From Micromonospora sp. FIMYZ51 (GTDB taxonomy: Bacteria; Actinomycetota; Actinomycetes; Mycobacteriales; Micromonosporaceae), in assembly GCF_038246755.1 (NCBI RefSeq), contig NZ_CP134706.1, positions 3,720,001-3,784,000 on the forward strand: DNA of 64,000 nucleotides, given 5' to 3'. The first letter of the stretch is position 1. Each line of letters begins with the position of its first letter. The notes beneath the pieces are model-generated. The model searched no databases. It was not told the DNA's origin and was given only the letters and a program-made list of their open reading frames with translations. The translations under genes were made by a program, and so were the position numbers. This document shows positions 1 through 64,000 of this stretch, in pieces.

Positions 1-879
1 GTCGAGCAACGGCAGCTCGACCCGCATGTCCGGGGTGGGTACGCCGACCAGTACCACGGTGCCGGCCAGGTCCCGGGCGTAGAACGCCTGCTTCCAGGTC
101 TCCGGCCGGCCGACCGCGTCGATCACCACGTCGGCGCCGAAGCCGCCGGTGGCCGCCTGAATCTCCGCGACCGGGTCGGTCTCGGAGGCGTTGACCGTGT
201 GCGTGGCGCCGAACTTGCGGGCCCAGTCGAGTTTGCGGGAGTCGGTGTCCACGGCGATGATCGTCGTTGCGCCGGCAAGCGCCGCGCCGGCCACCGCCGC
301 GTCGCCGACACCGCCGCAGCCGATCACCGCCACCGAGTCGCCGCGGGTCACCCCGCCGGTGTTCATGGCCGCGCCGAGACCCGCCATCACCCCGCAGCCG
401 AGCAGGCCGACGGCGGCCGGCCGGGCCGCCGGGTCCACCTTGGTGCACTGACCGGCGTGCACCAGGGTCTTCTCGGCGAACGCGCCGATGCCCAGCGCCG
501 GGGAGAGTTCGGTGCCGTCGGTGAGGGTCATCTTCTGGGCGGCGTTGTGGGTGGCGAAGCAGTACCAGGGGCGACCGCGCCGGCAGGCCCGGCACACTCC
601 GCAGACGGCCCGCCAGTTGAGCACCACGAAGTCACCGGGTGCGACGGCGTCCACTCCCGCGCCGACCTGCTCGACGATGCCGGCCGCCTCGTGGCCGAGC
701 AGGAAGGGGTAGTCGTCGCTGATGCCGCCCTCGCGGTAGTGCAGGTCGGTGTGGCAGACCCCGCAGGACTGCACCCGCACCACCGCCTCACCGGGCCCGG
801 GATCCGGCACCACGATGTCGGTGACCTCGACGGGTGCACCCTTGCTGCGGGAGACGACTCCCCTGACCTGCTGGCTCAC
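1..879 (-). CDS. mscR: S-(hydroxymethyl)mycothiol dehydrogenase (3' end beyond window)
   Basis: Zinc alcohol dehydrogenase of class III that oxidises the formaldehyde-mycothiol adduct with NAD, the actinobacterial route for formaldehyde detoxification. The visible 293 codons begin MSQQVRGVV and carry the catalytic zinc motif CGVCHTD, the GHEAAG motif, the structural zinc cysteines [15 protein letters not shown], and a Rossmann motif [10 protein letters not shown]. The extended match to known mycothiol formaldehyde dehydrogenases, including [15 protein letters not shown], makes the assignment firm. The start is GTG at 879-877 with GGAGGAAAG just upstream; it overlaps the stop of the MFS gene as GTGA, so the two are translationally coupled. 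The C-terminal part lies left of the window. Confidence 0.93.
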
Positions 880-2282
880 GCTTTCCTCCTACTCCGCGTC
901 GGCGCGAAGCGCCGGCGTCGCTGCGCCACGGCGTCGCCGGAGGGGCGGCGACGCATCCGCGCACTCCCGTTGGGCAACCTACCGCCACCAGGTCGCATCG
1001 GCACAGCTTCGGCCCGGATGGTCGGCGCGACATGCCCGTCCCGGTGCCGACGTGCGGCGTTGCGCCAGCGCAGAACCTGTACCGCACCGACGGCCCAGAG
1101 CACGTACTGCACGGCGAAGGCCCATCGGAACGCATTCAGGTCGGGGGCGGCCTGCCCGGCCGGGGTGGCCAGGTCGAGCACCACGCCGATGCTGAGCACC
1201 AGGATGATCGAGGCGGTGAAGCCGCCGACGTTGACGATCCCGGCGGCGCTGCCGAGGCGGCTGACCGGGTTGAAGGTCCGCGCGTAGTCGAGACCGATCA
1301 TCGAGCCGGGGCCGTTGAGGGCCAGCACGAGCACGAGCGTGAGGAGCAGCCAGCCGGGTGCGCGTCCCGGCCAGGCGAGCAGCACGGCCCAGATGGCGGC
1401 GGTGGCGCCGGTGATGCTGAAGACCAGCACCGAACGATGGCGCGGGTAGCGGGCGCACAGGTACGCGATCACCGGGCCGGTGAGCAGCATGGCGAGGGTC
1501 AGCACGGTGAGCAGCGAGGCCGCCGCGGTCGGGGTGAGCCCCTGCCCCTGCACCAGGAACGGGAAGCCCCAGAGCAGCGCGAAGACCGTGCCGGAGAACT
1601 GGATGACGAAGTGTGTCCAGAGCCCCAGCCGGGTGCCCGGATGGGTCCAGGCGTCAGCGAGCCGACGCCCGGCCGACGCGGGCGCGGCCACCAGCGGGCC
1701 GTGTGGGGCGTCCCGGACGGCGGCGAAGACCATCAGCAGCGCCGCCGCGGACACTCCGGCCGCGGTCAGGAAGGCGGTGGTCCAGTTGGTGTGCGCCAGC
1801 AGCGCCACAAGCGGTACGGCGGCGAGCACCGCGCCGAGTTGGCCGAGCGTGCCGGTCAACTGGGCCAGCAGCGGGTTGCGTCGGCCCGGAAACCAGAACG
1901 CGACGAGGCGCAGCACGCTGATGAAGCTCATCGCGTCGCCGAGGCCGACAAGCACCCGGGCCGCCACGGCCAGACGCACATCGGTGACCAGGGCGAAAGC
2001 GAGCTGCCCGGCGATCATCAGCGCTCCGCCGGTGAGCAGCAGCCGACGCGAGCCGTACCGGTCGAGCAGGATCCCGACCGGCACCTGCATCACCGCGTAC
2101 ACGGCGAGTTGGGCGACGGTGAGGGTGGCCAGCGTGGCGGCGCTGATGCCGAAGCGGTGCGTGGCCTCCACGCCGGTGACGCCGAGCGAGGTCCGGTGGA
2201 ACACCGCCGCGATGTACGCGGTGAGCGCCACCGACCAGACCAGTACGGCCCGGCCGGCTGGTATCCGCGCGGGTTGGCTCAC
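876..2282 (-). CDS. MFS transporter
   Basis: A 468-residue major facilitator protein with about twelve hydrophobic segments, starting [21 protein letters not shown]. The loop motif DRYGSRR between helices 2 and 3 is the usual MFS signature. The last ~55 residues are Arg/Gly-rich and hydrophilic, probably a disordered cytoplasmic tail. I chose GTG at 2282 because it forms a GTGA overlap with the upstream gntR gene; a longer frame upstream only reads into gntR. It sits between a GntR regulator and mscR in one coupled operon, so it may move a compound whose breakdown yields formaldehyde. That is inference; the substrate is unknown. Confidence 0.85.
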
Positions 2283-2944
2283 CGGGCGGGGCCGAGGAAG
2301 ACACGCTCGGCGGTGTCGATGTGCGCGGCCACGGCGGCGAGCCACGCCTCGGGATCGTCGCCGTCGAGGGCGGCCAGCTGGGCGGCGTGCTCGGTCAGCG
2401 CCGCCTCGGCCCAGCGGGGCGAGAGCCGGAAGCTGGCCTCGCCCATGCGGACCTGCCGGTCGCGTAGCCGCTGGTACAGCTCGGCGAGGATGTCGTTGCC
2501 GGCCGCGTTGACCACGGTGGCGTGGAAGGCCCGGTCGGCGGCCATCAGGGCGGTCAGGTCACCGGCGGCGTGCGCGGTACGCATCTCGGCCAGCCGGTCG
2601 GCCAGTTGGGCGCGGATCTCGGCGCGCCGGGCCCAGATCCGCCCGGCGGCGTGCACCTCGACCAGCCGGCGGGCCTCGACCACGTCGGCGATTTCACGGG
2701 CCGAGACCGGCAGGATCAGCGCACCTCGTTTCGGATAGAGCCGGACCAGCCCTTCGGTTTCCAGCCGCAGCAGGGCCTCGCGGACCGGGGTACGCGACAC
2801 CCCGGTCGCCTCGGCGATCTGCCCCTCGCTGACCAGCGTGCCGCCGGGATGCAGTTGTTCCAGGATGGCCTGTTTGAGGTGGCGGTAGGCACGTTCGGCC
2901 GCGGACAGCCCGGTGGACCGACCGGTCACCGAGGGATGCGTCAT
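2279..2944 (-). CDS. GntR-family regulator (FadR/FCD subfamily)
   Basis: A 221-residue transcription factor. Residues about 15-85 form the winged helix-turn-helix (ISEGQIAEATGVSRTPVREAL-type region with SRTPVREALLRLE); the rest is an all-helical FCD effector domain (RLVEVHAAGRIW, DRAFHATVVNAAGN). It is the first gene of a three-gene operon with the MFS transporter and mscR and probably controls it. Upstream of the ATG is CATGAT (2951-2956) with a 6-nt gap, so the mRNA may be leaderless; this box sits in an AT-rich, imperfectly symmetric stretch (2942-2956) that could be the regulator's own operator. The ligand is unknown. Confidence 0.88.
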   Translation of the reverse strand: MTHPSVTGRSTGLSAAERAYRHLKQAILEQLHPGGTLVSEGQIAEATGVSRTPVREALLRLETEGLVRLYPKRGALILPVSAREIADVVEARRLVEVHAAGRIWARRAEIRAQLADRLAEMRTAHAAGDLTALMAADRAFHATVVNAAGNDILAELYQRLRDRQVRMGEASFRLSPRWAEAALTEHAAQLAALDGDDPEAWLAAVAAHIDTAERVFLGPAR

Positions 2945-3048
2945 GTATCTATCATGGCCCCTCGCGTCGGCCGCGTAGCCAGCGGGGTGCGTTGTCGGTC
3001 TTCGTGGCGCACCGGCCCGGTCCCGGGCCGTCGATCGTGGACCCGCCG

Positions 3049-3705
3049 TCAGCGCACCGAACCGGCGCGCACGAGGTCGGCGGCGGCGGGCAGCCGGGCC
3101 AGTTCCGCAGCGGTCTGGGTGGGGTTGGCGAGCCGGCGGGCCAGGGCCTCGTCGACCAACGGCACGACGTGGTCACGCAGCGCATCCAGGTAGCACCGCA
3201 GCAGCTCGGCGGCTGCGGCGGCCAGCGGCTGCGCCGGGTCGAGGGCGACCTGGGCGTGGATCAGTGCGGTCATCGCCACGTCCAGCCCGGGCGGGCCGTG
3301 CCGGACGTTACGCCAGTCGATGAGCACCGGGCCGAGCGGGTCGAGGATGACGTTGTCCGGATGCAGGTCCAGGTGCAGGATCCGCTCGCCGGGCGCCGCG
3401 CCCGGCCGCGGCGGCACCGAATGCAGCCGGCGGTGCAGGTCGGCCAGCATGCCGGCCGCCGGCTCCACATCGATCGCCCCGGCGAGCAGTGCCTGGAGCA
3501 TCGTCGGGCCGGACACCCGCCGCAGCACCAGATCCGCGCCGCTGGCCTGGTACACCTGGGGCACCGGATAGCCGGCCGCGTGCAGGTACGTCATGAAATC
3601 GGCCTCGACCGTGACGTCGCTGCCGTCGCGGTAGCGACGGAGCACCCGCTCGCTGTCCAGCGCGTACACGTCGGCGTCCCGCCCGGTGGCGAACGGCTCT
3701 GTCAC
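3049..3705 (-). CDS. Phosphotransferase of the aminoglycoside/choline kinase fold
   Basis: A 218-residue kinase-like protein. The catalytic loop HLDLHPDNVIL (residues about 110-120) and the metal-binding IDWRN are present and intact, as in APH-family enzymes that transfer phosphate from ATP to small hydroxyl compounds. It is short for the family because the N-terminal lobe is reduced. GTG at 3705 lies 7 nt after TACCGT (3713-3718), suggesting a leaderless mRNA. There is no resistance context; it stands alone downstream of the MocR-type gene. The substrate cannot be told from sequence. Confidence 0.8.
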   Translation of the reverse strand: MTEPFATGRDADVYALDSERVLRRYRDGSDVTVEADFMTYLHAAGYPVPQVYQASGADLVLRRVSGPTMLQALLAGAIDVEPAAGMLADLHRRLHSVPPRPGAAPGERILHLDLHPDNVILDPLGPVLIDWRNVRHGPPGLDVAMTALIHAQVALDPAQPLAAAAAELLRCYLDALRDHVVPLVDEALARRLANPTQTAAELARLPAAADLVRAGSVR

Positions 3706-3747
3706 GGCCCCGACGGTAGCCGGTCCGCGCCGCTGGGGGTGGCCCGC

Positions 3748-5334
3748 TCAGCCGGCGGCGACGAGCGCGATTCCCTCCTCGATGGTCGAGCCGGAGTTGG
3801 CCGCGTAGCCCAGCACCAGGCCGGGAGGATACGGCCGCTGGCAGTGCCAGGACAGGGGCTGCACCTTCACCCCCCGGGCCAGGGCCGCCGTCGCCAGTTC
3901 GGTGTCGGTCACGTCGTCGGCCAGGGTGACCGTCAGGTGCAGCCCGGCCGCCGCGCCGTGCACGGTGGCGCCGGGCAGGTGTCGGGCCAGCGCCGCGATC
4001 ATCGCGTCGCGTCGCCGTACGTGCCGACGGCGCAGCAGCCGCAGGTGCCGCTCCAACGCCCCGGAGCTGATCAGCTCGGCGAGGACCAGTTGGGGCAGGA
4101 CGGCGTTGCCCAGGTCGGCTTCGCGTTTGGCGGCGACCACGGCGTCCCGGTACCGACGGGGCACCAGCAGCCAGCCGGTCCGCAGGGCCGGAGCGAGCAG
4201 CTTCGAGACGCTGCCGACGTAGCAGACTCCCTCCGGCAGGGTGGCCCGCAACGCCGGCACCGGCGGCCGGTCGTAGCGGTGCTCGGCGTCGTAGTCGTCC
4301 TCGATGACCAGCCCACCGGCGCGGGCCCAGTCGGCGAGTTGGCGACGACGTGCCCCGTCGAGCACCACACCTGTCGGAAACTGGTGCGCAGGGGTGAGCG
4401 TGACTGCGGGCACCCCGCTCGCGGTCAGTTCGTCGACCCGCAGTCCGGCGCCGTCCACCGGGATCGGCACGGTGGCGAGCCGCGAGCGGTCGAGATGCTG
4501 CCGTACGCCGAGCGAGCCCGGGTCCTCCACGCCGATCCTGGTGACGTCGTCGTCCCGCAGCAGCTGCGCAAGCAGGCCGAGCGCCTGGGTCACCCCGGTC
4601 GTGACGATCACCTCGGCCGGGTCGATCCGGATGCCCCGGTTGCGGGCCAGCCAGCCGGCAACCGCCCGGCGCAGCATGGGCGTACCGCACGGGTCGCCGT
4701 AGCCCAGGTCCGACGCGGCCATTCGCCCCAGCACGGTCCGCTCGGCGCGCAGCCAGGCCGCGCGGGGAAAGGCCGCCAGATCGGGTACGCCGGGCGTCAG
4801 GTCGATGCGCGCCGCAGCGGTACGCAGCCGGTCGAAGATGTCCGGGCCGGGCGCCGACGAGAACGGCCCGGCGGCGCTCGGCGTACCCGTCGCTGCGCTC
4901 GCGGCGCGGCCCGGCCCGCCGCCAGCCGGCTCCGCCGCCGGGGTGAGGCGCGCCGCCCCGGTGTGCGAGGGCGGGGGCGGCAGCGGGGCGGCGACCACCA
5001 CCGTCCCGCCGCGCCCTCGGCCGGCCACCTGCCCTTCCTCCGTCAGCCGTTGGTACGCCTCCACCACCACGCCCCGCGACACACCGAGGTCGGCGGCGAG
5101 TACCCGGGTGGCGGGCAGTCGGGCGCCGACCGGCACGACCCGATCGGCGATGGCCCGGCGTAGCCGGTCGGCGAGCCAGGCGGCGCGCCCACCGCGCGGC
5201 GCTTGGCCGATGTCCAGGTTCAGGAAGTCGGAGCCGGCGTTAAGAGGGGGCCCCGCTACTACCTGAGGCGTTAACAGGGGGCCCTTCCTTGCAGTTATGG
5301 ACCTGTCAGGAAGGTGGGATTTGGCCCTGCTCAT
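3748..5334 (-). CDS. MocR/PdxR-type regulator (GntR HTH fused to aminotransferase domain)
   Basis: A 528-residue protein if it starts at ATG 5334. After ~45 atypical residues comes a GntR winged helix (LPATRVLAADLGVSRGVVVEAYQRL), a Pro/Ala/Gly-rich linker, and a fold-type I PLP aminotransferase domain with the lysine motif SVSKLLAPALRTGW. MocR proteins use PLP as effector and often control a divergent gene, here a LysE exporter. No ATG, GTG or TTG exists between 5334 and the conserved start of the HTH domain, and CACAAT (5341-5346) lies 6 nt before 5334, so this start is preferred. It forces the 51-nt repeat at 5239-5289 to be translated in frame as 17 codons. Confidence 0.85.
   Translation of the reverse strand: MSRAKSHLPDRSITARKGPLLTPQVVAGPPLNAGSDFLNLDIGQAPRGGRAAWLADRLRRAIADRVVPVGARLPATRVLAADLGVSRGVVVEAYQRLTEEGQVAGRGRGGTVVVAAPLPPPPSHTGAARLTPAAEPAGGGPGRAASAATGTPSAAGPFSSAPGPDIFDRLRTAAARIDLTPGVPDLAAFPRAAWLRAERTVLGRMAASDLGYGDPCGTPMLRRAVAGWLARNRGIRIDPAEVIVTTGVTQALGLLAQLLRDDDVTRIGVEDPGSLGVRQHLDRSRLATVPIPVDGAGLRVDELTASGVPAVTLTPAHQFPTGVVLDGARRRQLADWARAGGLVIEDDYDAEHRYDRPPVPALRATLPEGVCYVGSVSKLLAPALRTGWLLVPRRYRDAVVAAKREADLGNAVLPQLVLAELISSGALERHLRLLRRRHVRRRDAMIAALARHLPGATVHGAAAGLHLTVTLADDVTDTELATAALARGVKVQPLSWHCQRPYPPGLVLGYAANSGSTIEEGIALVAAG
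5239..5289 (-). repeat. Dispersed 51-nt repeat, copy 1
   Basis: Two copies of a GTTAAnAGGGGGCCC-type core about 31 nt apart, joined by a spacer ending in GAGGC. It belongs to the same family as the copies at 23672-23723, 33994-34045 and 53170-53220, and is the most diverged of the four. It lies within the probable N-terminal coding region of the MocR-type gene and remains open in that frame. Confidence 0.85.
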
Positions 5335-5340
5335 GGGACC

Positions 5341-5369
5341 ATTGTGGCGGCAGGGTGGGTGGGTGACCA
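5341..5369 (-). promoter_or_regulatory. Probable leaderless promoter of the MocR-type gene
   Basis: On the minus strand TGGTCA (5364-5369), a 17-nt spacer and CACAAT (5341-5346) precede ATG 5334 by 6 nt. The spacing is right for a sigma-70-type promoter starting transcription at the ATG. The -35 overlaps the first codons of the divergent lysE gene, so expression of the two would interfere. Confidence 0.4.
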
Positions 5370-5974
5370 TCGCCTTCCTACTCACCACGCTCGTCGTGGT
5401 CGCCACCCCGGGTGCCGGGGTCCTGTTCACGCTCTCCGCCGGGCTGACCGGCGGTCGCCGGGCCGCCCTGATCGCCGCGCTGGGTGGCACCCTGGCCACC
5501 GTGCCGCACCTGCTGGCGGCCATGACCGGCATCGCCGCGCTGCTGCACTCCAGCGCGCTCCTCTTCGACCTGGTCAAGTATCTGGGCGCGGGCTATCTGC
5601 TCTGGCTGGCCGTGTCGACCCTGCGCCAGCGCGGCGCGTTCACCGTGGACGGCGCGGGGCCCGCCCGCTCGACGCGCCAGATCATCGTCTCGGTGCTGCT
5701 GATGAACCTGCTCAACCCCAAGTTGACGATCTTCTTCGTGGCGTTCCTGCCGCAGTTCGTCGACCCGCACGCCCCGGGCGCGTTGAGCCGGATGCTCGCC
5801 CTGGGCACGGTGTTCACGGTGACCACGCTTGTGGTCTTCGTCGGCTACGGCCTCGGTGCCGTCGCGGTACGCCGACGGGTGCTCGACCGCCCTCGGGTCG
5901 CCGACTGGCTGCGGCGCGGTTTCGCCGCGTCGTTCCTGGCGCTCGGCCTGCTGCTGACCCGCGCCCAGCCCTGA
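5363..5974 (+). CDS. LysE-family amino-acid/metabolite exporter
   Basis: A 203-residue inner-membrane protein with about six hydrophobic helices, beginning MTIAFLLTTLVVVATPGAGVL. The motif TPGAGVLFTLSAGL with GGRRAALIAALGG is typical of the LysE/RhtB superfamily, which exports amino acids and related solutes. GTG at 5363 is chosen because the family starts right at this helix; an ATG at 5297 in the same frame would add 22 unlike residues and overlap the divergent regulator. Likely controlled by the adjacent MocR-type protein. Confidence 0.83.
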   Translation: MTIAFLLTTLVVVATPGAGVLFTLSAGLTGGRRAALIAALGGTLATVPHLLAAMTGIAALLHSSALLFDLVKYLGAGYLLWLAVSTLRQRGAFTVDGAGPARSTRQIIVSVLLMNLLNPKLTIFFVAFLPQFVDPHAPGALSRMLALGTVFTVTTLVVFVGYGLGAVAVRRRVLDRPRVADWLRRGFAASFLALGLLLTRAQP

Positions 5975-5981
5975 ACCCCGG

Positions 5982-6584
5982 TCAGGCGGTCTCGCCGGGG
6001 GCGAGGTGGCGGTAACCGGGGACGGACTCGCCGAACCAGCCGTTGACGCTGGCCAGGCCCCGCTCGTTGAGCTGGGCGTCGTGGATCGGGAAGACCTGCG
6101 CCGCGCCGGCGGCCACCGCGAAGTCGATCGCCTCGGTCAGCTTCAGCCAGGACGCCTGCGCCGGCACCAGCAGCGTACGTACCGACCGGCCGGGCGGATG
6201 CAGCGAGTCGCCTGGGTGGTAGACCTCGTCGGCGACCAGGTAGCCGAGGTTGGCGCAGTCGGGTTGGCCGCCGTGGATGGGGGCGTGCCGGCCGCCGACG
6301 GCGGTCACGTCGAGACCGGCGGCGGTGAAGCGTTCGCCCGCGCGGACCCGGATCACCGGCAGCGGTGCCAGGTCCGGCAGTACGGCGCCCTCCGGCACGA
6401 TGACCGGCACGCCCAGCCCGGCCAGCCGCAACACGTCGATGTGGTCGGTGTGCTCGTGGCTGACCAGCACCGCGTCCGCGCCGGCCAGGGCCCGCGGCTC
6501 GCTCCAGGTGCCGGGATCGATGACGAGCACGCCGCCGTCGTGTTCGAGTCGGACGCAGGCATGCGTGTACTTCGTGATCCGCAT
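5982..6584 (-). CDS. MBL-fold metal-dependent hydrolase (UlaG-like)
   Basis: A 200-residue metallo-beta-lactamase-fold protein. The metal motif SHEHTDHID is at residues about 62-70, with later ligands in the HPGDS and PIHDAQ segments. These small MBL proteins hydrolyse ester or phosphodiester bonds in metabolites; the substrate is unknown. ATG 6584 lies 6 nt after TACGGT (6591-6596), consistent with its own leaderless promoter in the gap behind the marR-type gene. It ends 7 nt from the convergent lysE stop. Confidence 0.85.
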   Translation of the reverse strand: MRITKYTHACVRLEHDGGVLVIDPGTWSEPRALAGADAVLVSHEHTDHIDVLRLAGLGVPVIVPEGAVLPDLAPLPVIRVRAGERFTAAGLDVTAVGGRHAPIHGGQPDCANLGYLVADEVYHPGDSLHPPGRSVRTLLVPAQASWLKLTEAIDFAVAAGAAQVFPIHDAQLNERGLASVNGWFGESVPGYRHLAPGETA

Positions 6585-6599
6585 CTGTCGACCGTACGG

Positions 6600-7142
6600 C
6601 TAGGGCCTGCGGGCCGCCCGCCGTCGCCGTGCCGGTGGCTGCCCCACCGCCTCCTCGGCCACCTGGCAGAGGTCGGTGAGCGGATCGGCTTCCTGCGCCG
6701 CGCAGGCCACCCGACGCAGCAGGTCGCGCAGTGCCGCAGCCTGCTGCGCGGTGAGCGGCTGGAGCAGGTGGGACTCGACCGTACGCAGCGTCTCCCGGCG
6801 ACGGCTTGCCGCTTCGCGGCCGGCGGCGGTGAGGGTGACCAGCCGGCTGCGGCGGTCGGCCGGATCGGGCCGGCGTACCACCAGGCCGTCCTGCTCCAGA
6901 TCGTCGATCAGGTACGTCAGGACGGTGCGGTCGATGCCCAGTTCCTCGGCGATCGCGCCCTGGTTGCGGGGCGGCTCCCGGTCGGCCGCGGTGAGCACCT
7001 GGTAGCCGCGCGGCCCGCCGGGCAGGTCGCCGACGGCATGCTCGGCGGCGCGGGCGTACGCGCGGAACAGCACACCAAGCATCCACCCGAGGTCTTCGTT
7101 GATCGGGTCGGGATCAAGGCCGTTGCCCGGGACGCCACTCAT
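6600..7142 (-). CDS. MarR-family transcriptional regulator
   Basis: A 180-residue winged-helix protein. The recognition region NQGAIAEELGIDRTVLTYLIDDLEQDGLVVRRPDPADRRSR-type stretch shows the MarR wing (DPADRRSR) clearly, and the C-terminus is basic. It is divergent from the luciferase-hemerythrin fusion gene; a near-perfect palindrome in the gap (7183-7205) is the likely operator. TAACCT (7149-7154) precedes ATG 7142 by 6 nt. MarR proteins usually release DNA on binding phenolics or on oxidation; here control of the divergent oxygen-sensing flavoenzyme is a fair inference. Confidence 0.88.
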   Translation of the reverse strand: MSGVPGNGLDPDPINEDLGWMLGVLFRAYARAAEHAVGDLPGGPRGYQVLTAADREPPRNQGAIAEELGIDRTVLTYLIDDLEQDGLVVRRPDPADRRSRLVTLTAAGREAASRRRETLRTVESHLLQPLTAQQAAALRDLLRRVACAAQEADPLTDLCQVAEEAVGQPPARRRRAARRP

Positions 7143-7182
7143 ACCCCCAGGTTAGCGTAAGTCACAGACTTTATTGGGCGAT

Positions 7183-7205
7183 GATGTTCTGTCTGACATA
7201 ACATC
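7183..7205. promoter_or_regulatory. 23-bp palindrome, probable MarR operator
   Basis: Arms GATGTT-c-TGTC and GACA-t-AACATC around a central T at 7194; ten of eleven base pairs are complementary. It lies between a possible -35 (TTGGGC, 7174-7179) and -10 (CATAAC, 7197-7202) for the rightward gene, so a bound dimer would block that promoter. Confidence 0.65.
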
Positions 7206-7251
7206 TGTGAGGACGGTGATCGGCACCGCGCCGCCGGACGAAGGGTTGACA

Positions 7252-8925
7252 ATGAGCGACTACGGGCACGCACTGACCTTCGGGTCGTTCCTGACGCCCG
7301 GCAACGCCGACCCGGCGCGGCCGGTAGGTCTCGCCATGCTCTCCGAGCAGGTCGGGCTCGACCTGGTCACCTTCCAGGACCATCCGTACCAGTCCAGTTT
7401 TCTGGACACCTGGACGCTGCTGAGCTTCGTGGCCGCGCGCACCGAGCGGGTCCGGCTGGCCGCGAACGTGACAAACCTGCCGCTGCGCCCACCCGCCGTG
7501 CTGGCGCGCAGCGTGGCCAGCCTCGACCTGCTCAGCGGTGGCCGCACCGAGCTGGGCCTGGGCGCCGGGGCGTTCTGGGACGCCATCGAGGCGATGGGCG
7601 GTCGGCGGCTCTCCCCCGGCCAGGGCGTACAGGCCCTGGAGGAGGCGATCGAGATCATCCGCCAGATCTGGGACGCCGACGCCCGCGGTGGCGTCCGGGT
7701 CGACGGGAAGTTCCACCGCGCCGTCGGGGCTAAGCGGGGTCCCGCCGGAGCCCATGACCTGAGCATCTGGCTCGGCGCCTACAAGCCGCGCATGCTCGCG
7801 CTGACCGGGCGGCGGGCCGACGGCTGGCTGCCCTCGCTTGCCTACCTGAGCCCCGGTGACCTGGCCAAGGGCAACGCGATCATCGACGACGCCGCCACCG
7901 AGGCGGGTCGTTCGCCGGCCGACGTGCGCCGGCTGCTCAACATCAACGGACGGTTCGCACCGGTCGGGCGCGGCCCGCTGGACGGGCCGGCCGAGCAGTG
8001 GGCCGAGGAACTGGCCGACCTCGCCCTCACCGAGGGGATCAGCACCTTCATCCTGGGCAGCGACGACCCCGACGACCTGCGACGGTTCGCCGCCGAGGTG
8101 GCCCCGGCCACCCGGGAACTGGTCGCCACCGAACGCGGCACCGGCACGGCCGGCACCGGCACGAGCGGCACCGGCACGAGCGGCACCTCGACGGCCGACT
8201 CCCGGCCCGACAGCGCGCCGGCCACGGCACCAGGCGGCACCACACGCACGGCACCGGGCGGCACGACGAACACGGCACCGGGCGGGGTCGGGCGGGCGGC
8301 GGGCCGCCGGGCCGGCGTCGGGGCGACCCCGTTCGCGGTGGTGCCGACACCCGACGACGGGGTACGCCGCAGCGAGGTGCGGGTGTGGGACGAGTCGACC
8401 CGGCCCAGCGGGCCGGCGCCCGACCCCGAGCGCACCTACACCGCGCACGAGCAGGCCGGCGCGCAGCACCTGATCGACGTGCACGACGGGCTACGCGCCG
8501 AACTGGCCCAGATCCACGATCTGATCGAGCAGGTCGCCGCCGGGTTGATCGACGTGGGCACCGCCCGGTCGCACATCAACACGATGACCATGCGGCAGAA
8601 CAAGTGGACCCTCGGCACCTACTGCGAGTCGTACTGCCGGGTGGTGACCACCCACCACACCATCGAGGACCGGTCGCTCTTCCCGCACCTGCGCCGGGCC
8701 GACTCCCGGCTGGCGCCGGTCATCGACCGGCTCGAAGCCGAGCACCACGCCATCCACGACGTACTGGAGGGGGTCGACCGGGCGCTTGTCGCCTTCGTCG
8801 CCACGCCGGACGGAATGGCCGAGCTGCGGGCCGCGGTCGACCTGCTCAGCGACACGCTGCTGTCCCACCTGTCGTACGAGGAACGCGAACTGGTCGAGCC
8901 GATCGCCCGACTCGGCGCGCACTGA
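7252..8925 (+). CDS. Luciferase-like monooxygenase fused to a hemerythrin domain
   Basis: A 557-residue two-domain protein. Residues 1 to ~300 are a luciferase-like (LLM) flavin or F420 oxidoreductase: TFQDHPYQ, ANVTNLPLRPPAVLARSVASLD, GRTELGLGAG. A ~90-residue Gly/Thr/Ser/Pro linker follows, encoded by short tandem GC-rich repeats (8130-8300). Residues ~400-557 form a hemerythrin HHE bundle with iron-ligand motifs HDGLRAEL, HHTIEDRSLFP, EAEHHAIHD and HLSYEERELVEP. The domain pair couples a flavin reaction to a di-iron O2/NO-binding module in one polypeptide. ATG 7252 has GAAGGG upstream; earlier in-frame codons cross the operator. Probably repressed by the divergent MarR protein. Confidence 0.85.
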   Translation: MSDYGHALTFGSFLTPGNADPARPVGLAMLSEQVGLDLVTFQDHPYQSSFLDTWTLLSFVAARTERVRLAANVTNLPLRPPAVLARSVASLDLLSGGRTELGLGAGAFWDAIEAMGGRRLSPGQGVQALEEAIEIIRQIWDADARGGVRVDGKFHRAVGAKRGPAGAHDLSIWLGAYKPRMLALTGRRADGWLPSLAYLSPGDLAKGNAIIDDAATEAGRSPADVRRLLNINGRFAPVGRGPLDGPAEQWAEELADLALTEGISTFILGSDDPDDLRRFAAEVAPATRELVATERGTGTAGTGTSGTGTSGTSTADSRPDSAPATAPGGTTRTAPGGTTNTAPGGVGRAAGRRAGVGATPFAVVPTPDDGVRRSEVRVWDESTRPSGPAPDPERTYTAHEQAGAQHLIDVHDGLRAELAQIHDLIEQVAAGLIDVGTARSHINTMTMRQNKWTLGTYCESYCRVVTTHHTIEDRSLFPHLRRADSRLAPVIDRLEAEHHAIHDVLEGVDRALVAFVATPDGMAELRAAVDLLSDTLLSHLSYEERELVEPIARLGAH

Positions 8926-8950
8926 GCAGCGGGGCGGCATCATCGAGGGT

Positions 8951-9373
8951 GTGACGCAGGCGCGGGGGCACCGGTGGGTGCCGCACACCGCCGACGTGCG
9001 GATCGAGGCGTGGGCGCCGGACCGGTCGGGCTGCCTGGCCGAGGCGGTGTGCGCGCTTGTCGAGTCGTTCACCGATCCGGCCGGGGCCCGGCCCCGGGCC
9101 GAGCGCGAGTTCCACGCACCGCCCGGCACCGACGAGGACCTGCTGGTCAGCCTCCTCGATGAGGTGATCTTCCGGCTGGAGACGACGGACGAGCTGCCGT
9201 TGCGCACCGAGGTCGCCGACGACGGTGCCGGCGGTCTGCTGGTGCGCTGGCACACCACGGGCACCGCCGAGGTGGAACTGACCGGCGCGGTGCCGAAGGC
9301 GGTCGCGCTGCACGAGCTGCGCTTCGGCCGCGACGACCGGGGCTGGTCCTGCGCGGTGACCCTGGACGTCTGA
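8951..9373 (+). CDS. Archease
   Basis: A 140-residue protein of the archease family, the activator of the tRNA/RNA ligase RtcB. It shows the family N-terminus GHRWVPHTADVRIEAW and the end VALHELRFGRDDRGWSCAVTLDV. Archease helps RtcB bind GTP and guanylate its histidine. GTG 8951 has GAGGG just upstream; earlier in-frame codons lie inside the previous gene. It starts 25 nt after the luciferase-hemerythrin gene and converges on rtcB, so the partners are linked but in opposite directions. Confidence 0.9.
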   Translation: MTQARGHRWVPHTADVRIEAWAPDRSGCLAEAVCALVESFTDPAGARPRAEREFHAPPGTDEDLLVSLLDEVIFRLETTDELPLRTEVADDGAGGLLVRWHTTGTAEVELTGAVPKAVALHELRFGRDDRGWSCAVTLDV

Positions 9374-9377
9374 GTCA

Positions 9378-9414
9378 CCGGGCCGACATCCGGTCTCCGC
9401 AGCCAGCGGCCCGG
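9378..9414. terminator. Stem-loop between archease and rtcB stops
   Basis: Arms CCGGGCCG (9378-9385) and CGGCCCGG (9407-9414) fill the gap between two convergent stop codons. No T-run follows; it could end transcription both ways. Confidence 0.5.
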
Positions 9415-9415
9415 G

Positions 9416-10834
9416 TCAGCCCTTGACCACGCCGAGCGGCACCAGCCGGGCCACCTTCCGGCACAACCCGGCACCCTCGGCGGCCTCGACCACGGCCGAG
9501 ATGTCCTTGTACGCCGCCGGCATCTCCTCGGCCAGACCGCGCCGCGAGGCACCGCGTACCGCGATGTCCTGCGCCTCCAGTTGGGCGCGCGGGTCGCCAC
9601 CGCGCCCGGCCGCGACGGCCTGCTTGCGGCTCTGCACCCGGCCCGCGCCGTGACAGGTGGAGGCCCAGGCCGGCGCACCGGCCACCCCGGTGAGCACGTA
9701 CGAGCCGGTGCCCATCGAGCCCGGGATGAGCACCGGCTGGCCGACGGGCCGCAGCTCGTCGGGCAGATCCGGGTGGCCGGGCGGCAGCGCCCGGGTGGCA
9801 CCCTTGCGGTGTACGCACAACCGCCGCACACCGCCGTCGACCGGGTGCTTTTCGATCTTGGCGAGATTGTGCGAGATGTCGTAGACGAGGTCGAGTCGGC
9901 AGCCGGTCGCCCGCGTGAACACCTCGCTCGCCGCATGGGCGAGCAGCTGTCGGTTGGCCCGTGCGTAGTTCGCCGCGGCGGCCATCGCCCCCAGGTAGGC
10001 CCGACCCGCTGCGGAGTCGACCGGGGCGCAGGCGAGTTGCCGATCCGGGACGTGGATGTCGTGGCGGCCCATCACCTTCTCCATCGCCCGGACGTGGTCG
10101 GTGCAGATCTGGTGACCGAGACCGCGCGAACCGCAGTGGATCATCACGCAGACCTGCCCGGTGCGCAGCCCGAACGCCGCCGCCACCGGCTCGTCGTACA
10201 CCTGCTCGACCGCCTGGACCTCGAGGAAGTGGTTGCCGGAGCCGAGGCTGCCGACCTGGCGTGCGCCGCGCTCGATCGCCCGATCGCTGACCTGGGCCGG
10301 ATCGGCGTCGTCCACCGCGCCGAAGTCCTCACAGCGGTGCAGGTCGCGCGCCACGCCGAAGCCGCGCTGCACCGCGTACCGGGAACCGCCGCGCAGCACC
10401 GCGTCGAGTTCGTCGCGGCCGGTCAGGTGCCACACCGCGCCCCGACCCATGCCACGCGGAGTGGCCGCACCGAGCGCGTCCATCACCGCGCCCAGCCGTG
10501 GGCGCAGCTCGTCACGGTCCAGGTCGGCGGCGAGCAGCCGCACCCCGCAGGAGATGTCGAAGCCGACGCCGCCGGGCGAGACCACCCCGCCGGCCTCGAC
10601 GTCCGTGGCGGCCACCCCACCGATCGGGAAGCCGTACCCCAGGTGCACGTCCGGCATGGCGTACGAGGCGTCGACGATGCCGGGCAGGGTGGCGACGTTG
10701 GCGACCTGCTCCAGCGACCGGTCGGCCGCCGGATCGGGCAGCAGCGACCGGGACGCGAAGACCACCCCGGGCACCCGCATCGGGTCGCGCCGGTCGATCC
10801 GGAACCGGTACGGCGACTCCTCGACCAACTCCAT
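9416..10834 (-). CDS. rtcB: RNA-splicing ligase RtcB
   Basis: A 472-residue GTP- and Mn-dependent ligase that joins 3'-phosphate or 2',3'-cyclic phosphate RNA ends to 5'-OH ends. The metal cysteine lies in [10 protein letters not shown] (C96), further metal histidines in GSGNHFLE and [10 protein letters not shown], and the guanylated histidine in [12 protein letters not shown] (about residue 393). All catalytic motifs are intact and the length is normal. Start ATGGAGTTGG at 10834 with CAGG upstream. The convergent archease gene encodes its activator. In bacteria the role is RNA repair, probably of tRNA or rRNA cleaved under stress. Confidence 0.95.
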
Positions 10835-11013
10835 CCTGGGCGGCTACCCACCGCCGCCCCGACTACACCCGTCGTCGCCGGACGGCGTGCCGCAGGTGCC
10901 CGCCGTACGTCGAAAGGCGACCCTGTCGCGCGCCGCCGGACGGCAGCCGAAGCGCTGCGGCGCTCCTAGCGTCGGGAGCGCACCGCACGAGATCGCACCC
11001 GCAGGAGGACGCA

Positions 11014-11571
11014 GTGCTGCGCCACAGATTCACCTGGACCGTGCTTGTCGCGCTGACCTGGGCGGCGATGATGTCGTTCGGCGGCGTGGCCGCCGAGACC
11101 GTCATGCTCTACCCGAACATCTTCCACGACGCGCCGGCCTCGCTGGAGCGGGCCCGCGACTTCCTGGTCGTCAGCGGCCCGAGCGACTACTTCCCGCCGT
11201 TGGGCGCCTCGGTGGTGCTGCTCGGCGTCGCCGCCACGGTGCTGACCTGGCGGCACCGCCGGCTGCGCTGGTGGATCGTCGCCGCGGCCGGGGTCTTCAT
11301 CGCCTGCGAGTTCCTCTTCTCGGTCGTCTTCTTCTGGCCCCGCAACGAGATCATGTTCGTCGACCCGGCCGGTACGCACTCCCCCGAGTACCTGCGGCAG
11401 GTGGCCGGGGAGTTCGTGGCCGGGCACTGGGTGCGGCTCGCCGGCGGGGCGGTCACCGCCGCGCTGGTCTTCACCGCCCTGCTGCGCTGGGCGACCCGAC
11501 CCGCCGAACCCGGCTCCTCGGCCACCCGCGACACCGTCACAGCTGGTAGAAGCGGCGGTAGCGACGGATGA
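11014..11571 (+). CDS. Small membrane protein, four predicted helices
   Basis: A 185-residue protein with helices at roughly 8-28, 70-88, 95-117 and 150-168. Starts GTG 11014 with AGGAGG at 11003-11008; a possible -10 is TAGCGT at 10967-10972. The overall pattern recalls DUF1772-type membrane proteins but I see no diagnostic motif. The segment HWVRLAGGAVTA and an aspartate/histidine pair in PNIFHDAP may matter. Its 3' end overlaps the convergent permease gene by 35 bp. Function unknown. Confidence 0.7.
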   Translation: MLRHRFTWTVLVALTWAAMMSFGGVAAETVMLYPNIFHDAPASLERARDFLVVSGPSDYFPPLGASVVLLGVAATVLTWRHRRLRWWIVAAAGVFIACEFLFSVVFFWPRNEIMFVDPAGTHSPEYLRQVAGEFVAGHWVRLAGGAVTAALVFTALLRWATRPAEPGSSATRDTVTAGRSGGSDG

Positions 11572-12448
11572 GCCGCCACTGCACCAGCAGCGCGGCCACG
11601 GTCAGCAGCAGCATCACCAGGGTCGCCGCCGCCGCGTAGCCGTAGCGCAGGTACTCGAAGCCGGTCTGGTAGACGAACAGGGACAGGTAGGTGGTGGCGT
11701 ACGGGGGCGGTCCGCCGTCGGTCACCACGAACGCCGGCACGAAGGTGAAGTGCAGGCTGGCGATGGCGTCGCGGACCGCCAGCAGGGCCAGCACCGGCGC
11801 CATCAGCGGCAGGGTGATCCGGCGGAACACGTCCCAGCCGGTGGCGTCCTCGATGGCGGCCATCTCGTACACGTCGCGGGGCAGCGCCCGCCGGGCGGCC
11901 AGCAGCACCACGAAGGTCTCCCCCATGGTGAACAGGCTCATCAGGATGATGCCGGCGCGGGCACTCGTGGGATCGGTCAGCCACTGCGGCGGGGTGCGGC
12001 CGAACACCGTCAGGCCGTGTTCGCCACCGATGCGCAGCAACTGGTTGATCGGCCCGTACAGCGGGTTGAACAGCCAGAGCCAGAGCAGACCGTAGGCGAT
12101 CTCCGGCACGGCGGTGGGCAGCAACGCCGTGGTGCGGGCGGTGCCGACGCCGAGTGCCCGGCGATGCAGCAGCAGCGCCAGGCCGAGCGCCAGCAGCACC
12201 CGCAGCGGTACGGCCACGGCGGCGAAGACCAGCGAGTTGATCAACGCGATCTGGAAGATCGGGTCGTCGACGAGCAGCGTGAAGTTGTCCAGCCCCACCC
12301 AGGTCGGCGGGCGCAGCAGGTCGTACTCGGTGAAGGCAAGCGCCAGGGTGACAAGCGCCGGCAGCAGCACCAGCCCGACCAGGCCGACCAGGTACGGCGC
12401 CAGCATCAGCGCCAACTGCCGCCGCGACCGGGTGTCCGAGGCGCTCAC
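11537..12448 (-). CDS. Sugar ABC transporter permease (MalF/UgpA type)
   Basis: A 303-residue inner-membrane permease with six helices. The EAA loop that contacts the ATPase is visible as DVYEMAAIEDATGWDVFRRITLPLMAP. It pairs with the permease at 14797-15648. GTG 12448 overlaps the stop of the ATPase gene as GTGA. It is the last gene of the operon, an unusual position since permeases normally adjoin each other. Confidence 0.9.
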   Translation of the reverse strand: MSASDTRSRRQLALMLAPYLVGLVGLVLLPALVTLALAFTEYDLLRPPTWVGLDNFTLLVDDPIFQIALINSLVFAAVAVPLRVLLALGLALLLHRRALGVGTARTTALLPTAVPEIAYGLLWLWLFNPLYGPINQLLRIGGEHGLTVFGRTPPQWLTDPTSARAGIILMSLFTMGETFVVLLAARRALPRDVYEMAAIEDATGWDVFRRITLPLMAPVLALLAVRDAIASLHFTFVPAFVVTDGGPPPYATTYLSLFVYQTGFEYLRYGYAAAATLVMLLLTVAALLVQWRLIRRYRRFYQL

Positions 12449-13476
12449 GGCAGGTACCGGCGGCCGGAGTCGGCGTGGAACAGGTGGGCGTCGGCCCAGC
12501 GCACGCCGACACGTACCGTCGCGTCGCGGTCCGGGCGGCGGGCGGCCGGCACCCGGGCGACCACCGGATGTCCGGCGGCGAGGGTGAGGTACGCGTAGGC
12601 GTCCTCGCCGATCACCTCCACCCGGTCGACGGTGGCCGGGGTGCCGTCCGGCGCGTCCAGGGTGACCGCCTCCGGCCGGAACCCGATCTGAAGTGGTTCC
12701 GCCGGCAGCGGCGGCGCGTCGCCGGTGCACGGCACCGCCGCCCCGGCGGGCAGCAGGTTCATCGCCGGTGAGCCGACGAACCGGGCCACGAAGGTGCTGG
12801 CCGGGGTACGCCAGATCTGCTCCGGCGTGCCCACCTGCTCGACCCGGCCGGCACGCAGCACCGCGATCCGGTCGGCGAGCACAAGCGCCTCGGTCTGGTC
12901 GTGGGTGACGTGCACCATGGTGGCGCCGATACGGTCGTGCAGGGCCCGCAACTCGGCCCGCATCTCGACCCGCAGCGCCAGATCCAGGTTGGACAGCGGC
13001 TCGTCGAGCAGGAAGACGTCCGGCTCGCGCACCAGCGCCCGGGCCAGCGCCACCCGCTGGCGTTCACCACCGGAAAGCTGCCCGGGTCGGCGCGCCAGCA
13101 GCCCGGCGCAGCCCACCAGGTCGGCGGCGGCGCGGGCCCGCTCCCGGGCCGCGCGGCGCGGCACGTCGCGTACCTCCAGCCCGAAGGCGATGTTCTCGAC
13201 CACGCTCAGGTGCGGAAAGAGCGCGTACGACTGGAAGACCATCGAGACGTTGCGCAGGCCGGGCCGCAGCTCGGTGACATCGCGCCCGGCGATGTGCACC
13301 CGTCCGGCGGTGACCGGCTCCAACCCGGCCGCCACCCGCAGCACCGTCGACTTGCCGGCACCGGAGGGGCCGAGCACCACCAGCAGCTCACCCGGGGCCA
13401 CGGTGAGGTCCACCTCGTGCAGCACGGTGGTGTCCCGGTACGCGGCACTGACGCCGTCGAGGACCAGCCCGGTCAC
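12445..13476 (-). CDS. Sugar ABC transporter ATPase (UgpC/MsmX type)
   Basis: A 343-residue ATPase. Walker A GPSGAGKST at 36-44, Q-loop in SMVFQSYALFPH, signature LSGGERQ at 134-140, Walker B VFLLDEP at 154-160, H-loop VTHDQTEAL. The C-terminal ~100 residues form the regulatory TOBE/OB domain usual in sugar importers. GTG 13476 overlaps the binding-protein stop as GTGA. This importer carries its own ATPase, unlike the hexonate importer at 44976-48095. Confidence 0.93.
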   Translation of the reverse strand: MTGLVLDGVSAAYRDTTVLHEVDLTVAPGELLVVLGPSGAGKSTVLRVAAGLEPVTAGRVHIAGRDVTELRPGLRNVSMVFQSYALFPHLSVVENIAFGLEVRDVPRRAARERARAAADLVGCAGLLARRPGQLSGGERQRVALARALVREPDVFLLDEPLSNLDLALRVEMRAELRALHDRIGATMVHVTHDQTEALVLADRIAVLRAGRVEQVGTPEQIWRTPASTFVARFVGSPAMNLLPAGAAVPCTGDAPPLPAEPLQIGFRPEAVTLDAPDGTPATVDRVEVIGEDAYAYLTLAAGHPVVARVPAARRPDRDATVRVGVRWADAHLFHADSGRRYLP

Positions 13477-14792
13477 CCGTTCTCCCCACGGGCGAACATC
13501 GGCCGGCTCTTGACGTCCAGCTCGCGGATCACGTCGTCGAGCCGGTCGCCACGGTGCATGGCGTTCTCCAGGATGCCGTAGCTGAGGTCCTCGATCTCCG
13601 GCCAGGTGCTGACGGTGGGCAACGCCCGCACGGTGGGGATGGCGTCGAGGAAGACCTGCGAGTTGCGCGGCGGCTGGTTCGGGTCCAGGAAGGCAGCCGA
13701 CCGGGACACCTCGACGTGCGACGGCACGGTCCGGCCGGTCGCCGCGATGATCCGCTGGCCGTCGGCGGACATCGCGTACTCCATGAACCGCCAGGCGGCG
13801 TCCTTGTTCTTCGATCCGGTGGTCATGCAGTACGCGTCGGAGTGCAGCACCCCGACCGGCTGCCGGTAGACCGGCAGCGGGGCGACGTCCCAGTCGAAGC
13901 CGGTGATGGTGCGGAAGTTGGTGGTGGCCCGCCGGGAGGTCATCAGCATGGCGAGCCGGCCGTTGAGGAAGCGGGACTCGTCGTCCTCCGCCTCGACCTC
14001 CGCGTCGCTGGGCACCACCCCGTACGCCAGCCGCAGGTCGACCAGGTTCTTCAACGCCTCCCGGGCCGCCGGGCTGTCCAGTGCGAGCCGGGTCGGCCGG
14101 GCCGGGTCGTCGACGATCTCGCCGCCGTTGGACCAGACCAACGGGGCGAGCCGGATGATCGACGGCTCCACGCCGAGGCCGTGCACGGCGGGCAGCCGGG
14201 CGGCACCCTCGGCCTCGGTGCCCTTGATCACCACGCCCCGGTCGTCGCGGGTCATCGCGGTGGCGGTGCCGACCAGGTCGTTCCAGGTCCAGCCGGCCTT
14301 CGGCTCCGGCACGCCGTACCTGGTGAACAGCGTGCGGTTGTAGTAGACGGCCAGGCTGGAGACGTTCTGCGGCAGGCAGAGCTGCGCGCCGTCCCAGGTG
14401 AACGCCGTCATCGCCACCGGGTAGTAGTCGGCCGGGTCGAGCGTCGAGTCGGCGATCCGCTCGTCAAGCGGCTCGACCACGCCCTTGGCGGCGAACTGGC
14501 CGTAGAAGCGGTAGTTCATCAGGAAGACGTCCGGCGGTGCTCCCCCGGCGACCGAGGTGGCCAGCCGGGCCAGCAGGTCCTTGCGGTCACTGGCCTCGAT
14601 CAACTGGACCCGCTCGCCGGGCCGGGCGCCCTGGTACGCGTCGATAAGCGTCCGGTAGGCGGCCAACTCCTCCGGCGCGCCGAAGACCAGCAGCTTGACC
14701 GGGCCCGAAGAGGACGACCCGGAGCCGGAACCGCAGCCGGTGACGGCGAGCGTGGCGCAGAGCGCGAGGGCGAGCAGTGACTTGGATTTCAC
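13473..14792 (-). CDS. Sugar ABC transporter substrate-binding lipoprotein
   Basis: A 439-residue extracellular solute-binding protein (family 1). The N-terminus KSKSLLALALCATLAVTGC ends in a lipobox with the acylated cysteine at about residue 20, followed by a Gly/Ser tether. Motifs typical of the fold include FLMNYRFYGQFAAKGVVEPLD and LAVYYNRTLF. Start GTG 14792, four nt after the upstream permease stop, with GAGG about 13 nt before. It sits inside the permease-ATPase operon; the captured sugar is unknown. Confidence 0.9.
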   Translation of the reverse strand: MKSKSLLALALCATLAVTGCGSGSGSSSSGPVKLLVFGAPEELAAYRTLIDAYQGARPGERVQLIEASDRKDLLARLATSVAGGAPPDVFLMNYRFYGQFAAKGVVEPLDERIADSTLDPADYYPVAMTAFTWDGAQLCLPQNVSSLAVYYNRTLFTRYGVPEPKAGWTWNDLVGTATAMTRDDRGVVIKGTEAEGAARLPAVHGLGVEPSIIRLAPLVWSNGGEIVDDPARPTRLALDSPAAREALKNLVDLRLAYGVVPSDAEVEAEDDESRFLNGRLAMLMTSRRATTNFRTITGFDWDVAPLPVYRQPVGVLHSDAYCMTTGSKNKDAAWRFMEYAMSADGQRIIAATGRTVPSHVEVSRSAAFLDPNQPPRNSQVFLDAIPTVRALPTVSTWPEIEDLSYGILENAMHRGDRLDDVIRELDVKSRPMFARGENG

Positions 14793-14796
14793 GACG

Positions 14797-15648
14797 TCAA
14801 TCCTCGAATCGGTCGTCGGGGCGCAGGAAACGCCGCTGGGCCAGGGCGAAGACCACAAGCGCGGGCACGGTGGCGAGCACCGCTCCGGCCAGGAAGACGG
14901 GAAAGTTCGTGGGGTCGAGCAGGGAGAGCGACCGCAGCGCCAGCGGCAGGGTGAACAGGTCCCGGTCGTAGACGTACACCAGCGGATCGAGGAAGTTCGA
15001 CCAGGTGAGCACGAAGGTGAGTGCGGTGAGCCCGGCGGTGACCGGCCGGACCAGCGGCAACGCCATCCGCCACCAGGTACGCAGCGGCGACAGGTCGGCC
15101 ACCAGGCAGGCGTCGTACAGGTCGGCCGGCAGGGCCCGGAACGCCAGGTAGTAGACAAGCACGTAGAGCGGTGAGGTGCCCAGCAGGGCCGGGGCGACAA
15201 GCGGTACCAGGGTGTCGGTCAACCCGAGGAACCGGAAGATCGCGAATCGGGGTACCAGCAGCGCCGTCGCCGGCACCATGAGCGCGACCAGGGACGCCGC
15301 CACCACCACTGCGGTGGTACGCGGCGCGAGCCGGGCCAGCGCGAAGCCGGCCAGGGCGGCGACCAGTACGCTCAGCGGCACCGCCAGCACCGCCACCAGC
15401 ACCGAGTTGAGCGAGGCGCGCAACAGCCCGCCCAGGTCGACGGCGTGCGCATAGCCGGTGGTGGAGAGCGGGTCGGGCACCAGTTGCGGCGTCGGCGACG
15501 GCGGCAGGCCCGGCTCGGTAAGTGAGCCGGCGACCAGCAGCAGCAGCGGCGGCACGAAGACCAGGATGACGAAGGCCGCGCCGAGCGTACGCCACAGCCG
15601 GGCGGCCCGCTCGGGCAGCGGTGAGGGGCCGCGCGAGCGGCCCCTCAC
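14797..15648 (-). CDS. Sugar ABC transporter permease (MalG type)
   Basis: A 283-residue permease with six helices and the EAA loop (DLYDACLVADLSPLRTWWRMALPLVRP). First transporter gene after the secreted BNR gene. The only sensible start is GTG 15648, yet this codon is the outermost base pairs of a perfect 12-bp hairpin (15621-15648), and the ribosome site is weak. So the start may be occluded in the mRNA, or translation may depend on that structure. Confidence 0.87.
   Translation of the reverse strand: MRGRSRGPSPLPERAARLWRTLGAAFVILVFVPPLLLLVAGSLTEPGLPPSPTPQLVPDPLSTTGYAHAVDLGGLLRASLNSVLVAVLAVPLSVLVAALAGFALARLAPRTTAVVVAASLVALMVPATALLVPRFAIFRFLGLTDTLVPLVAPALLGTSPLYVLVYYLAFRALPADLYDACLVADLSPLRTWWRMALPLVRPVTAGLTALTFVLTWSNFLDPLVYVYDRDLFTLPLALRSLSLLDPTNFPVFLAGAVLATVPALVVFALAQRRFLRPDDRFED
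15621..15648 (-). terminator. Perfect 12-bp hairpin with 4-nt loop, over a start codon
   Basis: Arms GTGAGGGGCCGC and GCGGCCCCTCAC with loop GCGA/TCGC. It follows the BNR stop (15676) by 28 nt on the minus strand and includes the permease start codon. No T-run. It could be a partial terminator lowering importer expression or a start-masking structure. Confidence 0.55.
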
Positions 15649-15675
15649 CAGGATTCTGCCGATGATCCGGGTTCC

Positions 15676-18468
15676 TTACTTCAGGCTGAGCTTCCAGGCA
15701 CCGAGACCGTGCGAGGCGGCGTAGAGCACCCGCTCGCCCGGCACGATGGTCAACCCGGCGACCTCGACGTTCGGCATGCCGCCGGCCGCCTTCGTCCAGG
15801 AGGTCTTGCCCTTGGGCAGCAGCAGCACGCCGAAGTCGGTGGCGGCGTACAGGTCGCCGGTGACGTCGTCGCGGACCAGGTCGGTGATCGGCTGGTCGCC
15901 GAAGTCGTACGACCGGTCGGCCCAACTCGCCCCGGTGCCGGTGGCCGTCACCTCGAAGGCGTGCCCGGGTGTGGTCGGGGTGTTGGAACCGTAGCCGCTG
16001 TAGGAGATCCACGCCCGGGCCGGGTCGGCCGGGTCGATGTGGATGCCGGTGACGTAGCGGTTCGGGGTGGCCGTGGTGTCGACCCGGGTCCAGGTCACCG
16101 CGGCGGCCGGCTCGGCGTCGGCGTTGCGGGTGACGAAGACCCGGCCGGTGCTGGTGGCCGCCCACGCGGTGGAGGTGTCCGAGGCGACCCGGGCCACCGC
16201 GGAGACCGCGCCGCCGGCCCGGTCACCCCATCCGGCGGCGGTCAGACCGGTGGTGCCCAGCGCCTCCCAGTCACCGCACTCCGCCTCGTAGGTGCCGGTC
16301 CAGGAGTTGCAGATCCGGTCGGCCTCTTCGAGGGTACGGTCACCGAGGCCGAAGGTCTTGGTGCGGTAGACCGACAGCCCGGTGCCGGCGAACATGGTGC
16401 CGCTGACCTTCGGGTCGCTGATCACCGGGGAGTAGAAGAGGTTGTTCGGCTGGAAGGCGATCGGGTCGGCGGTGTAGATCCAGCTGCCGATGTCGCCGCC
16501 CGCGAAGCTGACCTCCGGGGTGACGTCGTAGTACGTGTGGAACCGGAACTCGGGGCGGCCCACGTCCCACCCGGAGGCACCGCCGTCACCGATCATCGTG
16601 TTGACCCAGGTCTGCCGCTGGCCCTTGTTCTCCCAGGTGCCGTTGTCCTGGGTGCCGCCCTGGAGCAGGTTCACGTCGTGCGGGCTGACCGACAGGCTGG
16701 TGAACTGGAGGGTGTTCATGCCGTCGTTGACGCCCTCCAGCTTGCTGGGGATCTTGGAGAGCATCTGCCGGCAGCGCTCCTTCTGGGCCGCCGTGGTCAG
16801 GTTGCGGTCCGGGTTGTCGCACCACGCCGACCGGTCGACGAAGGTGCCGCTGGACCGCATCACACCGCCGTCGTTGGCCTCGAAGAACTGGTACGGGTTA
16901 CGCGGGTTGGTGACGATCGCGTGCTGGTCGGGGTGCAGGCCGTTGGGGTGCAGCTCGTCGGTGCCGTCGAAGGTCATGTCGGTGCCGCTGACCCCGGCGT
17001 CGGTGGAGAGCACCACCGCCCGCTTGTTGGCGATGTTCTCCCCGTAGGAGTAGCTGCCGCCGGTGTAGACGATGTCCGGGTGCCCCGGCGGGGTGTGCAC
17101 GAACACGTCGTACCAGCACTGCGCGGTGCACTGGTTGTAGGTGGCGAAGCCCGGGTCGGCCGGGTTGGAGCTGGTCAGGTCGGTGAACGTGGGGCTGCCG
17201 GCGGCCACGTCGTCGCTGCGGAACAGCCGGGAGTACGGCGTGCCGTTGTTGCCCTCGTAGACGTACATCCGGGTCGTGCCGCCGGGCAGCGCGGTCACGT
17301 CGATCGCCGCGCGGGTGGTCGGCAGCGCCGCGTTGAGCGACGGCTTGATCTGGGCCCAGGTCTTGCCGGCGTCCGGCGAACGCCACACCCCCCGGGCGTA
17401 CGAGGAGGCGTAGACGATGTTTGCGTTCTTCGGGTCCAGCTTCACGTACCGCACGCCGCGCGGCGAGCAGCCGGTGGTGTTGTTGTACTCGGCCAGGGTG
17501 CCGGTGCAGTCGCTGGCGTCGGCCGTGCCGTTGTGCAGGAACGTCCAGCTCCGGCCGCCGTTCGTGGACTTGTACAGGCCCCACTTCGCGGCGTCCGGCA
17601 CCGGGCGGGTCACGCCGCCGCAGCAGGAACCGGACATGCCGCGCAGCGCCGTGGTGGTGGCCACGTAGAGCGTCTTCGGGTCACCGGGCTTGATGGTGAT
17701 CTCGCCGATGCCCTTGCCGGCGAGCACGTCCTTGCCGAGCGGGCCGGTCCAGGTCAGGCCACCGTTGCTCGACTTGTACAGCCCGACGCCGGCCACGCAG
17801 CCGGAGGCGCAGGTGTTTGCCTCACCGGTGCCGACGTAGATGGTCAGGCCGGTCCGGTCGTTGCGGTCGATGGTCACCGCGCCGGCCGCGTTGATGCCCA
17901 GCGGACCGCCGAGGTAGAACCACTTCGGCGTGGCGGCGAGGATGTTCAGGGTGCCCCAGACGCCGCCACCGGCCGGCGTCACGTACGCGCGGCAGAGCAG
18001 CTTGTTGCAGTCCGGGCTGATGTCGATCGAGGTGACCCGGCCGCCCGCCACGTACTCGTTGGGCACGTAGTTGAAGGCGTTGCGGTACTCGGTGAACGGA
18101 TAGAGCGCCTGGCTCGGACCGACGTTGGTCCACTGCCGGCTGCCCTTGAACCGCTTCTCGGCGGCGCTGAAGGCCGCCTTCGACCGGTCCACCTGGGCGA
18201 TGGTGATCGCATCGGCCGGGTAGGCGCGTTCCAGGAACTCCTGCCCGGCGGCGCCGCCGGGCCCGTCCGGTGCCATGCCGGCGTCGCCGGGCAGCGCCTG
18301 CCGCAGCCGCTCCAGATGGGCACCGAGCGCGGTGGGCATCTCGCCGTCACCGGCGGCGACGGGGGCCGGCACCTCAGCGCCGGCGAAGTGGATTCCGACG
18401 AAACCGGTCGATGCCATAAGGGCACCGACCGCCAGGCCAACCAGCAGATGGCGACGTCTACGCTTCAC
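15676..18468 (-). CDS. Secreted BNR/Asp-box beta-propeller protein (sialidase-like)
   Basis: A 930-residue exported protein. The N-terminus VKRRRRHLLVGLAVGALMASTGFVG-type region is a basic stretch plus hydrophobic core, a Sec (possibly Tat) signal. Several Asp-box motifs mark propeller blades: SSNGGLTW, STNGGRSW, SPDAGKTW, with many paired cysteines fitting an extracellular location. Asp-box proteins include sialidases, xyloglucanases and non-enzymatic propellers; I do not see a complete sialidase active site. Start GTG 18468 has GGAGGG upstream. It is the promoter-proximal gene of the importer operon, so it may process or bind the glycan whose sugars are imported. Confidence 0.83.
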   Translation of the reverse strand: MKRRRRHLLVGLAVGALMASTGFVGIHFAGAEVPAPVAAGDGEMPTALGAHLERLRQALPGDAGMAPDGPGGAAGQEFLERAYPADAITIAQVDRSKAAFSAAEKRFKGSRQWTNVGPSQALYPFTEYRNAFNYVPNEYVAGGRVTSIDISPDCNKLLCRAYVTPAGGGVWGTLNILAATPKWFYLGGPLGINAAGAVTIDRNDRTGLTIYVGTGEANTCASGCVAGVGLYKSSNGGLTWTGPLGKDVLAGKGIGEITIKPGDPKTLYVATTTALRGMSGSCCGGVTRPVPDAAKWGLYKSTNGGRSWTFLHNGTADASDCTGTLAEYNNTTGCSPRGVRYVKLDPKNANIVYASSYARGVWRSPDAGKTWAQIKPSLNAALPTTRAAIDVTALPGGTTRMYVYEGNNGTPYSRLFRSDDVAAGSPTFTDLTSSNPADPGFATYNQCTAQCWYDVFVHTPPGHPDIVYTGGSYSYGENIANKRAVVLSTDAGVSGTDMTFDGTDELHPNGLHPDQHAIVTNPRNPYQFFEANDGGVMRSSGTFVDRSAWCDNPDRNLTTAAQKERCRQMLSKIPSKLEGVNDGMNTLQFTSLSVSPHDVNLLQGGTQDNGTWENKGQRQTWVNTMIGDGGASGWDVGRPEFRFHTYYDVTPEVSFAGGDIGSWIYTADPIAFQPNNLFYSPVISDPKVSGTMFAGTGLSVYRTKTFGLGDRTLEEADRICNSWTGTYEAECGDWEALGTTGLTAAGWGDRAGGAVSAVARVASDTSTAWAATSTGRVFVTRNADAEPAAAVTWTRVDTTATPNRYVTGIHIDPADPARAWISYSGYGSNTPTTPGHAFEVTATGTGASWADRSYDFGDQPITDLVRDDVTGDLYAATDFGVLLLPKGKTSWTKAAGGMPNVEVAGLTIVPGERVLYAASHGLGAWKLSLK

Positions 18469-18546
18469 CAGGGTCCCTCCGGCATGAGGCGTCACCGCAG
18501 CGCGGCACCCGGGATTGGCGACCGTCACTGGCAGCGTCCACCGTGG

Positions 18547-18575
18547 AATATGTCAGAGCCACCGCAGACGAGCAA
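18547..18575 (-). promoter_or_regulatory. Probable promoter of the BNR/importer operon
   Basis: Minus-strand TTGCTC (18570-18575), 17-nt spacer, CATATT (18547-18552). Implies a 5' leader of about 70 nt before GTG 18468. Confidence 0.5.
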
Positions 18576-18638
18576 TAGACCGTTACAACTCCGTCACCCG
18601 CCCCGCCCCGCGTCGGCGCTGGTCCGTAGGCTGAACGG

Positions 18639-19469
18639 GTGCTACGGGCGGATTGTGGGCGGTGCTTCGGGTTGTGTTGCGTTGCGCCGGGTTTCGCCGC
18701 CTCGGCGGACTTCGCGTACGACAAGCCGGCCGGGCAGGCGTGCCGCAACCTGGGTGCCGACTTCGGCTGCGGCATCCACGCCGAGCTGCGCGATCGCGGC
18801 TTCCCGGGATGTACCGTCTTCGACTGCTTCGGGGCCGGTCAGCGGGTGGCCCAGCAGACCTTCGGCGGGCGGGACTGGCGAAGCGCGCCGCACACCGCCC
18901 GGCAGATGTTCGACGTGTTCGCGGTGATGCGACCACTGCACGAGCTGCTCTGGTATCTCACCGAGGCCATCGCGCTGGACCCGCCGGCAGCACTGCGCGC
19001 ACAACTGGTCACCGCGCTCGCCGAGACCGATCGGCTGGCCTGCGGCAGCCCACCGGAACTGCTCACCCTCGATGTCGACGCACACCGGCGTACGGTAAAC
19101 ACCCTGCTGTCGCGTACCGGCGAGTTGGCCCGCGCCCGGGGCGGCGCCGCCGGTGCCGATCATCGCGGCGCGCACCTGGTCGGTCGCGACCTGCGCCGCG
19201 CCGACCTGCGCAGGGCCAACCTCCGCGGCGCCCTGTTGATCGGGGCCGATCTGCGCGGCGTGGATCTGACCCGGGCCGACCTCACCGGCGCCGACCTGCG
19301 CGGCGCGGACCTGCGCGGGGCCGACCTGACCGGCGCGCTGTTCCTGCACCAGCCGCAGGTCGACGCCGCTCGCGGCGACCGGGACACCCGCCTGCCGGCG
19401 ACGCTTACCCGGCCGAGACACTGGACCACCGCGGCCACCCGCCGAACCTCCCGAGCCCGCCGCCGCTGA
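18639..19469 (+). CDS. Pentapeptide-repeat protein with Cys-rich N-terminus
   Basis: A 276-residue protein. Residues 1-70 hold about nine cysteines ([30 protein letters not shown]), a likely metal site. Residues ~175-245 are A(D/N)LRG pentapeptide repeats forming a right-handed quadrilateral helix, as in DNA-gyrase-protecting mimics, though most such proteins have no known role. The C-terminus is basic and Arg-rich. GTG 18639 lies 6 nt after TAGGCT (18627-18632): probably leaderless. Confidence 0.82.
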
Positions 19470-19638
19470 CCGGTTGATCCACGCCGTGCCGGCGGCCCTC
19501 GCTGCCGCAACCCGCTGCTGACCCCGCAACTTCCCCGACGACACCCGACATGCCGCATTCGGTGCGACCTACCGAGCAGGACATCCCGATATCCCGTGGC
19601 CAGCCCGCCGCAACCCCGAATCCTACGGCCGGTCACGC

Positions 19639-19893
19639 TCAGCTCCGCCGGACCGGCACCCAGTCGGTGAAGCGGCGGTGCAGGTCCGTCTGGTGAGTGC
19701 CGCCGTTGAGCTCGGCAAGCTGTTCGGCGGCCTCCTCGCGCAGCGCGACCAGGTAGACCATCAACCCCGGCTTGTTCCCGTGATAGTCGGCGAGCAGGCG
19801 CAGCTTCGCGGGCGAGCAGGGCCAGGCGATCCCGCACGCCTGGCAGCGCCACGTCGGGCGGGACGCGACGTGCTCGCGCGCCTGCGAGCTCAC
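19639..19893 (-). CDS. Small conserved actinobacterial protein with CxxC motif
   Basis: An 84-residue protein containing CQACGIAWPCSPAKLRLL, a compact Cys cluster, and an acidic helical second half. Similar short proteins commonly sit beside XRE/DUF397 genes in actinomycetes; their function is not known. GTG 19893 overlaps the upstream stop as GTGA, so it is coupled to the gene at 19890-20249. Confidence 0.6.
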   Translation of the reverse strand: MSSQAREHVASRPTWRCQACGIAWPCSPAKLRLLADYHGNKPGLMVYLVALREEAAEQLAELNGGTHQTDLHRRFTDWVPVRRS

Positions 19894-20249
19894 CGGTCGC
19901 CCCGCGCCAGACCGCGCCGGCTGGGAGCGCGACGGCTGCCCGGCTCGGGTACGGGTCGCATCCCGGCGGGACGCACGAACAACTGGCGCTGGGCGACCGC
20001 CTCGCCGTACGTGTCGAGTTGGTAGACCTGGATCCAGGTCCAGCCGTGGTAGGTGTGCCGGTCGGTCAGCTCACGGATCACCCGTACCGTGACCGGCTTG
20101 GCGAACTGCGGTGATGCCTCCCGGGTCAGCAGGTACACCCCGGGCCCGACCCGGGGCGTCCCGTCCGCACGCCGCCCGGGAGCCACGCCGACCGGACGGC
20201 TCGTCCAGCGCGACACGGGAACCGCGTTCGCAGGTTTCGACACCGGCAC
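19890..20249 (-). CDS. Hypothetical basic protein, coupled to the CxxC protein
   Basis: A 119-residue protein that I do not recognise. It has a central beta-rich stretch (GPGVYLLTREASPQF, VTVRVIRELTDRHTYHGWTWIQVYQLD) and a basic, disordered C-terminus. GTG 20249 has GGAGG five nt upstream (minus strand), preferred over a further GTG at 20285. Divergent from the XRE regulator and translationally coupled to the next gene, so the four genes 19639-21303 look like one locus. Confidence 0.6.
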   Translation of the reverse strand: MPVSKPANAVPVSRWTSRPVGVAPGRRADGTPRVGPGVYLLTREASPQFAKPVTVRVIRELTDRHTYHGWTWIQVYQLDTYGEAVAQRQLFVRPAGMRPVPEPGSRRAPSRRGLARGDR

Positions 20250-20311
20250 GATGCCTCCTCGGTCGACATTGGATGCGACTTCCACCGACCTCCACCGTGA
20301 CCCACCGGGTA

Positions 20312-20340
20312 TGGACGGCTACACGCCGTAGATATAGATT
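20312..20340 (+). promoter_or_regulatory. Probable promoter of the XRE-DUF397 pair
   Basis: TGGACG (20312-20317), 17-nt spacer, TAGATT (20335-20340), in an unusually AT-rich patch for this window. Confidence 0.45.
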
Positions 20341-20374
20341 CTGGAGACGTTGCAGACGTCCTTCGGGAGGCGAC

Positions 20375-21121
20375 ATGAACCAGGCGCTGAAGGTAGCCAT
20401 GGCCGACCGTGGCGAGACCATCGATAGCCTCGCTGAGCAGGTCGGCGTAGATCCGAAGACGGTTGGGCGGTGGATCACGCCCGGCCGGGTGCCTCACCCG
20501 CGGCATCGTGCGGCGGCAGCCTCGGCGCTCGGCCGCGAAGTCGCGGACATTTGGCCGGACGTTTTGAAGCGCCGCGAGCCGGCGTGGCTGCGGCCGTGGG
20601 TGGAGACAGAGCTTCAGGCGACCGCGTTGCGGTCCTTCCAGGTCACGGTCATCCCCGGCCTGTTGCAGACGCCCGAGTACGCCTCAGCGGTGCTCAGCAG
20701 TGGGCTACTCGGACCGGACGAGGTGGCCGACTACGTGGAGACCCGGATGCGGCGACAGAAGGCGGTCCTCGAACGGCGCAAGCCGCCCCTCTTCGTGGCG
20801 GTCATCGACGAGTTCGCACTTCGACGAGGGGACCCGGAGATCATGCGTGCGCAGCTCGACCATCTGGTCGAGCTGGCTCAGCGGCCCAACGTTCTCCTCC
20901 ATGTACTGCCGCTGGACGCCGGCTTTCACGCCGGGCAGGCAGGACCGTTCGTCATCGCGACAACCGACGACAGCGATGTCGCATACCTCGATGATCAGGC
21001 GGCCGGACGGCTGACGAACGAGACCGCCGCGCTTTGGTCCATTTGGGATACGCTGCGTTCGGTGGCACTTCCGCGCCGCCAGACCATCGACTTTCTCGAG
21101 GCACGCTCATGGCTGACCTGA
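20375..21121 (+). CDS. XRE-family regulator with DUF5753 domain
   Basis: A 248-residue protein. N-terminal helix-turn-helix (IDSLAEQVGVDPKTVGRW, residues ~13-30), then the DUF5753 domain marked by LRSFQVTVIPGLLQTPEYA and LDHLVELAQRPNVLLHVLPLDAG. Proteins of this kind pair with DUF397 partners in Streptomyces and relatives (the WhiJ-type pairs) and affect development or secondary metabolism. ATG 20375 has GGGAGG upstream. The last 13 bp overlap the DUF397 gene. Confidence 0.9.
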   Translation: MNQALKVAMADRGETIDSLAEQVGVDPKTVGRWITPGRVPHPRHRAAAASALGREVADIWPDVLKRREPAWLRPWVETELQATALRSFQVTVIPGLLQTPEYASAVLSSGLLGPDEVADYVETRMRRQKAVLERRKPPLFVAVIDEFALRRGDPEIMRAQLDHLVELAQRPNVLLHVLPLDAGFHAGQAGPFVIATTDDSDVAYLDDQAAGRLTNETAALWSIWDTLRSVALPRRQTIDFLEARSWLT

Positions 21122-21303
21122 CCGGCGCTGTCTGGCGCAAGAGCACCCGTAGCAGTTCCAATGGCGGCGACTGCGTCGAGGTCGCCGCCAACCTGCCGGG
21201 CGTCGTCGGCGTCCGGGACAGCAAGAACCCGAACGGCCCGGCCCTGAGCTTCGCCCCCACCGCCTGGCGGACCTTCGTCGCCCGGGTCGCCGAACGCGCC
21301 TGA
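21109..21303 (+). CDS. DUF397 protein
   Basis: A 64-residue protein with the classical DUF397 pattern: VWRKSTRSSSNGGDCVEVAA, VGVRDSKNPNGPALSF, WRTFVARV. It starts inside the end of the XRE gene, so both are made together. DUF397 proteins are thought to counteract or assist the paired XRE regulator. Confidence 0.92.
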   Translation: MADLTGAVWRKSTRSSSNGGDCVEVAANLPGVVGVRDSKNPNGPALSFAPTAWRTFVARVAERA

Positions 21304-21349
21304 CCGACGCGGACACCCCGCACACCCGTCCTCGTGCAGGATGATCGCG

Positions 21350-21826
21350 TCAGCGGCGGGTCGCGGTGGCGGTACGGGCTTCGGTCATGCCCCGGTTGGC
21401 CAGCGCGTCGGCGCGTTCGTTCTCGGGGTGGCCGTTGTGGCCCTTCACCCAGAGCCAGGTGATCCGGTGCCGGGCGCAGGCCGCCTCCAGCCGCTGCCAC
21501 AGGTCGGCGTTCTTCACCGGCTGCTTCGCGGCGGTCAACCAGCCGTTGCGCTTCCAGGAGGCCAGCCAGCTGGTGATGCCGTTGCGCACGTACGTGCTGT
21601 CGGTGTGCAGTTCGACGGTGACCGGCCGGGTGAGGCTCTCCAGGGCCTCGATGGCGGCGGTCAGCTCCATCCGGTTGTTGGTGGTCGGGCTGGCCTCGCC
21701 ACCGCACAGCTCCCGCTCGTGCGAACCGTAACGCAGCACCGCGCCCCAGCCACCCGGCCCGGGGTTTCCGCTGCACGCACCGTCGGTCCAGATCTGCACC
21801 ACCCGGCCGGGCGACTCGTCCACCAT
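21350..21826 (-). CDS. rnhA: Ribonuclease HI
   Basis: A 158-residue RNase H that cleaves RNA in RNA-DNA hybrids. The catalytic acids are visible: D15 in [17 protein letters not shown]54 in [11 protein letters not shown]76 in LHTDSTYV and D140 in ENERADALA. The handle region (SWKRNGW) is present, as in type 1 bacterial enzymes. ATG 21826 lies 6 nt after TAGGTT (21833-21838): probably leaderless. Confidence 0.94.
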
Positions 21827-21905
21827 GCGGCAAACCTACCGAAGCCGCCCGCGTCGGCGCGGCACGGGCACCCGGGACAGACCGCCGGCCGCTAGGGTCT
21901 GCCCA

Positions 21906-22415
21906 GTGAGTGAACTCGTCACCGACACGCGGTTGTTGATCCGCCCGGCCGAGCCGGGCGATGTCGAGGTACTGCACCGGTTCGTGGTGGAGCTGACCGA
22001 GGCCGAGGACTTTCCCGGTGAGGTGACGTCCCGCCCGGCCGATCTGAGCTCGGCGCTGTTCGGCCCGCGACCCGCCGCCGAGGCCGTGGTCGCCACGATC
22101 GACGGCGAGCCGGTCGGCTTCGCGCTGTACTACTCGACCTACAGCACGGTGCTCGGTCGTCCCGGCATCCATCTGGACGACCTGTACGTCCGGCCGGAGC
22201 ATCGCGGTGCCGGTGTCGGCCGCGCCCTGCTCGCCCACCTGGCAGGGCTGGCCGTACGCCGTGGCTGTGGCCGCCTGGAGTGGTGGGTGCTGCGCACCAA
22301 CGACCCGGCCCTGCGCTTCTACCGGCGGATGCAGGCCCGCACCCTGGACGAACTGGACGTGCTCCGGCTGGAGGGCGCAGACCTGCACGCACTGGCCGCC
22401 GGGTCAGCGAGTTGA
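21906..22415 (+). CDS. GNAT-family N-acetyltransferase
   Basis: A 169-residue acetyltransferase. Acetyl-CoA-binding motif A is LYVRPEHRGAGVGRALLAHLA, preceded by the HLDDL strand, and the end LEWWVLRTNDPALRFYRRMQA is typical of small polyamine or amino-acid GNATs. GTG 21906 lies 7 nt after TAGGGT (21893-21898). Divergent from rnhA; its end overlaps the convergent cyclase gene by 12 bp. Substrate unknown. Confidence 0.88.
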   Translation: MSELVTDTRLLIRPAEPGDVEVLHRFVVELTEAEDFPGEVTSRPADLSSALFGPRPAAEAVVATIDGEPVGFALYYSTYSTVLGRPGIHLDDLYVRPEHRGAGVGRALLAHLAGLAVRRGCGRLEWWVLRTNDPALRFYRRMQARTLDELDVLRLEGADLHALAAGSAS

Positions 22416-23660
22416 GCGGGCACCGGCCGGTGAATCGTCGCCGACCACCGGCGCCGGGACCGTCCAGGGCTTTCGGCGGGCCGGGGCGAGCCGGTCGTGC
22501 AGTCGGCCGGCGGCGTCGGCCACGGTGGCGGTGACCATCGGCAGCAACCGGGTGGAGCGCATCACGGCCAGGTCCTCGGCCACGGTGGTGGCACCGTCGA
22601 GGAAACGCAGCACCCGCGCCGCCGGGTTGCGGTCGAATAGCTGGCCGAAGAACTCCGGGCCACCGACCAGGTTGCGGTCCAGGGCCCGCAGCGCGACCGC
22701 GTCCATCCAGCGGTGCCGCCGAGGGTACGCGGGCGCCGGCACCGGGGGCCGTCCGGCGGCAAGCGCCCGAGCCACCTGCTCGGCCTGCCGGCACATGGCC
22801 GCGAAGGTGAACCCGGTCGACGGACGGGTGGCCCCGCCGGCAGTGCCCAGGCGGACCACCCGGGGCGAGGGCCGGGCGTCGAACGGCCCATCGGTCATCG
22901 GGATGACGCCGTTCTCGACCTCCCGCACCGTGCAGCGGGCCGGGTCCAGGCCGAGCAGATCCCGGTAGCCGGCCAGCGCGGAGTCGTACGCCGCCCCGGT
23001 GAGCAGGTGCGGCGAGAACTCGGTGTACTCGACGAGCGCGTACCGGCTGTCGACGGGCAGCACGTAGCCGAACGACACGCCCCGGGCGGGCTGCGGGGTG
23101 CGAAAATCCATCAGGACGGCGCGTCCCGGGTCGAACATCGGCCGGTCGGCCGTCAGCCACCAGCCCCGGAAGTGCTGCAACCAGTTGGTCCGCCCGGGGC
23201 GGCGCGGCGGTCGGGGCCGGGAGTCCAGCACCCAGCCGGCCCGCAGCACCGGCCGGTCGACACCGGTACGCACCAGCACCCGCTCGCCGTCGTCGTCGAG
23301 CGCCTCGACACCGGCGACGATCCGGGTCACGTCGAGGCTGCGCTCCGCCTCGGCGGCCCGATCGTAGACCGGTCCGGAGCGCAGCATCGCGTACCGCAGG
23401 GGGGCGAGGTCGAGCGTGCGGTGCGCCTCCGGCGTGATCACCTCGACCTGCGACCAGCTCGCGCTGAGCAGGTCGTCCAGGTCGTTGCCCGGCTGGTCCC
23501 AGAACGCCCAGGTCCGGTCGTGTCCTCGCCGATGTACCGGGTCGACGACGGCGATCCGCAGATCGCGCACACCGTGCCGGGCCAACGCCGCAAGCACGAG
23601 CGAGGCGGCACCGCCCCCACCAACCAGGGCAAGGTCCACGTCAACCGGCAGCAAACTCAC
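22404..23660 (-). CDS. Lycopene cyclase-family flavoprotein
   Basis: A 418-residue protein of the CrtY/lycopene beta-cyclase family. The N-terminal dinucleotide motif LALVGGGGAASLVLA is followed by DRTWAFW and later by NGVIPMTDGPF and GTAGGATRPSTGFTF, hallmarks of the family, which cyclises the psi ends of lycopene. No other carotenoid genes lie nearby, although an ABA4-like membrane protein is encoded at 54321. GTG 23660 lies 6 nt after TACAGT (23667-23672), which touches the repeat at 23672-23723. Confidence 0.85.
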   Translation of the reverse strand: MSLLPVDVDLALVGGGGAASLVLAALARHGVRDLRIAVVDPVHRRGHDRTWAFWDQPGNDLDDLLSASWSQVEVITPEAHRTLDLAPLRYAMLRSGPVYDRAAEAERSLDVTRIVAGVEALDDDGERVLVRTGVDRPVLRAGWVLDSRPRPPRRPGRTNWLQHFRGWWLTADRPMFDPGRAVLMDFRTPQPARGVSFGYVLPVDSRYALVEYTEFSPHLLTGAAYDSALAGYRDLLGLDPARCTVREVENGVIPMTDGPFDARPSPRVVRLGTAGGATRPSTGFTFAAMCRQAEQVARALAAGRPPVPAPAYPRRHRWMDAVALRALDRNLVGGPEFFGQLFDRNPAARVLRFLDGATTVAEDLAVMRSTRLLPMVTATVADAAGRLHDRLAPARRKPWTVPAPVVGDDSPAGARSTR

Positions 23661-23671
23661 CCACCTACTGT

Positions 23672-23723
23672 AAGGAAGGGCCCCTTCTTAACGCCTGGTG
23701 TAGAGGAAGGGCCCCTTGTTAAC
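23672..23723 (+). repeat. Dispersed 51-nt repeat, copy 2
   Basis: Two AGGAAGGGCCCCTT cores about 31 nt apart, with TTAACGCCTGGTGTAGA between. It fills the gap between the araC-type stop and the cyclase promoter; the cyclase -35 would have to lie inside it. Confidence 0.9.
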
Positions 23724-23736
23724 ACCGCCCCGGTCG

Positions 23737-24738
23737 CTACCGGTTGCGGCGGTATCTGCCGGGGGCGGTCCCGTACTGGCGTTTGAATGCGTTGGCGAAG
23801 GCGAACTCGGAGGCGTAGCCGACTCTTCTCGCGATGACGCTCAGCGGCGTATCGGATTTGTGGAGAAGTCGGGCGGCGGTGGTCATCCGCCACCACGTCA
23901 AGTAGGCCAGTGGCGGCTGGCCGAGCAGCGTGGTGAAACGGCGGGCGAACGCTGCTCGGGACAGCCCCGCCTCGGCGGCGAGTGTCGCGACGGTCCACGA
24001 CCGCGCCGGGAAGCGGTGAATGGCCTGAAGGGCAGGCGCAGTGGCCGGATCGTTGAGTGCCGCCGCCCAACCCGTGGTCACGGTCCCGGGTGTCGGGTTC
24101 TGATCGAGCCAGGTACGCAGGATGTGCAGCAGCAGGGTATCGAGCAGCGCCGGAATGATCGCGTCGGTACCGGGGCGGGGTCGTTCCAGTTCGCTGGCGA
24201 GCAGGTCCACGGTGGCGCGTAATGCGGGATGTCGCCCGAGGTACGCGGGGAGATGGAGGAGCTCGGGCAGGCCGTCGAGCAGCGGATGGGCGTGGGTCGG
24301 ATCAAGTTGGTACGCGCCGCACAGGGTGACCGTGGCGGGGGCGTCGGTGTCGGCGGCAGTGCCGACGATGTCGGTGGCTCCGAGCGCAGGGCTCAGCCGA
24401 CCGCAGGGCTCCGGGTCCCGGCTGGCCACGAAGGCGGCCATGTAGCGCTGGAGCTGCGGGTCGTTCGGGTCGCAGGCGGGCGCGGTAGCTGGGGTCGATG
24501 GGCTGTCGGCCAGCGTGTGTCCACGGCCGTGCGGCCGGAACACGATGTCCCCGGCGGCAAGCGGCATCGGGCCGGTGTCCGGGGCGATGAGCCAGCACGG
24601 TCCCTGCACGATTATCTGGAAGCCGGCGGAGCCGGGTACGGGTGCGAACTGCTGCGCCCACGGCGCGTGCCACGCGACCCGCGCGGAGCGCGGCTGGCCG
24701 GCCCGCATGACGGTGATCACGTCGCTGAGTACGTCCAT
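23737..24738 (-). CDS. AraC-family regulator with cupin_6 domain
   Basis: A 333-residue protein. Residues 1-~190 are an AraC-binding cupin (HAPWAQQFAPVPGSAGFQIIVQGPCWL); residues ~225-330 carry two helix-turn-helices (WTVATLAAEAGLSRAAFARRF and PLSVIARRVGYASEFAFANAF). ATG 24738 lies 6 nt after GATACT (24745-24750). Divergent from the MDR oxidoreductase gene, its probable target; this gene pair is common in actinomycetes. Confidence 0.9.
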   Translation of the reverse strand: MDVLSDVITVMRAGQPRSARVAWHAPWAQQFAPVPGSAGFQIIVQGPCWLIAPDTGPMPLAAGDIVFRPHGRGHTLADSPSTPATAPACDPNDPQLQRYMAAFVASRDPEPCGRLSPALGATDIVGTAADTDAPATVTLCGAYQLDPTHAHPLLDGLPELLHLPAYLGRHPALRATVDLLASELERPRPGTDAIIPALLDTLLLHILRTWLDQNPTPGTVTTGWAAALNDPATAPALQAIHRFPARSWTVATLAAEAGLSRAAFARRFTTLLGQPPLAYLTWWRMTTAARLLHKSDTPLSVIARRVGYASEFAFANAFKRQYGTAPGRYRRNR

Positions 24739-24775
24739 CGCCAGAGTATCGCCGGGGAGACGGACGAGTATGAAT

Positions 24776-24804
24776 CGAGGACTTCCGAGCATGGCTCGTC
24801 CTCG
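24776..24804. promoter_or_regulatory. Nested inverted repeat in the araC/MDR gap
   Basis: Outer arms CGAGGA (24776-24781) and TCCTCG (24799-24804), inner arms CGAGC (24786-24790) and GCTCG (24794-24798). It sits between the two divergent -10 boxes and could be an operator. Confidence 0.4.
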
Positions 24805-24827
24805 GGTGCCCGCCATAGGTTCGAGCG

Positions 24828-25751
24828 GTGCGAGCCATCCGAATCCACACGTACGGTGATGCCTCGGTCATCCGCGAGGAAGACGTGCCGCGCCCGGTGC
24901 CGAGTCGTGGTGACGTACTGATCAAGGTCGCCGCGACCTCGTTCAATCCGTCCGACGTCGGGCTGCGCCGCGGGCTGCTGCGCTCGGTCTTCCCGCTGGA
25001 TCTGCCGTACACCCTTGGCGGGGAGGTCGCCGGCACGATCGTCGAGCTCGGCGACCGGGTGGACACCGTCGCCGTGGGCGACCGGGTCATCGGACGGCTC
25101 GACACGGGCGGCGCTGCGGCGGAGTACGTCACCGCTGCGGCTGACACCGTTGTTGCCGCGCCCACCGCCGTTCCTCTTCCGCACGCCGCCGCCCTACCCA
25201 TCGCCGGTGTCACCGCCTGGCAGGCGGTGTTCGAGCACGCGGGCATCACGACTGGGCAGCGGGTGCTGGTCAACGGGGCGGGCGGTGGCGTCGGCGGGTT
25301 CGCGGTCCAGCTTGCCAAGCACGCCGGGGCGCACGTCATCGCCACGGCCAGCCCGCGCAGTAGCGAGGCGGTCCGCCAACTCGGCGCCGACCAGATCGTC
25401 GATTACACGGCCTTACCCCTCGCTGCCGCGCTCGACGGCCCGGTCGATGTGATTCTCAATTTCGTCGTGGTCGGTGCGCAGCACGCCGCGACACTGATGT
25501 CGCTGGTGCGGCCAGGCGGCGTCGTCGTGTCCGGCACCGTTGCGCTGAGGGCGACCGCCGGGTCGCCGGTGACGGCAGTACGCTTCGTGGCCCGCAACGA
25601 CACAAGCCACCTCGCCGCACTCGTCAAGCTCGTCGACGCCGAAGCCGTGCGGGTCGACATCGCCGCGTCGCGTCCGCTCGCCGACCTGGCCTCGGTGCAC
25701 CGCGACGCCGAGTCCGGCCGCATCCGGGGCAAGACCATCCTTGTTCCGTAA
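24828..25751 (+). CDS. NADP-dependent quinone-oxidoreductase-like MDR protein
   Basis: A 307-residue zinc-free medium-chain reductase. It has the GroES-like N-terminal domain (SFNPSDVGLRRG, PYTLGGEVAGTIVELG), the substrate loop PIAGVTAWQAVFEHAG and the NADP motif VNGAGGGVGGFAVQLAKHAGA. Such enzymes reduce quinones or enones. GTG 24828 lies 6 nt after TAGGTT (24816-24821): leaderless. Probably controlled by the divergent AraC protein. Confidence 0.9.
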   Translation: MRAIRIHTYGDASVIREEDVPRPVPSRGDVLIKVAATSFNPSDVGLRRGLLRSVFPLDLPYTLGGEVAGTIVELGDRVDTVAVGDRVIGRLDTGGAAAEYVTAAADTVVAAPTAVPLPHAAALPIAGVTAWQAVFEHAGITTGQRVLVNGAGGGVGGFAVQLAKHAGAHVIATASPRSSEAVRQLGADQIVDYTALPLAAALDGPVDVILNFVVVGAQHAATLMSLVRPGGVVVSGTVALRATAGSPVTAVRFVARNDTSHLAALVKLVDAEAVRVDIAASRPLADLASVHRDAESGRIRGKTILVP

Positions 25752-25791
25752 CAGCCGCCCGACCGGTGTCCGGGAACGTGGGTGGAAGTGA

Positions 25792-25825
25792 CGCTGGCCG
25801 GCACCCGGGAGGGTGCCGGCCAGCG
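25792..25825. terminator. Perfect 15-bp stem-loop, bidirectional terminator
   Basis: Arms CGCTGGCCGGCACCC and its complement around loop GGGA, in the gap between convergent genes. No T-run, as is common in GC-rich actinomycetes. Confidence 0.75.
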
Positions 25826-25840
25826 GTCGTCATCTGTGGG

Positions 25841-26431
25841 TCAGCTGTTCCAGTGTTCGGCGACCAGGTCAGCGGCCTGCTGCTCCCACTGGGCGTACAG
25901 GAACGGGTGCGCCGACACCTGCACCGTCTGCGCGGCCTCGGTCAGCGGCATCTCCTGCCACCCGTCGACCTGCTTCAGACCCTTCAGGAACGCCGTGGTC
26001 GAGTACTGCGGATCGGTGATCTGCTCGACCGTGCCCCAACCCGAGGACGGACGCTGCTGGAACAGGCCCTGCGAGTCGTGGTCGTTGCGGTCACCGAGGT
26101 GACCCAGGTTCTCCAGCTTCGACTCCTGCAACGCGGTCGCGATCGACACCACCGCGGCCCGCTCGTCCATACCGGCCTTCTTCGTCGCGGCGATGATCTC
26201 CTTGACGTTGCCGGTCTGCTCGTCGGTCAACTCGATCCGCGACTGCTCACCCTGCACACCATGCGGAATCAGCTTGCCGCTGTCCGGCTTCTCCGCCTGC
26301 ACCGCGGCGGCGATCGGGCTACCACCAACCGGGCCGTCGGACGTGGCGTGGTTCAGCGGACCGGCGGCCAGACCACCGGCAACAGCCAGACCAGCAATAC
26401 CCAGCACGCTCTTACGCAGCATCGTGTTCAT
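25841..26431 (-). CDS. Secreted lysozyme-like (transglycosylase-fold) protein
   Basis: A 196-residue exported protein. The signal peptide (LRKSVLGIAGLAVAGGLAAG) is followed by a small domain with ALQESKLENLGHLG and DSQGLFQQRPSSGWG; the Glu in QES is placed like the catalytic Glu of lysozyme/SLT folds, so peptidoglycan cleavage is likely but unproven. Start ATG 26431 with GGAG about 10 nt upstream; a second ATG lies three codons on. An unusually long AT-poor leader precedes it (see next entry). Confidence 0.75.
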   Translation of the reverse strand: MNTMLRKSVLGIAGLAVAGGLAAGPLNHATSDGPVGGSPIAAAVQAEKPDSGKLIPHGVQGEQSRIELTDEQTGNVKEIIAATKKAGMDERAAVVSIATALQESKLENLGHLGDRNDHDSQGLFQQRPSSGWGTVEQITDPQYSTTAFLKGLKQVDGWQEMPLTEAAQTVQVSAHPFLYAQWEQQAADLVAEHWNS

Positions 26432-27019
26432 GACAAAGGCTCCATTCGGGGGTTGGCGCACACGCCGACGACACGGGGGATGTCGGGCGCACGCAAGCAC
26501 CGTCCGGCGCTCGAAGACAAAGGGGAAAGTCATCGGATCCGTGCGGCGCGACCTCCGCCAACTCGGCGGAACCGCAAGCCCTCACGACGTCCGGACCATG
26601 TTCAACGACCGACCGGGCCGGATCATTCCGCGTCCCGGGATCCGGCTGGGGCACCTCGACTCCACCGCCCTGCTCCGTCGGCCGTAAGGTGTAACGCCTG
26701 GCAGGCGGCACCGATTCCGGCAAGCGAGTGCCGGCGGTCACGCCCGCGCGAGGGGTGCCGTGGTGGCCTTCCGGCAGCCGGCCGGCGAACTACCGGAACC
26801 GGACATCCGGCGCTGAACCGACCACGACCAGACACCGAACCCAGGCCGGCCGACAGACGCAGACCGCGGAAGCGGGCCGTGGCCAGGAATCTGCGCGCGG
26901 GTTCCGGCTGGCGGGTGGACACCGGACGGTAACGGGGATTCGGCAGTCCAGTGGTCGCAGGCGGTGGCGGTGGCTGGGGCCGGTTCCGCGAGCACGGCCT
27001 TCGAGCCGGGAGGACGCGC
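26432..27019. other. 588-bp gene-free region with possible structured leader
   Basis: No coding region I can support. On the minus strand TTGAAC (26599-26604), 17 nt and AGGGCT could start an mRNA with a ~135-nt leader for the lysozyme-like gene; that leader begins with a TCCGCC-gagtt-GGCGGA hairpin (near 26542-26560). It matches no riboswitch consensus I know, including the c-di-AMP ydaO type. The right part precedes the gene at 27020, whose GGGAGGA site is at 27008-27014. Confidence 0.35.
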
Positions 27020-27574
27020 ATGAAGGCAACAAGCCTTGTGGTACGCGTGGCGGGTGGTATTGCCGCCAGTCTGCTGCTGTCGGGCGCCGCGCTTGGCGAC
27101 AGCACCGCGCGGGCCGACAGGTCCGTACGGGGTGAAAGGACCGTGCTGGCCGGCGGTACCGTTTCGCCGTCATCCGTGCCGGTCGGGCAGACCGTCACGC
27201 TCACCGCGACGAACTGCGATCCGGCGTCCGGTACGGCGGTGTTCCGGATCAACGGGCCCGGCCGGGACCAGGCGGCCGAGCAGGTTCGGACGGTACGGTC
27301 CACCACCGCAGCACCCGGCGGGCCGAGCGCCGAACTACGTACCGCCGATTTTGCGCCCGGTGCGTACACGGTGACGGCGGTCTGCGGCGACGGGGCTCCG
27401 GCCGGCACCGCGACCCTCACGATCACTGCGACCGGCGGCGACCGGGTCGACGGCCGGGCCAGCGACGACGTGATGACGGTGGCCGGTGCTGCGGTCCTGC
27501 TCGCCAACGCGCTCGGCGGCCTCGTCATCCTGGCCCGGCGGCGGCGTCACGCGATCACGGCCGCGCGGCTCTGA
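27020..27574 (+). CDS. Secreted, membrane-anchored Ig-like surface protein
   Basis: A 184-residue protein with a signal peptide (LVVRVAGGIAASLLLSGAAL), a single beta-sandwich-like domain (VSPSSVPVGQTVTLTATNC to PAGTATLTITATG) with two cysteines that could pair, and a C-terminal hydrophobic helix followed by RRRRH. This is the layout of a wall-exposed protein held in the membrane. ATG 27020 with GGGAGGA upstream. Function unknown. Confidence 0.72.
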   Translation: MKATSLVVRVAGGIAASLLLSGAALGDSTARADRSVRGERTVLAGGTVSPSSVPVGQTVTLTATNCDPASGTAVFRINGPGRDQAAEQVRTVRSTTAAPGGPSAELRTADFAPGAYTVTAVCGDGAPAGTATLTITATGGDRVDGRASDDVMTVAGAAVLLANALGGLVILARRRRHAITAARL

Positions 27575-27698
27575 GCCCGGTCGGACAACGACGCCAACGA
27601 CGGTGACCCGGCGCGGTATGCCCGGGTGTCGGGTCGTGGGTGTTTGACCGACCCCGCGTCGGGAAGACCGTGCGCCACGTAGATCCCGAGGAGCGACG

Positions 27699-28406
27699 AT
27701 GGCGCACGCAGGACGGGCCCGCAAGCACACCGGGGCGCGCAAGGCCCCACCGCCGGCCAAGGTGGCGGCGAAGAAGGTGGCCACGGCGACGCGACGGGCC
27801 ACCGGGGCGACGGCCGCGAAGTCGCCGGGCGGCAGGCCGACGCCAACGTCTGCGCGTACCGCCCGGAAGAAGGCCGTCTCCGCGACGGCCGCGCCGACCC
27901 GACGGCCCACCGCGAAGGCCACCGCCGCGAAGAAGGCCCCGGCCGGCCGGAAGGCGACGACCGGCACGGCCACCGCCACGAAGGCGACCAGGGCCACCAC
28001 CGCGAAGGCGACCGGCACCACCGCGAAGGCGACCGGGGCCACCGCGAAGACAACCGGCACCACCGCGAAGGCGACCGGGGCCACCGCGAAGGCGACCGCG
28101 AAGCAGAGCACGGCGAAGAGGACGCCCGCCAAGCGGGCCACCGCCGCGAAGGCACCGGCCCGGAAGCGTACGGCCGCGAAGGCGCCGGCCCGGAAGGCCA
28201 CCGCCGCGACGGGACCCGCGAAGCGGAGCACGGCCCGGAAAGCACCGGCGAAGAAGGGTACGGCGAAGAAGGCACCGACGAGGAAGACCTCGGCCACACA
28301 GGCGGCGGCTTCCCGCTCCCGGGCGGCCAGTACGACGCCGCCGCGCAAGGCGACCACGATGGAGTCGTTCGGCAGCCGGCGCAGCGCTCGCACCGGTGCC
28401 CGCTGA
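27699..28406 (+). CDS. Histone H1-like Lys/Ala/Thr-rich protein
   Basis: A 235-residue, strongly basic low-complexity protein made of AKKA, ATAK and KAPARK motifs, much like the tail of actinobacterial HupB or eukaryotic H1 but without any HU domain. Residues ~104-131 are four ATGxTAK heptads coded by a 21-nt tandem repeat. It should bind DNA or RNA non-specifically and compact the nucleoid. ATG 27699 with GAGGAG upstream. The extreme composition also makes antisense frames long, but the sense frame has the ribosome site and a sensible start. Confidence 0.72.
   Translation: MAHAGRARKHTGARKAPPPAKVAAKKVATATRRATGATAAKSPGGRPTPTSARTARKKAVSATAAPTRRPTAKATAAKKAPAGRKATTGTATATKATRATTAKATGTTAKATGATAKTTGTTAKATGATAKATAKQSTAKRTPAKRATAAKAPARKRTAAKAPARKATAATGPAKRSTARKAPAKKGTAKKAPTRKTSATQAAASRSRAASTTPPRKATTMESFGSRRSARTGAR
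28008..28091 (+). repeat. Four 21-nt tandem repeats in the H1-like gene
   Basis: Units start at 28008, 28029, 28050 and 28071; each reads like GCGACCGGnnCCACCGCGAAG and encodes a seven-residue ATGxTAK unit. Copy number may vary between strains. Confidence 0.85.
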
Positions 28407-28413
28407 TCGGCGG

Positions 28414-29130
28414 CTACTGCCGCGACATGCGGGTGAGGAAGCCGCGTACCCGTTCCCGGGCCTGTTCGCGGATCTCCGGGCCGTGGGTGAAGGCGACCAG
28501 GTCGTACTCCAACTCGCCGAGCACGTGGGCGGTCTGCTGGGTCATCTGGACGTCGGTGCAGAACAGCTTCACCGGCCATCGGATGCCGGCCACGTTGAAC
28601 AGCGCGTCGCCGGTGATCAGCAGCCGGGTCGGTTCGTGCAGCAAGGAGACGTGACCCGGTGAGTGGCCCGGGGTGTGCACCACCCGCAGCCCGCCGCCGA
28701 CGTCGAGCAGGTCCCCGTCGGCGAGCGGCTGCGCCACCTCGAAGGCGGGAAACCGGCCAGAGGAGAGCCGGGCGAAGAGTCGGGCACCGGTGACGGTCGG
28801 GTCCCCCGGCGGCGATTCCCCGGCCTCGGCGTAGGGCAGGTCGGCGGCGTGCAGCGCGAGTGGCGCACCGGTGCGGCGGGCCACCTCGGCGGCCCCACCG
28901 ACATGGTCGGGATGGGCGTGGGTGAGCACGATCCGGGTGACGTCGGCGGGCTGCTTGCCGATCGCGGCCAGCCCACGGACGATCCGGGCGGGCGCACGCT
29001 TCACCCCGCAGTCGACAAGCGTGACGGCACCGTCGTCGCCGACAAGTGCGTACGAGTTGACCATTGACCGGCCGGCGGTGGGAATCCGCCAGACACCTGG
29101 TGCGAGGGCAATTGCGGGTGACCGCGCCAT
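28414..29130 (-). CDS. MBL-fold hydrolase (glyoxalase II-like)
   Basis: A 238-residue metallo-beta-lactamase-fold enzyme with intact metal motifs: THAHPDHVGG (residues ~69-78), HTPGHSPGHVS and ITGDALF. Two-metal thioesterase or lactonase activity is typical; the substrate is not evident. ATG 29130 lies 6 nt after TAGGTT (29137-29142): leaderless. Convergent with the H1-like gene, 7 nt apart. Confidence 0.87.
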   Translation of the reverse strand: MARSPAIALAPGVWRIPTAGRSMVNSYALVGDDGAVTLVDCGVKRAPARIVRGLAAIGKQPADVTRIVLTHAHPDHVGGAAEVARRTGAPLALHAADLPYAEAGESPPGDPTVTGARLFARLSSGRFPAFEVAQPLADGDLLDVGGGLRVVHTPGHSPGHVSLLHEPTRLLITGDALFNVAGIRWPVKLFCTDVQMTQQTAHVLGELEYDLVAFTHGPEIREQARERVRGFLTRMSRQ

Positions 29131-29223
29131 CGACGCAACCTATCATCCAATGCCGCCGATGTCCGGCCCCCGATCGGGTGCCCCGGTGTGCCCGTCCGAT
29201 CGCGCAACGGCGAGGATGACCGG

Positions 29224-29676
29224 GTGGCCCGACGAGCCAGACGAGACGGACGTGACAGCCGGCCGACGGAGCAGACTCCCTGCCCGTGCGGGCAGGCTTT
29301 GCCGTACGCGGACTGTTGCCGGCGCCTGCACCGAGGCGAGGCCGACGCGCCGACGGCGGAGGCGCTGATGCGGTCCAGATTTGCCGCCTTCGCCGTCGGC
29401 GACCCGGATTACCTGCTACGAAGTTGGCATCCCACCACCCGGCCGGCCCGGCTGCGCCTCGATCCGGCCCAGCGCTGGACCGGCCTGGAGATCATCGGCA
29501 CCGAGGCCGGCGGGCTGTTCGACGCCACCGGCACCGTCGAGTTCCGGGCCCACTACCGGGAGAGCGGCCAGCCCGGCACGATGACCGAGCGCAGCCGCTT
29601 CGTCCGCGACGACGGGCGCTGGGTCTACCTCGACGCCCACCCGGCGACGGACCACCAGCAGCACCGCGACCAGTAG
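29224..29676 (+). CDS. YchJ-family protein with SEC-C motif
   Basis: About 150 residues. The N-terminal zinc-binding SEC-C motif is PCPCGQALPYADCCRRLH; the rest is the NTF2-like YchJ fold (MRSRFAAFAVGDPDYLLRSWHPTTRP, WTGLEIIGTEAGG, RFVRDDGRWVYLD). GTG 29224 is chosen; GTG 29188 in the same frame is possible. Its last 261 bp lie antisense to the 3' end of the convergent MFS gene. Confidence 0.8.
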   Translation: MARRARRDGRDSRPTEQTPCPCGQALPYADCCRRLHRGEADAPTAEALMRSRFAAFAVGDPDYLLRSWHPTTRPARLRLDPAQRWTGLEIIGTEAGGLFDATGTVEFRAHYRESGQPGTMTERSRFVRDDGRWVYLDAHPATDHQQHRDQ

Positions 29677-30906
29677 GTAGGGCACGGCCCCGACCGCGAA
29701 CGCCACCGAATTGCCGGCCGCCCCGGCCACCAGGGCGTACCCGGCGTACACCGCGATGACGGTCAGGTCGGTCGCCAGCCCGGCAAGCGAGGTGACGGTG
29801 GCCCGGGCGGCACCGTCGATCCGTTCCTGCAACCGGGCGTCGGCCAGCACCGACGCCAGTTGGAAACCGCAGAACGCCGCCGCCAGCAGCAGAAACCCGG
29901 TCCACTGCGCGAGCAGCGCCCCGCCGGCCAGCGCCGTCGCCGAACCGGCAAGCAGCAGCGCGTACCCGCCGGTGCCGAGTCGCTGGCCGAGTGGGGCGAG
30001 CAGGCCGCCGGCGACCTGCCCAAGCGTGACGAGCAGGAGCAGCAGCGGCACCGTCGACAATCCGACGCCGGTGTCCCGGGCCAGCAGCGGGGTGTACTCT
30101 TCCAGCCCGCCCCAGACCGCGCTCACCGCCGCCACCAGCAGCACCGCCGCGCGTACCGGGCGGTGCCGGTGCGCCTCGGCGACTCCCCCGCGCAACCCCT
30201 GCCACCAGCCGGGTTCGTCGTCGGCGTCCCCGGAGGCGCCGGGTCCGGCGGCCGATCCGACCGGCGCGGCCGTGTCGGCGTCCCCGGACGTGCCGGACCC
30301 GGTGGACGACCCGACCGGCGCGGCGGTGGCGGTCGTGCGATGTTCGGGCAAGCGGGTCGCCACGGTCGCGGCGAGCAGCCCGGCCGCGACGCTTGCCAAT
30401 CCGACGGCCAGGTACCCGCCCACCTCGAACATCGGCCCGGCCAGCAGGATCGCGACCAGTACGCCGACCGTGCCGGCGGTGCGGGCCCGGCCGATGGTGC
30501 GGGCGTACCGGTCGGCGGCCCCCAGGTGGTCGAGTTCGTCGAAGACCAGGGCCTCCAGTGCGCCGGAGGCGAGCGCGCCACCCGCTCCCCAGAGGACGAA
30601 GCCGGCGGCGAACGCCGGGTAGGACGGTGCGAGGGTCCAGAGGGCGAAGCCGGCCGCGGAGCAGAGCGGTGCGAGGCAGAGCATCCGACGCCGGGAGGTC
30701 GCGTCCGCCCATGCGCCGGAGGGAGCCTCCAGCGCGAGGCCGGTCAGCGACCAGATCACGAAGAGCGAGGAGATCTGCCCGACCGACAGGCCGGTGTCGG
30801 CGAAGAGCAGCGCGTACACCGGATAGAGCAGGACCAGGTCGGTCAGGAAGGCGTACGCGTAGAGGGTGGCCGCCAGCTTGCGGGCACCCGTCGAGGTGGG
30901 GATCAT
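29416..30906 (-). CDS. MFS transporter with abnormal C-terminal extension
   Basis: A 496-residue frame. Residues 1-~415 form a normal 12-helix MFS protein (APSGAWADATSRRR between helices 2 and 3), with a central loop of two imperfect TAAPVGS...GASGDAD repeats coded by a ~54-nt direct repeat near 30215-30330. The last helix ends at about 29680; the following ~85 residues are soluble and are simply the antisense of the YchJ gene. Most likely the original stop has been lost and the tail is read-through. ATG 30906, with AAAGG upstream. Confidence 0.75.
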   Translation of the reverse strand: MIPTSTGARKLAATLYAYAFLTDLVLLYPVYALLFADTGLSVGQISSLFVIWSLTGLALEAPSGAWADATSRRRMLCLAPLCSAAGFALWTLAPSYPAFAAGFVLWGAGGALASGALEALVFDELDHLGAADRYARTIGRARTAGTVGVLVAILLAGPMFEVGGYLAVGLASVAAGLLAATVATRLPEHRTTATAAPVGSSTGSGTSGDADTAAPVGSAAGPGASGDADDEPGWWQGLRGGVAEAHRHRPVRAAVLLVAAVSAVWGGLEEYTPLLARDTGVGLSTVPLLLLLVTLGQVAGGLLAPLGQRLGTGGYALLLAGSATALAGGALLAQWTGFLLLAAAFCGFQLASVLADARLQERIDGAARATVTSLAGLATDLTVIAVYAGYALVAGAAGNSVAFAVGAVPYLLVAVLLVVRRRVGVEVDPAPVVADEAAALGHRAGLAALPVVGPELDGAGGVEQPAGLGADDLQAGPALGRIEAQPGRPGGGMPTS

Positions 30907-31016
30907 CGAGACCTTTCGAGTGGGACGGGGTACGGACGCCGGTGTTACGGCGACCGCTGGCGGCCCACGGCCTCGACGGAGAAATTAACGTGGCCAGTTC
31001 ATGCCGTGATGCTAAC

Positions 31017-31048
31017 CGGCGGCGCCCTGATGTGTCAGGACGCCGCCG
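31017..31048 (-). terminator. Stem-loop downstream of the MscS-like gene
   Basis: Arms CGGCGGCGCCCTG and CAGGACGCCGCCG (one mismatch), 6-nt loop, 36 nt after the MscS-like stop on the minus strand. Confidence 0.6.
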
Positions 31049-31083
31049 GGCAGCCGCGCGGGACGGAACCGGGCTGGCCCCCC

Positions 31084-32247
31084 TCAGCGCTGCTCGTCGG
31101 GCCTCGGCAGGATCATGGTCGACTCGCTGTCGTCGGCGGTGCGCTGCGCCGGCACGTCCGGGCCGGACGAGGTGTCCTGGGTGGCGTCCGGGTCGGTCGG
31201 GCGCGGCAGCGGCGTGGTCGGATCGTCCTGCTCCGACGGGGTCGCGTCGACCTGGCGGGGCAACACCGTGGTCGTGTCATCCGGCTGCGGCTGCTGGCGC
31301 GGCAGCGGGGTGGTCGGGTCGCTGTCCGTGCCGGTGGGCGTGACGATCTGGGTGGCCTCCGGGTCGTAGGCCGACGGAGCGGCGGCACCGGACGAGCGGG
31401 CACCGGACGAGCCGGCACCGGCCGCTGCGGCGGTCGGCGTGAACGGGTCGGAGATCGGCCCGCCGTAGCCGGAGCCGGTGGCCGGCGGGACGTCAGCGGT
31501 GCCCGGTGCGCCAGCGGTCGGCTCGGCGGCCCGGGGCGCGGCGTCACGCCGGGCGGCGGAGTAGGCGCGAGCGTGCTCGGCGATGCTCCGCGACTCCAAC
31601 TCGGCGCGCGACAGCCAGGACTCCCAACGCTTCTGCATCGGCCGGATCAGCCCACCGCCGACACCGACCACGAGAATGCCGCCGACGGTGGCCAGCACGG
31701 CGATCAGCACCGGGGTGGTCACCGCGGTGGCCACGCCGATCTGGTTGAGCGCGGCGATGATGCCGAGGCCGAGGATGAACGCCGAGGCGATGGTGGCCAG
31801 CAGTCGCCCGTACGACAGGCCGCCGAGCGCGCCGGAGATGATGTCCTTGGCGGCACCGGCGATGGCCGCGGCCACCACCACGATGATGATCGCGACGAAG
31901 GCCCGGGGCAGCCAGGCGATGACACCGGCGATCAGGTCGGAGATCGGGTTCGGTCCCCAGATGCCGAAGGCCAGGTAGAGGGTGAGCAGCAGGACCCCGT
32001 AGTAGGCGAGGCGGGCGACGATGTCGCTGGCGTCGTAGCGGGAACGGGCCAGCGCCCGGTGGATCCCGCCGCGCTCGACCGCGCGGTCGAAGCCGACCCG
32101 CTCCAGCAGCCGGTCGACGAGCTTCAGCACCGCCTTGGCGACCAACCAGCCGGCCACCAGGATCGCCACGAACGCGACGGCCTTGGGTAGGAAGAGCAGG
32201 ATCGACCGGAGGGTGTCCCCCACCGCGTCACCGAAGTTGTCTCGCAT
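31084..32247 (-). CDS. MscS-like membrane channel protein with disordered tail
   Basis: A 387-residue protein. Residues ~15-215 contain five or so hydrophobic helices of the conserved TM-helix type found next to mechanosensitive channels (FLPKAVAFVAILVAGWLVAK, LLPRAFVAIIIVVV region). The last ~170 residues are low-complexity, rich in Pro/Thr/Asp with repeated TPLPRQ/TTVLPRQ motifs ending in TMILPRPDEQR, possibly phospho-acceptor sites. The MscS pore/beta domain itself is absent, so channel activity is uncertain. ATG 32247 with GGAGGA upstream. Confidence 0.75.
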   Translation of the reverse strand: MRDNFGDAVGDTLRSILLFLPKAVAFVAILVAGWLVAKAVLKLVDRLLERVGFDRAVERGGIHRALARSRYDASDIVARLAYYGVLLLTLYLAFGIWGPNPISDLIAGVIAWLPRAFVAIIIVVVAAAIAGAAKDIISGALGGLSYGRLLATIASAFILGLGIIAALNQIGVATAVTTPVLIAVLATVGGILVVGVGGGLIRPMQKRWESWLSRAELESRSIAEHARAYSAARRDAAPRAAEPTAGAPGTADVPPATGSGYGGPISDPFTPTAAAAGAGSSGARSSGAAAPSAYDPEATQIVTPTGTDSDPTTPLPRQQPQPDDTTTVLPRQVDATPSEQDDPTTPLPRPTDPDATQDTSSGPDVPAQRTADDSESTMILPRPDEQR

Positions 32248-32413
32248 CGGATGGTCCTCCACAGGGTGCGTGATTGATCCGGCCCGACCTACCCCGGCGC
32301 CGTGCGGGGGAAACGTCCCATCCCGGCGCCACCTGTGCCCGTCGCGCCGTGGCCGCCTCGACCCGGGCCGCCGGACACGTTTGACCAGGGCCGGTGGCGG
32401 AAAGGGTGGCGGG

Positions 32414-33988
32414 ATGAGATGGGCCCGTCACGCCGTACCCGCCGCCGTCGCCGCACTCGCCGCGCTCGCCACCCGTGACCTGTTGCAGCGGGAACATGCG
32501 CTGCTGCGCAACTTCCCGCTGCTCGGCCGAGCCCGCTATCTGCTGGAGGCGGTCGGCCCGGAGCTGCGGCAGTACATCGTGGCCGGCAACGACGAGGAAC
32601 GCCCGTTCACCCGCGACCAGCGCCGCTGGGTGTACGCCTCGGCCAAGCAACAGAACAACTACTTCGGCTTCGGCACCGACAACGACATCGAGCACACGCC
32701 CGGCTATCCGATCATCAAGCACCGTACCTTCGGTCGGACGGTGCCACCGTCCGCGCCGACGATCGGGCACGAGGTACGGCTGCCGTGCGCGAAGGTGCTC
32801 GGCGGGCCGCGCGGACGCGCCCGCGCGTTCCGTCCGGAGTCGGTGGTGTCGATCTCGGGGATGAGCTTCGGTTCGCTCTCCGGTGCGGCGGTCGAGGCGC
32901 TGAACCGGGGCGCGGCGCTCGCCGGCTGCCTCCAGAACACCGGTGAGGGCGGGCTGTCGCCGTACCACCGGCACGGCGGTGAGCTGGTCCTCCAGATCGG
33001 CACCGCGTACTTCGGCTGCCGGGACGAGCGGGGCCGGTTCGACCTGGCCCGACTCAAGGACGTGGTGGCGGGCGCGCCGGTGCGGGCGTTGGAGATCAAG
33101 CTCAGCCAGGGCGCCAAGCCCAGCCTCGGCGGCCTGCTGCCGGCGGCGAAGGTGTCGGCGGAGATCGCCGCGACCCGGGGCATCCCGGTCGGGCAGGACT
33201 GTGTGAGCCCCTCGCGGCACGCGGAGTTCTCCGACTGCGACAGTCTGCTCGACTGGGTGGAACTGCTCGCCGCCGAGACCGGACTACCGGTCGGCATCAA
33301 GTCCGCCGTCGGTGACCTGGAATTCTGGACCGAACTCACCGACCTGATGCGCGACACCGGACGGGGCGTCGACTTCGTCACCATCGACGGCGGCGAGGGC
33401 GGCACCGGCGCCGCACCGCTGATCTTCAGCGACTCGGTGTCACTGCCGTTCCAGCAGGGCTTCGCCCGGGTCTACTCGGTCTTCGCCGAGCGGGACCTGC
33501 ACGAGCAGGTGGTCTTCGTCGGCTCCGGCAAGCTCGGCCTGCCCGACAACGCGGTGGTCGCCTTCGCGCTCGGCTGCGACATGCTGGCGGTGGGTCGGGA
33601 GGCGATGCTGGCGATCGGCTGCATCCAGGCCCAGAAGTGCCACACCGACACCTGTCCCACCGGTGTGGCCACCCAGAACGCCTGGCTGACCCGGGGCCTG
33701 GACCCGGCCTCGAAAGCGGTTCGCGCCGCGCACTACATCAAGACCCTGCGCCGGGACCTGATGAAGGTCGCCGAGGCGTGCGGGGTGGAGCACCCGGGCC
33801 TGATCGACGCCGACTCCGTCGAGATCCTCGGCGGCCGGACCACCTCCACCCCGCTACGCGAGGTGTACGGCTACCGGCCGGACTGGGGGCTGCCGTCGGC
33901 GGCCGACCGCAAGGCCATCGTGGACCTGATGTCGCTGGAGGCACCCCAGGGCGGCAGCGCTCCCCCGTCACCCACCGCCCAGCGTTGA
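32414..33988 (+). CDS. FMN-binding glutamate synthase-like protein, membrane-anchored
   Basis: A 524-residue protein with an N-terminal hydrophobic segment (AVPAAVAALAALAT) and the FMN/Fe-S synthase domain of glutamate synthase: SISGMSFGSLSGAAVEALNRGA, GEGGLSPYH, IDGGEGGTGAAP, and the cysteines CIQAQKCHTDTCPTGVATQ that hold a 3Fe-4S cluster. No amidotransferase domain is present, so it is not a classical GltB; related stand-alone proteins have unclear substrates. ATG 32414, with AAAGGG upstream. Confidence 0.88.
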   Translation: MRWARHAVPAAVAALAALATRDLLQREHALLRNFPLLGRARYLLEAVGPELRQYIVAGNDEERPFTRDQRRWVYASAKQQNNYFGFGTDNDIEHTPGYPIIKHRTFGRTVPPSAPTIGHEVRLPCAKVLGGPRGRARAFRPESVVSISGMSFGSLSGAAVEALNRGAALAGCLQNTGEGGLSPYHRHGGELVLQIGTAYFGCRDERGRFDLARLKDVVAGAPVRALEIKLSQGAKPSLGGLLPAAKVSAEIAATRGIPVGQDCVSPSRHAEFSDCDSLLDWVELLAAETGLPVGIKSAVGDLEFWTELTDLMRDTGRGVDFVTIDGGEGGTGAAPLIFSDSVSLPFQQGFARVYSVFAERDLHEQVVFVGSGKLGLPDNAVVAFALGCDMLAVGREAMLAIGCIQAQKCHTDTCPTGVATQNAWLTRGLDPASKAVRAAHYIKTLRRDLMKVAEACGVEHPGLIDADSVEILGGRTTSTPLREVYGYRPDWGLPSAADRKAIVDLMSLEAPQGGSAPPSPTAQR

Positions 33989-33993
33989 GGTGT

Positions 33994-34045
33994 AAGGAAG
34001 GGCCCCTTATTAACGCCTGGTGTATAGGAAGGGCCCCTTCCTAAC
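33994..34045 (+). repeat. Dispersed 51-nt repeat, copy 3
   Basis: Two AAGGAAGGGCCCCTT-type cores ~31 nt apart with TTAACGCCTGGTGTAT between. It begins 5 nt after the preceding gene's stop and lies in an intergenic gap on the same strand as both neighbours. Confidence 0.92.
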
Positions 34046-34199
34046 GCCACAGCGCGAGCGCGCACGCCGCCGCCCTGACCGCGGGGACGAAAAGCGGGCC
34101 ATCCCAACCGGACCTGACCGTCTACACTCGACTTTCCGCGCCTCAGATGTGCCTCCGACGCGCGAGGCCCAGCTGCACCGGCCCTCGGAAGGTCCTCCC

Positions 34200-35747
34200 A
34201 TGTCTTCTTTATCGCGCCGTGCCGCCCTGGGCATTCTCGCGGTGGGCGCGGTGGGTGCGGTGGGCGCCGCCACCGGGCTGGTCCATCGGTACGGGCGAAA
34301 GGACGTTCCGGCCGACGTCCTGCCGACGCGCAGGGCGAGCCACACCGGCCGAAATCCCGTGGTCACCGAGAACGCCTGCACCGGCACCCGAGACTGGCAG
34401 GTCACGGAGCGGGGACCGCGCGTGGTGACCGACCCGGACCGGCAGATCCAGGGGTACGCGTCCACGACCTCGGCCGCCGCCGGGGATTCGGTGGCGTTCC
34501 ACGTGTCGGTCCGACCGGCTCAGGAGTTCACGGTCACGGTGCACCGGATCGGGCACTACGGTGGCCAGGGCGGTCGTCAACTGGCGCAGAGTCCCACGTT
34601 GCGCGGCATCGCCCAGCCGGTACCGCCCGCCCACCCGGAACACGGCATGATCGACTGCGGCTGGCCGGTCTCCTGGACCCTGGACATCCCCGAAGACTGG
34701 GTCGCCGGTGTCTATCTTGCGGTCTTCAGGTCGAAGGACGGGCACCGCAGCAGCACACCGTTCGTCGTCCGGGACACCGCACGGGCGTCGGACATCCTGG
34801 TGGTCCTCCCCTTCACCACGTATCAGGCGTACAACGCCTGGCCACAGGACGGGCGGACCGGCAAGAGCCTCTACAAGGGCTTCGACGCCCAGGGAAGGAA
34901 CGCCGGAAACGCCGAGCGCGCCTTCAAGGTGTCGTTCGACCGCCCATATTCCGACAGTGGGCGTCCGTCGTGGTTCAAGATGGACAGCAGCTTCGTCCGG
35001 TGGGCCGAGATGTCCGGATACGACGTCACCTACGCCTCCAGTATCGACCTGCACGAGGGCCGGATCGATCCGACGAAGTACGCGGCCCTCGTCTTTTCCG
35101 GGCACGACGAATACTGGTCGCGGCAGATGCGGGACGTCGCCGAGAAAGCCGTGGCCTCGCGTACCCACCTTGCCTATCTCGGCGCCAACAACATCTACTT
35201 CCACATTCGGACGGAAGAGTCGCCGGCGGGCCGGAACAACCGGGTCGTCGTCTGCTACAAGCAGGACCCCGACCCCACGCCAAACGAGCACGGCCCGACC
35301 GTACGCTGGCGTGATCTCGAGAAGAAGCGCAAGCACGCCGAACAACGCCTGCTCGGCGTGCAGTACAACGGCATGCTCGCCCGGCCCGTACCGCTGGTGG
35401 TGAGGCGGGCCGACCACTGGCTGTGGCAGGGCACGGGGCTCACCGAGGGCGAGCAGATTCCGAACCTGGTGGGCGTCGAAGCCGACGGCCATGACCCCAG
35501 GACCAGGCTGCCCCGCCGAGCCGTTCAGCAACTGCTGTCCCACTCCCCCTACCTGGACGGCATGGGGCGCGGTGAGCGGATCCAGAACACCAGCCTGCTC
35601 CAGCACCGGGACGGGACGATGGTCTTCGTCGCCGGCACGTTCCTCTGGCCGCTCGCGCTCGGCTCCCCCGACCACCTCGACAGCCGGATCCAGACCGCCA
35701 CCGGCAACCTGTTCGATCGGATGGTGACCCGCACGGTGCGGGCATAG
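34200..35747 (+). CDS. Exported N,N-dimethylformamidase-like protein
   Basis: A 515-residue protein. The start SSLSRRAALGILAVGAVGAVG is a probable Tat signal. The body matches the C-terminal domain family of the dimethylformamidase large subunit: TYQAYNAWP, GYDVTYASSIDLHEG, LVFSGHDEYWSRQMRD, YLGANNIYFHIR. The original enzyme hydrolyses DMF, but most family members are uncharacterised amidohydrolase-like proteins. ATG 34200; a TACACT box at 34123-34128 could be its -10. No small-subunit gene lies nearby. Confidence 0.82.
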   Translation: MSSLSRRAALGILAVGAVGAVGAATGLVHRYGRKDVPADVLPTRRASHTGRNPVVTENACTGTRDWQVTERGPRVVTDPDRQIQGYASTTSAAAGDSVAFHVSVRPAQEFTVTVHRIGHYGGQGGRQLAQSPTLRGIAQPVPPAHPEHGMIDCGWPVSWTLDIPEDWVAGVYLAVFRSKDGHRSSTPFVVRDTARASDILVVLPFTTYQAYNAWPQDGRTGKSLYKGFDAQGRNAGNAERAFKVSFDRPYSDSGRPSWFKMDSSFVRWAEMSGYDVTYASSIDLHEGRIDPTKYAALVFSGHDEYWSRQMRDVAEKAVASRTHLAYLGANNIYFHIRTEESPAGRNNRVVVCYKQDPDPTPNEHGPTVRWRDLEKKRKHAEQRLLGVQYNGMLARPVPLVVRRADHWLWQGTGLTEGEQIPNLVGVEADGHDPRTRLPRRAVQQLLSHSPYLDGMGRGERIQNTSLLQHRDGTMVFVAGTFLWPLALGSPDHLDSRIQTATGNLFDRMVTRTVRA

Positions 35748-35810
35748 CCGTCGGGTGCCGGCGGTGCACGGTTTCCGCCGCCGCCGTCGAGCCGATGCGG
35801 TCGATGCCGT

Positions 35811-36069
35811 TCAGTGGCCGCGGTAGAGGGCGGCGATGTCGTCGGCGAAATGGTCCTGCACCCCCTCGCGCTTGATCTTGAGGGTGGGATCAGTTCGCCG
35901 TCGGCCTCGCCCGTAGCCCTCCAGCACGGTCACGCCGGCAGCGCGGAAGAAGTGTCCCAGCCGCTCCCCCAGCGGCGCCCCGCCCACGACTGCCATCCGG
36001 CACCGTCCGCCGAGGGCGGCCCGCAGCCGGCGGTACGCGGCGAAGTCGAACAGCAGGTGCGCCAGGCGC
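35811..36069 (-). pseudogene. Decayed fragment of a long-chain acyl-CoA synthetase gene
   Basis: Two pieces of the gene at 38356-40182 joined directly. 35811-35909 matches the last ~100 bp of that gene (about 86% identical, one single-base gap), and 35910-36069 matches 39031-39190 (two mismatches in 160). The ~575 bp between these parts of the intact gene is missing, and everything 5' of the second piece is gone. No open frame spans it. The two pieces differ greatly in identity, so the second may have been refreshed by gene conversion. Confidence 0.9.
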
Positions 36070-36092
36070 GGGGACCGCCGCCACGCCGAATG

Positions 36093-36109
36093 TTCTGGTC
36101 CAACCAGTT
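36093..36109. promoter_or_regulatory. FadR-like operator
   Basis: TTCTGGTCCAACCAGTT: arms CTGGT and ACCAG, 3-nt centre. It closely resembles the known FadR consensus AACTGGTCNGACCAGTT. It overlaps the -35 of the following gene, as expected for self-repression. Confidence 0.7.
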
Positions 36110-36137
36110 GACGGGTTGATGTGCCCTGAGCCACACT
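36108..36137 (+). promoter_or_regulatory. Leaderless promoter of the ether-lipid operon
   Basis: TTGACG (36108-36113), 18-nt spacer, CACACT (36132-36137), then 7 nt to ATG 36145. Confidence 0.55.
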
Positions 36138-36144
36138 GCCCGGC

Positions 36145-36861
36145 ATGGCATTCGTCCCCGTGACCCGAGCCTCCGTCGCCGACCTGGTCTTCGGACAGTT
36201 GCGCGACGCCATCGTCAGCGGCACCTACCGCACCGACGACACCCTGCCCGGCGAGCGGGAGCTGGCTGCGGCCTTCCAGGTGAACCGGCACGCGGTACGG
36301 GAGGCGCTGGGTCGGTTGCAGCAGCTCGGCCTGGTCCGGATCAGCCAGGGCGGCGCCACCCGGGTGCTGGACTGGCGGGTGCACGCCGGCCTGGACCTCA
36401 CGCTGTCACTCGTACGCTCAGGTGACGTCCTGCCGGTCGCCACCCTGGTGCGCGACATGATGGACATGCGGGCCTGCATCGGCGTGGACGCGGCCCGGCT
36501 CTGCGCCCGCCGTGCCGACGACGCGGCGCGCCGACGGATCGTGCACGCGGTCGAGGAGTTCGCCGACCTCGCCCCCGACCTGACCGCGATGGGTGAGGCA
36601 AACATCGCCGTGTGGCGGCTCATCCTGGACGGCTGCGGCAACACCGCGTACCTGCTGGCGTTCAACAGCCTGGTGGCCGGTGCCCTGGCGGTGGCCGAGG
36701 TGCCGCCACAGCGGCGCGCCACCGAACTGCTCGACGTCACCGGGCACCGCCGCCTGGCCACGGCCATCGCCGACGGCCGGGACGTCGAGGCCGCCGAGCA
36801 GGCGCGGTCCCTGCTCGGCGCCGCACTGACCGCCCCCACCAAAAAGGACAGCCGAGCATGA
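36145..36861 (+). CDS. GntR-family regulator (FadR-type)
   Basis: A 238-residue regulator. Winged HTH at residues ~10-75 ([33 protein letters not shown]) and an all-helical ligand domain after ~85 ([24 protein letters not shown]). It leads an operon with an AGMO-like oxygenase and a lysoplasmalogenase through an ATGA overlap. A FadR-like site overlaps its own promoter, so autoregulation by a fatty acyl ligand or fatty-acid-derived compound is a reasonable inference. Confidence 0.9.
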
Positions 36862-37685
36862 TCCCCGCCGTGCTCTACGCCATCCCCGCGTTCCTCCTGC
36901 TCATCACCGTCGAGGCGTTGTCCTACCGGTTCGCTCCCGACAACACCGAACGGGGCTACGAGGCCCGGGACACCGCCACCAGCCTGACCATGGGCGTCGG
37001 CAGTCAGGTCATCGGTGTGCCCTGGAAGCTGCTCACCATCGGTCTGTACGCCGCCGCGTACACCATCTCGCCGTTCAGCCTCTCCCCCGGCGACTGGTGG
37101 GTCTGGGTGCTGTTGTTCTTCGCCGACGACTTCGCCTATTACTGGTTCCACCGCTCGCACCACGAGGTCCGAGTCCTGTGGGCGGGCCACGTGGTGCACC
37201 ACTCCAGCGTGTTCTTCAACTTCTCCACCGCACTGCGGCAGAGCTGGACGCCGATGACCTCACTGCCCTTCTGGCTCGGTCTGGCCCTGCTCGGCATTCC
37301 ACCGTGGATGATCTTCCTTCAGCAGTCGATCAGCCTGCTCTACCAGTTCTTCCTGCACACCGAGCGGATCAGCCTGCTGCCCCGGCCGATCGAGTTGCTG
37401 TTCAACACCCCCTCGCACCACCGGGTGCACCACGGCTCGAACGCCGAATACCTGGACCGCAACTACGGCGGCATCCTCATCATCTGGGACCGGCTCTTCG
37501 GGACCTTCCAGGCTGAGAGAGACGCGGTCCGGTACGGCCTGACCAAGAACATCGGCACGTACAACCCGCTGCGGGTGGCGACCCACGAGTACGCGGCCAT
37601 CTGGCGGGATCTGCGCACCGCCACCTCCTGGCGGGAGCGGCTCGGGTACCTGCTGCGTCGCCCGGGCTGGCAGCCGGTCCGATGA
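36858..37685 (+). CDS. Alkylglycerol monooxygenase-like (fatty acid hydroxylase superfamily)
   Basis: A 275-residue membrane di-iron protein. Eight or more conserved histidines: HRSHH (98-102), H111, HHSS (114-115), HTE (167), SHHRVHHG (187-192). Beyond this generic pattern, the stretches YYWFHR, WAGHVVHHSS, NFSTALRQS, LLYQFFLHTE, LFNTPSHHRVHHG and NYGGILIIWDRLFGTFQAE align closely with animal alkylglycerol monooxygenase (AGMO/TMEM195), which cleaves the O-alkyl bond of ether lipids. The usual label 'sterol desaturase' is less specific. ATG 36858 overlaps the regulator's stop; its own stop overlaps the next start. Pterin dependence in bacteria is unknown. Confidence 0.85.
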   Translation: MIPAVLYAIPAFLLLITVEALSYRFAPDNTERGYEARDTATSLTMGVGSQVIGVPWKLLTIGLYAAAYTISPFSLSPGDWWVWVLLFFADDFAYYWFHRSHHEVRVLWAGHVVHHSSVFFNFSTALRQSWTPMTSLPFWLGLALLGIPPWMIFLQQSISLLYQFFLHTERISLLPRPIELLFNTPSHHRVHHGSNAEYLDRNYGGILIIWDRLFGTFQAERDAVRYGLTKNIGTYNPLRVATHEYAAIWRDLRTATSWRERLGYLLRRPGWQPVR

Positions 37686-38362
37686 ACGCCGCAACTGGCA
37701 CCGGCCCGAAGCGGCTGCCGGCGGGCGTACGGCTGCGGTGGCCGGACCGGGACACGGCGTTGCTCTGGGCGTTCGCCGTGGTCGCGGCCGTCGAACTGGT
37801 CGCCGTCGCCACCGACCTGCTCGCGGTGCAATGGATAGCGAAACCGCTGCTGGCGCCGCTTCTGCTGGCCTGGCTGTGGCGGGTCCGCGCGGCGGGCGTC
37901 CCGATCGCGGTCGGTCTGGTCTTCGCCACCGCCGGGGATGTCGCGTTGCTGGTGCCGTCGGACACCGTGTTCCTGGTCGGGATGGGCTGCTTCCTCGGTA
38001 CGCAAATCGCGTTCATCACCGCCTTCGTCGGTCACCGCCGGGCCCGACCGGCGGCGGTGACCGGGTATCTGGCGCTGTGGGCGGTGGCCAATGTGATGCT
38101 GTGGCCACGGTTGGGCGAATTGCGGCTACCGGTGCTCGGGTACAGCCTGGCGCTGTGCCTGATGGCGGCGGCGGCCACCGCGGTCGGCTGGCGGGTCGCG
38201 CTCGGCGGTGCGCTGTTCCTCTTCTCGGACCTGCTGATCGGTCTCGGCGCGGGCGGTACGCGGATGCCCGGACACGACGTGCTGGTGATGACCACCTACA
38301 GCGCCGCGCTGTTCATGATCAGCACCGGCTGGGCGGCGGCGGTGCGGCACCGGCCTCAGTGA
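37682..38362 (+). CDS. Lysoplasmalogenase (YhhN/TMEM86 family)
   Basis: A 226-residue membrane protein with about eight helices. Family motifs GLVFATAGDVALLVP (with D86) and GALFLFSDLLIGL (with D183), plus LVMTTYSAALFMI, match TMEM86A/B, which hydrolyses the vinyl-ether bond of lysoplasmalogens to a fatty aldehyde and a glycerophospho-compound. ATG 37682 overlaps the AGMO-like stop (ATGA). Together with AGMO it covers both alkyl- and alkenyl-ether cleavage. It overlaps the convergent synthetase gene by 7 bp. Confidence 0.88.
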   Translation: MNAATGTGPKRLPAGVRLRWPDRDTALLWAFAVVAAVELVAVATDLLAVQWIAKPLLAPLLLAWLWRVRAAGVPIAVGLVFATAGDVALLVPSDTVFLVGMGCFLGTQIAFITAFVGHRRARPAAVTGYLALWAVANVMLWPRLGELRLPVLGYSLALCLMAAAATAVGWRVALGGALFLFSDLLIGLGAGGTRMPGHDVLVMTTYSAALFMISTGWAAAVRHRPQ

Positions 38363-40182
38363 CCGTGGTAGAGGGCGGCCACCTCGTCGGCGAAGTGGTC
38401 CTGGACGGCCTCCCGCTTGATCTTGAGAGTGGGGGTCAGTTCCCCGTCGGCCTCGGTGAGATCCCGGTGCAGGATGCGGAAGGTCTTGACCTGCTCGGCT
38501 TGGGAGACACTTCGGTTGGCCCGGTCGATGGCGACCTGGATCTCCGCACGTAGCGTCGGGTCGTCACGCAACGCCGACACCGACGCCCCGGAATGCCCGC
38601 GCTGCTCCCGCCAGCGCGTCCACGCTTGCGGCTCCACGGTGACAAGTGCGGCGACGTACGGGCGGCCGTCGGCGACGAGCATCACCTGGCTGACCAGCGG
38701 ATGGGCCCGGATGTGCTCCTCGATCGGCGCGGGTGCGATGTTCTTGCCGGCAGCCGTAACCATGATCTCCTTCGTCCGTCCGGTGATCCGCAGAAACCCG
38801 TCGTCGTCCAGTCGGCCGAGGTCGCCGGTACGCAGCCAGCCGTCCTCGGTGAACGCCTCCCGGGTGGCCTCCGGGTTGTTCCAGTAGCCGGCGAACACCA
38901 CCTGGCTGTGGACGAGGATCTCGCCGTTGTCGGCGATGCGGATCCGCACGCCGGGCAACGGGCGACCGACCGTGCCGATCCGCATCGCCGTCGGCAGATT
39001 CACCGCCAGCGCCGGCGAGGTCTCGGTCAGCCCGTAGCCCTCCAGCACGGTCACGCCGGCACCCCGGAAGAAGTGTCCCAGCCGCTCCCCCAGCGGCGCC
39101 CCGCCCACGACTGCCATCCGGCACCGTCCGCCGAGGGCGGCCCGCAGCCGGCGGTACGCGGCGAAGTCGAACAGCAGGTGCGCCAGGCGCAGCGGCAGGC
39201 CCGGTCCGCGCGGCCGGTCCAGTGCCCGGCTGTACCGCACGGCCACCCGGTCGCCGACGGTGAACAGCCAGCCGCGGTGCCGGTCCTCGGCCGCCCGTCG
39301 GGCCTGGTCGTGCATCTTCTCGAACATCCGGGGTACGGCGAGGATGAAGGTGGGCCGGAACCGACGCAGCTGATCGATCACTCCGGACATGTCGGAACTG
39401 TGCACAAGCGTGGCGCGCTGGTACACCATGCCGACCTGGATCAGCCGGGCGAAGGCGTGCGCCAGCGGCAGGAACAGTACGGTCGTCGCGCCCGGGTGCA
39501 GCAGCTGCGACAGCACTGCGGCGGCGTTGCGGACGTCGGCGGAGATGTTGCGATGGGTCAGCACGCAGCCCTTCGGCGGACCGGTGGTGCCGCTGGTGTA
39601 GACGATTGTCGCCATGTCCGCACCGGTGATCCGGCCCCGGCGGTCGTCGACCTCGGCCGCGTCGATGTCGCCGCCCTGGGCGGCCAGCTCGATGAGACCA
39701 CCGGCGTCGATCCGCCAGGTCTGCCGCACCGCAGGCAGGTCCCGGCGCAGTCCGTGCAGCGTGGCGGCGTGCTCGGCGGTCTCCACCACGCAGGCCACCG
39801 CGCCCGAGTCGTCGAGAATCCAGCGGATCTGGTCGCTGCTGGAGGTGTCGTAGATCGGTACGGTCACCGCGCCGACGGACCAGAGCGCGTAGTCGACGAG
39901 GGTCCACTCGTAGCGGGTGCGGGAGAGCAGCCCGACCCGGTCGCCGTGGGCCACTCCGGCGGCGACGAAGCCACGGGCCAGGGCCAGTACGTCGTCGCGG
40001 AACTGCCGGCAGGTCACCGGCAGCGCGCCTCCGCTCGCGGAGCGCCGGACCGGCCACGACCGGGGGTCCGGGTCCGGCCGGACGAACTGCACCCCGTCGG
40101 CGTCCGCCGCGGCGTTGCGCCACACCTGCTCGGCCAGGTTGACGTCGCCGCCGACCTTCGACTCAACCGCTTTCTCCCGCAC
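38356..40182 (-). CDS. Long-chain fatty acid-CoA ligase (AMP-forming)
   Basis: A 608-residue acyl-CoA synthetase. AMP-binding motif TIVYTSGTTGPPKG, then EGYGLTETSP, WLRTGDLGRLDDDGFLRITGRTKEI and the C-terminal catalytic-lysine region [12 protein letters not shown]. It activates long-chain fatty acids for beta-oxidation or lipid synthesis. It converges on the ether-lipid operon and could take up fatty acids derived from its aldehyde products. GTG 40182 is the first start in a frame that matches the family. A 160-bp part (39031-39190) is duplicated at 35910-36069. Confidence 0.92.
   Translation of the reverse strand: MREKAVESKVGGDVNLAEQVWRNAAADADGVQFVRPDPDPRSWPVRRSASGGALPVTCRQFRDDVLALARGFVAAGVAHGDRVGLLSRTRYEWTLVDYALWSVGAVTVPIYDTSSSDQIRWILDDSGAVACVVETAEHAATLHGLRRDLPAVRQTWRIDAGGLIELAAQGGDIDAAEVDDRRGRITGADMATIVYTSGTTGPPKGCVLTHRNISADVRNAAAVLSQLLHPGATTVLFLPLAHAFARLIQVGMVYQRATLVHSSDMSGVIDQLRRFRPTFILAVPRMFEKMHDQARRAAEDRHRGWLFTVGDRVAVRYSRALDRPRGPGLPLRLAHLLFDFAAYRRLRAALGGRCRMAVVGGAPLGERLGHFFRGAGVTVLEGYGLTETSPALAVNLPTAMRIGTVGRPLPGVRIRIADNGEILVHSQVVFAGYWNNPEATREAFTEDGWLRTGDLGRLDDDGFLRITGRTKEIMVTAAGKNIAPAPIEEHIRAHPLVSQVMLVADGRPYVAALVTVEPQAWTRWREQRGHSGASVSALRDDPTLRAEIQVAIDRANRSVSQAEQVKTFRILHRDLTEADGELTPTLKIKREAVQDHFADEVAALYHGH
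39031..39190 (-). repeat. 160-bp segment duplicated at 35910-36069
   Basis: Same orientation, 158 of 160 positions identical. Recombination between the copies would delete or loop out the whole GntR-AGMO-lysoplasmalogenase cassette. Confidence 0.93.
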
Positions 40183-40309
40183 GCCCGCCCACCCGCCGTC
40201 GTGTCCTGCTCGCGCTGGGCTCGATGGTGACCTGTGCGGGCACGGGCCAGCCGGGAAACCCCGAAACCCGCCCGTCCGAGCGTCCTACCTGCTACAGGAG
40301 TCCGTCCTG

Positions 40310-40350
40310 CCGCGCCGATCCGGGAAACTCGCGGCCCCGGATCGGCGCGG
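40310..40350 (-). terminator. Strong stem-loop ending the hexonate operon
   Basis: Perfect 15-bp arms (CCGCGCCGATCCGGG and complement) with an 11-nt loop, 9 nt after the gluconokinase stop. Confidence 0.75.
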
Positions 40351-40358
40351 TACGAGGG

Positions 40359-40910
40359 TTACGGGTGGGGCTCGGTGGCCGACACCTGGCGTACCGGCAG
40401 GCCGAGCTGTTCGACCGCCGCGGTGACCAGCTCGTCCGAGGAGAGCTGGAGGTCGAGGACGACACCCTGCTCGTCCGGCCAGAGCCGCTCCAGGGTCGCG
40501 GTCTGCGAGTCGAGCAGACTGGCCGGCATGTACCGATGGGTCCGGATCGACATCCGCTGTCGGATCACCTCGGTCGGACCGTCCAGGTGCACGAACTCCA
40601 CGCTCGGCGGGCCCTGGCGCAGCACGTCCCGATAGGAGCGCTTCAGCGCCGAGCAGGCCAGCACCGTCGACACACCCTCCCGGTGCCGGGACGCCATCCA
40701 GTCGGCCAGGGCGCGCAGCCACGGCCAGCGGGCCTCGTCGTCCAGGGGTACGCCGGCCCGCATCCGGGCCACGTTGGCCTCGGAGTGGAACTCGTCAGCC
40801 TCGGCAAAGCTGAGTCCGGTCGAGGCGGCGATGCCGTGGGCGACGGTGGTCTTGCCCGCGCCGGACACCCCCATCACCACGATGTGCCGGGTCGACGGCT
40901 CACCAGTCAT
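40359..40910 (-). CDS. gntK: Gluconokinase
   Basis: A 183-residue GntK-type kinase that phosphorylates D-gluconate to 6-phosphogluconate. P-loop GVSGAGKTT at 14-22; [29 protein letters not shown] and SALKRSYRD are typical of the family. ATG 40910 lies inside the end of the dehydratase gene (11-bp overlap). It is the last gene of the operon, whose other enzymes process aldonates by a dehydratase route, so it adds a phosphorylating branch. Confidence 0.92.
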
Positions 40911-42126
40911 GGACCGTGCCGTCCTTGAGCCGGTTGAACGGCAGGTACGCCGGCTGGTACGGGAACCGCGCGGCGGCCTCCTCGTCCAGTTCCACGCCCA
41001 GGCCGGGCTGCTCACCCGGGTGCAGGTAACCGTCGGTGAAGGAGAACGACTGGCGGAACACCTCGTTGGTGAGCGCGCCGTGCCGCATGTACTCCTGGAT
41101 GCCGAAGTTGTGGATGGCCAGGTCCAGGTGCAGCGCGGCGGCCATGCCGACCGGCGAGATGTCGGTCGGGCCGTGGATGCCCGACTTGATCTGGTACTGG
41201 GCGGCGAAGTCGAGCAGCTTGCGCATCGCGGTGATGCCGCCGGTGTGGGTGACGGCGGACCGCACGTAGTCGATCAGCTGTTCGCGGATCAGGGTCTGGT
41301 AGTCCCACACCGTGTTGAACACCTCGCCGATCGCCAGCGGGGTGGTGGTGTGCTGGCGGACCAGCCGCAGCGCCTCCTGGTTCTCCGCCGGGGTGCAGTC
41401 CTCCAGCCAGAACAGGTCGTACGGTTCGAGGGCCTTGCCGAGCTTGGCGGCCTGGATCGGGGTCATCCGGTGGTGGCCGTCGTGCAGCAGCGGCAGTTCC
41501 GGGCCGAACTCGTTGCGGACCGCCTCGAAGACGCCGGGCAGGTGCCGCAGGTAGGCGCGGGTGTCCCAGTCCTCCTCGGCCGGCAGCGGGATGCGCTGGG
41601 CCGGCTCGTAGTCGTACCGCTTGCCGTCGCTTGACTGGGCGGCGACCCCGTACACGGCGTTGATGCCGGGCACGGAGGTCTGCACCCGGATCGACCGGAA
41701 GCCCTGGTCGAGGTGGGCGCGGATCGAGTCGAACAGTTCCGGCAGGTCCCGACCAGACGCGTGCCCGTACGCCATGATGCCGTTGCGGGACGCGCCGCCG
41801 AGCAGTTGGTAGAGCGGCATGCCGGCGGCCTTGGCCTTGATGTCCCAGAGCGCGACGTCCACCGCGGCGATGGCGGCCATGGTGACCGGCCCCCGCCGCC
41901 AGTACGCCGAGCGGTAGAGGAACTGCCAGGCGTCCTCGATCCGGTGCGCGTCCCGCCCGAGCAGCAGCGGCACGACGTGGTCACGCAGGTACGAGGCGAC
42001 GGAGAGTTCCCGCCCGTTGAGGGTGCCGTCGCCCAGCCCGGTGATGCCGTCCGCTGTTGTGATCTTCAATGTGACGAAGTTGCGGTCCGGGCTGGAGACG
42101 ATGACGTCGGCGGCGACGATCTTCAC
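40900..42126 (-). CDS. Mannonate/gluconate dehydratase of the ManD group (enolase superfamily)
   Basis: A 408-residue enzyme. N-terminal capping domain, then the barrel with metal and catalytic residues in [32 protein letters not shown], and [12 protein letters not shown]. The end [13 protein letters not shown] is characteristic of ManD-like proteins, which dehydrate D-mannonate or D-gluconate to 2-keto-3-deoxygluconate. Its product would feed the KDG kinase and aldolase encoded just upstream. Confidence 0.9.
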
Positions 42127-42153
42127 GAGGGGTGCCTTTCTCGCAGATGATGC

Positions 42154-43182
42154 TCAGCGGAGGGTGGTGCCGGCGGCGCTGCCGGTGATGAGGGAAAGTT
42201 CGTCGCGGCGGGGCAGGCCCTCCCAGTCGCCGGTGCCGGCGACCGCGAACGCGCCGAGCGCCGCCGCGCGCCGGAGCCGGTCGGCCAGGGGCAGCCCGTC
42301 GAGGTAGCCGGAGAGATAGCCGGCGGTGAAGGCGTCGCCGGCACCGACGGTGTCCACGGCGGTCACGGGTACCGCCGGCACCTGCTCCACGCCGTCGCGG
42401 GTGTACCCGCGGGCGCCGTCGGCGCCGAGCTTGACAAGCACCGTCCCGACGCCCCGGTCCAGCAGTCCGGCGACCACGGCGGCCTCGTCGACGCCGGGCT
42501 CGGCGACCAGGTCCAGTTCGTCGGCGGAGGCGATGATCACCGACGCGTACCCGGCCAGCGGGGCCAGTGTCTCCCGGGCGGCCTCCCGGGACCAGAGCCC
42601 GGCCCGGTAGTTGACGTCGAGGCTGACGGCGATGCCGTCGGCCGCCGCCGCGCGTACCGCCCAGGTCACCGCCGCGCGGGCGGTGTCGGAGAGCGCCGGG
42701 GTGATCCCGGTCAGGTGCAGCACGCGGGTACCGGTCGCGAGCGGCCCGCGCAGGTCGTCGATGCTCAGCGCGGAGCCCGCCGAGCCGGCGCGGTGGTAGC
42801 GCACCCGGTTCACGTCGGCGGTACGCCGCTCCAGGAACATCAGGCCGGCCGGCCGCTCCGGATCGCGGCGGATCCCGGTGGTGTCGACGCCCTCCGCGCG
42901 CAGCTGCCGCAGCACGAACTCGCCGAGTTCGTCGTCGCTGATCCGGCCGGCCCAGGCGGCCCGGTGGCCGAGGCGGGCCAGGCCGATGGCCACGTTCGAC
43001 TCCGCGCCGGCCAGGTGCATGGTCAGCGGGCCGCCGACGGCCAGCGGGCCGGACGAGCGCAGCGACACCAGCGCCTCGCCGGCGGTGAGCACGTCGGCGC
43101 CGCCCGGTCCGCCGGGGCTCGACGCCGCCGCGGGCTCGCTCGCCACGCGACCGGAACCCGGCGACCCGGCACGCCCGCTCAT
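42154..43182 (-). CDS. 2-keto-3-deoxygluconate (or -galactonate) kinase, PfkB family
   Basis: A 342-residue sugar kinase. PfkB signature DTVGAGDAFTAGYL with the catalytic Asp, and GGPLTMHLAGAESNVAIGLARLG at the substrate site. The first ~28 residues are Gly/Ser/Pro-rich and unlike the family, but ATG 43182 overlaps the aldolase stop as ATGA; an internal GTG (GTGCTCACC) near residue 31 is an alternative start. Confidence 0.88.
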   Translation of the reverse strand: MSGRAGSPGSGRVASEPAAASSPGGPGGADVLTAGEALVSLRSSGPLAVGGPLTMHLAGAESNVAIGLARLGHRAAWAGRISDDELGEFVLRQLRAEGVDTTGIRRDPERPAGLMFLERRTADVNRVRYHRAGSAGSALSIDDLRGPLATGTRVLHLTGITPALSDTARAAVTWAVRAAAADGIAVSLDVNYRAGLWSREAARETLAPLAGYASVIIASADELDLVAEPGVDEAAVVAGLLDRGVGTVLVKLGADGARGYTRDGVEQVPAVPVTAVDTVGAGDAFTAGYLSGYLDGLPLADRLRRAAALGAFAVAGTGDWEGLPRRDELSLITGSAAGTTLR

Positions 43183-43817
43183 GACGCCGTCGCGGCGCGG
43201 ACCGCCGCGCGGTAGGAGCGGGCCCGCTCGCGCAGGGCGTCGAGGTCACCGCCGGAGGCGGCGTCGCCGACCAGCGGGCCACCGACGCCGACCGCGAGCG
43301 CGCCGGCCGCCAGGTAGCCGGGAAGTTCGGCCAGGCCGACGCCGCCGACCGCCACGAACGGCAGGTCCGGGAAGGGGTCGCGGACCGCCTTCAGGTACGC
43401 CGCCCCGCCCACGGAGGCCGGGAAGAGCTTGACCGCGCTCGCCCCCAACTGCACCGCGCGGTACGCCTCGGTGGGGGTGAGCGCGCCAGCGGCGACCGGC
43501 AGGCCCCGGCGGGCCGCCTCGGGAATCGAGTCGACCACGGCCGGGGTGACCACGAACTGCGCGCCGGCCGCCGCCACGTCGGCGACGGCGGCCGGGGTGA
43601 GCACCGTACCGGCGCCGACCAGCGTGCCGGCAGGTGCCTGCGCCCGGATCGCCGCGATGGCGTCCAGCGCTCCCGGGGTGGTCAGCGCCACCTCGACGAT
43701 CGACACGCCCTCGGCGAGCAGGGCGGTGCCGGCGGCGATCGCGGCCGAGGTGTCGGTGCCCCGGATGATCGCCAGCAGCCGGGTGGTGGCGAGTTCGGCG
43801 GTGAGTACGTCGGTCAT
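43179..43817 (-). CDS. KDPG/KDPGal aldolase
   Basis: A 212-residue class I aldolase that splits 2-keto-3-deoxy-6-phospho-gluconate or -galactonate to pyruvate and glyceraldehyde-3-phosphate. Schiff-base lysine in ASAVKLFPAS (K130), E42 in VEVALTTP and R19 in IIRG are in place. ATG 43817 is used; GTG 43826 would overlap the upstream stop. Confidence 0.92.
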   Translation of the reverse strand: MTDVLTAELATTRLLAIIRGTDTSAAIAAGTALLAEGVSIVEVALTTPGALDAIAAIRAQAPAGTLVGAGTVLTPAAVADVAAAGAQFVVTPAVVDSIPEAARRGLPVAAGALTPTEAYRAVQLGASAVKLFPASVGGAAYLKAVRDPFPDLPFVAVGGVGLAELPGYLAAGALAVGVGGPLVGDAASGGDLDALRERARSYRAAVRAATAS

Positions 43818-43819
43818 GC

Positions 43820-44968
43820 TCACCACTCCGCGTACGAGCCGTCGGGGTGCCGGAAGGTGGGACTGCGCCAGGCGTGTCCCCGCTTGTCGGCCGCGCGTAC
43901 CGCCTGCTCGTCGATCTCGATGCCCAGGCCGGGCCCGGTGAGCCGCTGCACGTACCCGTCGTCGAAGGCCAGCGGCTGCTGGTCGACGCAGTAGTCGAGC
44001 ACCTCGGCACCGAGGTTGTAGTGGATGCCGATGCTCTGTTCCTGGATCAGGTAGTTCGGCGTGGCGAAGCCGACCTGGAGACAGGCGGCCAGGGCGATCG
44101 GGCCGAGCGGGCAGTGCGGGGCGAGCTGCACGTCGTACACCTCGGCCAGCGCGGCGATCTTGCGTACCTCGGTGATGCCGCCGGCGTGCGCCAGGTCCGG
44201 CTGGGCCACCGCGATGCCGGCCTGGAGCACCGGCAGGAACTCCTGCCGGTTGTAGAGCCGCTCCCCGGTGGAGACCGGGGTGGTGGTGGAGCGGACGAAC
44301 TCCCCGATCAGGTGGGAGTTCTCCGGCACCACCGGCTCCTCCAGGAACAGCGGCCGGTACGGCTCCAGCAGCGGCGCCACCCGGCGGGCGTTGGCCAGCG
44401 TGAACCGGCCGTGGAAGTCCACCGCGACGTCCCGGTGTTCGCCGAGCACCTCACGGGCGGCGGCGACCCGCTGCACCACCTCGTCGAGCTCGGCGACGGA
44501 GGCGATCGGGCTCATCCGCCCGGAGGCGTTCATCTTCACGGCGGTCAGCCCGGCCTCGACCCGGGCGGCGATCTGGTCGCGTACCTCGCTGGGCTCGTCG
44601 CCACCGACCCAGCCGTAGACCCGGATCCGGTCCCGGACCGGCCCACCGAGCAACTGGTGCACGGGGGCGCCGAACCGCTTGCCGGCGATGTCCCAGAGCG
44701 CCTGGTCGAGACCGGCGACGGCGCTGGCCAGGATCGGGCCACCCCGGTAGAAGGAGCCCTTGGTGAGCACCTGCCAGTGGTCCTCGATACGCAGCGCGTC
44801 CCGCCCGACGAGCAGCTCGCTGAGCTGCTCGACGGCGGTGCGTACGGTCTCGGACCGGCCCTCGCAGGTCGCCTCGCCCCAGCCGACGATGCCGTCGGTG
44901 GTCTCCACCCGGACGAAGAGCCAGCGCGGTGCGACGAGGAAGGTCTCGACGCGGGAGATGGTGGTCAT
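43820..44968 (-). CDS. dgoD: D-galactonate dehydratase
   Basis: A 382-residue enolase-superfamily enzyme very like E. coli DgoD: PRWLFVRVETTDGIVGWGEA, FYRGGPILASAVAGLDQALWDI, VDFHGRF, EPYRPLFLEEPVVPEN, QPDLAHAGGITE, LAPHCPLGPIALAACLQ, QEQSIGIHYN. It makes 2-keto-3-deoxygalactonate. Begins 7 nt after the permease stop. Confidence 0.94.
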   Translation of the reverse strand: MTTISRVETFLVAPRWLFVRVETTDGIVGWGEATCEGRSETVRTAVEQLSELLVGRDALRIEDHWQVLTKGSFYRGGPILASAVAGLDQALWDIAGKRFGAPVHQLLGGPVRDRIRVYGWVGGDEPSEVRDQIAARVEAGLTAVKMNASGRMSPIASVAELDEVVQRVAAAREVLGEHRDVAVDFHGRFTLANARRVAPLLEPYRPLFLEEPVVPENSHLIGEFVRSTTTPVSTGERLYNRQEFLPVLQAGIAVAQPDLAHAGGITEVRKIAALAEVYDVQLAPHCPLGPIALAACLQVGFATPNYLIQEQSIGIHYNLGAEVLDYCVDQQPLAFDDGYVQRLTGPGLGIEIDEQAVRAADKRGHAWRSPTFRHPDGSYAEW

Positions 44969-44975
44969 TGCTCGA

Positions 44976-45791
44976 TCAGCCCTTCGTCGCGCCCGCGGTG
45001 AGTCCGGAGACGATGTACTTCTGCACGAACAGGGCGATGATCATGATCGGCAGGGTGACCACTGTGGTCGCCGCCATCAGACCGCCCCAGTCGATGCTGG
45101 CGTAACCGACGAAGTCGAAGATCGCCACGGGCAGGGTCTTCGTGTCCGCGCCGGAGAGCACCAGGGCGAACATGAAGTTGTTCCAGGAGAAGATGAAGGA
45201 GAGGATGCCGGCGGTGGCGATGCCCGGGATGGAGAGCGGCAGCGTGATCCGCCGGAACGCGCCGATGTTCGTCAGACCGTCGACAAGCGCCGCCTCCTCC
45301 AACTCGTCCGGCAGGCCGTCGAAGAAGCCCATCATGATGTAGACGATCAGCGGCAGCGAGACGAACATGTGGCTCAGGATCAGCACGCTGAAGCCGCCGA
45401 CCATGCGCAGGTTCGAGAAGACGTAGTACCAGGGCACCAGCAGCGAGACACCGGGGATGACCCGGGCCATCAGCACCACAAGCGCCGACTTGCGCATGTT
45501 GAACCGGCTCATCGAGTACGCGGCCGGCACGCCGAGCAGCAGCGACAGCACGGTCGCCGCGAAGGCCACCCAGAGGCTGTTGACGATGAACTGCACGTAG
45601 TTGGCCTGCTGGAGCACGGTGCCGTAGTTGTCAAGCGTGGGCGTGAAGACCAGGGCCTTGCTGGAGTCGTAGATGTCCACGTTGGTCTTGAACGACGCGG
45701 CGACCATCCAGAGCAGCGGCGCCACCAGCGAGAGCACCACGACCACGAGCGCCACCGCGCGGAACACCCGGAACCCGGTGCGGGGCTTCAT
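44976..45791 (-). CDS. ABC transporter permease (MalG type), hexonate operon
   Basis: A 271-residue permease with six helices and the EAA loop (ELEEAALVDGLTNIGAFRRITLPLSIPG). ATG 45791 overlaps the partner permease's stop (ATGA). No ATPase gene lies in the operon. Confidence 0.92.
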   Translation of the reverse strand: MKPRTGFRVFRAVALVVVVLSLVAPLLWMVAASFKTNVDIYDSSKALVFTPTLDNYGTVLQQANYVQFIVNSLWVAFAATVLSLLLGVPAAYSMSRFNMRKSALVVLMARVIPGVSLLVPWYYVFSNLRMVGGFSVLILSHMFVSLPLIVYIMMGFFDGLPDELEEAALVDGLTNIGAFRRITLPLSIPGIATAGILSFIFSWNNFMFALVLSGADTKTLPVAIFDFVGYASIDWGGLMAATTVVTLPIMIIALFVQKYIVSGLTAGATKG

Positions 45792-46735
45792 CGCTTGCCC
45801 TCCTTACGCCGGGCGGTGAGCGCCCACATCGAGGCGATGATGATCAGGAAGAACAGGATCAGCACCGTCGAGGAGAGGCCGTACTCGTTGTAGTCGAAGC
45901 TCAGGCCGTAGGCGTACACGTTGAGGGTCTCCACCTCGTGGAAGGAACCGCCGCCGCGGCCCTTGGTGGCGTAGAGGATGTCGAAGGTCTTCAGCGCGTC
46001 GATGCCGCGCAGCAGGATCGCGACGATCACGGTCGGCATCAGCAGCGGCAGCGTGACGTGCCGGAACCGCTGCCAGGCGCTCGCGCCGTCGATCATCGCC
46101 GCTTCCTGCGGCTCGTCGGAGAGCGAGGTCAGGCCGGCGAGCAGGATCAGCACCACCATCGGCGTCCACTGCCAGATGTCGATGAAGATCGTGGTGGGCA
46201 ACGCGGTGTGCTGCCCGGCCAGCCACGGCTGCGGGCCGATGCCGACCCAGCTGAGCGCCTGGTTGGCCAGGCCGATGTTGGGGTCGAAGATGAGCCGCCA
46301 CATCATGCCGACGGCCACCGGGGTGGCGACCAGCGGCAGCAGGATGGCGACCCGGACCCATTTCTCGCCCCGGAACGGCCGCCACAGCAGCAGCGCGATC
46401 GCCATGCCGAGCACGACCTCGAAGAAGAGCGCCACGCCGGTGAACGCGGCGGTCCGCCCCACGGCGGGCCAGAACCGGTCGGTGTCGCTGAGCACGTCCA
46501 GGTAGTTGCGGAAGCCGATGAACTCCGACTCGGCGCGCACGGAGCCCGACGAGTCGGTGAGGCTGAGATACAGGGTCCAGGCGAGCGGAAAAATGATCAG
46601 CGCGGCGACGAAGGCCATGGCCGGGGCCGCGAAGAGCCACTTGCGATGGTCGTTGGCCCAACGCGCCCAACCGGGCGTGTCGGGCATGACACCGGCACCG
46701 CTAGGCGTCCGGCTGGGGGCGGTTACAGCTGACAT
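45788..46735 (-). CDS. ABC transporter permease (MalF type), hexonate operon
   Basis: A 315-residue permease; EAA loop EPQEAAMIDGASAWQRFRHVTLPLLMP. ATG 46735 has GGAGA upstream. Separated from the binding-protein gene by a 70-bp gap containing a strong stem-loop. Confidence 0.92.
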   Translation of the reverse strand: MSAVTAPSRTPSGAGVMPDTPGWARWANDHRKWLFAAPAMAFVAALIIFPLAWTLYLSLTDSSGSVRAESEFIGFRNYLDVLSDTDRFWPAVGRTAAFTGVALFFEVVLGMAIALLLWRPFRGEKWVRVAILLPLVATPVAVGMMWRLIFDPNIGLANQALSWVGIGPQPWLAGQHTALPTTIFIDIWQWTPMVVLILLAGLTSLSDEPQEAAMIDGASAWQRFRHVTLPLLMPTVIVAILLRGIDALKTFDILYATKGRGGGSFHEVETLNVYAYGLSFDYNEYGLSSTVLILFFLIIIASMWALTARRKEGKR

Positions 46736-46754
46736 CAGATCTCCGTGGTGGGGA

Positions 46755-46785
46755 GGCCGGACGGGGGTGGCGGAGCCGTCCGGCC
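46755..46785 (-). other. Stem-loop between binding protein and permease genes
   Basis: Arms GGCCGGACGG and CCGTCCGGCC, 11-nt loop. Such structures often protect the upstream mRNA or stop part of transcription so that more binding protein than permease is made. Confidence 0.6.
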
Positions 46786-46805
46786 CACCACCCCCGTGCC
46801 CGGAC

Positions 46806-48095
46806 TTAGCGGGCCTCGTCGTCCAGGAACTTCTGGAACCCCTCGTTCGCGGCGTCGGCGGAGGCCGCGGCGTCCTTACCGGTGATGGCGTCGACGATCG
46901 GCTGCCCGACGATCTCCCGGGCCTGCGCCACCCGCTCGACAAGCGGCCGGTCGTGACCCACGCCGTTGGCGAGGCTCACCGTGATCGCGTCGGCCATGTC
47001 CTTCGGGTAGGTGGCGATGCCCTCCGGGTTCTCCCAGACGGAGGTACGCGCACCCGGCACGCCGGCCTTCTGCTGCTCCAGCGTCTGCTCCTTGCCGGCC
47101 GCCCACTCGATGAACTTCCAGGCGTTGGTCTGGTTGTTCGAGGCGTCGTTGATGGCCAGCCCCCAGGAGGGGATGTTGTACGGCTTCGAGCCGGCCGGGC
47201 CGGCCGGGAACGGCGCGAACCCGACGGTCTCGGAAACCTTCGACTTGCCCGGATCGGTGGCGTTCTTGTAGAGCGAGTTCGCCTCGGTGTAGAAGGCGGC
47301 CTGGCCCTGGGTGAAGATCGCCATCGCCTCGGACCAGCTCATGTCGGTGCTGATGTTGGCCGGGCCGTGCTCACGCAGCAGGCCGCCGTAGTACGCGTAC
47401 GCCTGCTTGGCGGCCTCGGTGTTGACCGCGGCCTTGCCCTCGCCGTCGACGAAGTCGCCGCCGAAGCTGAACAGGAAGCTGGAGAACTGGGTGACGGCCG
47501 CGGCCTTGCCGGTCCGGGAGACGAAGCCGGCGACGCCGGAGTTGTCCGCCTGGATCTTGGCGGCCTGGGTCTTCAGCTCGTCGAGGGTGGCCGGCGGGGC
47601 ACTGAAGCCGGACTTCTCCAGCAGGTCCTTGCGGTAGTAGAGCACCTGCTGCTCGGTGATGATCGGGACGCCGACCACCTTGTCGTCGTAGGTGGTGGCG
47701 CTCAGCGGCGCGGACTGGAAGTCGGCCAGGTCGAAGTCGCCGCTTTCCTTGGCCTTGTCGGTCAGGTCGGCGAGGTACTTGTTCTTGGCGAACAGCCGGC
47801 CCTCCTGCAACGGCCGGTACATCATCACGTCGATGTCGCTGGAGCCGGCGTTGAGCTTGACGTTGTACTGGTCCGAGAGCTGGTCCTCGCCGAGCTGGGT
47901 CACCTCGACCTTGAGGCCGGTCTGCTTCTCGAACTCCGGCAGGGCGGTCCGGATGTTCTCGGTCCAGACGTGGTTCACCAACGTCACCCGCACGGTGTCC
48001 GAGGCACCGCTGTCGTCACCGCCGCCGCCACAGGCGGAGAGCGTCAAGGCGGCCACGACCGCCAGAGATGTCCCAACTTTTGATCGACGTCCCAC
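46806..48095 (-). CDS. ABC transporter substrate-binding lipoprotein, hexonate operon
   Basis: A 429-residue solute-binding protein. The signal ends in the lipobox LSAC (Cys ~21) with a Gly-rich tether. Fold motifs: GEDQLSDQYNVKLNAGSSDIDVMMY, EQQVLYYRKDLLEKSG, WSEAMAIFTQGQAAFYTE, SWGLAINDASNNQ. GTG 48095 has AAGGAG upstream. First gene of the operon; ligand likely a hexonate, uronate or their glycosides by context. Confidence 0.92.
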   Translation of the reverse strand: MGRRSKVGTSLAVVAALTLSACGGGGDDSGASDTVRVTLVNHVWTENIRTALPEFEKQTGLKVEVTQLGEDQLSDQYNVKLNAGSSDIDVMMYRPLQEGRLFAKNKYLADLTDKAKESGDFDLADFQSAPLSATTYDDKVVGVPIITEQQVLYYRKDLLEKSGFSAPPATLDELKTQAAKIQADNSGVAGFVSRTGKAAAVTQFSSFLFSFGGDFVDGEGKAAVNTEAAKQAYAYYGGLLREHGPANISTDMSWSEAMAIFTQGQAAFYTEANSLYKNATDPGKSKVSETVGFAPFPAGPAGSKPYNIPSWGLAINDASNNQTNAWKFIEWAAGKEQTLEQQKAGVPGARTSVWENPEGIATYPKDMADAITVSLANGVGHDRPLVERVAQAREIVGQPIVDAITGKDAAASADAANEGFQKFLDDEAR

Positions 48096-48175
48096 GTCCG
48101 TCTCTCCTTCTGTCCTGGTCAGCGCCTCGGGGGGACGGGCGTGACCTCGGCCTGTTACATCCGCTTAACGTCCGG

Positions 48176-48228
48176 ATGCTAGGCCGAAAAAGCAGACTTA
48201 TACAAGAGGTAGACCTAACTGATATGAT
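48176..48228. promoter_or_regulatory. Divergent promoters and candidate GntR operator
   Basis: Leftward: TTGTAT (48200-48205), 18 nt, TAGCAT (48176-48181). Rightward: TATGAT (48223-48228), 6 nt before GTG 48235. Between them AGGT-AG-ACCT (48207-48216) is a symmetric site placed to affect both promoters. Confidence 0.5.
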
Positions 48229-48234
48229 TCAGCT

Positions 48235-49005
48235 GTGGATCTGACCTCTCCAGGGGTGGCCGCACCCACCCAGACCGCCCCGGTCGAGGCCGGCTTACAC
48301 GGACGCGTCCTCGACCACCTCGGCACCGCCATCTGCGGCGGCGAGGTGGCCGCCGGATCCGTGCTCAACATCGACGAACTGGTCGACCGTTACGCGGTCT
48401 CCCGATCGGTGATCCGCGAGGTGCTGCGGGTACTCGCGTCGATGGGCTTCATCGAGACCCGTCGGCGGGTCGGCGTCATGATCCGCCCGGCCAACCACTG
48501 GAACGTCTTCGATCCCCAGGTCATCCGCTGGCGGCTGGCCTCGGCCGGACGCATCGCCCAGCTACGCTCGATCACCGAGCTGCGTACCGCGGTGGAGCCG
48601 CACGCCGCCTGGCTCGCCGCACACCGGGTCGACCACGACGAGGCGAGCGACCTGGTCGGCCTCGCCGCCAAGATGTGGGCCGCCGGCAAGGCCGGCGACG
48701 AGGAGCGTTTCCTGGACCTGGACATCGAGTTCCATCGCCGGGTGCTGCGCGCCTCGGGCAACGAGATGTTCGTCAAGCTCCAGGATCTGGTCGCCGAGGT
48801 GCTCACCGGTCGCCATCACTACCACCTGATGCCACACCATCCGCACGAGCAGGCCCTCCAGCTGCACGCCGACGTCGCCCAGTCCATCCAACGCGGCGAC
48901 GGTGACGCCGCCCGCCGCGCGATGGTGCAGATCATGGAACACGCCTTCGACGAGATGTCCTCGATCTGGGAGCAGAATCTGAGCCCCGCGCCGCACCCGG
49001 CCTGA
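48235..49005 (+). CDS. GntR-family regulator (FCD) of the hexonate operon
   Basis: A 256-residue regulator: winged HTH at ~25-95 (IDELVDRYAVSRSVIREVLRVLASMGFIE) and an FCD domain with metal-type residues (DLDIEFHRRVLRASGN, HADVAQSIQRGD). Related to DgoR-type repressors. Divergent from the operon it probably controls. GTG 48235 lies 6 nt after TATGAT. Confidence 0.9.
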   Translation: MDLTSPGVAAPTQTAPVEAGLHGRVLDHLGTAICGGEVAAGSVLNIDELVDRYAVSRSVIREVLRVLASMGFIETRRRVGVMIRPANHWNVFDPQVIRWRLASAGRIAQLRSITELRTAVEPHAAWLAAHRVDHDEASDLVGLAAKMWAAGKAGDEERFLDLDIEFHRRVLRASGNEMFVKLQDLVAEVLTGRHHYHLMPHHPHEQALQLHADVAQSIQRGDGDAARRAMVQIMEHAFDEMSSIWEQNLSPAPHPA

Positions 49006-49100
49006 CCACCGCCGGCCGGGCCCACCGGCGCCTCGGGAACCCCGGTCGTACGCCTCGGTGAGCACCATCGGCGCGGCCGGCACCACGTACGATGCGGCGC

Positions 49101-49730
49101 ATGGCCTTACTGCACCGCGCGGAGATCCGTCCCACCAAGCTCGAACTGCTGGCGACCTGGCTACCCGGCCGGGACTGGTACCAGGGCGACACCGACGCCC
49201 AGGTGGCGCGGGTGGCCGCGTACCGGTTCGACGACCCGGCCGGAGAGGTAGGCATCGAGACGCTCCTCGTCCGCGCCGGCACCGGCCCGGTCCACCAGGT
49301 ACCGCTCACCTATCGGGGCGCTCCGCTCGACGGCGCCGAGGAATGGCTTGTGGGCACTGTGGAGCACTCGGTCCTGGGCACCCGCTGGGTCTACGACGCC
49401 TGCGGCGACCCGGTGTACGCCGCCGCGCTTGCCGACGCGGTCCTCGCCGGCAGCGGCCAGGCGGAGGAGTACTTCGAGGTCGACGGCGCCCGCGAGGTAC
49501 GTCCGGCCAGCATGGACATCCACACCGACGCCGCCGGGACGGTGGAGATCCCGCGTCTCGGGGCGGTGCGCCGGGTGGTGGACGGCGACCCCACGGTGAT
49601 CGTCACCGACGCCATCGAACTGGCCGTGCTCCGCCGCCTTGGCCGCACCGGCAGCGCCCCGACCGGGGCCACGCTGACCGGCACCTGGGACGGCGTCACC
49701 GCCCCGCTCGCGTACGCCTCGCTGCGCTGA
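49101..49730 (+). CDS. Maltokinase N-terminal cap-like protein
   Basis: A 209-residue protein resembling the N-terminal cap of actinobacterial maltokinase as a stand-alone protein: MALLHRAEIRPTKLELLATWLPGRDW, ETLLVRAG, PLTYRGAPLDGAEEWLVGTVEHSVLGTRWVYDACGDPVY. No kinase domain. Its role is unknown. ATG 49101 lies 7 nt after TACGAT (49088-49093). Confidence 0.78.
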   Translation: MALLHRAEIRPTKLELLATWLPGRDWYQGDTDAQVARVAAYRFDDPAGEVGIETLLVRAGTGPVHQVPLTYRGAPLDGAEEWLVGTVEHSVLGTRWVYDACGDPVYAAALADAVLAGSGQAEEYFEVDGAREVRPASMDIHTDAAGTVEIPRLGAVRRVVDGDPTVIVTDAIELAVLRRLGRTGSAPTGATLTGTWDGVTAPLAYASLR

Positions 49731-49823
49731 CCCCGGCTACCGGCCGACGCCGGCACCGCCCCGTGCCGGTGCCGGCGTCACCGCGCCCCGCGTCGCCGGG
49801 CAGCTGACCCGACGGTGCGGTCG

Positions 49824-50708
49824 TCAGGTGGTGAACGCGGTCAGGTCCAGCCGGCTCAGGCGGTCCCGGTCGGCGATCACGTCGATCTCCGCGATCAACC
49901 CGCCGGTGATGGTGAACGCCATGATCGACAGCGGCTGCCGGCCCGCCGTGACGACCACCCCGGCACCTCCGTTGATCATCGCGGGCCGGGCGAACGGTGA
50001 GAACCGGCCGAACGTGCTGGCCTGAGCGGCGACCTCGCGGGCACCGGTGATCACGGTGGTGTGGCGGGTCCGGCTGGCCCCGCCGTCGGAGCGCAGCACC
50101 ACGTCCGGGTGCAACACGGCGACCAGCCCGGCCAGGTCACCGTCGCGGGCGGCGGCGAGGAACGCGTCGACCACCTCGCGCTGGCGGGCGAGGTCGGGGT
50201 CCGGATTCGGCGCCTGCCCACGCACCCGGCGTCGAGCCCGACTGGCCAGCTGCCGGGCGGCGGCCGGTGACCGGTCGACCAGCGGGCCGATCTCGTCGAA
50301 CGGCAGCCCGAACATGTCGTGCAGTACGAAGGCGAGCCGTTCGGCCGGGGTGAGCGTGTCGAGCACCACAAGCAGCGCCAAGCCGACCGAGTCGGCCAGC
50401 ACGGCGCAGTGCTCGGGATCGTCGGGGCCGGCCGGGGCGACAAGCGGATCGGGCACCCGGACGTCGAGGGGTTCCTCCCGGCGCCGCTGGCGGCTGCGCA
50501 GCGTGTTCAGGCACACCCGGGCGACCACCGTGGTCAGCCAGGCCGCCAGGTTGGCCACGTCGTCCGGGGCGGCACGGGACAGGCGCAGCCAGGTCTCCTG
50601 CACCGCATCGTCGGCCTCGCTGAGGGAGCCGAGCATCCGGTAGGCCACCGACCGAAGGTGCGGACGCTCAGCCTCGAATCGCTCGGCCAGCCAGGCGGCT
50701 TCGCCCAT
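49824..50708 (-). CDS. ECF sigma factor with SnoaL-like C-terminal domain (ECF41/SigJ type)
   Basis: A 294-residue sigma factor. Sigma-2 region at ~10-75 (AYRMLGSLSEADDAVQETWLRL), sigma-4 at ~105-165 (LTPAERLAFVLHDMFGLPFDEIGPLVDRSP), and a fused SnoaL-like domain (~175-294) that in ECF41 factors replaces an anti-sigma factor. The linker has VPDPLV, the place of the WLPEP motif. ATG 50708 with GGAAGGGGAG upstream. The divergent SDR gene and a symmetric pair of promoters support autoregulation plus one target. Confidence 0.92.
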   Translation of the reverse strand: MGEAAWLAERFEAERPHLRSVAYRMLGSLSEADDAVQETWLRLSRAAPDDVANLAAWLTTVVARVCLNTLRSRQRRREEPLDVRVPDPLVAPAGPDDPEHCAVLADSVGLALLVVLDTLTPAERLAFVLHDMFGLPFDEIGPLVDRSPAAARQLASRARRRVRGQAPNPDPDLARQREVVDAFLAAARDGDLAGLVAVLHPDVVLRSDGGASRTRHTTVITGAREVAAQASTFGRFSPFARPAMINGGAGVVVTAGRQPLSIMAFTITGGLIAEIDVIADRDRLSRLDLTAFTT

Positions 50709-50740
50709 GCCACTCCCCTTCCGGTCGGCTGCACCCGTTC

Positions 50741-50767
50741 GACCCCGCCGGGTTCGCCGATGTGACT
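50741..50767 (-). promoter_or_regulatory. ECF41-type promoter of the sigma gene
   Basis: Minus strand AGTCACA (50761-50767), 16-nt spacer, GGTC (50741-50744). Close to the TGTCACA-N16-CGTC pattern reported for ECF41. Confidence 0.65.
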
Positions 50768-50788
50768 TGAGGTGACCTGAATCACTAC

Positions 50789-50815
50789 GGTCACATCCCC
50801 TGGTCGGGCGGGGTC
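50789..50815 (+). promoter_or_regulatory. ECF41-type promoter of the SDR gene
   Basis: GGTCACA (50789-50795), 16-nt spacer, GGTC (50812-50815); the same layout as the opposite promoter, both ending GGCGGGGTCGA. Confidence 0.65.
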
Positions 50816-50885
50816 GAGCCGGTGCAGCCACGAACGGTGGCGAGCCGCGGGTACCGCCCCGGCTCAGCGACGACAGGGAGATCCG

Positions 50886-51713
50886 ATGAACCCACCGATC
50901 CTGGTCACCGGCGGCACCGGCACGCTGGGACGCCTGGTCACCCCACTGCTGCGCGCGGCCGGTCACCCGGTACGGGTGCTGAGTCGCCGGGGCGGTCCGG
51001 CCACGCCCGGCGTCGAGCACGTCGCCGGAGATCTGGCCACCGGCGTCGGTGTCGACGACGCCTTCGTCCCGGGCACCGAGACCGTCCTGCATCTGGCCGG
51101 CGGGCAGCAGGGCGACGACAAGCTGGCCCGTACCGTGGCCCGGGCCGCGCGCCTGGCCGGCGTACGGCATCTGGTCTTCATCTCGGTCACCGGGGCCGAC
51201 CGGGTCCCGCTCGCCTGGCTGCGCAACAAGCTGGTCGCCGAGGAGACGATCGCCAACTCCGGCGTGCCGTGGACGACGCTGCGCGCCGCCCAGTTCCACG
51301 AGCTGACCCTGACCCTGGTGCGGAAGATGTCGGCCCTGCCGATCATCCCGGCGCCGGGGATGCGACTTCAGCCGGTCGACGGTCGCGAGGTCGCCGCCCG
51401 GCTCGCCGAACTGGCGCTGGCCGCGCCGGCCGGTCTGGTCCCCGACCTGGCCGGACCGACGACGTACGGGATGGACGAGTTGATCCGCAGCTACCTGCGC
51501 GCCACCGGCAAACGGCGGCTGCTGGTGCCGGTGCGACTGCCCGGCCGGGCCGGCCGCGCCTACCGGGCCGGTGCCAACCTGGCCCGGGACGGCGCGACGA
51601 ACGGCACCCGAAGCTGGGAGGAGTTCCTCACCGAGCGGGTGCCGCCGTCCGGCTCGGTGAGCCGATGCGCACCGGGCGGGTCAGCCGATGCGCATCGGCT
51701 GCACGGGGAATGA
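50886..51713 (+). CDS. NAD(P)-binding protein (atypical SDR, NmrA-like)
   Basis: A 275-residue Rossmann protein: ILVTGGTGTLGRLV, VLHLAGGQQGDDKLARTVARAARLAGVRHLVFIS, and a C-terminal part for substrate. It lacks the YxxxK catalytic pair of classical SDRs. ECF41 factors typically sit beside an oxidoreductase, epimerase or carboxymuconolactone decarboxylase gene, and this is the probable target. ATG 50886 with AGGGAG upstream; its end overlaps the convergent CBS gene by 33 bp. Confidence 0.88.
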   Translation: MNPPILVTGGTGTLGRLVTPLLRAAGHPVRVLSRRGGPATPGVEHVAGDLATGVGVDDAFVPGTETVLHLAGGQQGDDKLARTVARAARLAGVRHLVFISVTGADRVPLAWLRNKLVAEETIANSGVPWTTLRAAQFHELTLTLVRKMSALPIIPAPGMRLQPVDGREVAARLAELALAAPAGLVPDLAGPTTYGMDELIRSYLRATGKRRLLVPVRLPGRAGRAYRAGANLARDGATNGTRSWEEFLTERVPPSGSVSRCAPGGSADAHRLHGE

Positions 51714-52385
51714 CGGCGATGCGGGCAGGTCGCTGTCGTCGAAGTCGTAGCCCAACTCGTTCACCACCTCGACCACCCCGGCGATCCGCGCCGCGAGCCG
51801 CCCCGCGATGTCGACCGCGGAGCTGCGGTCCAGACGCCCGGTCATGGTCACCACACCGTCGCGTACCTCGATCCGGACCGTGCCGTCGCGCACCGCGAGC
51901 ACCCGGCGCAGCACCTCCTGGACCACGTCGTCGCGGATCTCGGCGTCGGAACGCAGATGCACGCGCAACAGGTCACTGCGCGTCACGATGCCGACCACCC
52001 GGCCGAGATCGTCCACCACCGGCAGGCGTTTGACCTGCTCGCGGTCCATCAACCGGGCGGCGGCCACCAGCGAGGTGTGCGGGAAGACGGTCACGGCCGG
52101 CGCCGTCATCAACTCGCGCGCGATTCCCGCCGCACCCTTACGCCGCGCCTTACGCCGACTCGGCCGCTCGAAGACACGCCGCTCCTCCGGCTCGCCCATC
52201 CACTCCACCTTGTGCAGCAGGTCCGCCTCGGAAACCACACCCCGCGCGTACCCGAAGTCGTCGACCACCGGCACCGCGCTCACCCGCCGCTGCGCAAGGA
52301 CATCGACGATCCTCCGGTACGCGGTCTCCTCCGTCACCGTTGCGACGTCCTTGGTCATCACGTCGCTGACCTGCCAGGCCCGCAT
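51681..52385 (-). CDS. CBS-domain pair plus BON domain protein
   Basis: A 234-residue protein. Two CBS motifs (VSDVMTKDVATVTEE...VSAVPVVDDFGYARGVVSEADLL; LMTAPAVTVFPHTS...VKRLPVVDDLGRVVGIVTRSDLL) form one Bateman module that binds adenosyl nucleotides, with a basic loop (RPSRRKARRKG) between them, then a BON domain (VRIEVRDGVVTMTGRLDRSS). Likely a cytosolic energy or stress sensor. ATG 52385 suits AGGAGG; GTG 52388 is possible. Confidence 0.9.
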   Translation of the reverse strand: MRAWQVSDVMTKDVATVTEETAYRRIVDVLAQRRVSAVPVVDDFGYARGVVSEADLLHKVEWMGEPEERRVFERPSRRKARRKGAAGIARELMTAPAVTVFPHTSLVAAARLMDREQVKRLPVVDDLGRVVGIVTRSDLLRVHLRSDAEIRDDVVQEVLRRVLAVRDGTVRIEVRDGVVTMTGRLDRSSAVDIAGRLAARIAGVVEVVNELGYDFDDSDLPASPSFPVQPMRIG

Positions 52386-52660
52386 CACGACCTCCTCTTG
52401 CTCGGCTACGCATCCACGCTATGGCTGAGCTGGGCGTTCTGGTCAGGGCTGGCGGACCCTTCCGGTCGGGACCTTTGGCGGCGACGGACCAGGTCCGCCG
52501 CCGGTCCGAACGAGCCGGTCACCGCGGTGAGGTGCCACCGAAGACTGGGGAGCCGCCGGAGGCAGCCGGCTGCGACTTGGCCGTCCATCCTGGCGGTGCC
52601 GCCCAGCGCGCAGGCACCTGCTCGGCAGGCCGGCCCCGCTGTGGCCGCCCTGCCGTCGAT

Positions 52661-53080
52661 TCAGGCGATGCGCCCCAGCGCCAGGTAGCAGACGGCCAGC
52701 AGTACCGCTGTCGCGACCGGCCACGGCCACCAGCGGCGGGCTCGGCGCAGCCGCTTCAGCGAGATCACGAGGCACGTGGCAGCTGACAGACCTGCCGCAG
52801 CGGCCACGATCCAGAAGGTCCGCTGCTCCGGACGCCAGCAGACTCCCCATCCGTCGACGGCGGGGTCGCACGGGTCGAGACCCGGACCGGTGAGCGCTGG
52901 CGACCAGTAGAGCAGCATGAACGCCCACAGGGACAGCAGCAGGACGCCGACGATCACGAGGGGAACCGCCACCGCGAGGCGCAAGGCTCGGGCGCGAACA
53001 GGCACCGGCTCGAAGCCCGCCGACCGCTCGTCCGCCGGCACCGGCTCGGAGCGCTGGGACCATTCGTCTGCGGTGGTCAC
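52661..53080 (-). CDS. Small membrane protein, three predicted helices
   Basis: A 139-residue protein of unknown function. A hydrophilic N-terminus (~40 residues) is followed by helices at ~45-67, ~93-110 and ~120-137, with an extracytoplasmic loop holding DPCDPAVDGWGVCW, two cysteines likely paired. GTG 53080 lies 6 nt after GATGAT (53087-53092). Confidence 0.62.
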   Translation of the reverse strand: MTTADEWSQRSEPVPADERSAGFEPVPVRARALRLAVAVPLVIVGVLLLSLWAFMLLYWSPALTGPGLDPCDPAVDGWGVCWRPEQRTFWIVAAAAGLSAATCLVISLKRLRRARRWWPWPVATAVLLAVCYLALGRIA

Positions 53081-53169
53081 CCGGACATCATCGCCGCTCG
53101 CGGGTCGCCCGTCGTCACCCGACCGTCCCGGCTGCGACGGCCGGTCGACGATCCCTCGACGAGGATCTT

Positions 53170-53220
53170 TGTTAATAAGGGGCCCTTCCTCTACACGAGG
53201 CGTTAATAAGGGGCCCTTCC
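53170..53220 (-). repeat. Dispersed 51-nt repeat, copy 4
   Basis: Two GTTAATAAGGGGCCCTTCCT cores 31 nt apart with CTACACGAGGC between, in the gap between divergent membrane-protein genes. The two half-units are identical over 20 bases. Confidence 0.95.
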
Positions 53221-53323
53221 TTTCATCTCCTACCGGGGTAGGAGGTGGGGTTCCGACCGGTGGGCGGGGTTCGGGCTCTCGGGTGGGCGCGCCGCGCCCG
53301 AGCGCCCACCAACATCTACAGGC

Positions 53324-54253
53324 ATGACTAGTTTCGTACGCCAGGCAGCTGCCTGGCACCGTCCGCTGATGGTTTTCGTCTGGGCGATGGCGGGGCTCGC
53401 CGTCGTCTCCGCCGTCGGTGTCTTCGCCGACGAGCGGGTGCTCGTCGGGGCACCGATCTGGCTCAAGCCGTTCAAGTTCTCGGTGTCCCTGGCGTTGTAC
53501 GGTCTCACCCTGGCCTGGTTGCTCTCCCTGCTGCGGCGGCGCAGCCGGATCGCGGAGTGGGCGGGCACCGTCGTGGTGGCCATGGGGGTGGCGGAGATGA
53601 TCGTCATCGTCGGGCAGGTGCTGCGCGGTACGACCAGCCACTACAACGCGACCAGCCCGCTGAACGCCACGCTGTGGCAACTGATGGGCACCGCGATCAT
53701 GGTGCTCTTCATCGCGCATCTCGTGCTCGGCGTGGTGGTGCTGCGGCAGCCGGTCGCGGAGCGGGCCAGTCGGTACGCGATCGGGCTCGGGTTGGGTCTG
53801 ACGGCGCTCGGCATGCTGGTGGCGATCCCGATGCTGCTGCCCGGCCAGGCACCGGCGGTCGAGGGGATCGCCGGGGCACACAGTGTGGGAGTGCCCGACG
53901 GTGGTCCCGGGCTGCCGTTGGTCGGCTGGAGCACCACCGGCGGCGACCTGCGGATCGGCCACTTCGTGGGGCTGCACGCGGTGCAGGTGCTGCCGATCCT
54001 GGCGATCCTGCTGGGCCGGTTGTTCGGCAACCGCCTGGACGGCGTCACCCGGGCGCGGCTGCTGCTCGTCGCGGGCGGCGCGTACGGCGGGTTGACCATC
54101 CTGCTGACCTGGCAGGCGCTGCGCGGGCAGCCGCTGCTGCGACCGGACGCGCTGACCCTGGGCGTGGCGGCGGCCCTGGTGGTGGCGACCGTGGCCGCCG
54201 CCGCGCTGGTGCTGGCCCGGGGCCGCCGACCCGAAGTGGCGCTGGCGGCGTGA
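53324..54253 (+). CDS. Polytopic membrane protein of unknown function
   Basis: A 309-residue protein with eight or so hydrophobic helices. Conserved-looking features are PIWLKPFKFSVSLALYG near the first third, RGTTSHYNATSPLNATLWQLMG in a loop, and GHFVGLHAVQVLPILAILLG, with histidines that might bind haem or metal. I do not recognise the family. ATG 53324; no clear ribosome site. Confidence 0.7.
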   Translation: MTSFVRQAAAWHRPLMVFVWAMAGLAVVSAVGVFADERVLVGAPIWLKPFKFSVSLALYGLTLAWLLSLLRRRSRIAEWAGTVVVAMGVAEMIVIVGQVLRGTTSHYNATSPLNATLWQLMGTAIMVLFIAHLVLGVVVLRQPVAERASRYAIGLGLGLTALGMLVAIPMLLPGQAPAVEGIAGAHSVGVPDGGPGLPLVGWSTTGGDLRIGHFVGLHAVQVLPILAILLGRLFGNRLDGVTRARLLLVAGGAYGGLTILLTWQALRGQPLLRPDALTLGVAAALVVATVAAAALVLARGRRPEVALAA

Positions 54254-54320
54254 GCGGGCGGGCCGGGCACCGCGAGCCGAGCATCGGATCGGCGATCGGC
54301 GGGCGAGGAGGAGAGTGGAT

Positions 54321-54767
54321 ATGAGCGAGCTGTTGTTCACGCTGACGTTCGCGGTGGCCGCGCCCTTCTGGGCACTGATGATCCTGCTGCCGAGGTGGTC
54401 GGTGACCGAGCGGATCATCAGGTCGCCGCTGATCGTGGCCCCCGGCGTGGTGATCTACGCGATCCTGGTGCTGCCGGCGCTCGGCGAGGTGCTGCCGGCC
54501 GTGCTCTCGCCGAGCCTGGACGGGGTCCGCGAACTGCTCGGCACGGTGGACGGTGCGGCGGCGGGCTGGGCGCACATGATCGCGTTCGACCTCTTCGTCG
54601 GCAGGTGGGCGTGGCTCGACAGCCGGGAACGGGGGGTGCCGGCGCTGGTCATGGCTCCGGTGCTGGTGCTGACGATCCTGCTCGGCCCGCTCGGGCTGGC
54701 CGCGTACCTGGCGGTCCGGGCGCGCTGGCGGGCACCGGCGATCGCCACGACACCCGACCGGATCTAG
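54321..54767 (+). CDS. ABA4-like (DUF4281) membrane protein
   Basis: A 148-residue four-helix protein with the ABA4 pattern: FWALMILLPRWSVTERI, GWAHMIAFDLFVGRWAWLDSRERG, and a final helix GPLGLAAYLAVR. Plant ABA4 is needed for neoxanthin formation; bacterial members are uncharacterised. ATG 54321 is 8 nt after GGAGGAG; GTG 54315 is an alternative. Its stop codon lies inside the -10 box of the next gene. Confidence 0.82.
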   Translation: MSELLFTLTFAVAAPFWALMILLPRWSVTERIIRSPLIVAPGVVIYAILVLPALGEVLPAVLSPSLDGVRELLGTVDGAAAGWAHMIAFDLFVGRWAWLDSRERGVPALVMAPVLVLTILLGPLGLAAYLAVRARWRAPAIATTPDRI

Positions 54768-54777
54768 GCTGATCAGC

Positions 54778-56010
54778 GTGAGCTGGGCGTGGGCGGGACG
54801 GCTGGTCGACGTACGCGACAGCCTGGTGCGGATCTCGCTTGTCATCCTCGCCGGCCTCGGATACCTGCTCTTCGTGTTCCCCGGCCGGCCGACGACCGAC
54901 CAGGTGATCCTCGCGGTGGGCGCGTTCGTCGCCGGGCTGGCGCTGCACCGCCGGCCGCTGGCCAACCTGCTCGTGCAGACCGCGTTGCTGGCCGTCGCGA
55001 TCCTCCGGCTCGACGACTGCACGATCAATCAGGTCGGCGCCAGCTGGGCGTTGCTCGAACTGACCATGCGGGCCGACCGGACCCGGACCATCTGGTTGGC
55101 CACCGGCCTGCTGGCCGCGGTTGACATGATCGACTCGATCGGCGATCCGCTGCCCCGGTTCCTCGCCGGCGCGGCCGGGCTGCTGCTGGAGGTCGGCCTC
55201 CCGCTGCTGCTCGGTCTGCTGATCCGGGCCAACCGGGAACTGGCGGAGCAGGCGCGGCAGCGGACGGCGGAGCAACAGCGCCGGCGAGACTCGGAGGCCC
55301 GGGCCGCCCGGGCCGACGAACGCAGCGCCATCGCCCGGGAGTTGCACGACGTGGTGGCGCATCACGTGGCCTCGATGGTGCTGCGGGTAGGCGTGGCCCG
55401 GCACGTGCTTACCGAACTGGACCCCAGGGTGGACGAGGTCTTCGACGACGTGCACGCGACCGGCTCCGCGGCCCTGGCCGACCTGCGTCGGCTGGTCGCG
55501 GTGCTGCGCGACCCCGACGGCGTACGCGGCGACGCGGCGCTTACCGCGATCGAACCCGCGGCCCTGCCGGCCGCCCTCGGTACGGCGGTCGACCGGGCCC
55601 GCCAGGCCGGGATCACCGTGGAGGCCGACATCGACCCGGCGATCGGTTCGATCGACGCGGTACGGGGTCTGGCGGTGCTGCGCCTGACCCAGGAGTCGCT
55701 GACAAACGTGGCAAAGCACGTCGGCGCGTCCGCGTTGGCGCGGTTGTCGGTCCGGCTGGTCGACGGGGCCGTGCACTGGGAGGTCACGGACGACGGTCGG
55801 GGCCGGGTGCCGGCCTCGGTGCCGTCCGGTGGCGGCCACGGCGTCACCGGGATGCGGGAGCGCGTCGAGGTGCTCGGCGGCCGGCTGGAGGTGGGACCGG
55901 TCGGTGCGGGCTGGCGGGTGCGTACCGTCCTGCCCGCCGCGCCCGCTCCCTCCCCAGCCGTGGCGCCTGCCGCCCCGACCTCCTCCCCCGCCCGAACGGA
56001 GTTGGCATGA
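54778..56010 (+). CDS. Sensor histidine kinase (NarL-type, HisKA_3)
   Basis: A 410-residue kinase. Five or six membrane helices in the first 150 residues with little extracellular sequence, a coiled linker (ANRELAEQARQRTAEQQRRR), the phospho-acceptor H190 in RELHDVVAHHVASM, and an ATPase domain with QESLTNVAKHV and DDGRGRVP...GHGVTGMRERVEVLGG. GTG 54778 lies 7 nt after TAGGCT (54765-54770). ATGA overlap with the response-regulator gene. Confidence 0.92.
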   Translation: MSWAWAGRLVDVRDSLVRISLVILAGLGYLLFVFPGRPTTDQVILAVGAFVAGLALHRRPLANLLVQTALLAVAILRLDDCTINQVGASWALLELTMRADRTRTIWLATGLLAAVDMIDSIGDPLPRFLAGAAGLLLEVGLPLLLGLLIRANRELAEQARQRTAEQQRRRDSEARAARADERSAIARELHDVVAHHVASMVLRVGVARHVLTELDPRVDEVFDDVHATGSAALADLRRLVAVLRDPDGVRGDAALTAIEPAALPAALGTAVDRARQAGITVEADIDPAIGSIDAVRGLAVLRLTQESLTNVAKHVGASALARLSVRLVDGAVHWEVTDDGRGRVPASVPSGGGHGVTGMRERVEVLGGRLEVGPVGAGWRVRTVLPAAPAPSPAVAPAAPTSSPARTELA

Positions 56011-56633
56011 TCCGCGTCCTGCTCATCGACGACCAGCACCTGATCCGCGCGGGCCTGCGCATGCTCTGTGACGCCCAACCGGACATCGAGGTCGTCGGTG
56101 AGGCCGACAACGGCCGCGAGGCGATCGCCCTCGCCGCCCGGCTGCGGCCCGACGTGGTCGTCATGGACCTACGCATGCCTGGCGTCGACGGGATCACCGC
56201 GACCAGCCGGGTGCTCGCCGACCGGCCGGGCACCCGGGTGCTGGTGCTGACCACGTTCGGCGACGACGACCACCTCTATCCCGCGCTTACCGCCGGTGCC
56301 TGCGGGTTCCTGCTCAAGGACGCACCACCGACCGATCTGCTGGACGGCATCCGCCGGGCCGCGTCCGGCGACAGCCCGTTCAGCCCGGAGGTGCTGCGGC
56401 GTCTGGTACAGCGCGCGGTACACGCCCGCGTCGAGGCACCACCGCCAGTCGACGGGCTGACCACCCGCGAACAGGAGGTCCTGGATCTGGTCGCCGAGGG
56501 ACTGTCCAACGCGGAGATCGCCGAGCGGCTGCACATCGGGGTCACCACGGTCAAGACCCACATCACCAGCCTGATGACCAAGACCGGCAGCCCGAACCGG
56601 GTACGCCTGGCCCTGTTCGCTCGCGGCGTCTGA
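56007..56633 (+). CDS. Response regulator (NarL/LuxR type)
   Basis: A 208-residue regulator: receiver with acidic pair DD (8-9), phospho-acceptor D54 in VVMDLRMPGVDG and K in LLKDAPP; LuxR HTH at ~145-205 (LTTREQEVLDLVAEGLSNAEIAERLHIGVTTVKTHITSLMTKTG). Partner of the kinase just upstream. Confidence 0.94.
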   Translation: MIRVLLIDDQHLIRAGLRMLCDAQPDIEVVGEADNGREAIALAARLRPDVVVMDLRMPGVDGITATSRVLADRPGTRVLVLTTFGDDDHLYPALTAGACGFLLKDAPPTDLLDGIRRAASGDSPFSPEVLRRLVQRAVHARVEAPPPVDGLTTREQEVLDLVAEGLSNAEIAERLHIGVTTVKTHITSLMTKTGSPNRVRLALFARGV

Positions 56634-56677
56634 GCGTCGGTGCCGACGGCGCGGCGGCCGGCGGCAACACCGGAAAG

Positions 56678-56980
56678 CTAGCCGCCGGCCATCGCACCGA
56701 GGATGATCAACGGTTCCTCGCCGGCCACGACCCGTTCGGGCAGGGGTGCGTCCGGTGCGGTGTTGGACAGATCCTCCTCGCAGGCGTAGAAGCGGACGAA
56801 GGCGCGGCGCCGGCCACTGTGCCGGTCCCGGATGGTGCCCAGCAACATCGGATAGCGCGCCTCGAGGGCGTCCAACACCCGACGCTGGGTGGCCGGCTCC
56901 GGGCCGAGCACCTCCACGCGTACCTCGCCGGTGACCTTCGCCAGGTTCTTCAGGTGGGCCGGAAGGACCACCCGGATCAC
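56678..56980 (-). CDS. MoaD/ThiS-like ubiquitin-fold protein
   Basis: A 100-residue protein. [24 protein letters not shown] and [13 protein letters not shown] resemble MoaD; the end [13 protein letters not shown] finishes in Gly-Gly as required for adenylation and sulfur carriage. GTG 56980 overlaps the upstream BNR stop (GTGA). No molybdopterin or thiamine genes are near, so it may serve another sulfur transfer or protein-tagging reaction. Confidence 0.87.
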
Positions 56981-58092
56981 GGCAACACCTGGACTTCGAC
57001 GGAGAGCACGGCCGGCAGGTCCCGGACGATCGGCGCCCAACTGTCGCCGCCGTCGGCCGAGTGGTAGACCTGTCCCCCGGTGGTGCCGAAGTAGACGCCG
57101 CACGGATCCAGCGTGTCGACGGCCATCGCGTCCCGCAGCACGTTGACGTAGCAGTGCGACTGCGGCAGGCCGGCGGTCAACGGCTCCCATTCGTCGCCGC
57201 CGGTGCGGCTGCGGTAGACGCGCAGCCTGCCCTCCGGCGGGTAGTGCTCGGAGTCGCTCTTGATCGGCACGACGTAGATCGTCTCGGGGTCGTTCCCATC
57301 CACCGCGATCGGGAAGCCGAAATCCGACGGCAGGTTGCCGCTGATCTCCCGCCAGTGCTCGCCGGCATCGTCGCTGCGCATCACGTCCCAGTGTTTCTGC
57401 ATGAAGAGCGTGTCCGGCCGGGACGGGTGCTGGGTGATGTGGTGCACGCAGTGCCCGACCTCGGCGTCGGTGTCGGGGATCTCCCCCGAACGCAGTCCCT
57501 TGTTTATCGGTGTCCAGCTGTCGCCGGCATCGTCGCTGCGGAACGCGCCCGCCGCCGAGATGGCGGTGTAGATCCGGCCCGGGTGCACCGGGTCCAGGAT
57601 GATCGTGTGCAGGCAGAGGCCACCGGCACCGGGCTGCCAGGACGGCCCGGTCGGGTGGGTACGCAGCGCGGTCAGCTCGGTCCACTTCTGACCGCCGTCG
57701 TGGGAGAGGTAGAGGGCGGCGTCCTCGGCACCTGCGTACACCGTGTCGGGGTCGTCGCGGGACGGTTCGAGGTGCCAGATGCGCTTGAACTCCCACGGGC
57801 GCGGGGTTCCGTCGTACCACAGGTGGTCACCGACGTCGCTTGCGTAGGTGAAGTCGTTGCCGACCGGGGACCAGTTCCGGCCGCCGTCGTCGGAGCGCTG
57901 GATCAGCTGCCCGAACCAACCACCGGACTGCGAGACGTAGAGCCGATCCGGGTCGGCCGGCGACCCGGTCAGGTGGAAGATCTCCCAGCCGCCGAAGTGC
58001 GGGCCGTCGACCGTCCAGTCGCCGCGCCGGCCGTCCGAGGTCAGGATGAACGCGCCCTTGCGGGTGCCGACCAGCACCCGTACGCCGCTCAT
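56977..58092 (-). CDS. Cytosolic BNR/Asp-box beta-propeller protein
   Basis: A 371-residue propeller without a signal peptide. Asp-box-type motifs: [59 protein letters not shown]. It begins [17 protein letters not shown], a form seen in many actinobacterial and environmental genomes next to a MoaD-like gene. No enzyme activity is known. ATG 58092 with GAGG upstream. Confidence 0.85.
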
Positions 58093-58320
58093 GCCGTCAC
58101 CTCGCGTCGTGCGGCGTCGACGGGTGCGGGCCTCGGGCCGCCTGGCGGAATCGCTAGCTGCTGGTCGTTCACTCGGTGTTTCCTCTCGTCCGCTTCGGCG
58201 AACTGCCGGTCCGATCCCGCCCCGGCCCGCCGAAGCCCGTTTGTCGCCCTTGGTCTACTGCACCGGTACGACGAATTCGTCCCTGCGATACGGACAACGA
58301 GCCGGGCCGTTGACGGACGT

Positions 58321-58359
58321 CCGCCCCTCCCAGTCAGGAGCGGCTGGTGTCAGGGGCGG
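58321..58359 (-). terminator. Stem-loop at the end of the SLOG-RyR-STAND operon
   Basis: Arms CCGCCCCT (58321-58328) and AGGGGCGG (58352-58359) around the SLOG stop codon. Confidence 0.4.
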
Positions 58360-58859
58360 CGGGGGGCTCGGCGGGCGTCGGCGGGCCAGAGGATCGTGGT
58401 CGGGATGGCGCGCTGCCGGGCCAGCTGCACCGTCCGGTCGGTGGACGCCGCGTGGCAGCCCGGCTCACCGTCCCAGACCGCCACCAGCCGCTGCACCCGG
58501 TTGAGCAGTTCCCGGTTGGCGGCCACGTAGGCGGCGGTGCCGGAGCTGCGGTGGCCGGTGTGCACGACGTGTGTCGCCCGACCCAGCAACTCGTCGAACT
58601 CCGCCCGGTGCGCCGGGTCGATCGTGTTCCGGTAGTCCGGGGCCGGCAGGACCACCTCGTAGCTGCCACCGGCGGCCAGGACCGTCCGGGCGAAGATCTG
58701 GTCGGTGCCGGCCGCCAGGCAGGTGACGCCGTGCACCGGCCGGTCGCTGAGCCGCCGCAACTCGGCTCGCAGGGCGTCGGCGACGAGCCGTTCGGTGGCC
58801 GGCGTCAGGTGGATGTGCCCGGTGATGCCGACGCGCAGCGGGCTGGAGTCAGTGGCCAT
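58350..58859 (-). CDS. SLOG-like nucleotide-sensing domain protein
   Basis: A 169-residue Rossmann-like protein: LRVGITGHIHLTPATERLV at the N-terminus, HGVTCLAAGTDQIFARTVLAAGGSYEVVLPAPDY in the middle, VAVWDGEPGC later. This pattern fits the SLOG (SMF/DprA-LOG) superfamily, which binds or processes nucleotides and is common in conflict systems. Starts inside the end of the RyR gene (11-bp overlap). A generic LOG-type phosphoribohydrolase is less likely since the PGGxGTxxE motif is missing. Confidence 0.7.
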   Translation of the reverse strand: MATDSSPLRVGITGHIHLTPATERLVADALRAELRRLSDRPVHGVTCLAAGTDQIFARTVLAAGGSYEVVLPAPDYRNTIDPAHRAEFDELLGRATHVVHTGHRSSGTAAYVAANRELLNRVQRLVAVWDGEPGCHAASTDRTVQLARQRAIPTTILWPADARRAPRRP

Positions 58860-60651
58860 CGGCCGATCCTCCCCGCTGCTCGGGCACGGCGGCGGTCAGC
58901 CGGATCAGCTCGAACCCACTGTCGGACAGCACGTCCGGCAGCGTACGGATCTCCTCCCGGTTCTGCTCCTGGATGGCGGGGCTCAGCTCGTCCCACGGCC
59001 GCAGTTCGGGGTGCCGCTGCCGGGCGTCGTCGCGCGGCTCGCCGTACGTCCAGCCCTCGCCGCGCCGTTCCCGACACCACCGCTCGTGTTCGAGTCGGGC
59101 CAGGTGGTCGATCCGGTCGTCGATGGCCTGCCCGGCCGCCGAGGCGTCACCGCTGCCGCCGTGCCGGGGCGCCACCACGCAGCCGAGATCCAGCAGTTTG
59201 GCGGCGATGTCCTGGACGTAGCTGCGGTTCGCCCGTTGCAGCGACGCGGGCAGCCGGGACCAGCCCACCATCGCCGGTGCCGAGCCGAGCCGAGCCCCGG
59301 AGCGCAGCCTGGTGTGCAGGTAACGTTCGTGGATCTGCTGGGCCAGCCGCTCGGTGAGGTCCTCGGCGATCAACCGCGCGTCGCAGGCCTCGGTCAGCAC
59401 CGGATACAGGCGCAGCTTGCCGTGCACCTCGTCGAGCAGGTCGTGACCGGGGTCGCCGTGGAACGCGGCGGCGAGCGCGGCCTGCCGGTAGACCGGCACG
59501 AAGACGGCCTCGCGTACGCCCTGCCAGAGCCCCGGGGTGTCCAGCACGAACTGGAGGCCGCTGCTCTCCTGCGGGACGCATACGTAGATCCGGTCGTAAC
59601 CGCCCGCGCCGAACTGCGCCAGCCCGGTCAGGTCGTCGATGCCCCGGTCGTACGCCGACAGCTGGCAGACGGTGTCCAGGAACGGATAGCGCGAGGCGGC
59701 GAGGGCCAGTTCGGTGCTGGCGTCCGGTGCCACGAGGTCCACCCGCAGCCGTGGCCGGGCGATGCCGGGCTCGCTCGGGTGGGCGCGCCAGTGCCGGGCG
59801 GTCTCCACCAGCAGCGCCCGCCGGAAGCTGCCGCTGCCGGCGATGAGCACGCTTGTCTGTCGGCCCACGGCGCGGTGCAACGGGTGGTGCCGGTGCAGGG
59901 CGCGGGCGGCGATGTCGTCGACGTGGAAGTAATCCAGCCGCAGCCGGCTGGATCCGGCCGCGCCCAGCCGCCGGGCCTGCAACGACAGGCACATCTCGGG
60001 ATCGTGGACCTGGACGTAGACCCGGGGTGGGTGCCGACGGTCGGCGATCAGTCGGCTGGCCGCGTTGGCGATCGCGTGGTTCAGGTCGTCGTCATGGGTG
60101 CAGGCGTAGATGGTGTGGGCGCGTGGCAGGCCGGCACCGCGCAGCACCTCGGCACTGGTCGGGTCGCCGATCACGCCGAGATACCGGCGTCGGCGGTACT
60201 CCAGCGGCCCGAAGGGTTCCGAGCGCACCACCACCACTCGTTCGCCGTCGGCGAAGAGTCGGTCGGCGAGCATCTGGGCGAACTGGGAGTCCCCGCAGAC
60301 CAGCGCGTGACCGCTGGCCCGTCGGGCGCGCAGGCGACGGATCTCGGCGGCCAGCAGCAGCCGGCCGGCCTCGGCCACGGCCAGCAGGGTGAGCAGCGGG
60401 GCGAGGAACCGGGCGACCTGCAACTGCCACGGCAGGGGGCCCGGATCCTCGAAGGGTTCGGCGCTGAACACGAAGAGCTGGGCGCTGTAGTAGAGCGCGT
60501 CGTACCGGTCGTTTATGGTGTCCGGTCGGAGCTGCCCGAGCCGTTGGAAGCCGAGGTAGCCGAGGATCAGGGCGGTCAGGCCGACGATCACGAAGGCCCA
60601 GCGCAACCACCACACGGCCGGGCGGGCGAAGCCGGCGACCGGGTGCGTCAT
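58849..60651 (-). CDS. Two-TM RCK/TrkA-N protein with C-terminal RyR domain
   Basis: A 600-residue protein. Helices at ~14-35 and ~82-102 bracket a pore-like segment (RYDALYYSAQLFVFSAEP). Then a TrkA-N/RCK domain (GHALVCGDSQFAQMLADRLF; VIGDPTSAEVLRGAGLPRAHTIYACTHDDDLNHAIA), a second Rossmann domain (TSVLIAGSGSFRRALLVETA), and near the end an RyR domain (LEHERWCRERRGEGWTYG, HPELRPWDELS). It looks like a nucleotide-gated membrane effector. ATG 60651 overlaps the STAND gene's stop as ATGA; the further upstream in-frame ATG is ignored. Confidence 0.82.
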   Translation of the reverse strand: MTHPVAGFARPAVWWLRWAFVIVGLTALILGYLGFQRLGQLRPDTINDRYDALYYSAQLFVFSAEPFEDPGPLPWQLQVARFLAPLLTLLAVAEAGRLLLAAEIRRLRARRASGHALVCGDSQFAQMLADRLFADGERVVVVRSEPFGPLEYRRRRYLGVIGDPTSAEVLRGAGLPRAHTIYACTHDDDLNHAIANAASRLIADRRHPPRVYVQVHDPEMCLSLQARRLGAAGSSRLRLDYFHVDDIAARALHRHHPLHRAVGRQTSVLIAGSGSFRRALLVETARHWRAHPSEPGIARPRLRVDLVAPDASTELALAASRYPFLDTVCQLSAYDRGIDDLTGLAQFGAGGYDRIYVCVPQESSGLQFVLDTPGLWQGVREAVFVPVYRQAALAAAFHGDPGHDLLDEVHGKLRLYPVLTEACDARLIAEDLTERLAQQIHERYLHTRLRSGARLGSAPAMVGWSRLPASLQRANRSYVQDIAAKLLDLGCVVAPRHGGSGDASAAGQAIDDRIDHLARLEHERWCRERRGEGWTYGEPRDDARQRHPELRPWDELSPAIQEQNREEIRTLPDVLSDSGFELIRLTAAVPEQRGGSADGH

Positions 60652-63600
60652 CGGGCGGTGCCCTCGGCCGGCGGGTCGGGCGGCGGCGGGTCGGGCGGCA
60701 GCCAGGCCAGCCGGAGATGATAGTGGGCCGCCTGATCCGCGAACCACTGCCGCACCTCAGCCTCCGGCGTGGCCGTGAGGGCGGCCACCCGGGCGAGGTG
60801 GGCCTCGGTGATCGGTTCAGCCGGATCCAGAAACGGGTCCAGCCCGTCCACGTCCCGGGAGAGCAGTCGCGCGTGTTCACGCCCGTTGCGGTGGGCGAGC
60901 GCCCGCAACGCGTTATGCCGCACCATCCCGTCCTGGTCGGCCAGGAGCGCAGCCCATTGCGCCCGGTCAACGGGCATCGACGGGGGCAGGACGCGGGTCG
61001 CGCCCCGACGGCGGACCGGATCCTCGCTGCCGAGGAACTCCTTGATCAGCGAGACCAGCCACGACGGTGTCTCCCCGGCCGGCAACACCCGCTGGATCAC
61101 CCCGGGGTCGGACTCCCGGCGCAACAGGTCGCAGGCGCCCTGGATGTCTTCGCTGCTCTCGCTGGCCACCGCCAGCCTGATCGCCTCACGCAGGCCGAAC
61201 TCGTGCAGTGCGCTGGTGTCCGAACGGGCTGCGGCAGCCACCAGCAGGCGCCGATCCGCAGCGGGGAGCAGCGGCAGCCAGGTCGACAACTCCCGGTCCC
61301 GGGCGGTACCGGAGCCGAGCGGATCCGTTCGCACCTGAGTGGTCAACGCCTGCTGTAGCCGATCTGCGCGACCGTCGCGAATCCGGAAGCTGTGCACGTC
61401 GAGCGCGAGGCGGGTCAGCGCATGGATCCGGACCCGCTCATTGGCATCTGTCTCGGCCAGTTCCAACAACACGCGCCACTGCTGCGACGAAAGAGGCCCG
61501 GAGCCGTGCGGGGCCTCTGCCGAGGAGGCCCAGGACGACAGCACGTCGCGCTCATCATGCGAGGACAGCGGAAAGAGATCCGCCAGCAGCGCCACTCGGA
61601 GCCGGTCGTCCGGATCGGTACGCAACCGCTGGTACAGCTCTGCCGCCGGCAGCAGGTAGTGACTTCCTGCGGTGCGCAGCGCGGTCAATCGCGTCTGCGG
61701 GTCGGGATCGTGTGTCAGCGCCAGCAACGCACCGATGTCGACGGTCCGGTCGCCGGCGTCCAGCAGACGCCGCAGCGCCCCGGCCCGCACCAGCGGTGCC
61801 GGGTCGTCGCGCGCGACCACCCGCAGGTCGTCAGGAAATCCGTCGTCGTCCGGCAGCAGCGCGACGGCCTCGGCGCGTACGGCGGGACGAGGGTGCGACA
61901 GCGCCGCCACGAGCGCCTGCGGGCCGGCCTGCCGGGCGACCGCTCGAAGCACCACATTCAGCTCATCACCGTCGAGGTCGAGGTGACCGATCTCGTGTAC
62001 AAACGCGCTCACCTCGGGCCACCGCCGCAGCTCGCGCGCGACCACGCCAGTCAGGTTGACCGTGGAAGCGCCGGTCGACGACAACTCGCCGAGCGCCGCC
62101 AAGAAGGTCGTCGGGACCACGGCCAGCGGCGGCATCGACGGCACGCCGGGCGGCGGTACGTCCTCGGGTTCGGCCGCGCCGAGTTCCCGCAGCGTCGTCC
62201 GGGCCCGATCCAACCCCTCCTGGTATGCGTAGGGCGGACCGTCGCACCATGCGGTCCGGTACGCCTCCCGGGCAAGCTCGACCGCCCGGTCAGCGGCTCC
62301 GGCGGCCTGTTCGATGCGGCTGAGCAGATTCAGCGCGTCGGCCCGCCGCAGCCGCAGTTCGGTGTGCGCGACAAGCGACTGGGCCTGCTGGTGACAGCTA
62401 CGTGCTTCCGCCAGGTCACCCCGCTTCAGATGCCAGTCGCCCAGTTCGAGGAGCACCTCGGCCTCGGCTCGCACCAGTTCGCCAGTGCGCGCCCGGGACA
62501 GGGCGTCCTGGAGGATCAGGCCGGCCTCGTCGTCGTCTCCCCGGGCCGAGGCGACCTGCGCCCGCAGCCCGGCACCCACCACCCGGGCCAGTAGCCCTCG
62601 CTCATTGAGCTCAGTCGACTCGAACAGCTCGCACATTCGTGCGGCGACCTCAACGTTTCCCCCCTGGAGCTCGATCCGCGCCTCGTGCACCAGGCTCTCG
62701 GTCAGGACTGCGACGACCGGGTCGGTCAGTCGGTGATCACGCAGCCAGCGCAACGCCTCCCATCGCTCGCCTCTGGTCGCCAGGATTACCGCAAAGGTGC
62801 TGAGCAGCAGTTCCATGCCCTCGTCGACGCTGTCGGCGCCAGCCGCGTCCGCCAGCGGACCGCGCACGGTCCGCTCCGCGGCGACCAGCTGCCCGGTCGC
62901 CAACAGGGCCCGCGCACGCACCAGCGCGACAAGCGCCTGCTCTTCCCAGGAAGCATCGACCATGTGTGCCTCGGCCCGCTCGCACGCCGCCAGCGCACGT
63001 GCCGGCCGGCCGCACATCTCCTGCAACCAGCCGAGAAAGGTGATGAACTCCACCAGGTCCGACCGTTCACCCAACACGCTTATGGCACCCGCGTCGACCG
63101 CCGCCTCGGCGATCTTCACCACCTCACCAAGAACCGCAAGTTCCAGCAGCGGATCCATCAGCCGGTTCTCGAAGATGTCGAACGCGTCCGCGACATGCCC
63201 GAGCGCCAGCAGCGTGTGGTAGTGCTCGATCGTGCCGCTGAGATCGTCCACACTGGCGATCTCGCTGTCGGCCACCATGGGCAGCGACTCGAAGTGACCG
63301 GCCAGGTCGCGGTAGATGCCGCGCTGGTCGCCGGCGTCAAGCATCGACCAGGCCACCGCCCGGACGATCGGATGCAGGTCGTACCGGTTGGCCACCTTCT
63401 CCCAGCCCAGCAGACCGCGGTCCTCCAGCTCGCCCAGCGCGCGGTCCAGTTCCGGCTCGGTGGCGAAGGGCCGGCCCTCGCCCACCAGCAGGGCGCGTAG
63501 CGCGTGGTAGGTGGCCGGCATCCGGAACGCGGCGACGACGTGCAGGGTACGCGCCAGGGCGGCAGTGAGACCGCGCAGCGCGTGCGCCAGCACGTGCGAG

Positions 63601-64000
63601 TTGCGCAGCCGCAGGTCCAGGGAGTTCGGGTCGAAGGACGGATTCGCGGCCCGCCAGGCGGCGAAGTCACCGGGACTGCCCCGGAACCGGGCCACCTCGC
63701 CGGCGAGGGCCCGGATCAGCAGCGGATAGTTGCGGAAGCTGGCGAAGAGGTGGACCAGTTCGGCCCGGCTGCCGCTGACCCCGAACGCCCGCCAGAGCGC
63801 CACCGCGTCGTCGTCGGACAGCCCGTCGAGGAAGTACGCCGACACGCCGGCGATCGGCGCGGTGGTGACGGTTTGCAGGTCGGCCGGGAAGAGGCGGGTG
63901 CTGATCAGGATGCGGCTGGCCCGGACCGTGGTGAGTCGGCGCAGGAAGGCGCCCACCCGCTGGTCGACCGTGTGGCGCAGCCGGGACTGACCGGTGAACG
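60648..64000 (-). CDS. STAND-like NTPase with TPR and HEAT-like repeats (5' end beyond window)
   Basis: At least 1116 codons; the frame is open to the right edge. The first visible part (LTTVRASRILISTRLFPADLQ, then LDGLSDDDAVALWRAFGVSG and a winged-helix-like LEDRGLLGWEKVANRYDLHPIVRAVAW) is the end of an NB-ARC/STAND NTPase; Walker A and B would lie outside the window. Residues ~250-560 are TPR-like helical pairs, and ~620-1050 HEAT-like repeats (HPRPAVRAEAVALLPDD, HDPDPQTRLTALRTAG). This is a ligand-sensing, oligomerising switch protein. Its stop overlaps the RCK-RyR start. Confidence 0.82.
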   Translation of the reverse strand, partial: FTGQSRLRHTVDQRVGAFLRRLTTVRASRILISTRLFPADLQTVTTAPIAGVSAYFLDGLSDDDAVALWRAFGVSGSRAELVHLFASFRNYPLLIRALAGEVARFRGSPGDFAAWRAANPSFDPNSLDLRLRNSHVLAHALRGLTAALARTLHVVAAFRMPATYHALRALLVGEGRPFATEPELDRALGELEDRGLLGWEKVANRYDLHPIVRAVAWSMLDAGDQRGIYRDLAGHFESLPMVADSEIASVDDLSGTIEHYHTLLALGHVADAFDIFENRLMDPLLELAVLGEVVKIAEAAVDAGAISVLGERSDLVEFITFLGWLQEMCGRPARALAACERAEAHMVDASWEEQALVALVRARALLATGQLVAAERTVRGPLADAAGADSVDEGMELLLSTFAVILATRGERWEALRWLRDHRLTDPVVAVLTESLVHEARIELQGGNVEVAARMCELFESTELNERGLLARVVGAGLRAQVASARGDDDEAGLILQDALSRARTGELVRAEAEVLLELGDWHLKRGDLAEARSCHQQAQSLVAHTELRLRRADALNLLSRIEQAAGAADRAVELAREAYRTAWCDGPPYAYQEGLDRARTTLRELGAAEPEDVPPPGVPSMPPLAVVPTTFLAALGELSSTGASTVNLTGVVARELRRWPEVSAFVHEIGHLDLDGDELNVVLRAVARQAGPQALVAALSHPRPAVRAEAVALLPDDDGFPDDLRVVARDDPAPLVRAGALRRLLDAGDRTVDIGALLALTHDPDPQTRLTALRTAGSHYLLPAAELYQRLRTDPDDRLRVALLADLFPLSSHDERDVLSSWASSAEAPHGSGPLSSQQWRVLLELAETDANERVRIHALTRLALDVHSFRIRDGRADRLQQALTTQVRTDPLGSGTARDRELSTWLPLLPAADRRLLVAAAARSDTSALHEFGLREAIRLAVASESSEDIQGACDLLRRESDPGVIQRVLPAGETPSWLVSLIKEFLGSEDPVRRRGATRVLPPSMPVDRAQWAALLADQDGMVRHNALRALAHRNGREHARLLSRDVDGLDPFLDPAEPITEAHLARVAALTATPEAEVRQWFADQAAHYHLRLAWLPPDPPPPDPPAEGTAR

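Follow-up and report, generated by a model that had tools for sequence, protein, structure and literature searches.

A translationally coupled STAND, RCK-RyR, and SLOG-like operon in Micromonospora as a candidate nucleotide-signalling defence circuit

Three genes near the right end of the analyzed window (64,000 nucleotides from the genome of Micromonospora sp. FIMYZ51, here G000) raise the question of whether a STAND protein, a membrane protein with RCK and RyR domains, and a SLOG-like protein could act in one immune pathway and, if so, which of them would make the signal and which would respond to it. SLOG and RyR domains were reportedly listed by Burroughs et al. in 2015 as parts of nucleotide-centred conflict networks. 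An earlier note on this DNA had read the locus as one in which the STAND protein senses infection, SLOG handles a nucleotide signal, and the RCK-RyR protein acts as a channel-like effector.

Gene order and translational coupling

ORF calling recovered all three genes on the minus strand (Table 1), and the coupling described in the earlier note was confirmed at both junctions: the STAND stop TGA (60650-60648) shares bases with the RCK-RyR start ATG (60651-60649), and the RCK-RyR stop (58851-58849) falls within the SLOG gene, whose ATG lies at 58859. The second of these overlaps recurred in 17 of 21 regions of the genus (L007 and L039 to L054) and is thus not attributable to chance. An upstream GTG extends the RCK-RyR ORF to 632 aa. 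The STAND ORF passes the right edge of the window; the full gene spans G000:C1:3780648-3785045 (1465 aa, starting at L007:11046, as in database copy P0219) or extends to 3785063 (1471 aa, the longest ORF, starting at L007:11064). Gene calls in the fetched regions came from a crude ORF caller, which missed the RCK gene in L074 and L115 as well as SCO2521 in L269, where a separate search found it. About 11 kb to the right of the operon lie defence-type genes for DruE-like and UvrD-like helicases.

Table 1. Features of the operon, in window coordinates
Feature	Position	Strand	Evidence
SLOG-like gene, YpsA-type, 169 aa	58350..58859	-	ORF, homologue profile matches, alignment
11-nt overlap, RCK-RyR stop / SLOG start	58849..58859	-	Sequence
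2TM-RCK-RyR membrane protein gene, 600 aa from ATG	58849..60651	-	ORF, Pfam, PDB profile matches
RyR domain (PF02026), aa 511-582; H522, W525, H547, N564	58906..59121	-	Pfam E 1.6e-17, alignment
TrkA-N/RCK domain, aa 117-224	59980..60303	-	Pfam TrkA_N E 6.2e-12, alignment
Two hydrophobic helices, windows in aa 11-39 and 77-104	60340..60621	-	Hydropathy, alignment
ATGA overlap, STAND stop / RCK-RyR start, translational coupling	60648..60651	-	Sequence
STAND sensor/NADase gene (predicted), 3' part in window	60648..64000	-	ORF, Pfam
C-terminal winged helix PF24410 wHTH-HSP90_Na-assoc, aa 1397-1442 of 1471	60738..60875	-	Pfam E 6.9e-8, above cut-off; coordinates computed from ORF

A TIR-like domain on the STAND protein

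At full length, the STAND protein has the architecture DUF4062-STAND NTPase-TPR-HEAT-wHTH. Its DUF4062 domain (aa 14 to 94 of 1471; Pfam E 1.2e-16, 61 bits against a cut-off of 24.7) lies, with the P-loop and Walker B, beyond the right edge of the window. The P-loop anticipated there by the earlier note was found as GGMGKS (aa 229 to 234), followed by Walker B (IVLDG, around aa 309) and a sensor-1 Arg (RILISTR, at 384); the TPR/HEAT-like repeats gave matches to TPR_12 (E 1.2e-5) and HEAT_2 (E 1.2e-4), both below the Pfam cut-offs. There was no Pfam match to NB-ARC, NACHT, or TIR in this protein (DUF4062 only). Of the domain families the note had named for profile searches (NB-ARC, SLOG, and RyR), RyR was matched outright, SLOG at best through homologues, and NB-ARC not at all.

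According to the main text of the Swarozyc preprint (PMC13174449), DUF4062 is a family of TIR-like NADases that hydrolyses NAD+ and protects against phage, the products being ADP-ribose and nicotinamide rather than a cyclic molecule. The DUF4062 domain of the STAND protein matched the structure of the Swarozyc NADase KpSwz (PDB 10wc, E 1.9e-8), and its E90 was paired in the alignment to a KpSwz Ala whose position fits, by our own assignment, the E97A construct named in that text (PMC13174449). The structural match and the placement of E90 at the catalytic-Glu position suggest that this N-terminal domain, as a predicted NADase, is likely the maker of the signal.

The SLOG-like protein, to which the handling of the signal had earlier been given, is the weaker candidate. 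It had no convincing Pfam match and no match at E<=1 in a profile search of the PDB; 8 of its 44 homologues matched the YpsA SLOG model PF06908 at E<=1 (best, 0.0021). The nucleotide loop motif of SLOG is GG[ST], which appears as GGT in many relatives, and its Gly pair is degenerate in the 10 aligned Micromonospora sequences. The SLOG protein was rejected as signal maker because its loop is degenerate within the genus, whereas DUF4062 has a catalytic Glu.

A RyR pocket on a membrane protein

The membrane protein carries the RCK/TrkA-N and RyR domains read in it earlier (Table 1). Inspection showed another RCK-like stretch of less regular sequence, and the alignment a conserved YxxLQLFVLG-type segment between the two helices. 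Its RCK (TrkA-N) domain resembles those of TrkA/GsuK-type proteins (PDB 4j9u, E 2e-16; 4gx0, E 1e-14; GsuK presumably being among these structures), from which the protein differs in its degenerate dinucleotide motif (G-D-[ST]-x-x-A where GxGxxG is expected), in its C-terminal RyR domain, and, by inspection, in the absence of the TVGYG potassium selectivity filter from the two-helix segment. The RCK-RyR membrane protein of the earlier note is supported; with the filter missing, its role as a channel is something we infer.

Animal ryanodine receptors contain nucleotide-binding domains of the RyR kind, and the region matched their repeat domains in the PDB. As described in the main text of PMC13232231, RyR-domain proteins of phages bind 2'/3'cADPR via H75, W78, H100, and D117, binding having been seen for 6 of the 8 homologues examined there. 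With these phage RyDEP and sponge-type RyR proteins the window's domain shares the PF02026 pocket of His-x-x-Trp with another His 25 residues downstream (PMC13232231), H522, W525, and H547 being spaced as H75, W78, and H100 when mapped by spacing and a RyR1-chimera alignment rather than by direct alignment to RyDEP. It differs in being host-encoded, in its fusion to RCK and membrane helices, and in having N564 at the place of the catalytic Asp of the His/Asp dyad. Among 53 homologues, H522 was conserved in 39, W525 in 52, and H547 in 38, with Asp at the N564 position in only 7; some listed homologues lacked a precomputed RyR match. A pocket that keeps His/Trp/His without the catalytic Asp suggests a receptor rather than a hydrolase. 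Since 46 of the 53 homologues have another residue at the Asp position, hydrolysis was rejected for most of the family. Searches of phages with the RyR region (tblastn) returned nothing usable, a second run giving three matches at E 0.5 to 5.

Distribution and linkage to NAD-cleaving sensor genes

Genome counts refer to samples of 250 family genomes and 160 congeners, of which 77 and 43, respectively, encoded RCK-RyR. A SLOG gene was found in 64 of 78 RCK-RyR regions, and in 62 of these it lay downstream of RCK-RyR in the same orientation. What is conserved is the RCK-RyR/SLOG pair; the three genes are no fixed trio. Among the 250 family genomes the window's STAND gene was complete only in G000, with partial matches in 11 others. 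A search of 16 further congeners for its C-terminal part came back empty, which alone is no proof. At the place of the STAND gene of G000, the pair in L042, L045, and L046 is preceded by intergenic DNA, which indicates that the pair is independent of a STAND transcript. The three-gene unit of the earlier note holds as a coupled arrangement in G000 and not as a conserved system; a fixed three-gene system was rejected because none of the other sampled family genomes encodes a full-length equivalent of the STAND protein.

The usual partner of RCK-RyR in the family is a different gene, encoding DUF4062-NACHT-HEAT and often unlinked; it is present in G000 too, away from the window operon. Among the congeners, RCK-RyR occurred in 32 of 33 carriers of this gene versus 11 of 127 non-carriers (Fisher p 4e-23), and across the family in 44 of 47 versus 33 of 203 (Fisher p 3e-24); these tests ignore the species tree, for which a comparison of 44 genera (11/11 carrier genera versus 6/33 others; Fisher p 2e-6) is a partial control only. 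The two genes were not adjacent in 20 of the 32 genus genomes having both. DUF4062-type genes lay in 14 of 78 fetched RCK-RyR regions versus 0.31 expected; 40 of the 78 held none of the searched DUF4062/TIR/Fxs genes. Close arrangements included (i) a DUF4062-NACHT gene 30 nt upstream (L109), (ii) a TIR gene directly downstream (L149), (iii) a DUF4062-NACHT-WD40 gene 97 nt upstream of a RyR protein gene (L155), and (iv) a lone RyR gene overlapped by a TIR gene, with NUDIX and macro genes as neighbours (L271). Linkage extended to FxSxx, TIR-WD40, and TIR-PNP loci, and three of six distant RCK-RyR loci (L147, L148, L150) had no TIR or DUF4062 gene within the available DNA. The DUF4062-NACHT-HEAT gene sits in an SCO2521-2525 cluster, and SCO2521 has nearly the same distribution (35/160), so the association of RCK-RyR with this cluster may have a different cause. 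All 12 fetched unlinked DUF4062-NACHT-HEAT loci (L258 to L267, L269, L270) adjoined SCO2522/2523/2524-type genes, and 10 had a called SCO2521 gene.

A proposed circuit and its alternatives

With a predicted NAD-cutting sensor and a RyR channel-like protein in one gene chain, the operon may form an alarm-to-channel immune circuit. The nucleotide signalling suggested earlier is likely; for the fuller proposal, a defence circuit of Thoeris-like logic made from other parts, in which a NAD cleavage signal would gate the RCK-RyR effector, we see the chances as evenly balanced. The TPR/HEAT/wHTH half of the STAND protein would sense an infection cue and the NTPase would drive oligomerisation, activating the DUF4062 domain to cleave NAD+ into ADP-ribose or cyclic ADP-ribose. 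In the 2TM-RCK-RyR protein, the RyR domain would act as receptor for that molecule, aided by the co-translated SLOG protein, and the RCK ring would open the two-helix membrane segment, leading to membrane depolarisation and a halt of the infected cell. The pair could be a general effector that answers to several signal-producing proteins; in G000 a second DUF4062-STAND gene, probably horizontally acquired, would have been placed in the RCK-RyR/SLOG operon. More tentatively, with a confidence that falls short of even, we suggest that host RyR membrane proteins are receptors for an ADP-ribose-type immune messenger from DUF4062/TIR-STAND sensors, several sensors converging in cis or in trans on one RCK-RyR/SLOG effector, a bacterial parallel to the action of cADPR on ryanodine-receptor channels.

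The strongest competitor, which we consider rather unlikely, sees in the STAND protein a Swarozyc/Avs-like defence protein that depletes NAD on its own. Its gene would have inserted in front of an older RCK-RyR/SLOG pair of separate function, and the coupling would reflect that insertion and no shared pathway. That Swarozyc acts alone (PMC13174449, main text) is consistent with this, as are the restriction of the complete gene to G000, its occupation of what is intergenic DNA in three relatives, and the finding that none of 49 DUF4062-NTPase-TPR loci (L179 to L227; many contigs short) had a RCK-RyR, RyR, or SLOG match at E<=1e-5. Against it, a chance landing beside a pair that tracks another DUF4062-STAND gene is improbable given the 14 linked regions, the ATGA junction is precise, and RyR genes lie beside TIR/DUF4062 genes at several other loci.

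RCK domains usually regulate K+ flux, and the pair might instead be a physiological or developmental module of the SCO2521-2525 cluster for ion homeostasis responsive to NAD/ADP-ribose, with DUF4062 proteins as stress sensors and phage defence not the main role. The constant SCO2522/2523/2524-type neighbours and the shared SCO2521 distribution favor this option; the patchiness of RCK-RyR within one genus, its linkage to FxSxx, TIR-WD40, and TIR-PNP loci, and a STAND/TIR make-up typical of defence weigh against it, and we regard it as unlikely. SLOG-fold enzymes are able to act on nucleotides. That ability, and the degradation or sequestration of cADPR by phage RyR proteins (PMC13232231, main text), would suit a pair that removes or buffers the signal as an off switch or sponge limiting self-damage rather than killing. 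We hold this to be highly improbable: the widespread replacement of the catalytic Asp speaks against degradation (the argument does not touch a sponge), the Gly pair of the loop is degenerate in the 10 aligned Micromonospora SLOG proteins, and membrane helices with RCK domains are hard to explain in a sponge.

If the proposed circuit is right, the host would have the sort of receptor that RyR proteins of phages would imitate or disarm, an ion-conducting effector type would be added, and the old question of direct cADPR action on RyR-type domains could be addressed in a small bacterial protein. DUF4062 as NADase and RyR as cADPR binder were each reported in 2026 preprints (Swarozyc, PMC13174449; phage counter-defence, PMC13232231). 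The main text of the former does not contain RyR or ryanodine, that of the latter does not contain DUF4062 or Swarozyc, and RCK, TrkA, and SLOG occur in neither; the locus described here joins DUF4062 and RyR in one host operon, with repeated linkage and co-occurrence across the family.

Comparison with known systems

As the earlier note had stated, no named system was recognised: the PADLOC models of 2023, which predate the Swarozyc preprint, gave no hit at E<=1 for the four proteins supplied, and membership in Avs or another PADLOC system was rejected on that ground. Literature searches yielded no report of a RCK-RyR/SLOG/DUF4062 system by title or abstract, and a term search of PMC7159879, which appeared in eLife in 2020 and deals with conflict systems, gave no mention of RyR, TrkA, RCK, or DUF4062. 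Thoeris, like the circuit proposed here, couples a NAD-cleaving TIR-fold sensor to an effector whose domain belongs to a family binding cADPR-type molecules (PMC13232231, main text); here, DUF4062-STAND replaces ThsB, the RyR/RCK membrane protein replaces ThsA, and SLOG is a separate small protein. Thoeris membership was rejected, the STAND protein having no TIR (ThsB) match and the three window genes no ThsA-type or macro effector match in Pfam or PADLOC.

Swarozyc shares the DUF4062 TIR-like domain, the aligned catalytic Glu, and an HTH/winged domain C-terminal to DUF4062; KpSwz consists of DUF4062 and an auxiliary domain and acts alone by NAD+ depletion (PMC13174449, main text), whereas the window protein also has a STAND NTPase with TPR and HEAT regions, and its partner is a RyR protein of the membrane. 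Membership in Swarozyc, a single gene with no NTPase, was rejected for these additional domains. In TEP1/NWD1-type DUF4062-NACHT proteins, DUF4062 also precedes the STAND NTPase (PMC13174449, main text); the window protein differs in having TPR-HEAT-wHTH instead of WD40 and in belonging to a bacterial operon with a RyR membrane protein.

Operon layout and flanks

The genes for the STAND sensor, the RCK-RyR membrane protein and the SLOG-like protein were found to be coupled on the minus strand, as the earlier note had proposed: an ATGA at 60651-60648 is common to the STAND stop and the RCK-RyR start, and the SLOG-like start overlaps the RCK-RyR gene by 11 nt, an overlap that recurred in 17 of the 21 regions of the genus. 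The window spans positions 3720001-3784000 of the source genome (G000), which consists of one contig of 7.05 Mb. The longest STAND open reading frame encodes 1471 amino acids, and the database copy of the protein (P0219) has 1465. A flavin amine-oxidase gene lies on the same strand, 51 nt ahead of the start of that reading frame. A gene for a BNR/sortilin-type protein, related to the F510_1955 glycosylhydrolase model under that model's cut-off, lies 257 nt downstream of the SLOG-like gene and was left out of the operon, as nothing was seen to justify its inclusion.

Coordinates of the operon and of other loci discussed in the text (window coordinates unless a region, L###, or contig is named)
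Feature	Coordinates	Strand
STAND gene	60648 to past 64000 (runs off window edge)	minus
RCK-RyR gene	58849-60651	minus
SLOG-like gene	58350-58859	minus
BNR/sortilin-type protein gene	56977-58092	
Two overlapping helicase genes (DNA right of window)	L008:2145-9928 = G000:C1:3796144-3803927	
SCO2521-SCO2525 homologue cluster with embedded DUF4062-NACHT-HEAT gene	L258:2067-12275	
SCO2521-SCO2525 homologue cluster with embedded DUF4062-NACHT-HEAT gene	L259:7005-17199	
Aminoglycoside 3-N-acetyltransferase-like gene	L087:10309-11127	
TEP1-like DUF4062-NACHT-WD40 locus	L155:3916-9961	
TIR/RyR locus of congener G003	L271:8926-13118	

Domains of the three proteins and a proposed circuit

Assignment of the first gene to the STAND class was borne out by the DNA right of the window edge, where a P-loop (GGMGKS at 229) and Walker B (IVLDG at 309) were located by script together with a sensor motif (RILISTR at 384); NTPase models in Pfam did not match the protein. 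TPR and HEAT repeats downstream of these motifs scored under curated cut-offs, and a winged helix (PF24410) at the C-terminus scored over its own. The N-terminus carries a DUF4062 domain (Pfam, aa 14-94, E 1.2e-16), and residues 13-106 matched a single solved relative, the DUF4062 chain 10wc of the Swarozyc protein KpSwz (E 1.9e-8). STAND E90 aligned opposite an Ala in 10wc, which fits the catalytic E97A construct of a preprint (PMC13174449), a correspondence assigned here by position. The available portions of that preprint describe DUF4062 as a TIR-like NADase with ADP-ribose and nicotinamide as products, KpSwz as protecting E. coli via abortive infection, and human TEP1 as having the same domain next to a NACHT NTPase (PMC13174449). 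From the reported NADase activity we infer that the STAND protein would be the enzyme of the system, a role that could not be read from the window alone, as DUF4062 and the two NTPase motifs (P-loop and Walker B) are situated past its edge. The N-terminal two thirds of the protein fall into a large family: E<=0.001 was reached by 1324 proteins out of 8000 candidates scored, and the family is represented at 49 genome loci spread over many phyla. Among the 120 matches listed, two others (P0220 and P0221) shared 51% identity over 98-99% of the query.

The membrane protein, whose named homologues at 72-87% identity were from Micromonospora and so suggest a Micromonospora-like host, contains a pair of hydrophobic helices that flank a conserved YxxLQLFVLG-type segment. 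Besides the helices it has a TrkA-N domain, a further RCK-like part of less regular form recognized by inspection, and a C-terminal RyR domain; the TVGYG filter is absent. By sequence, the solved structures related to it were repeats of ryanodine receptors (best E 4e-29), domains from bacteria labelled "putative ryanodine receptor", and RCK proteins of the TrkA type. Phage RyR-domain proteins are described, in the available parts of the source, as degrading or sequestering 2'/3'cADPR through H75, W78, H100 and D117 (PMC13232231). H522, W525 and H547 of the membrane protein are spaced as phage H75, W78 and H100, whereas N564 stands where the phage proteins have Asp, a position assigned from the spacing and from an alignment with an RyR1 chimera. 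Across 53 aligned homologues the pocket residues were kept in 39 (H522), 52 (W525) and 38 (H547), and the Asp column held N in 18, A in 13, C in 13, D in 7 and T in 2. With this column mostly non-Asp, most members of the RCK-RyR family should bind their ligand without cleaving it; some may bind a different ligand, or none. The small third protein is likely, though not proven, to be a SLOG protein: Pfam gave nothing convincing for it and PDB no match, the YpsA SLOG model was matched weakly by 8 of 44 aligned homologues, and database names among the 120 homologues listed included several DUF1273 proteins and one DNA recombination-mediator protein. The SLOG loop was degenerate in 10 Micromonospora rows of the alignment and GGT-like in many other rows.

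The best reading of the operon is a sensor-signal-receptor circuit, in which STAND activation would lead to NAD cleavage and hence to an ADPR-type signal, whose binding by RyR/SLOG would cause RCK-driven opening of a membrane pore and, through it, growth arrest. At the sequence level both the domains and the receptor pocket can be recognized, and every biochemical step is one that we infer. An earlier scheme, in which STAND sensed, SLOG handled the signal and a channel acted as effector, keeps its STAND role here and is revised as to the enzyme, which would be the STAND protein itself by virtue of DUF4062. That the operon is not recognized as a named system also held: the models of the defence library did not match it, and the literature searched, which did not cover the 2015 comparative genomics, yielded no description of an RCK-RyR/SLOG/DUF4062 combination. 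The nearest defence-type genes among those tested were two overlapping helicase genes beyond the STAND start, ~11 kb to its right, the first UvrD-type (GajB/NERD-UvrD models, E 2e-26) and the second large and DruE-like (E 6e-47); this pair is possibly a separate defence system.

Distribution of the pair and of the STAND gene

RCK-RyR was found at E<=1e-10 in 77 of 250 family genomes, from which 78 regions were examined (L007, right of the window, and L039-L115). SLOG was present in 64 of these, and in 62 of the 64 it came after RCK-RyR, in the same orientation and no more than 365 nt away (L087 and L104 being the exceptions). The other 77 regions lacked the window's STAND gene; among the 250 family genomes it was complete only in the source genome and partial in 11 others (28-46% identity), and a search of 16 further congeners did not recover its C-terminal part. 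In three regions (L042, L045 and L046) the same amine-oxidase gene is separated from the pair by 121 nt or more of intergenic DNA, and in the source genome the STAND gene occupies that spot. The STAND gene looks like a recent gain that placed the pair behind its reading frame.

A different gene, encoding a DUF4062-NACHT-HEAT protein, is the usual partner. It lies directly upstream of RCK-RyR in 7 regions (L048-L054; 1404-1417 aa), and relatives lie a few genes downstream in 5 more (L063, L064, L067, L071 and L072), domain make-up having been checked for L048 and L063. Among the 250 family genomes, 47 carried a version with the DUF4062 end, defined by a match starting at query residue <=15 (a rule that removed 17 of 64 genomes). 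RCK-RyR was present in 44 of these carriers (exceptions, G200, G214 and G224) and in 33 of the 203 non-carriers. Within the genus, 32 of 33 carriers (E<=1e-100, among 160 genomes; exception, G706) and 11 of 127 non-carriers had RCK-RyR, and by genera the figures were 11/11 and 6/33. Fisher tests of co-occurrence gave 3.7e-23 (genus), 2.8e-24 (family) and 1.6e-6 (genera), values uncorrected for descent. By coordinates, the two genes were adjacent in 12 of the 32 genus genomes with both; in the other 20 they stood apart or their contigs differed. The source genome is one of these 20, with the partner at 2.69 Mb and RCK-RyR at 3.78 Mb. In G659, RCK-RyR (43% to the window's) and the partner (46% to the query) both diverge from nearly all genus copies, as if acquired together. 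RCK-RyR could, alternatively, track the whole SCO2521-2525 cluster: all 12 unlinked partner loci examined have SCO2522/2523/2524-type genes, and SCO2521 occurred in 35 of 160 genus genomes, namely the 33 carriers, G674 and G704. Two such clusters (L258 and L259) contain the partner gene together with genes for a MinD-variant P-loop protein, a methyltransferase and proteins of unknown role. In one database protein, P0095 (431 aa), a single frame runs from the partner's C-terminal HEAT part (89% identity) into the RCK-RyR N-terminus (75%), either as a natural fusion or through a sequence error.

Other neighbors of RCK-RyR and RyR genes

DUF4062-type genes occurred in 14 of the 78 regions against 0.31 expected from their density in RCK-RyR genomes, the 14 representing about four arrangements and therefore not being independent; the DUF4062 profile matched 73 of 250 family genomes and also 3 of 14 control genomes. 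By tblastn, FxSxx-COOH system queries matched 21 regions; TIR-type queries matched 7, and 40 matched none of the three. FxSxx-COOH RiPP genes (FxsB, FxsT) lie near RCK-RyR in L039-L041, L044, L055-L057, L087, L103 and others, with a TIR-like FxsC among them in L087; a link of this system to ADP-ribose signalling is possible. The acetyltransferase-like protein adjoining RCK-RyR in L087 scored under its family's curated cut-off. Lone extra RyR genes cluster with RCK-RyR in L105, L107 and L109, as do TIR-WD40 genes in L105 and L108 (Pfam) and L107 (tblastn).

RyR domains accompany NAD/ADP-ribose enzymes in several settings, as judged by TIR, DUF4062, NUDIX and macro-domain neighbors, for instance at L149, L155, L157, L158 and in G003. 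Among 396 genomes of the phylum outside the family, six more matched RCK-RyR at E<1e-100; a TIR gene lies directly downstream in L149 and ~6 kb away in L146, L151 (a short contig) has a TIR-type match, and none was seen in L147, L148 and L150. Seven other RyR loci were examined (L152-L158). In L155, L157 and L158 a gene for a DUF4062 protein precedes, by 97-98 nt, the gene for an RyR protein of 581 aa that lacks RCK, and the remaining four did not match the queries used. These three loci, from low-GC phylum members, have a DUF4062-NACHT-WD40 architecture resembling TEP1 (the Pfam check covered L155). In the congener G003, which has no RCK-RyR, a gene combining a TIR domain with a weak match to phosphorylase shares 23 nt with a lone RyR gene (100 aa, Asp kept), and NUDIX and macro-domain genes adjoin the two, possibly forming a compact ADP-ribose signalling locus.
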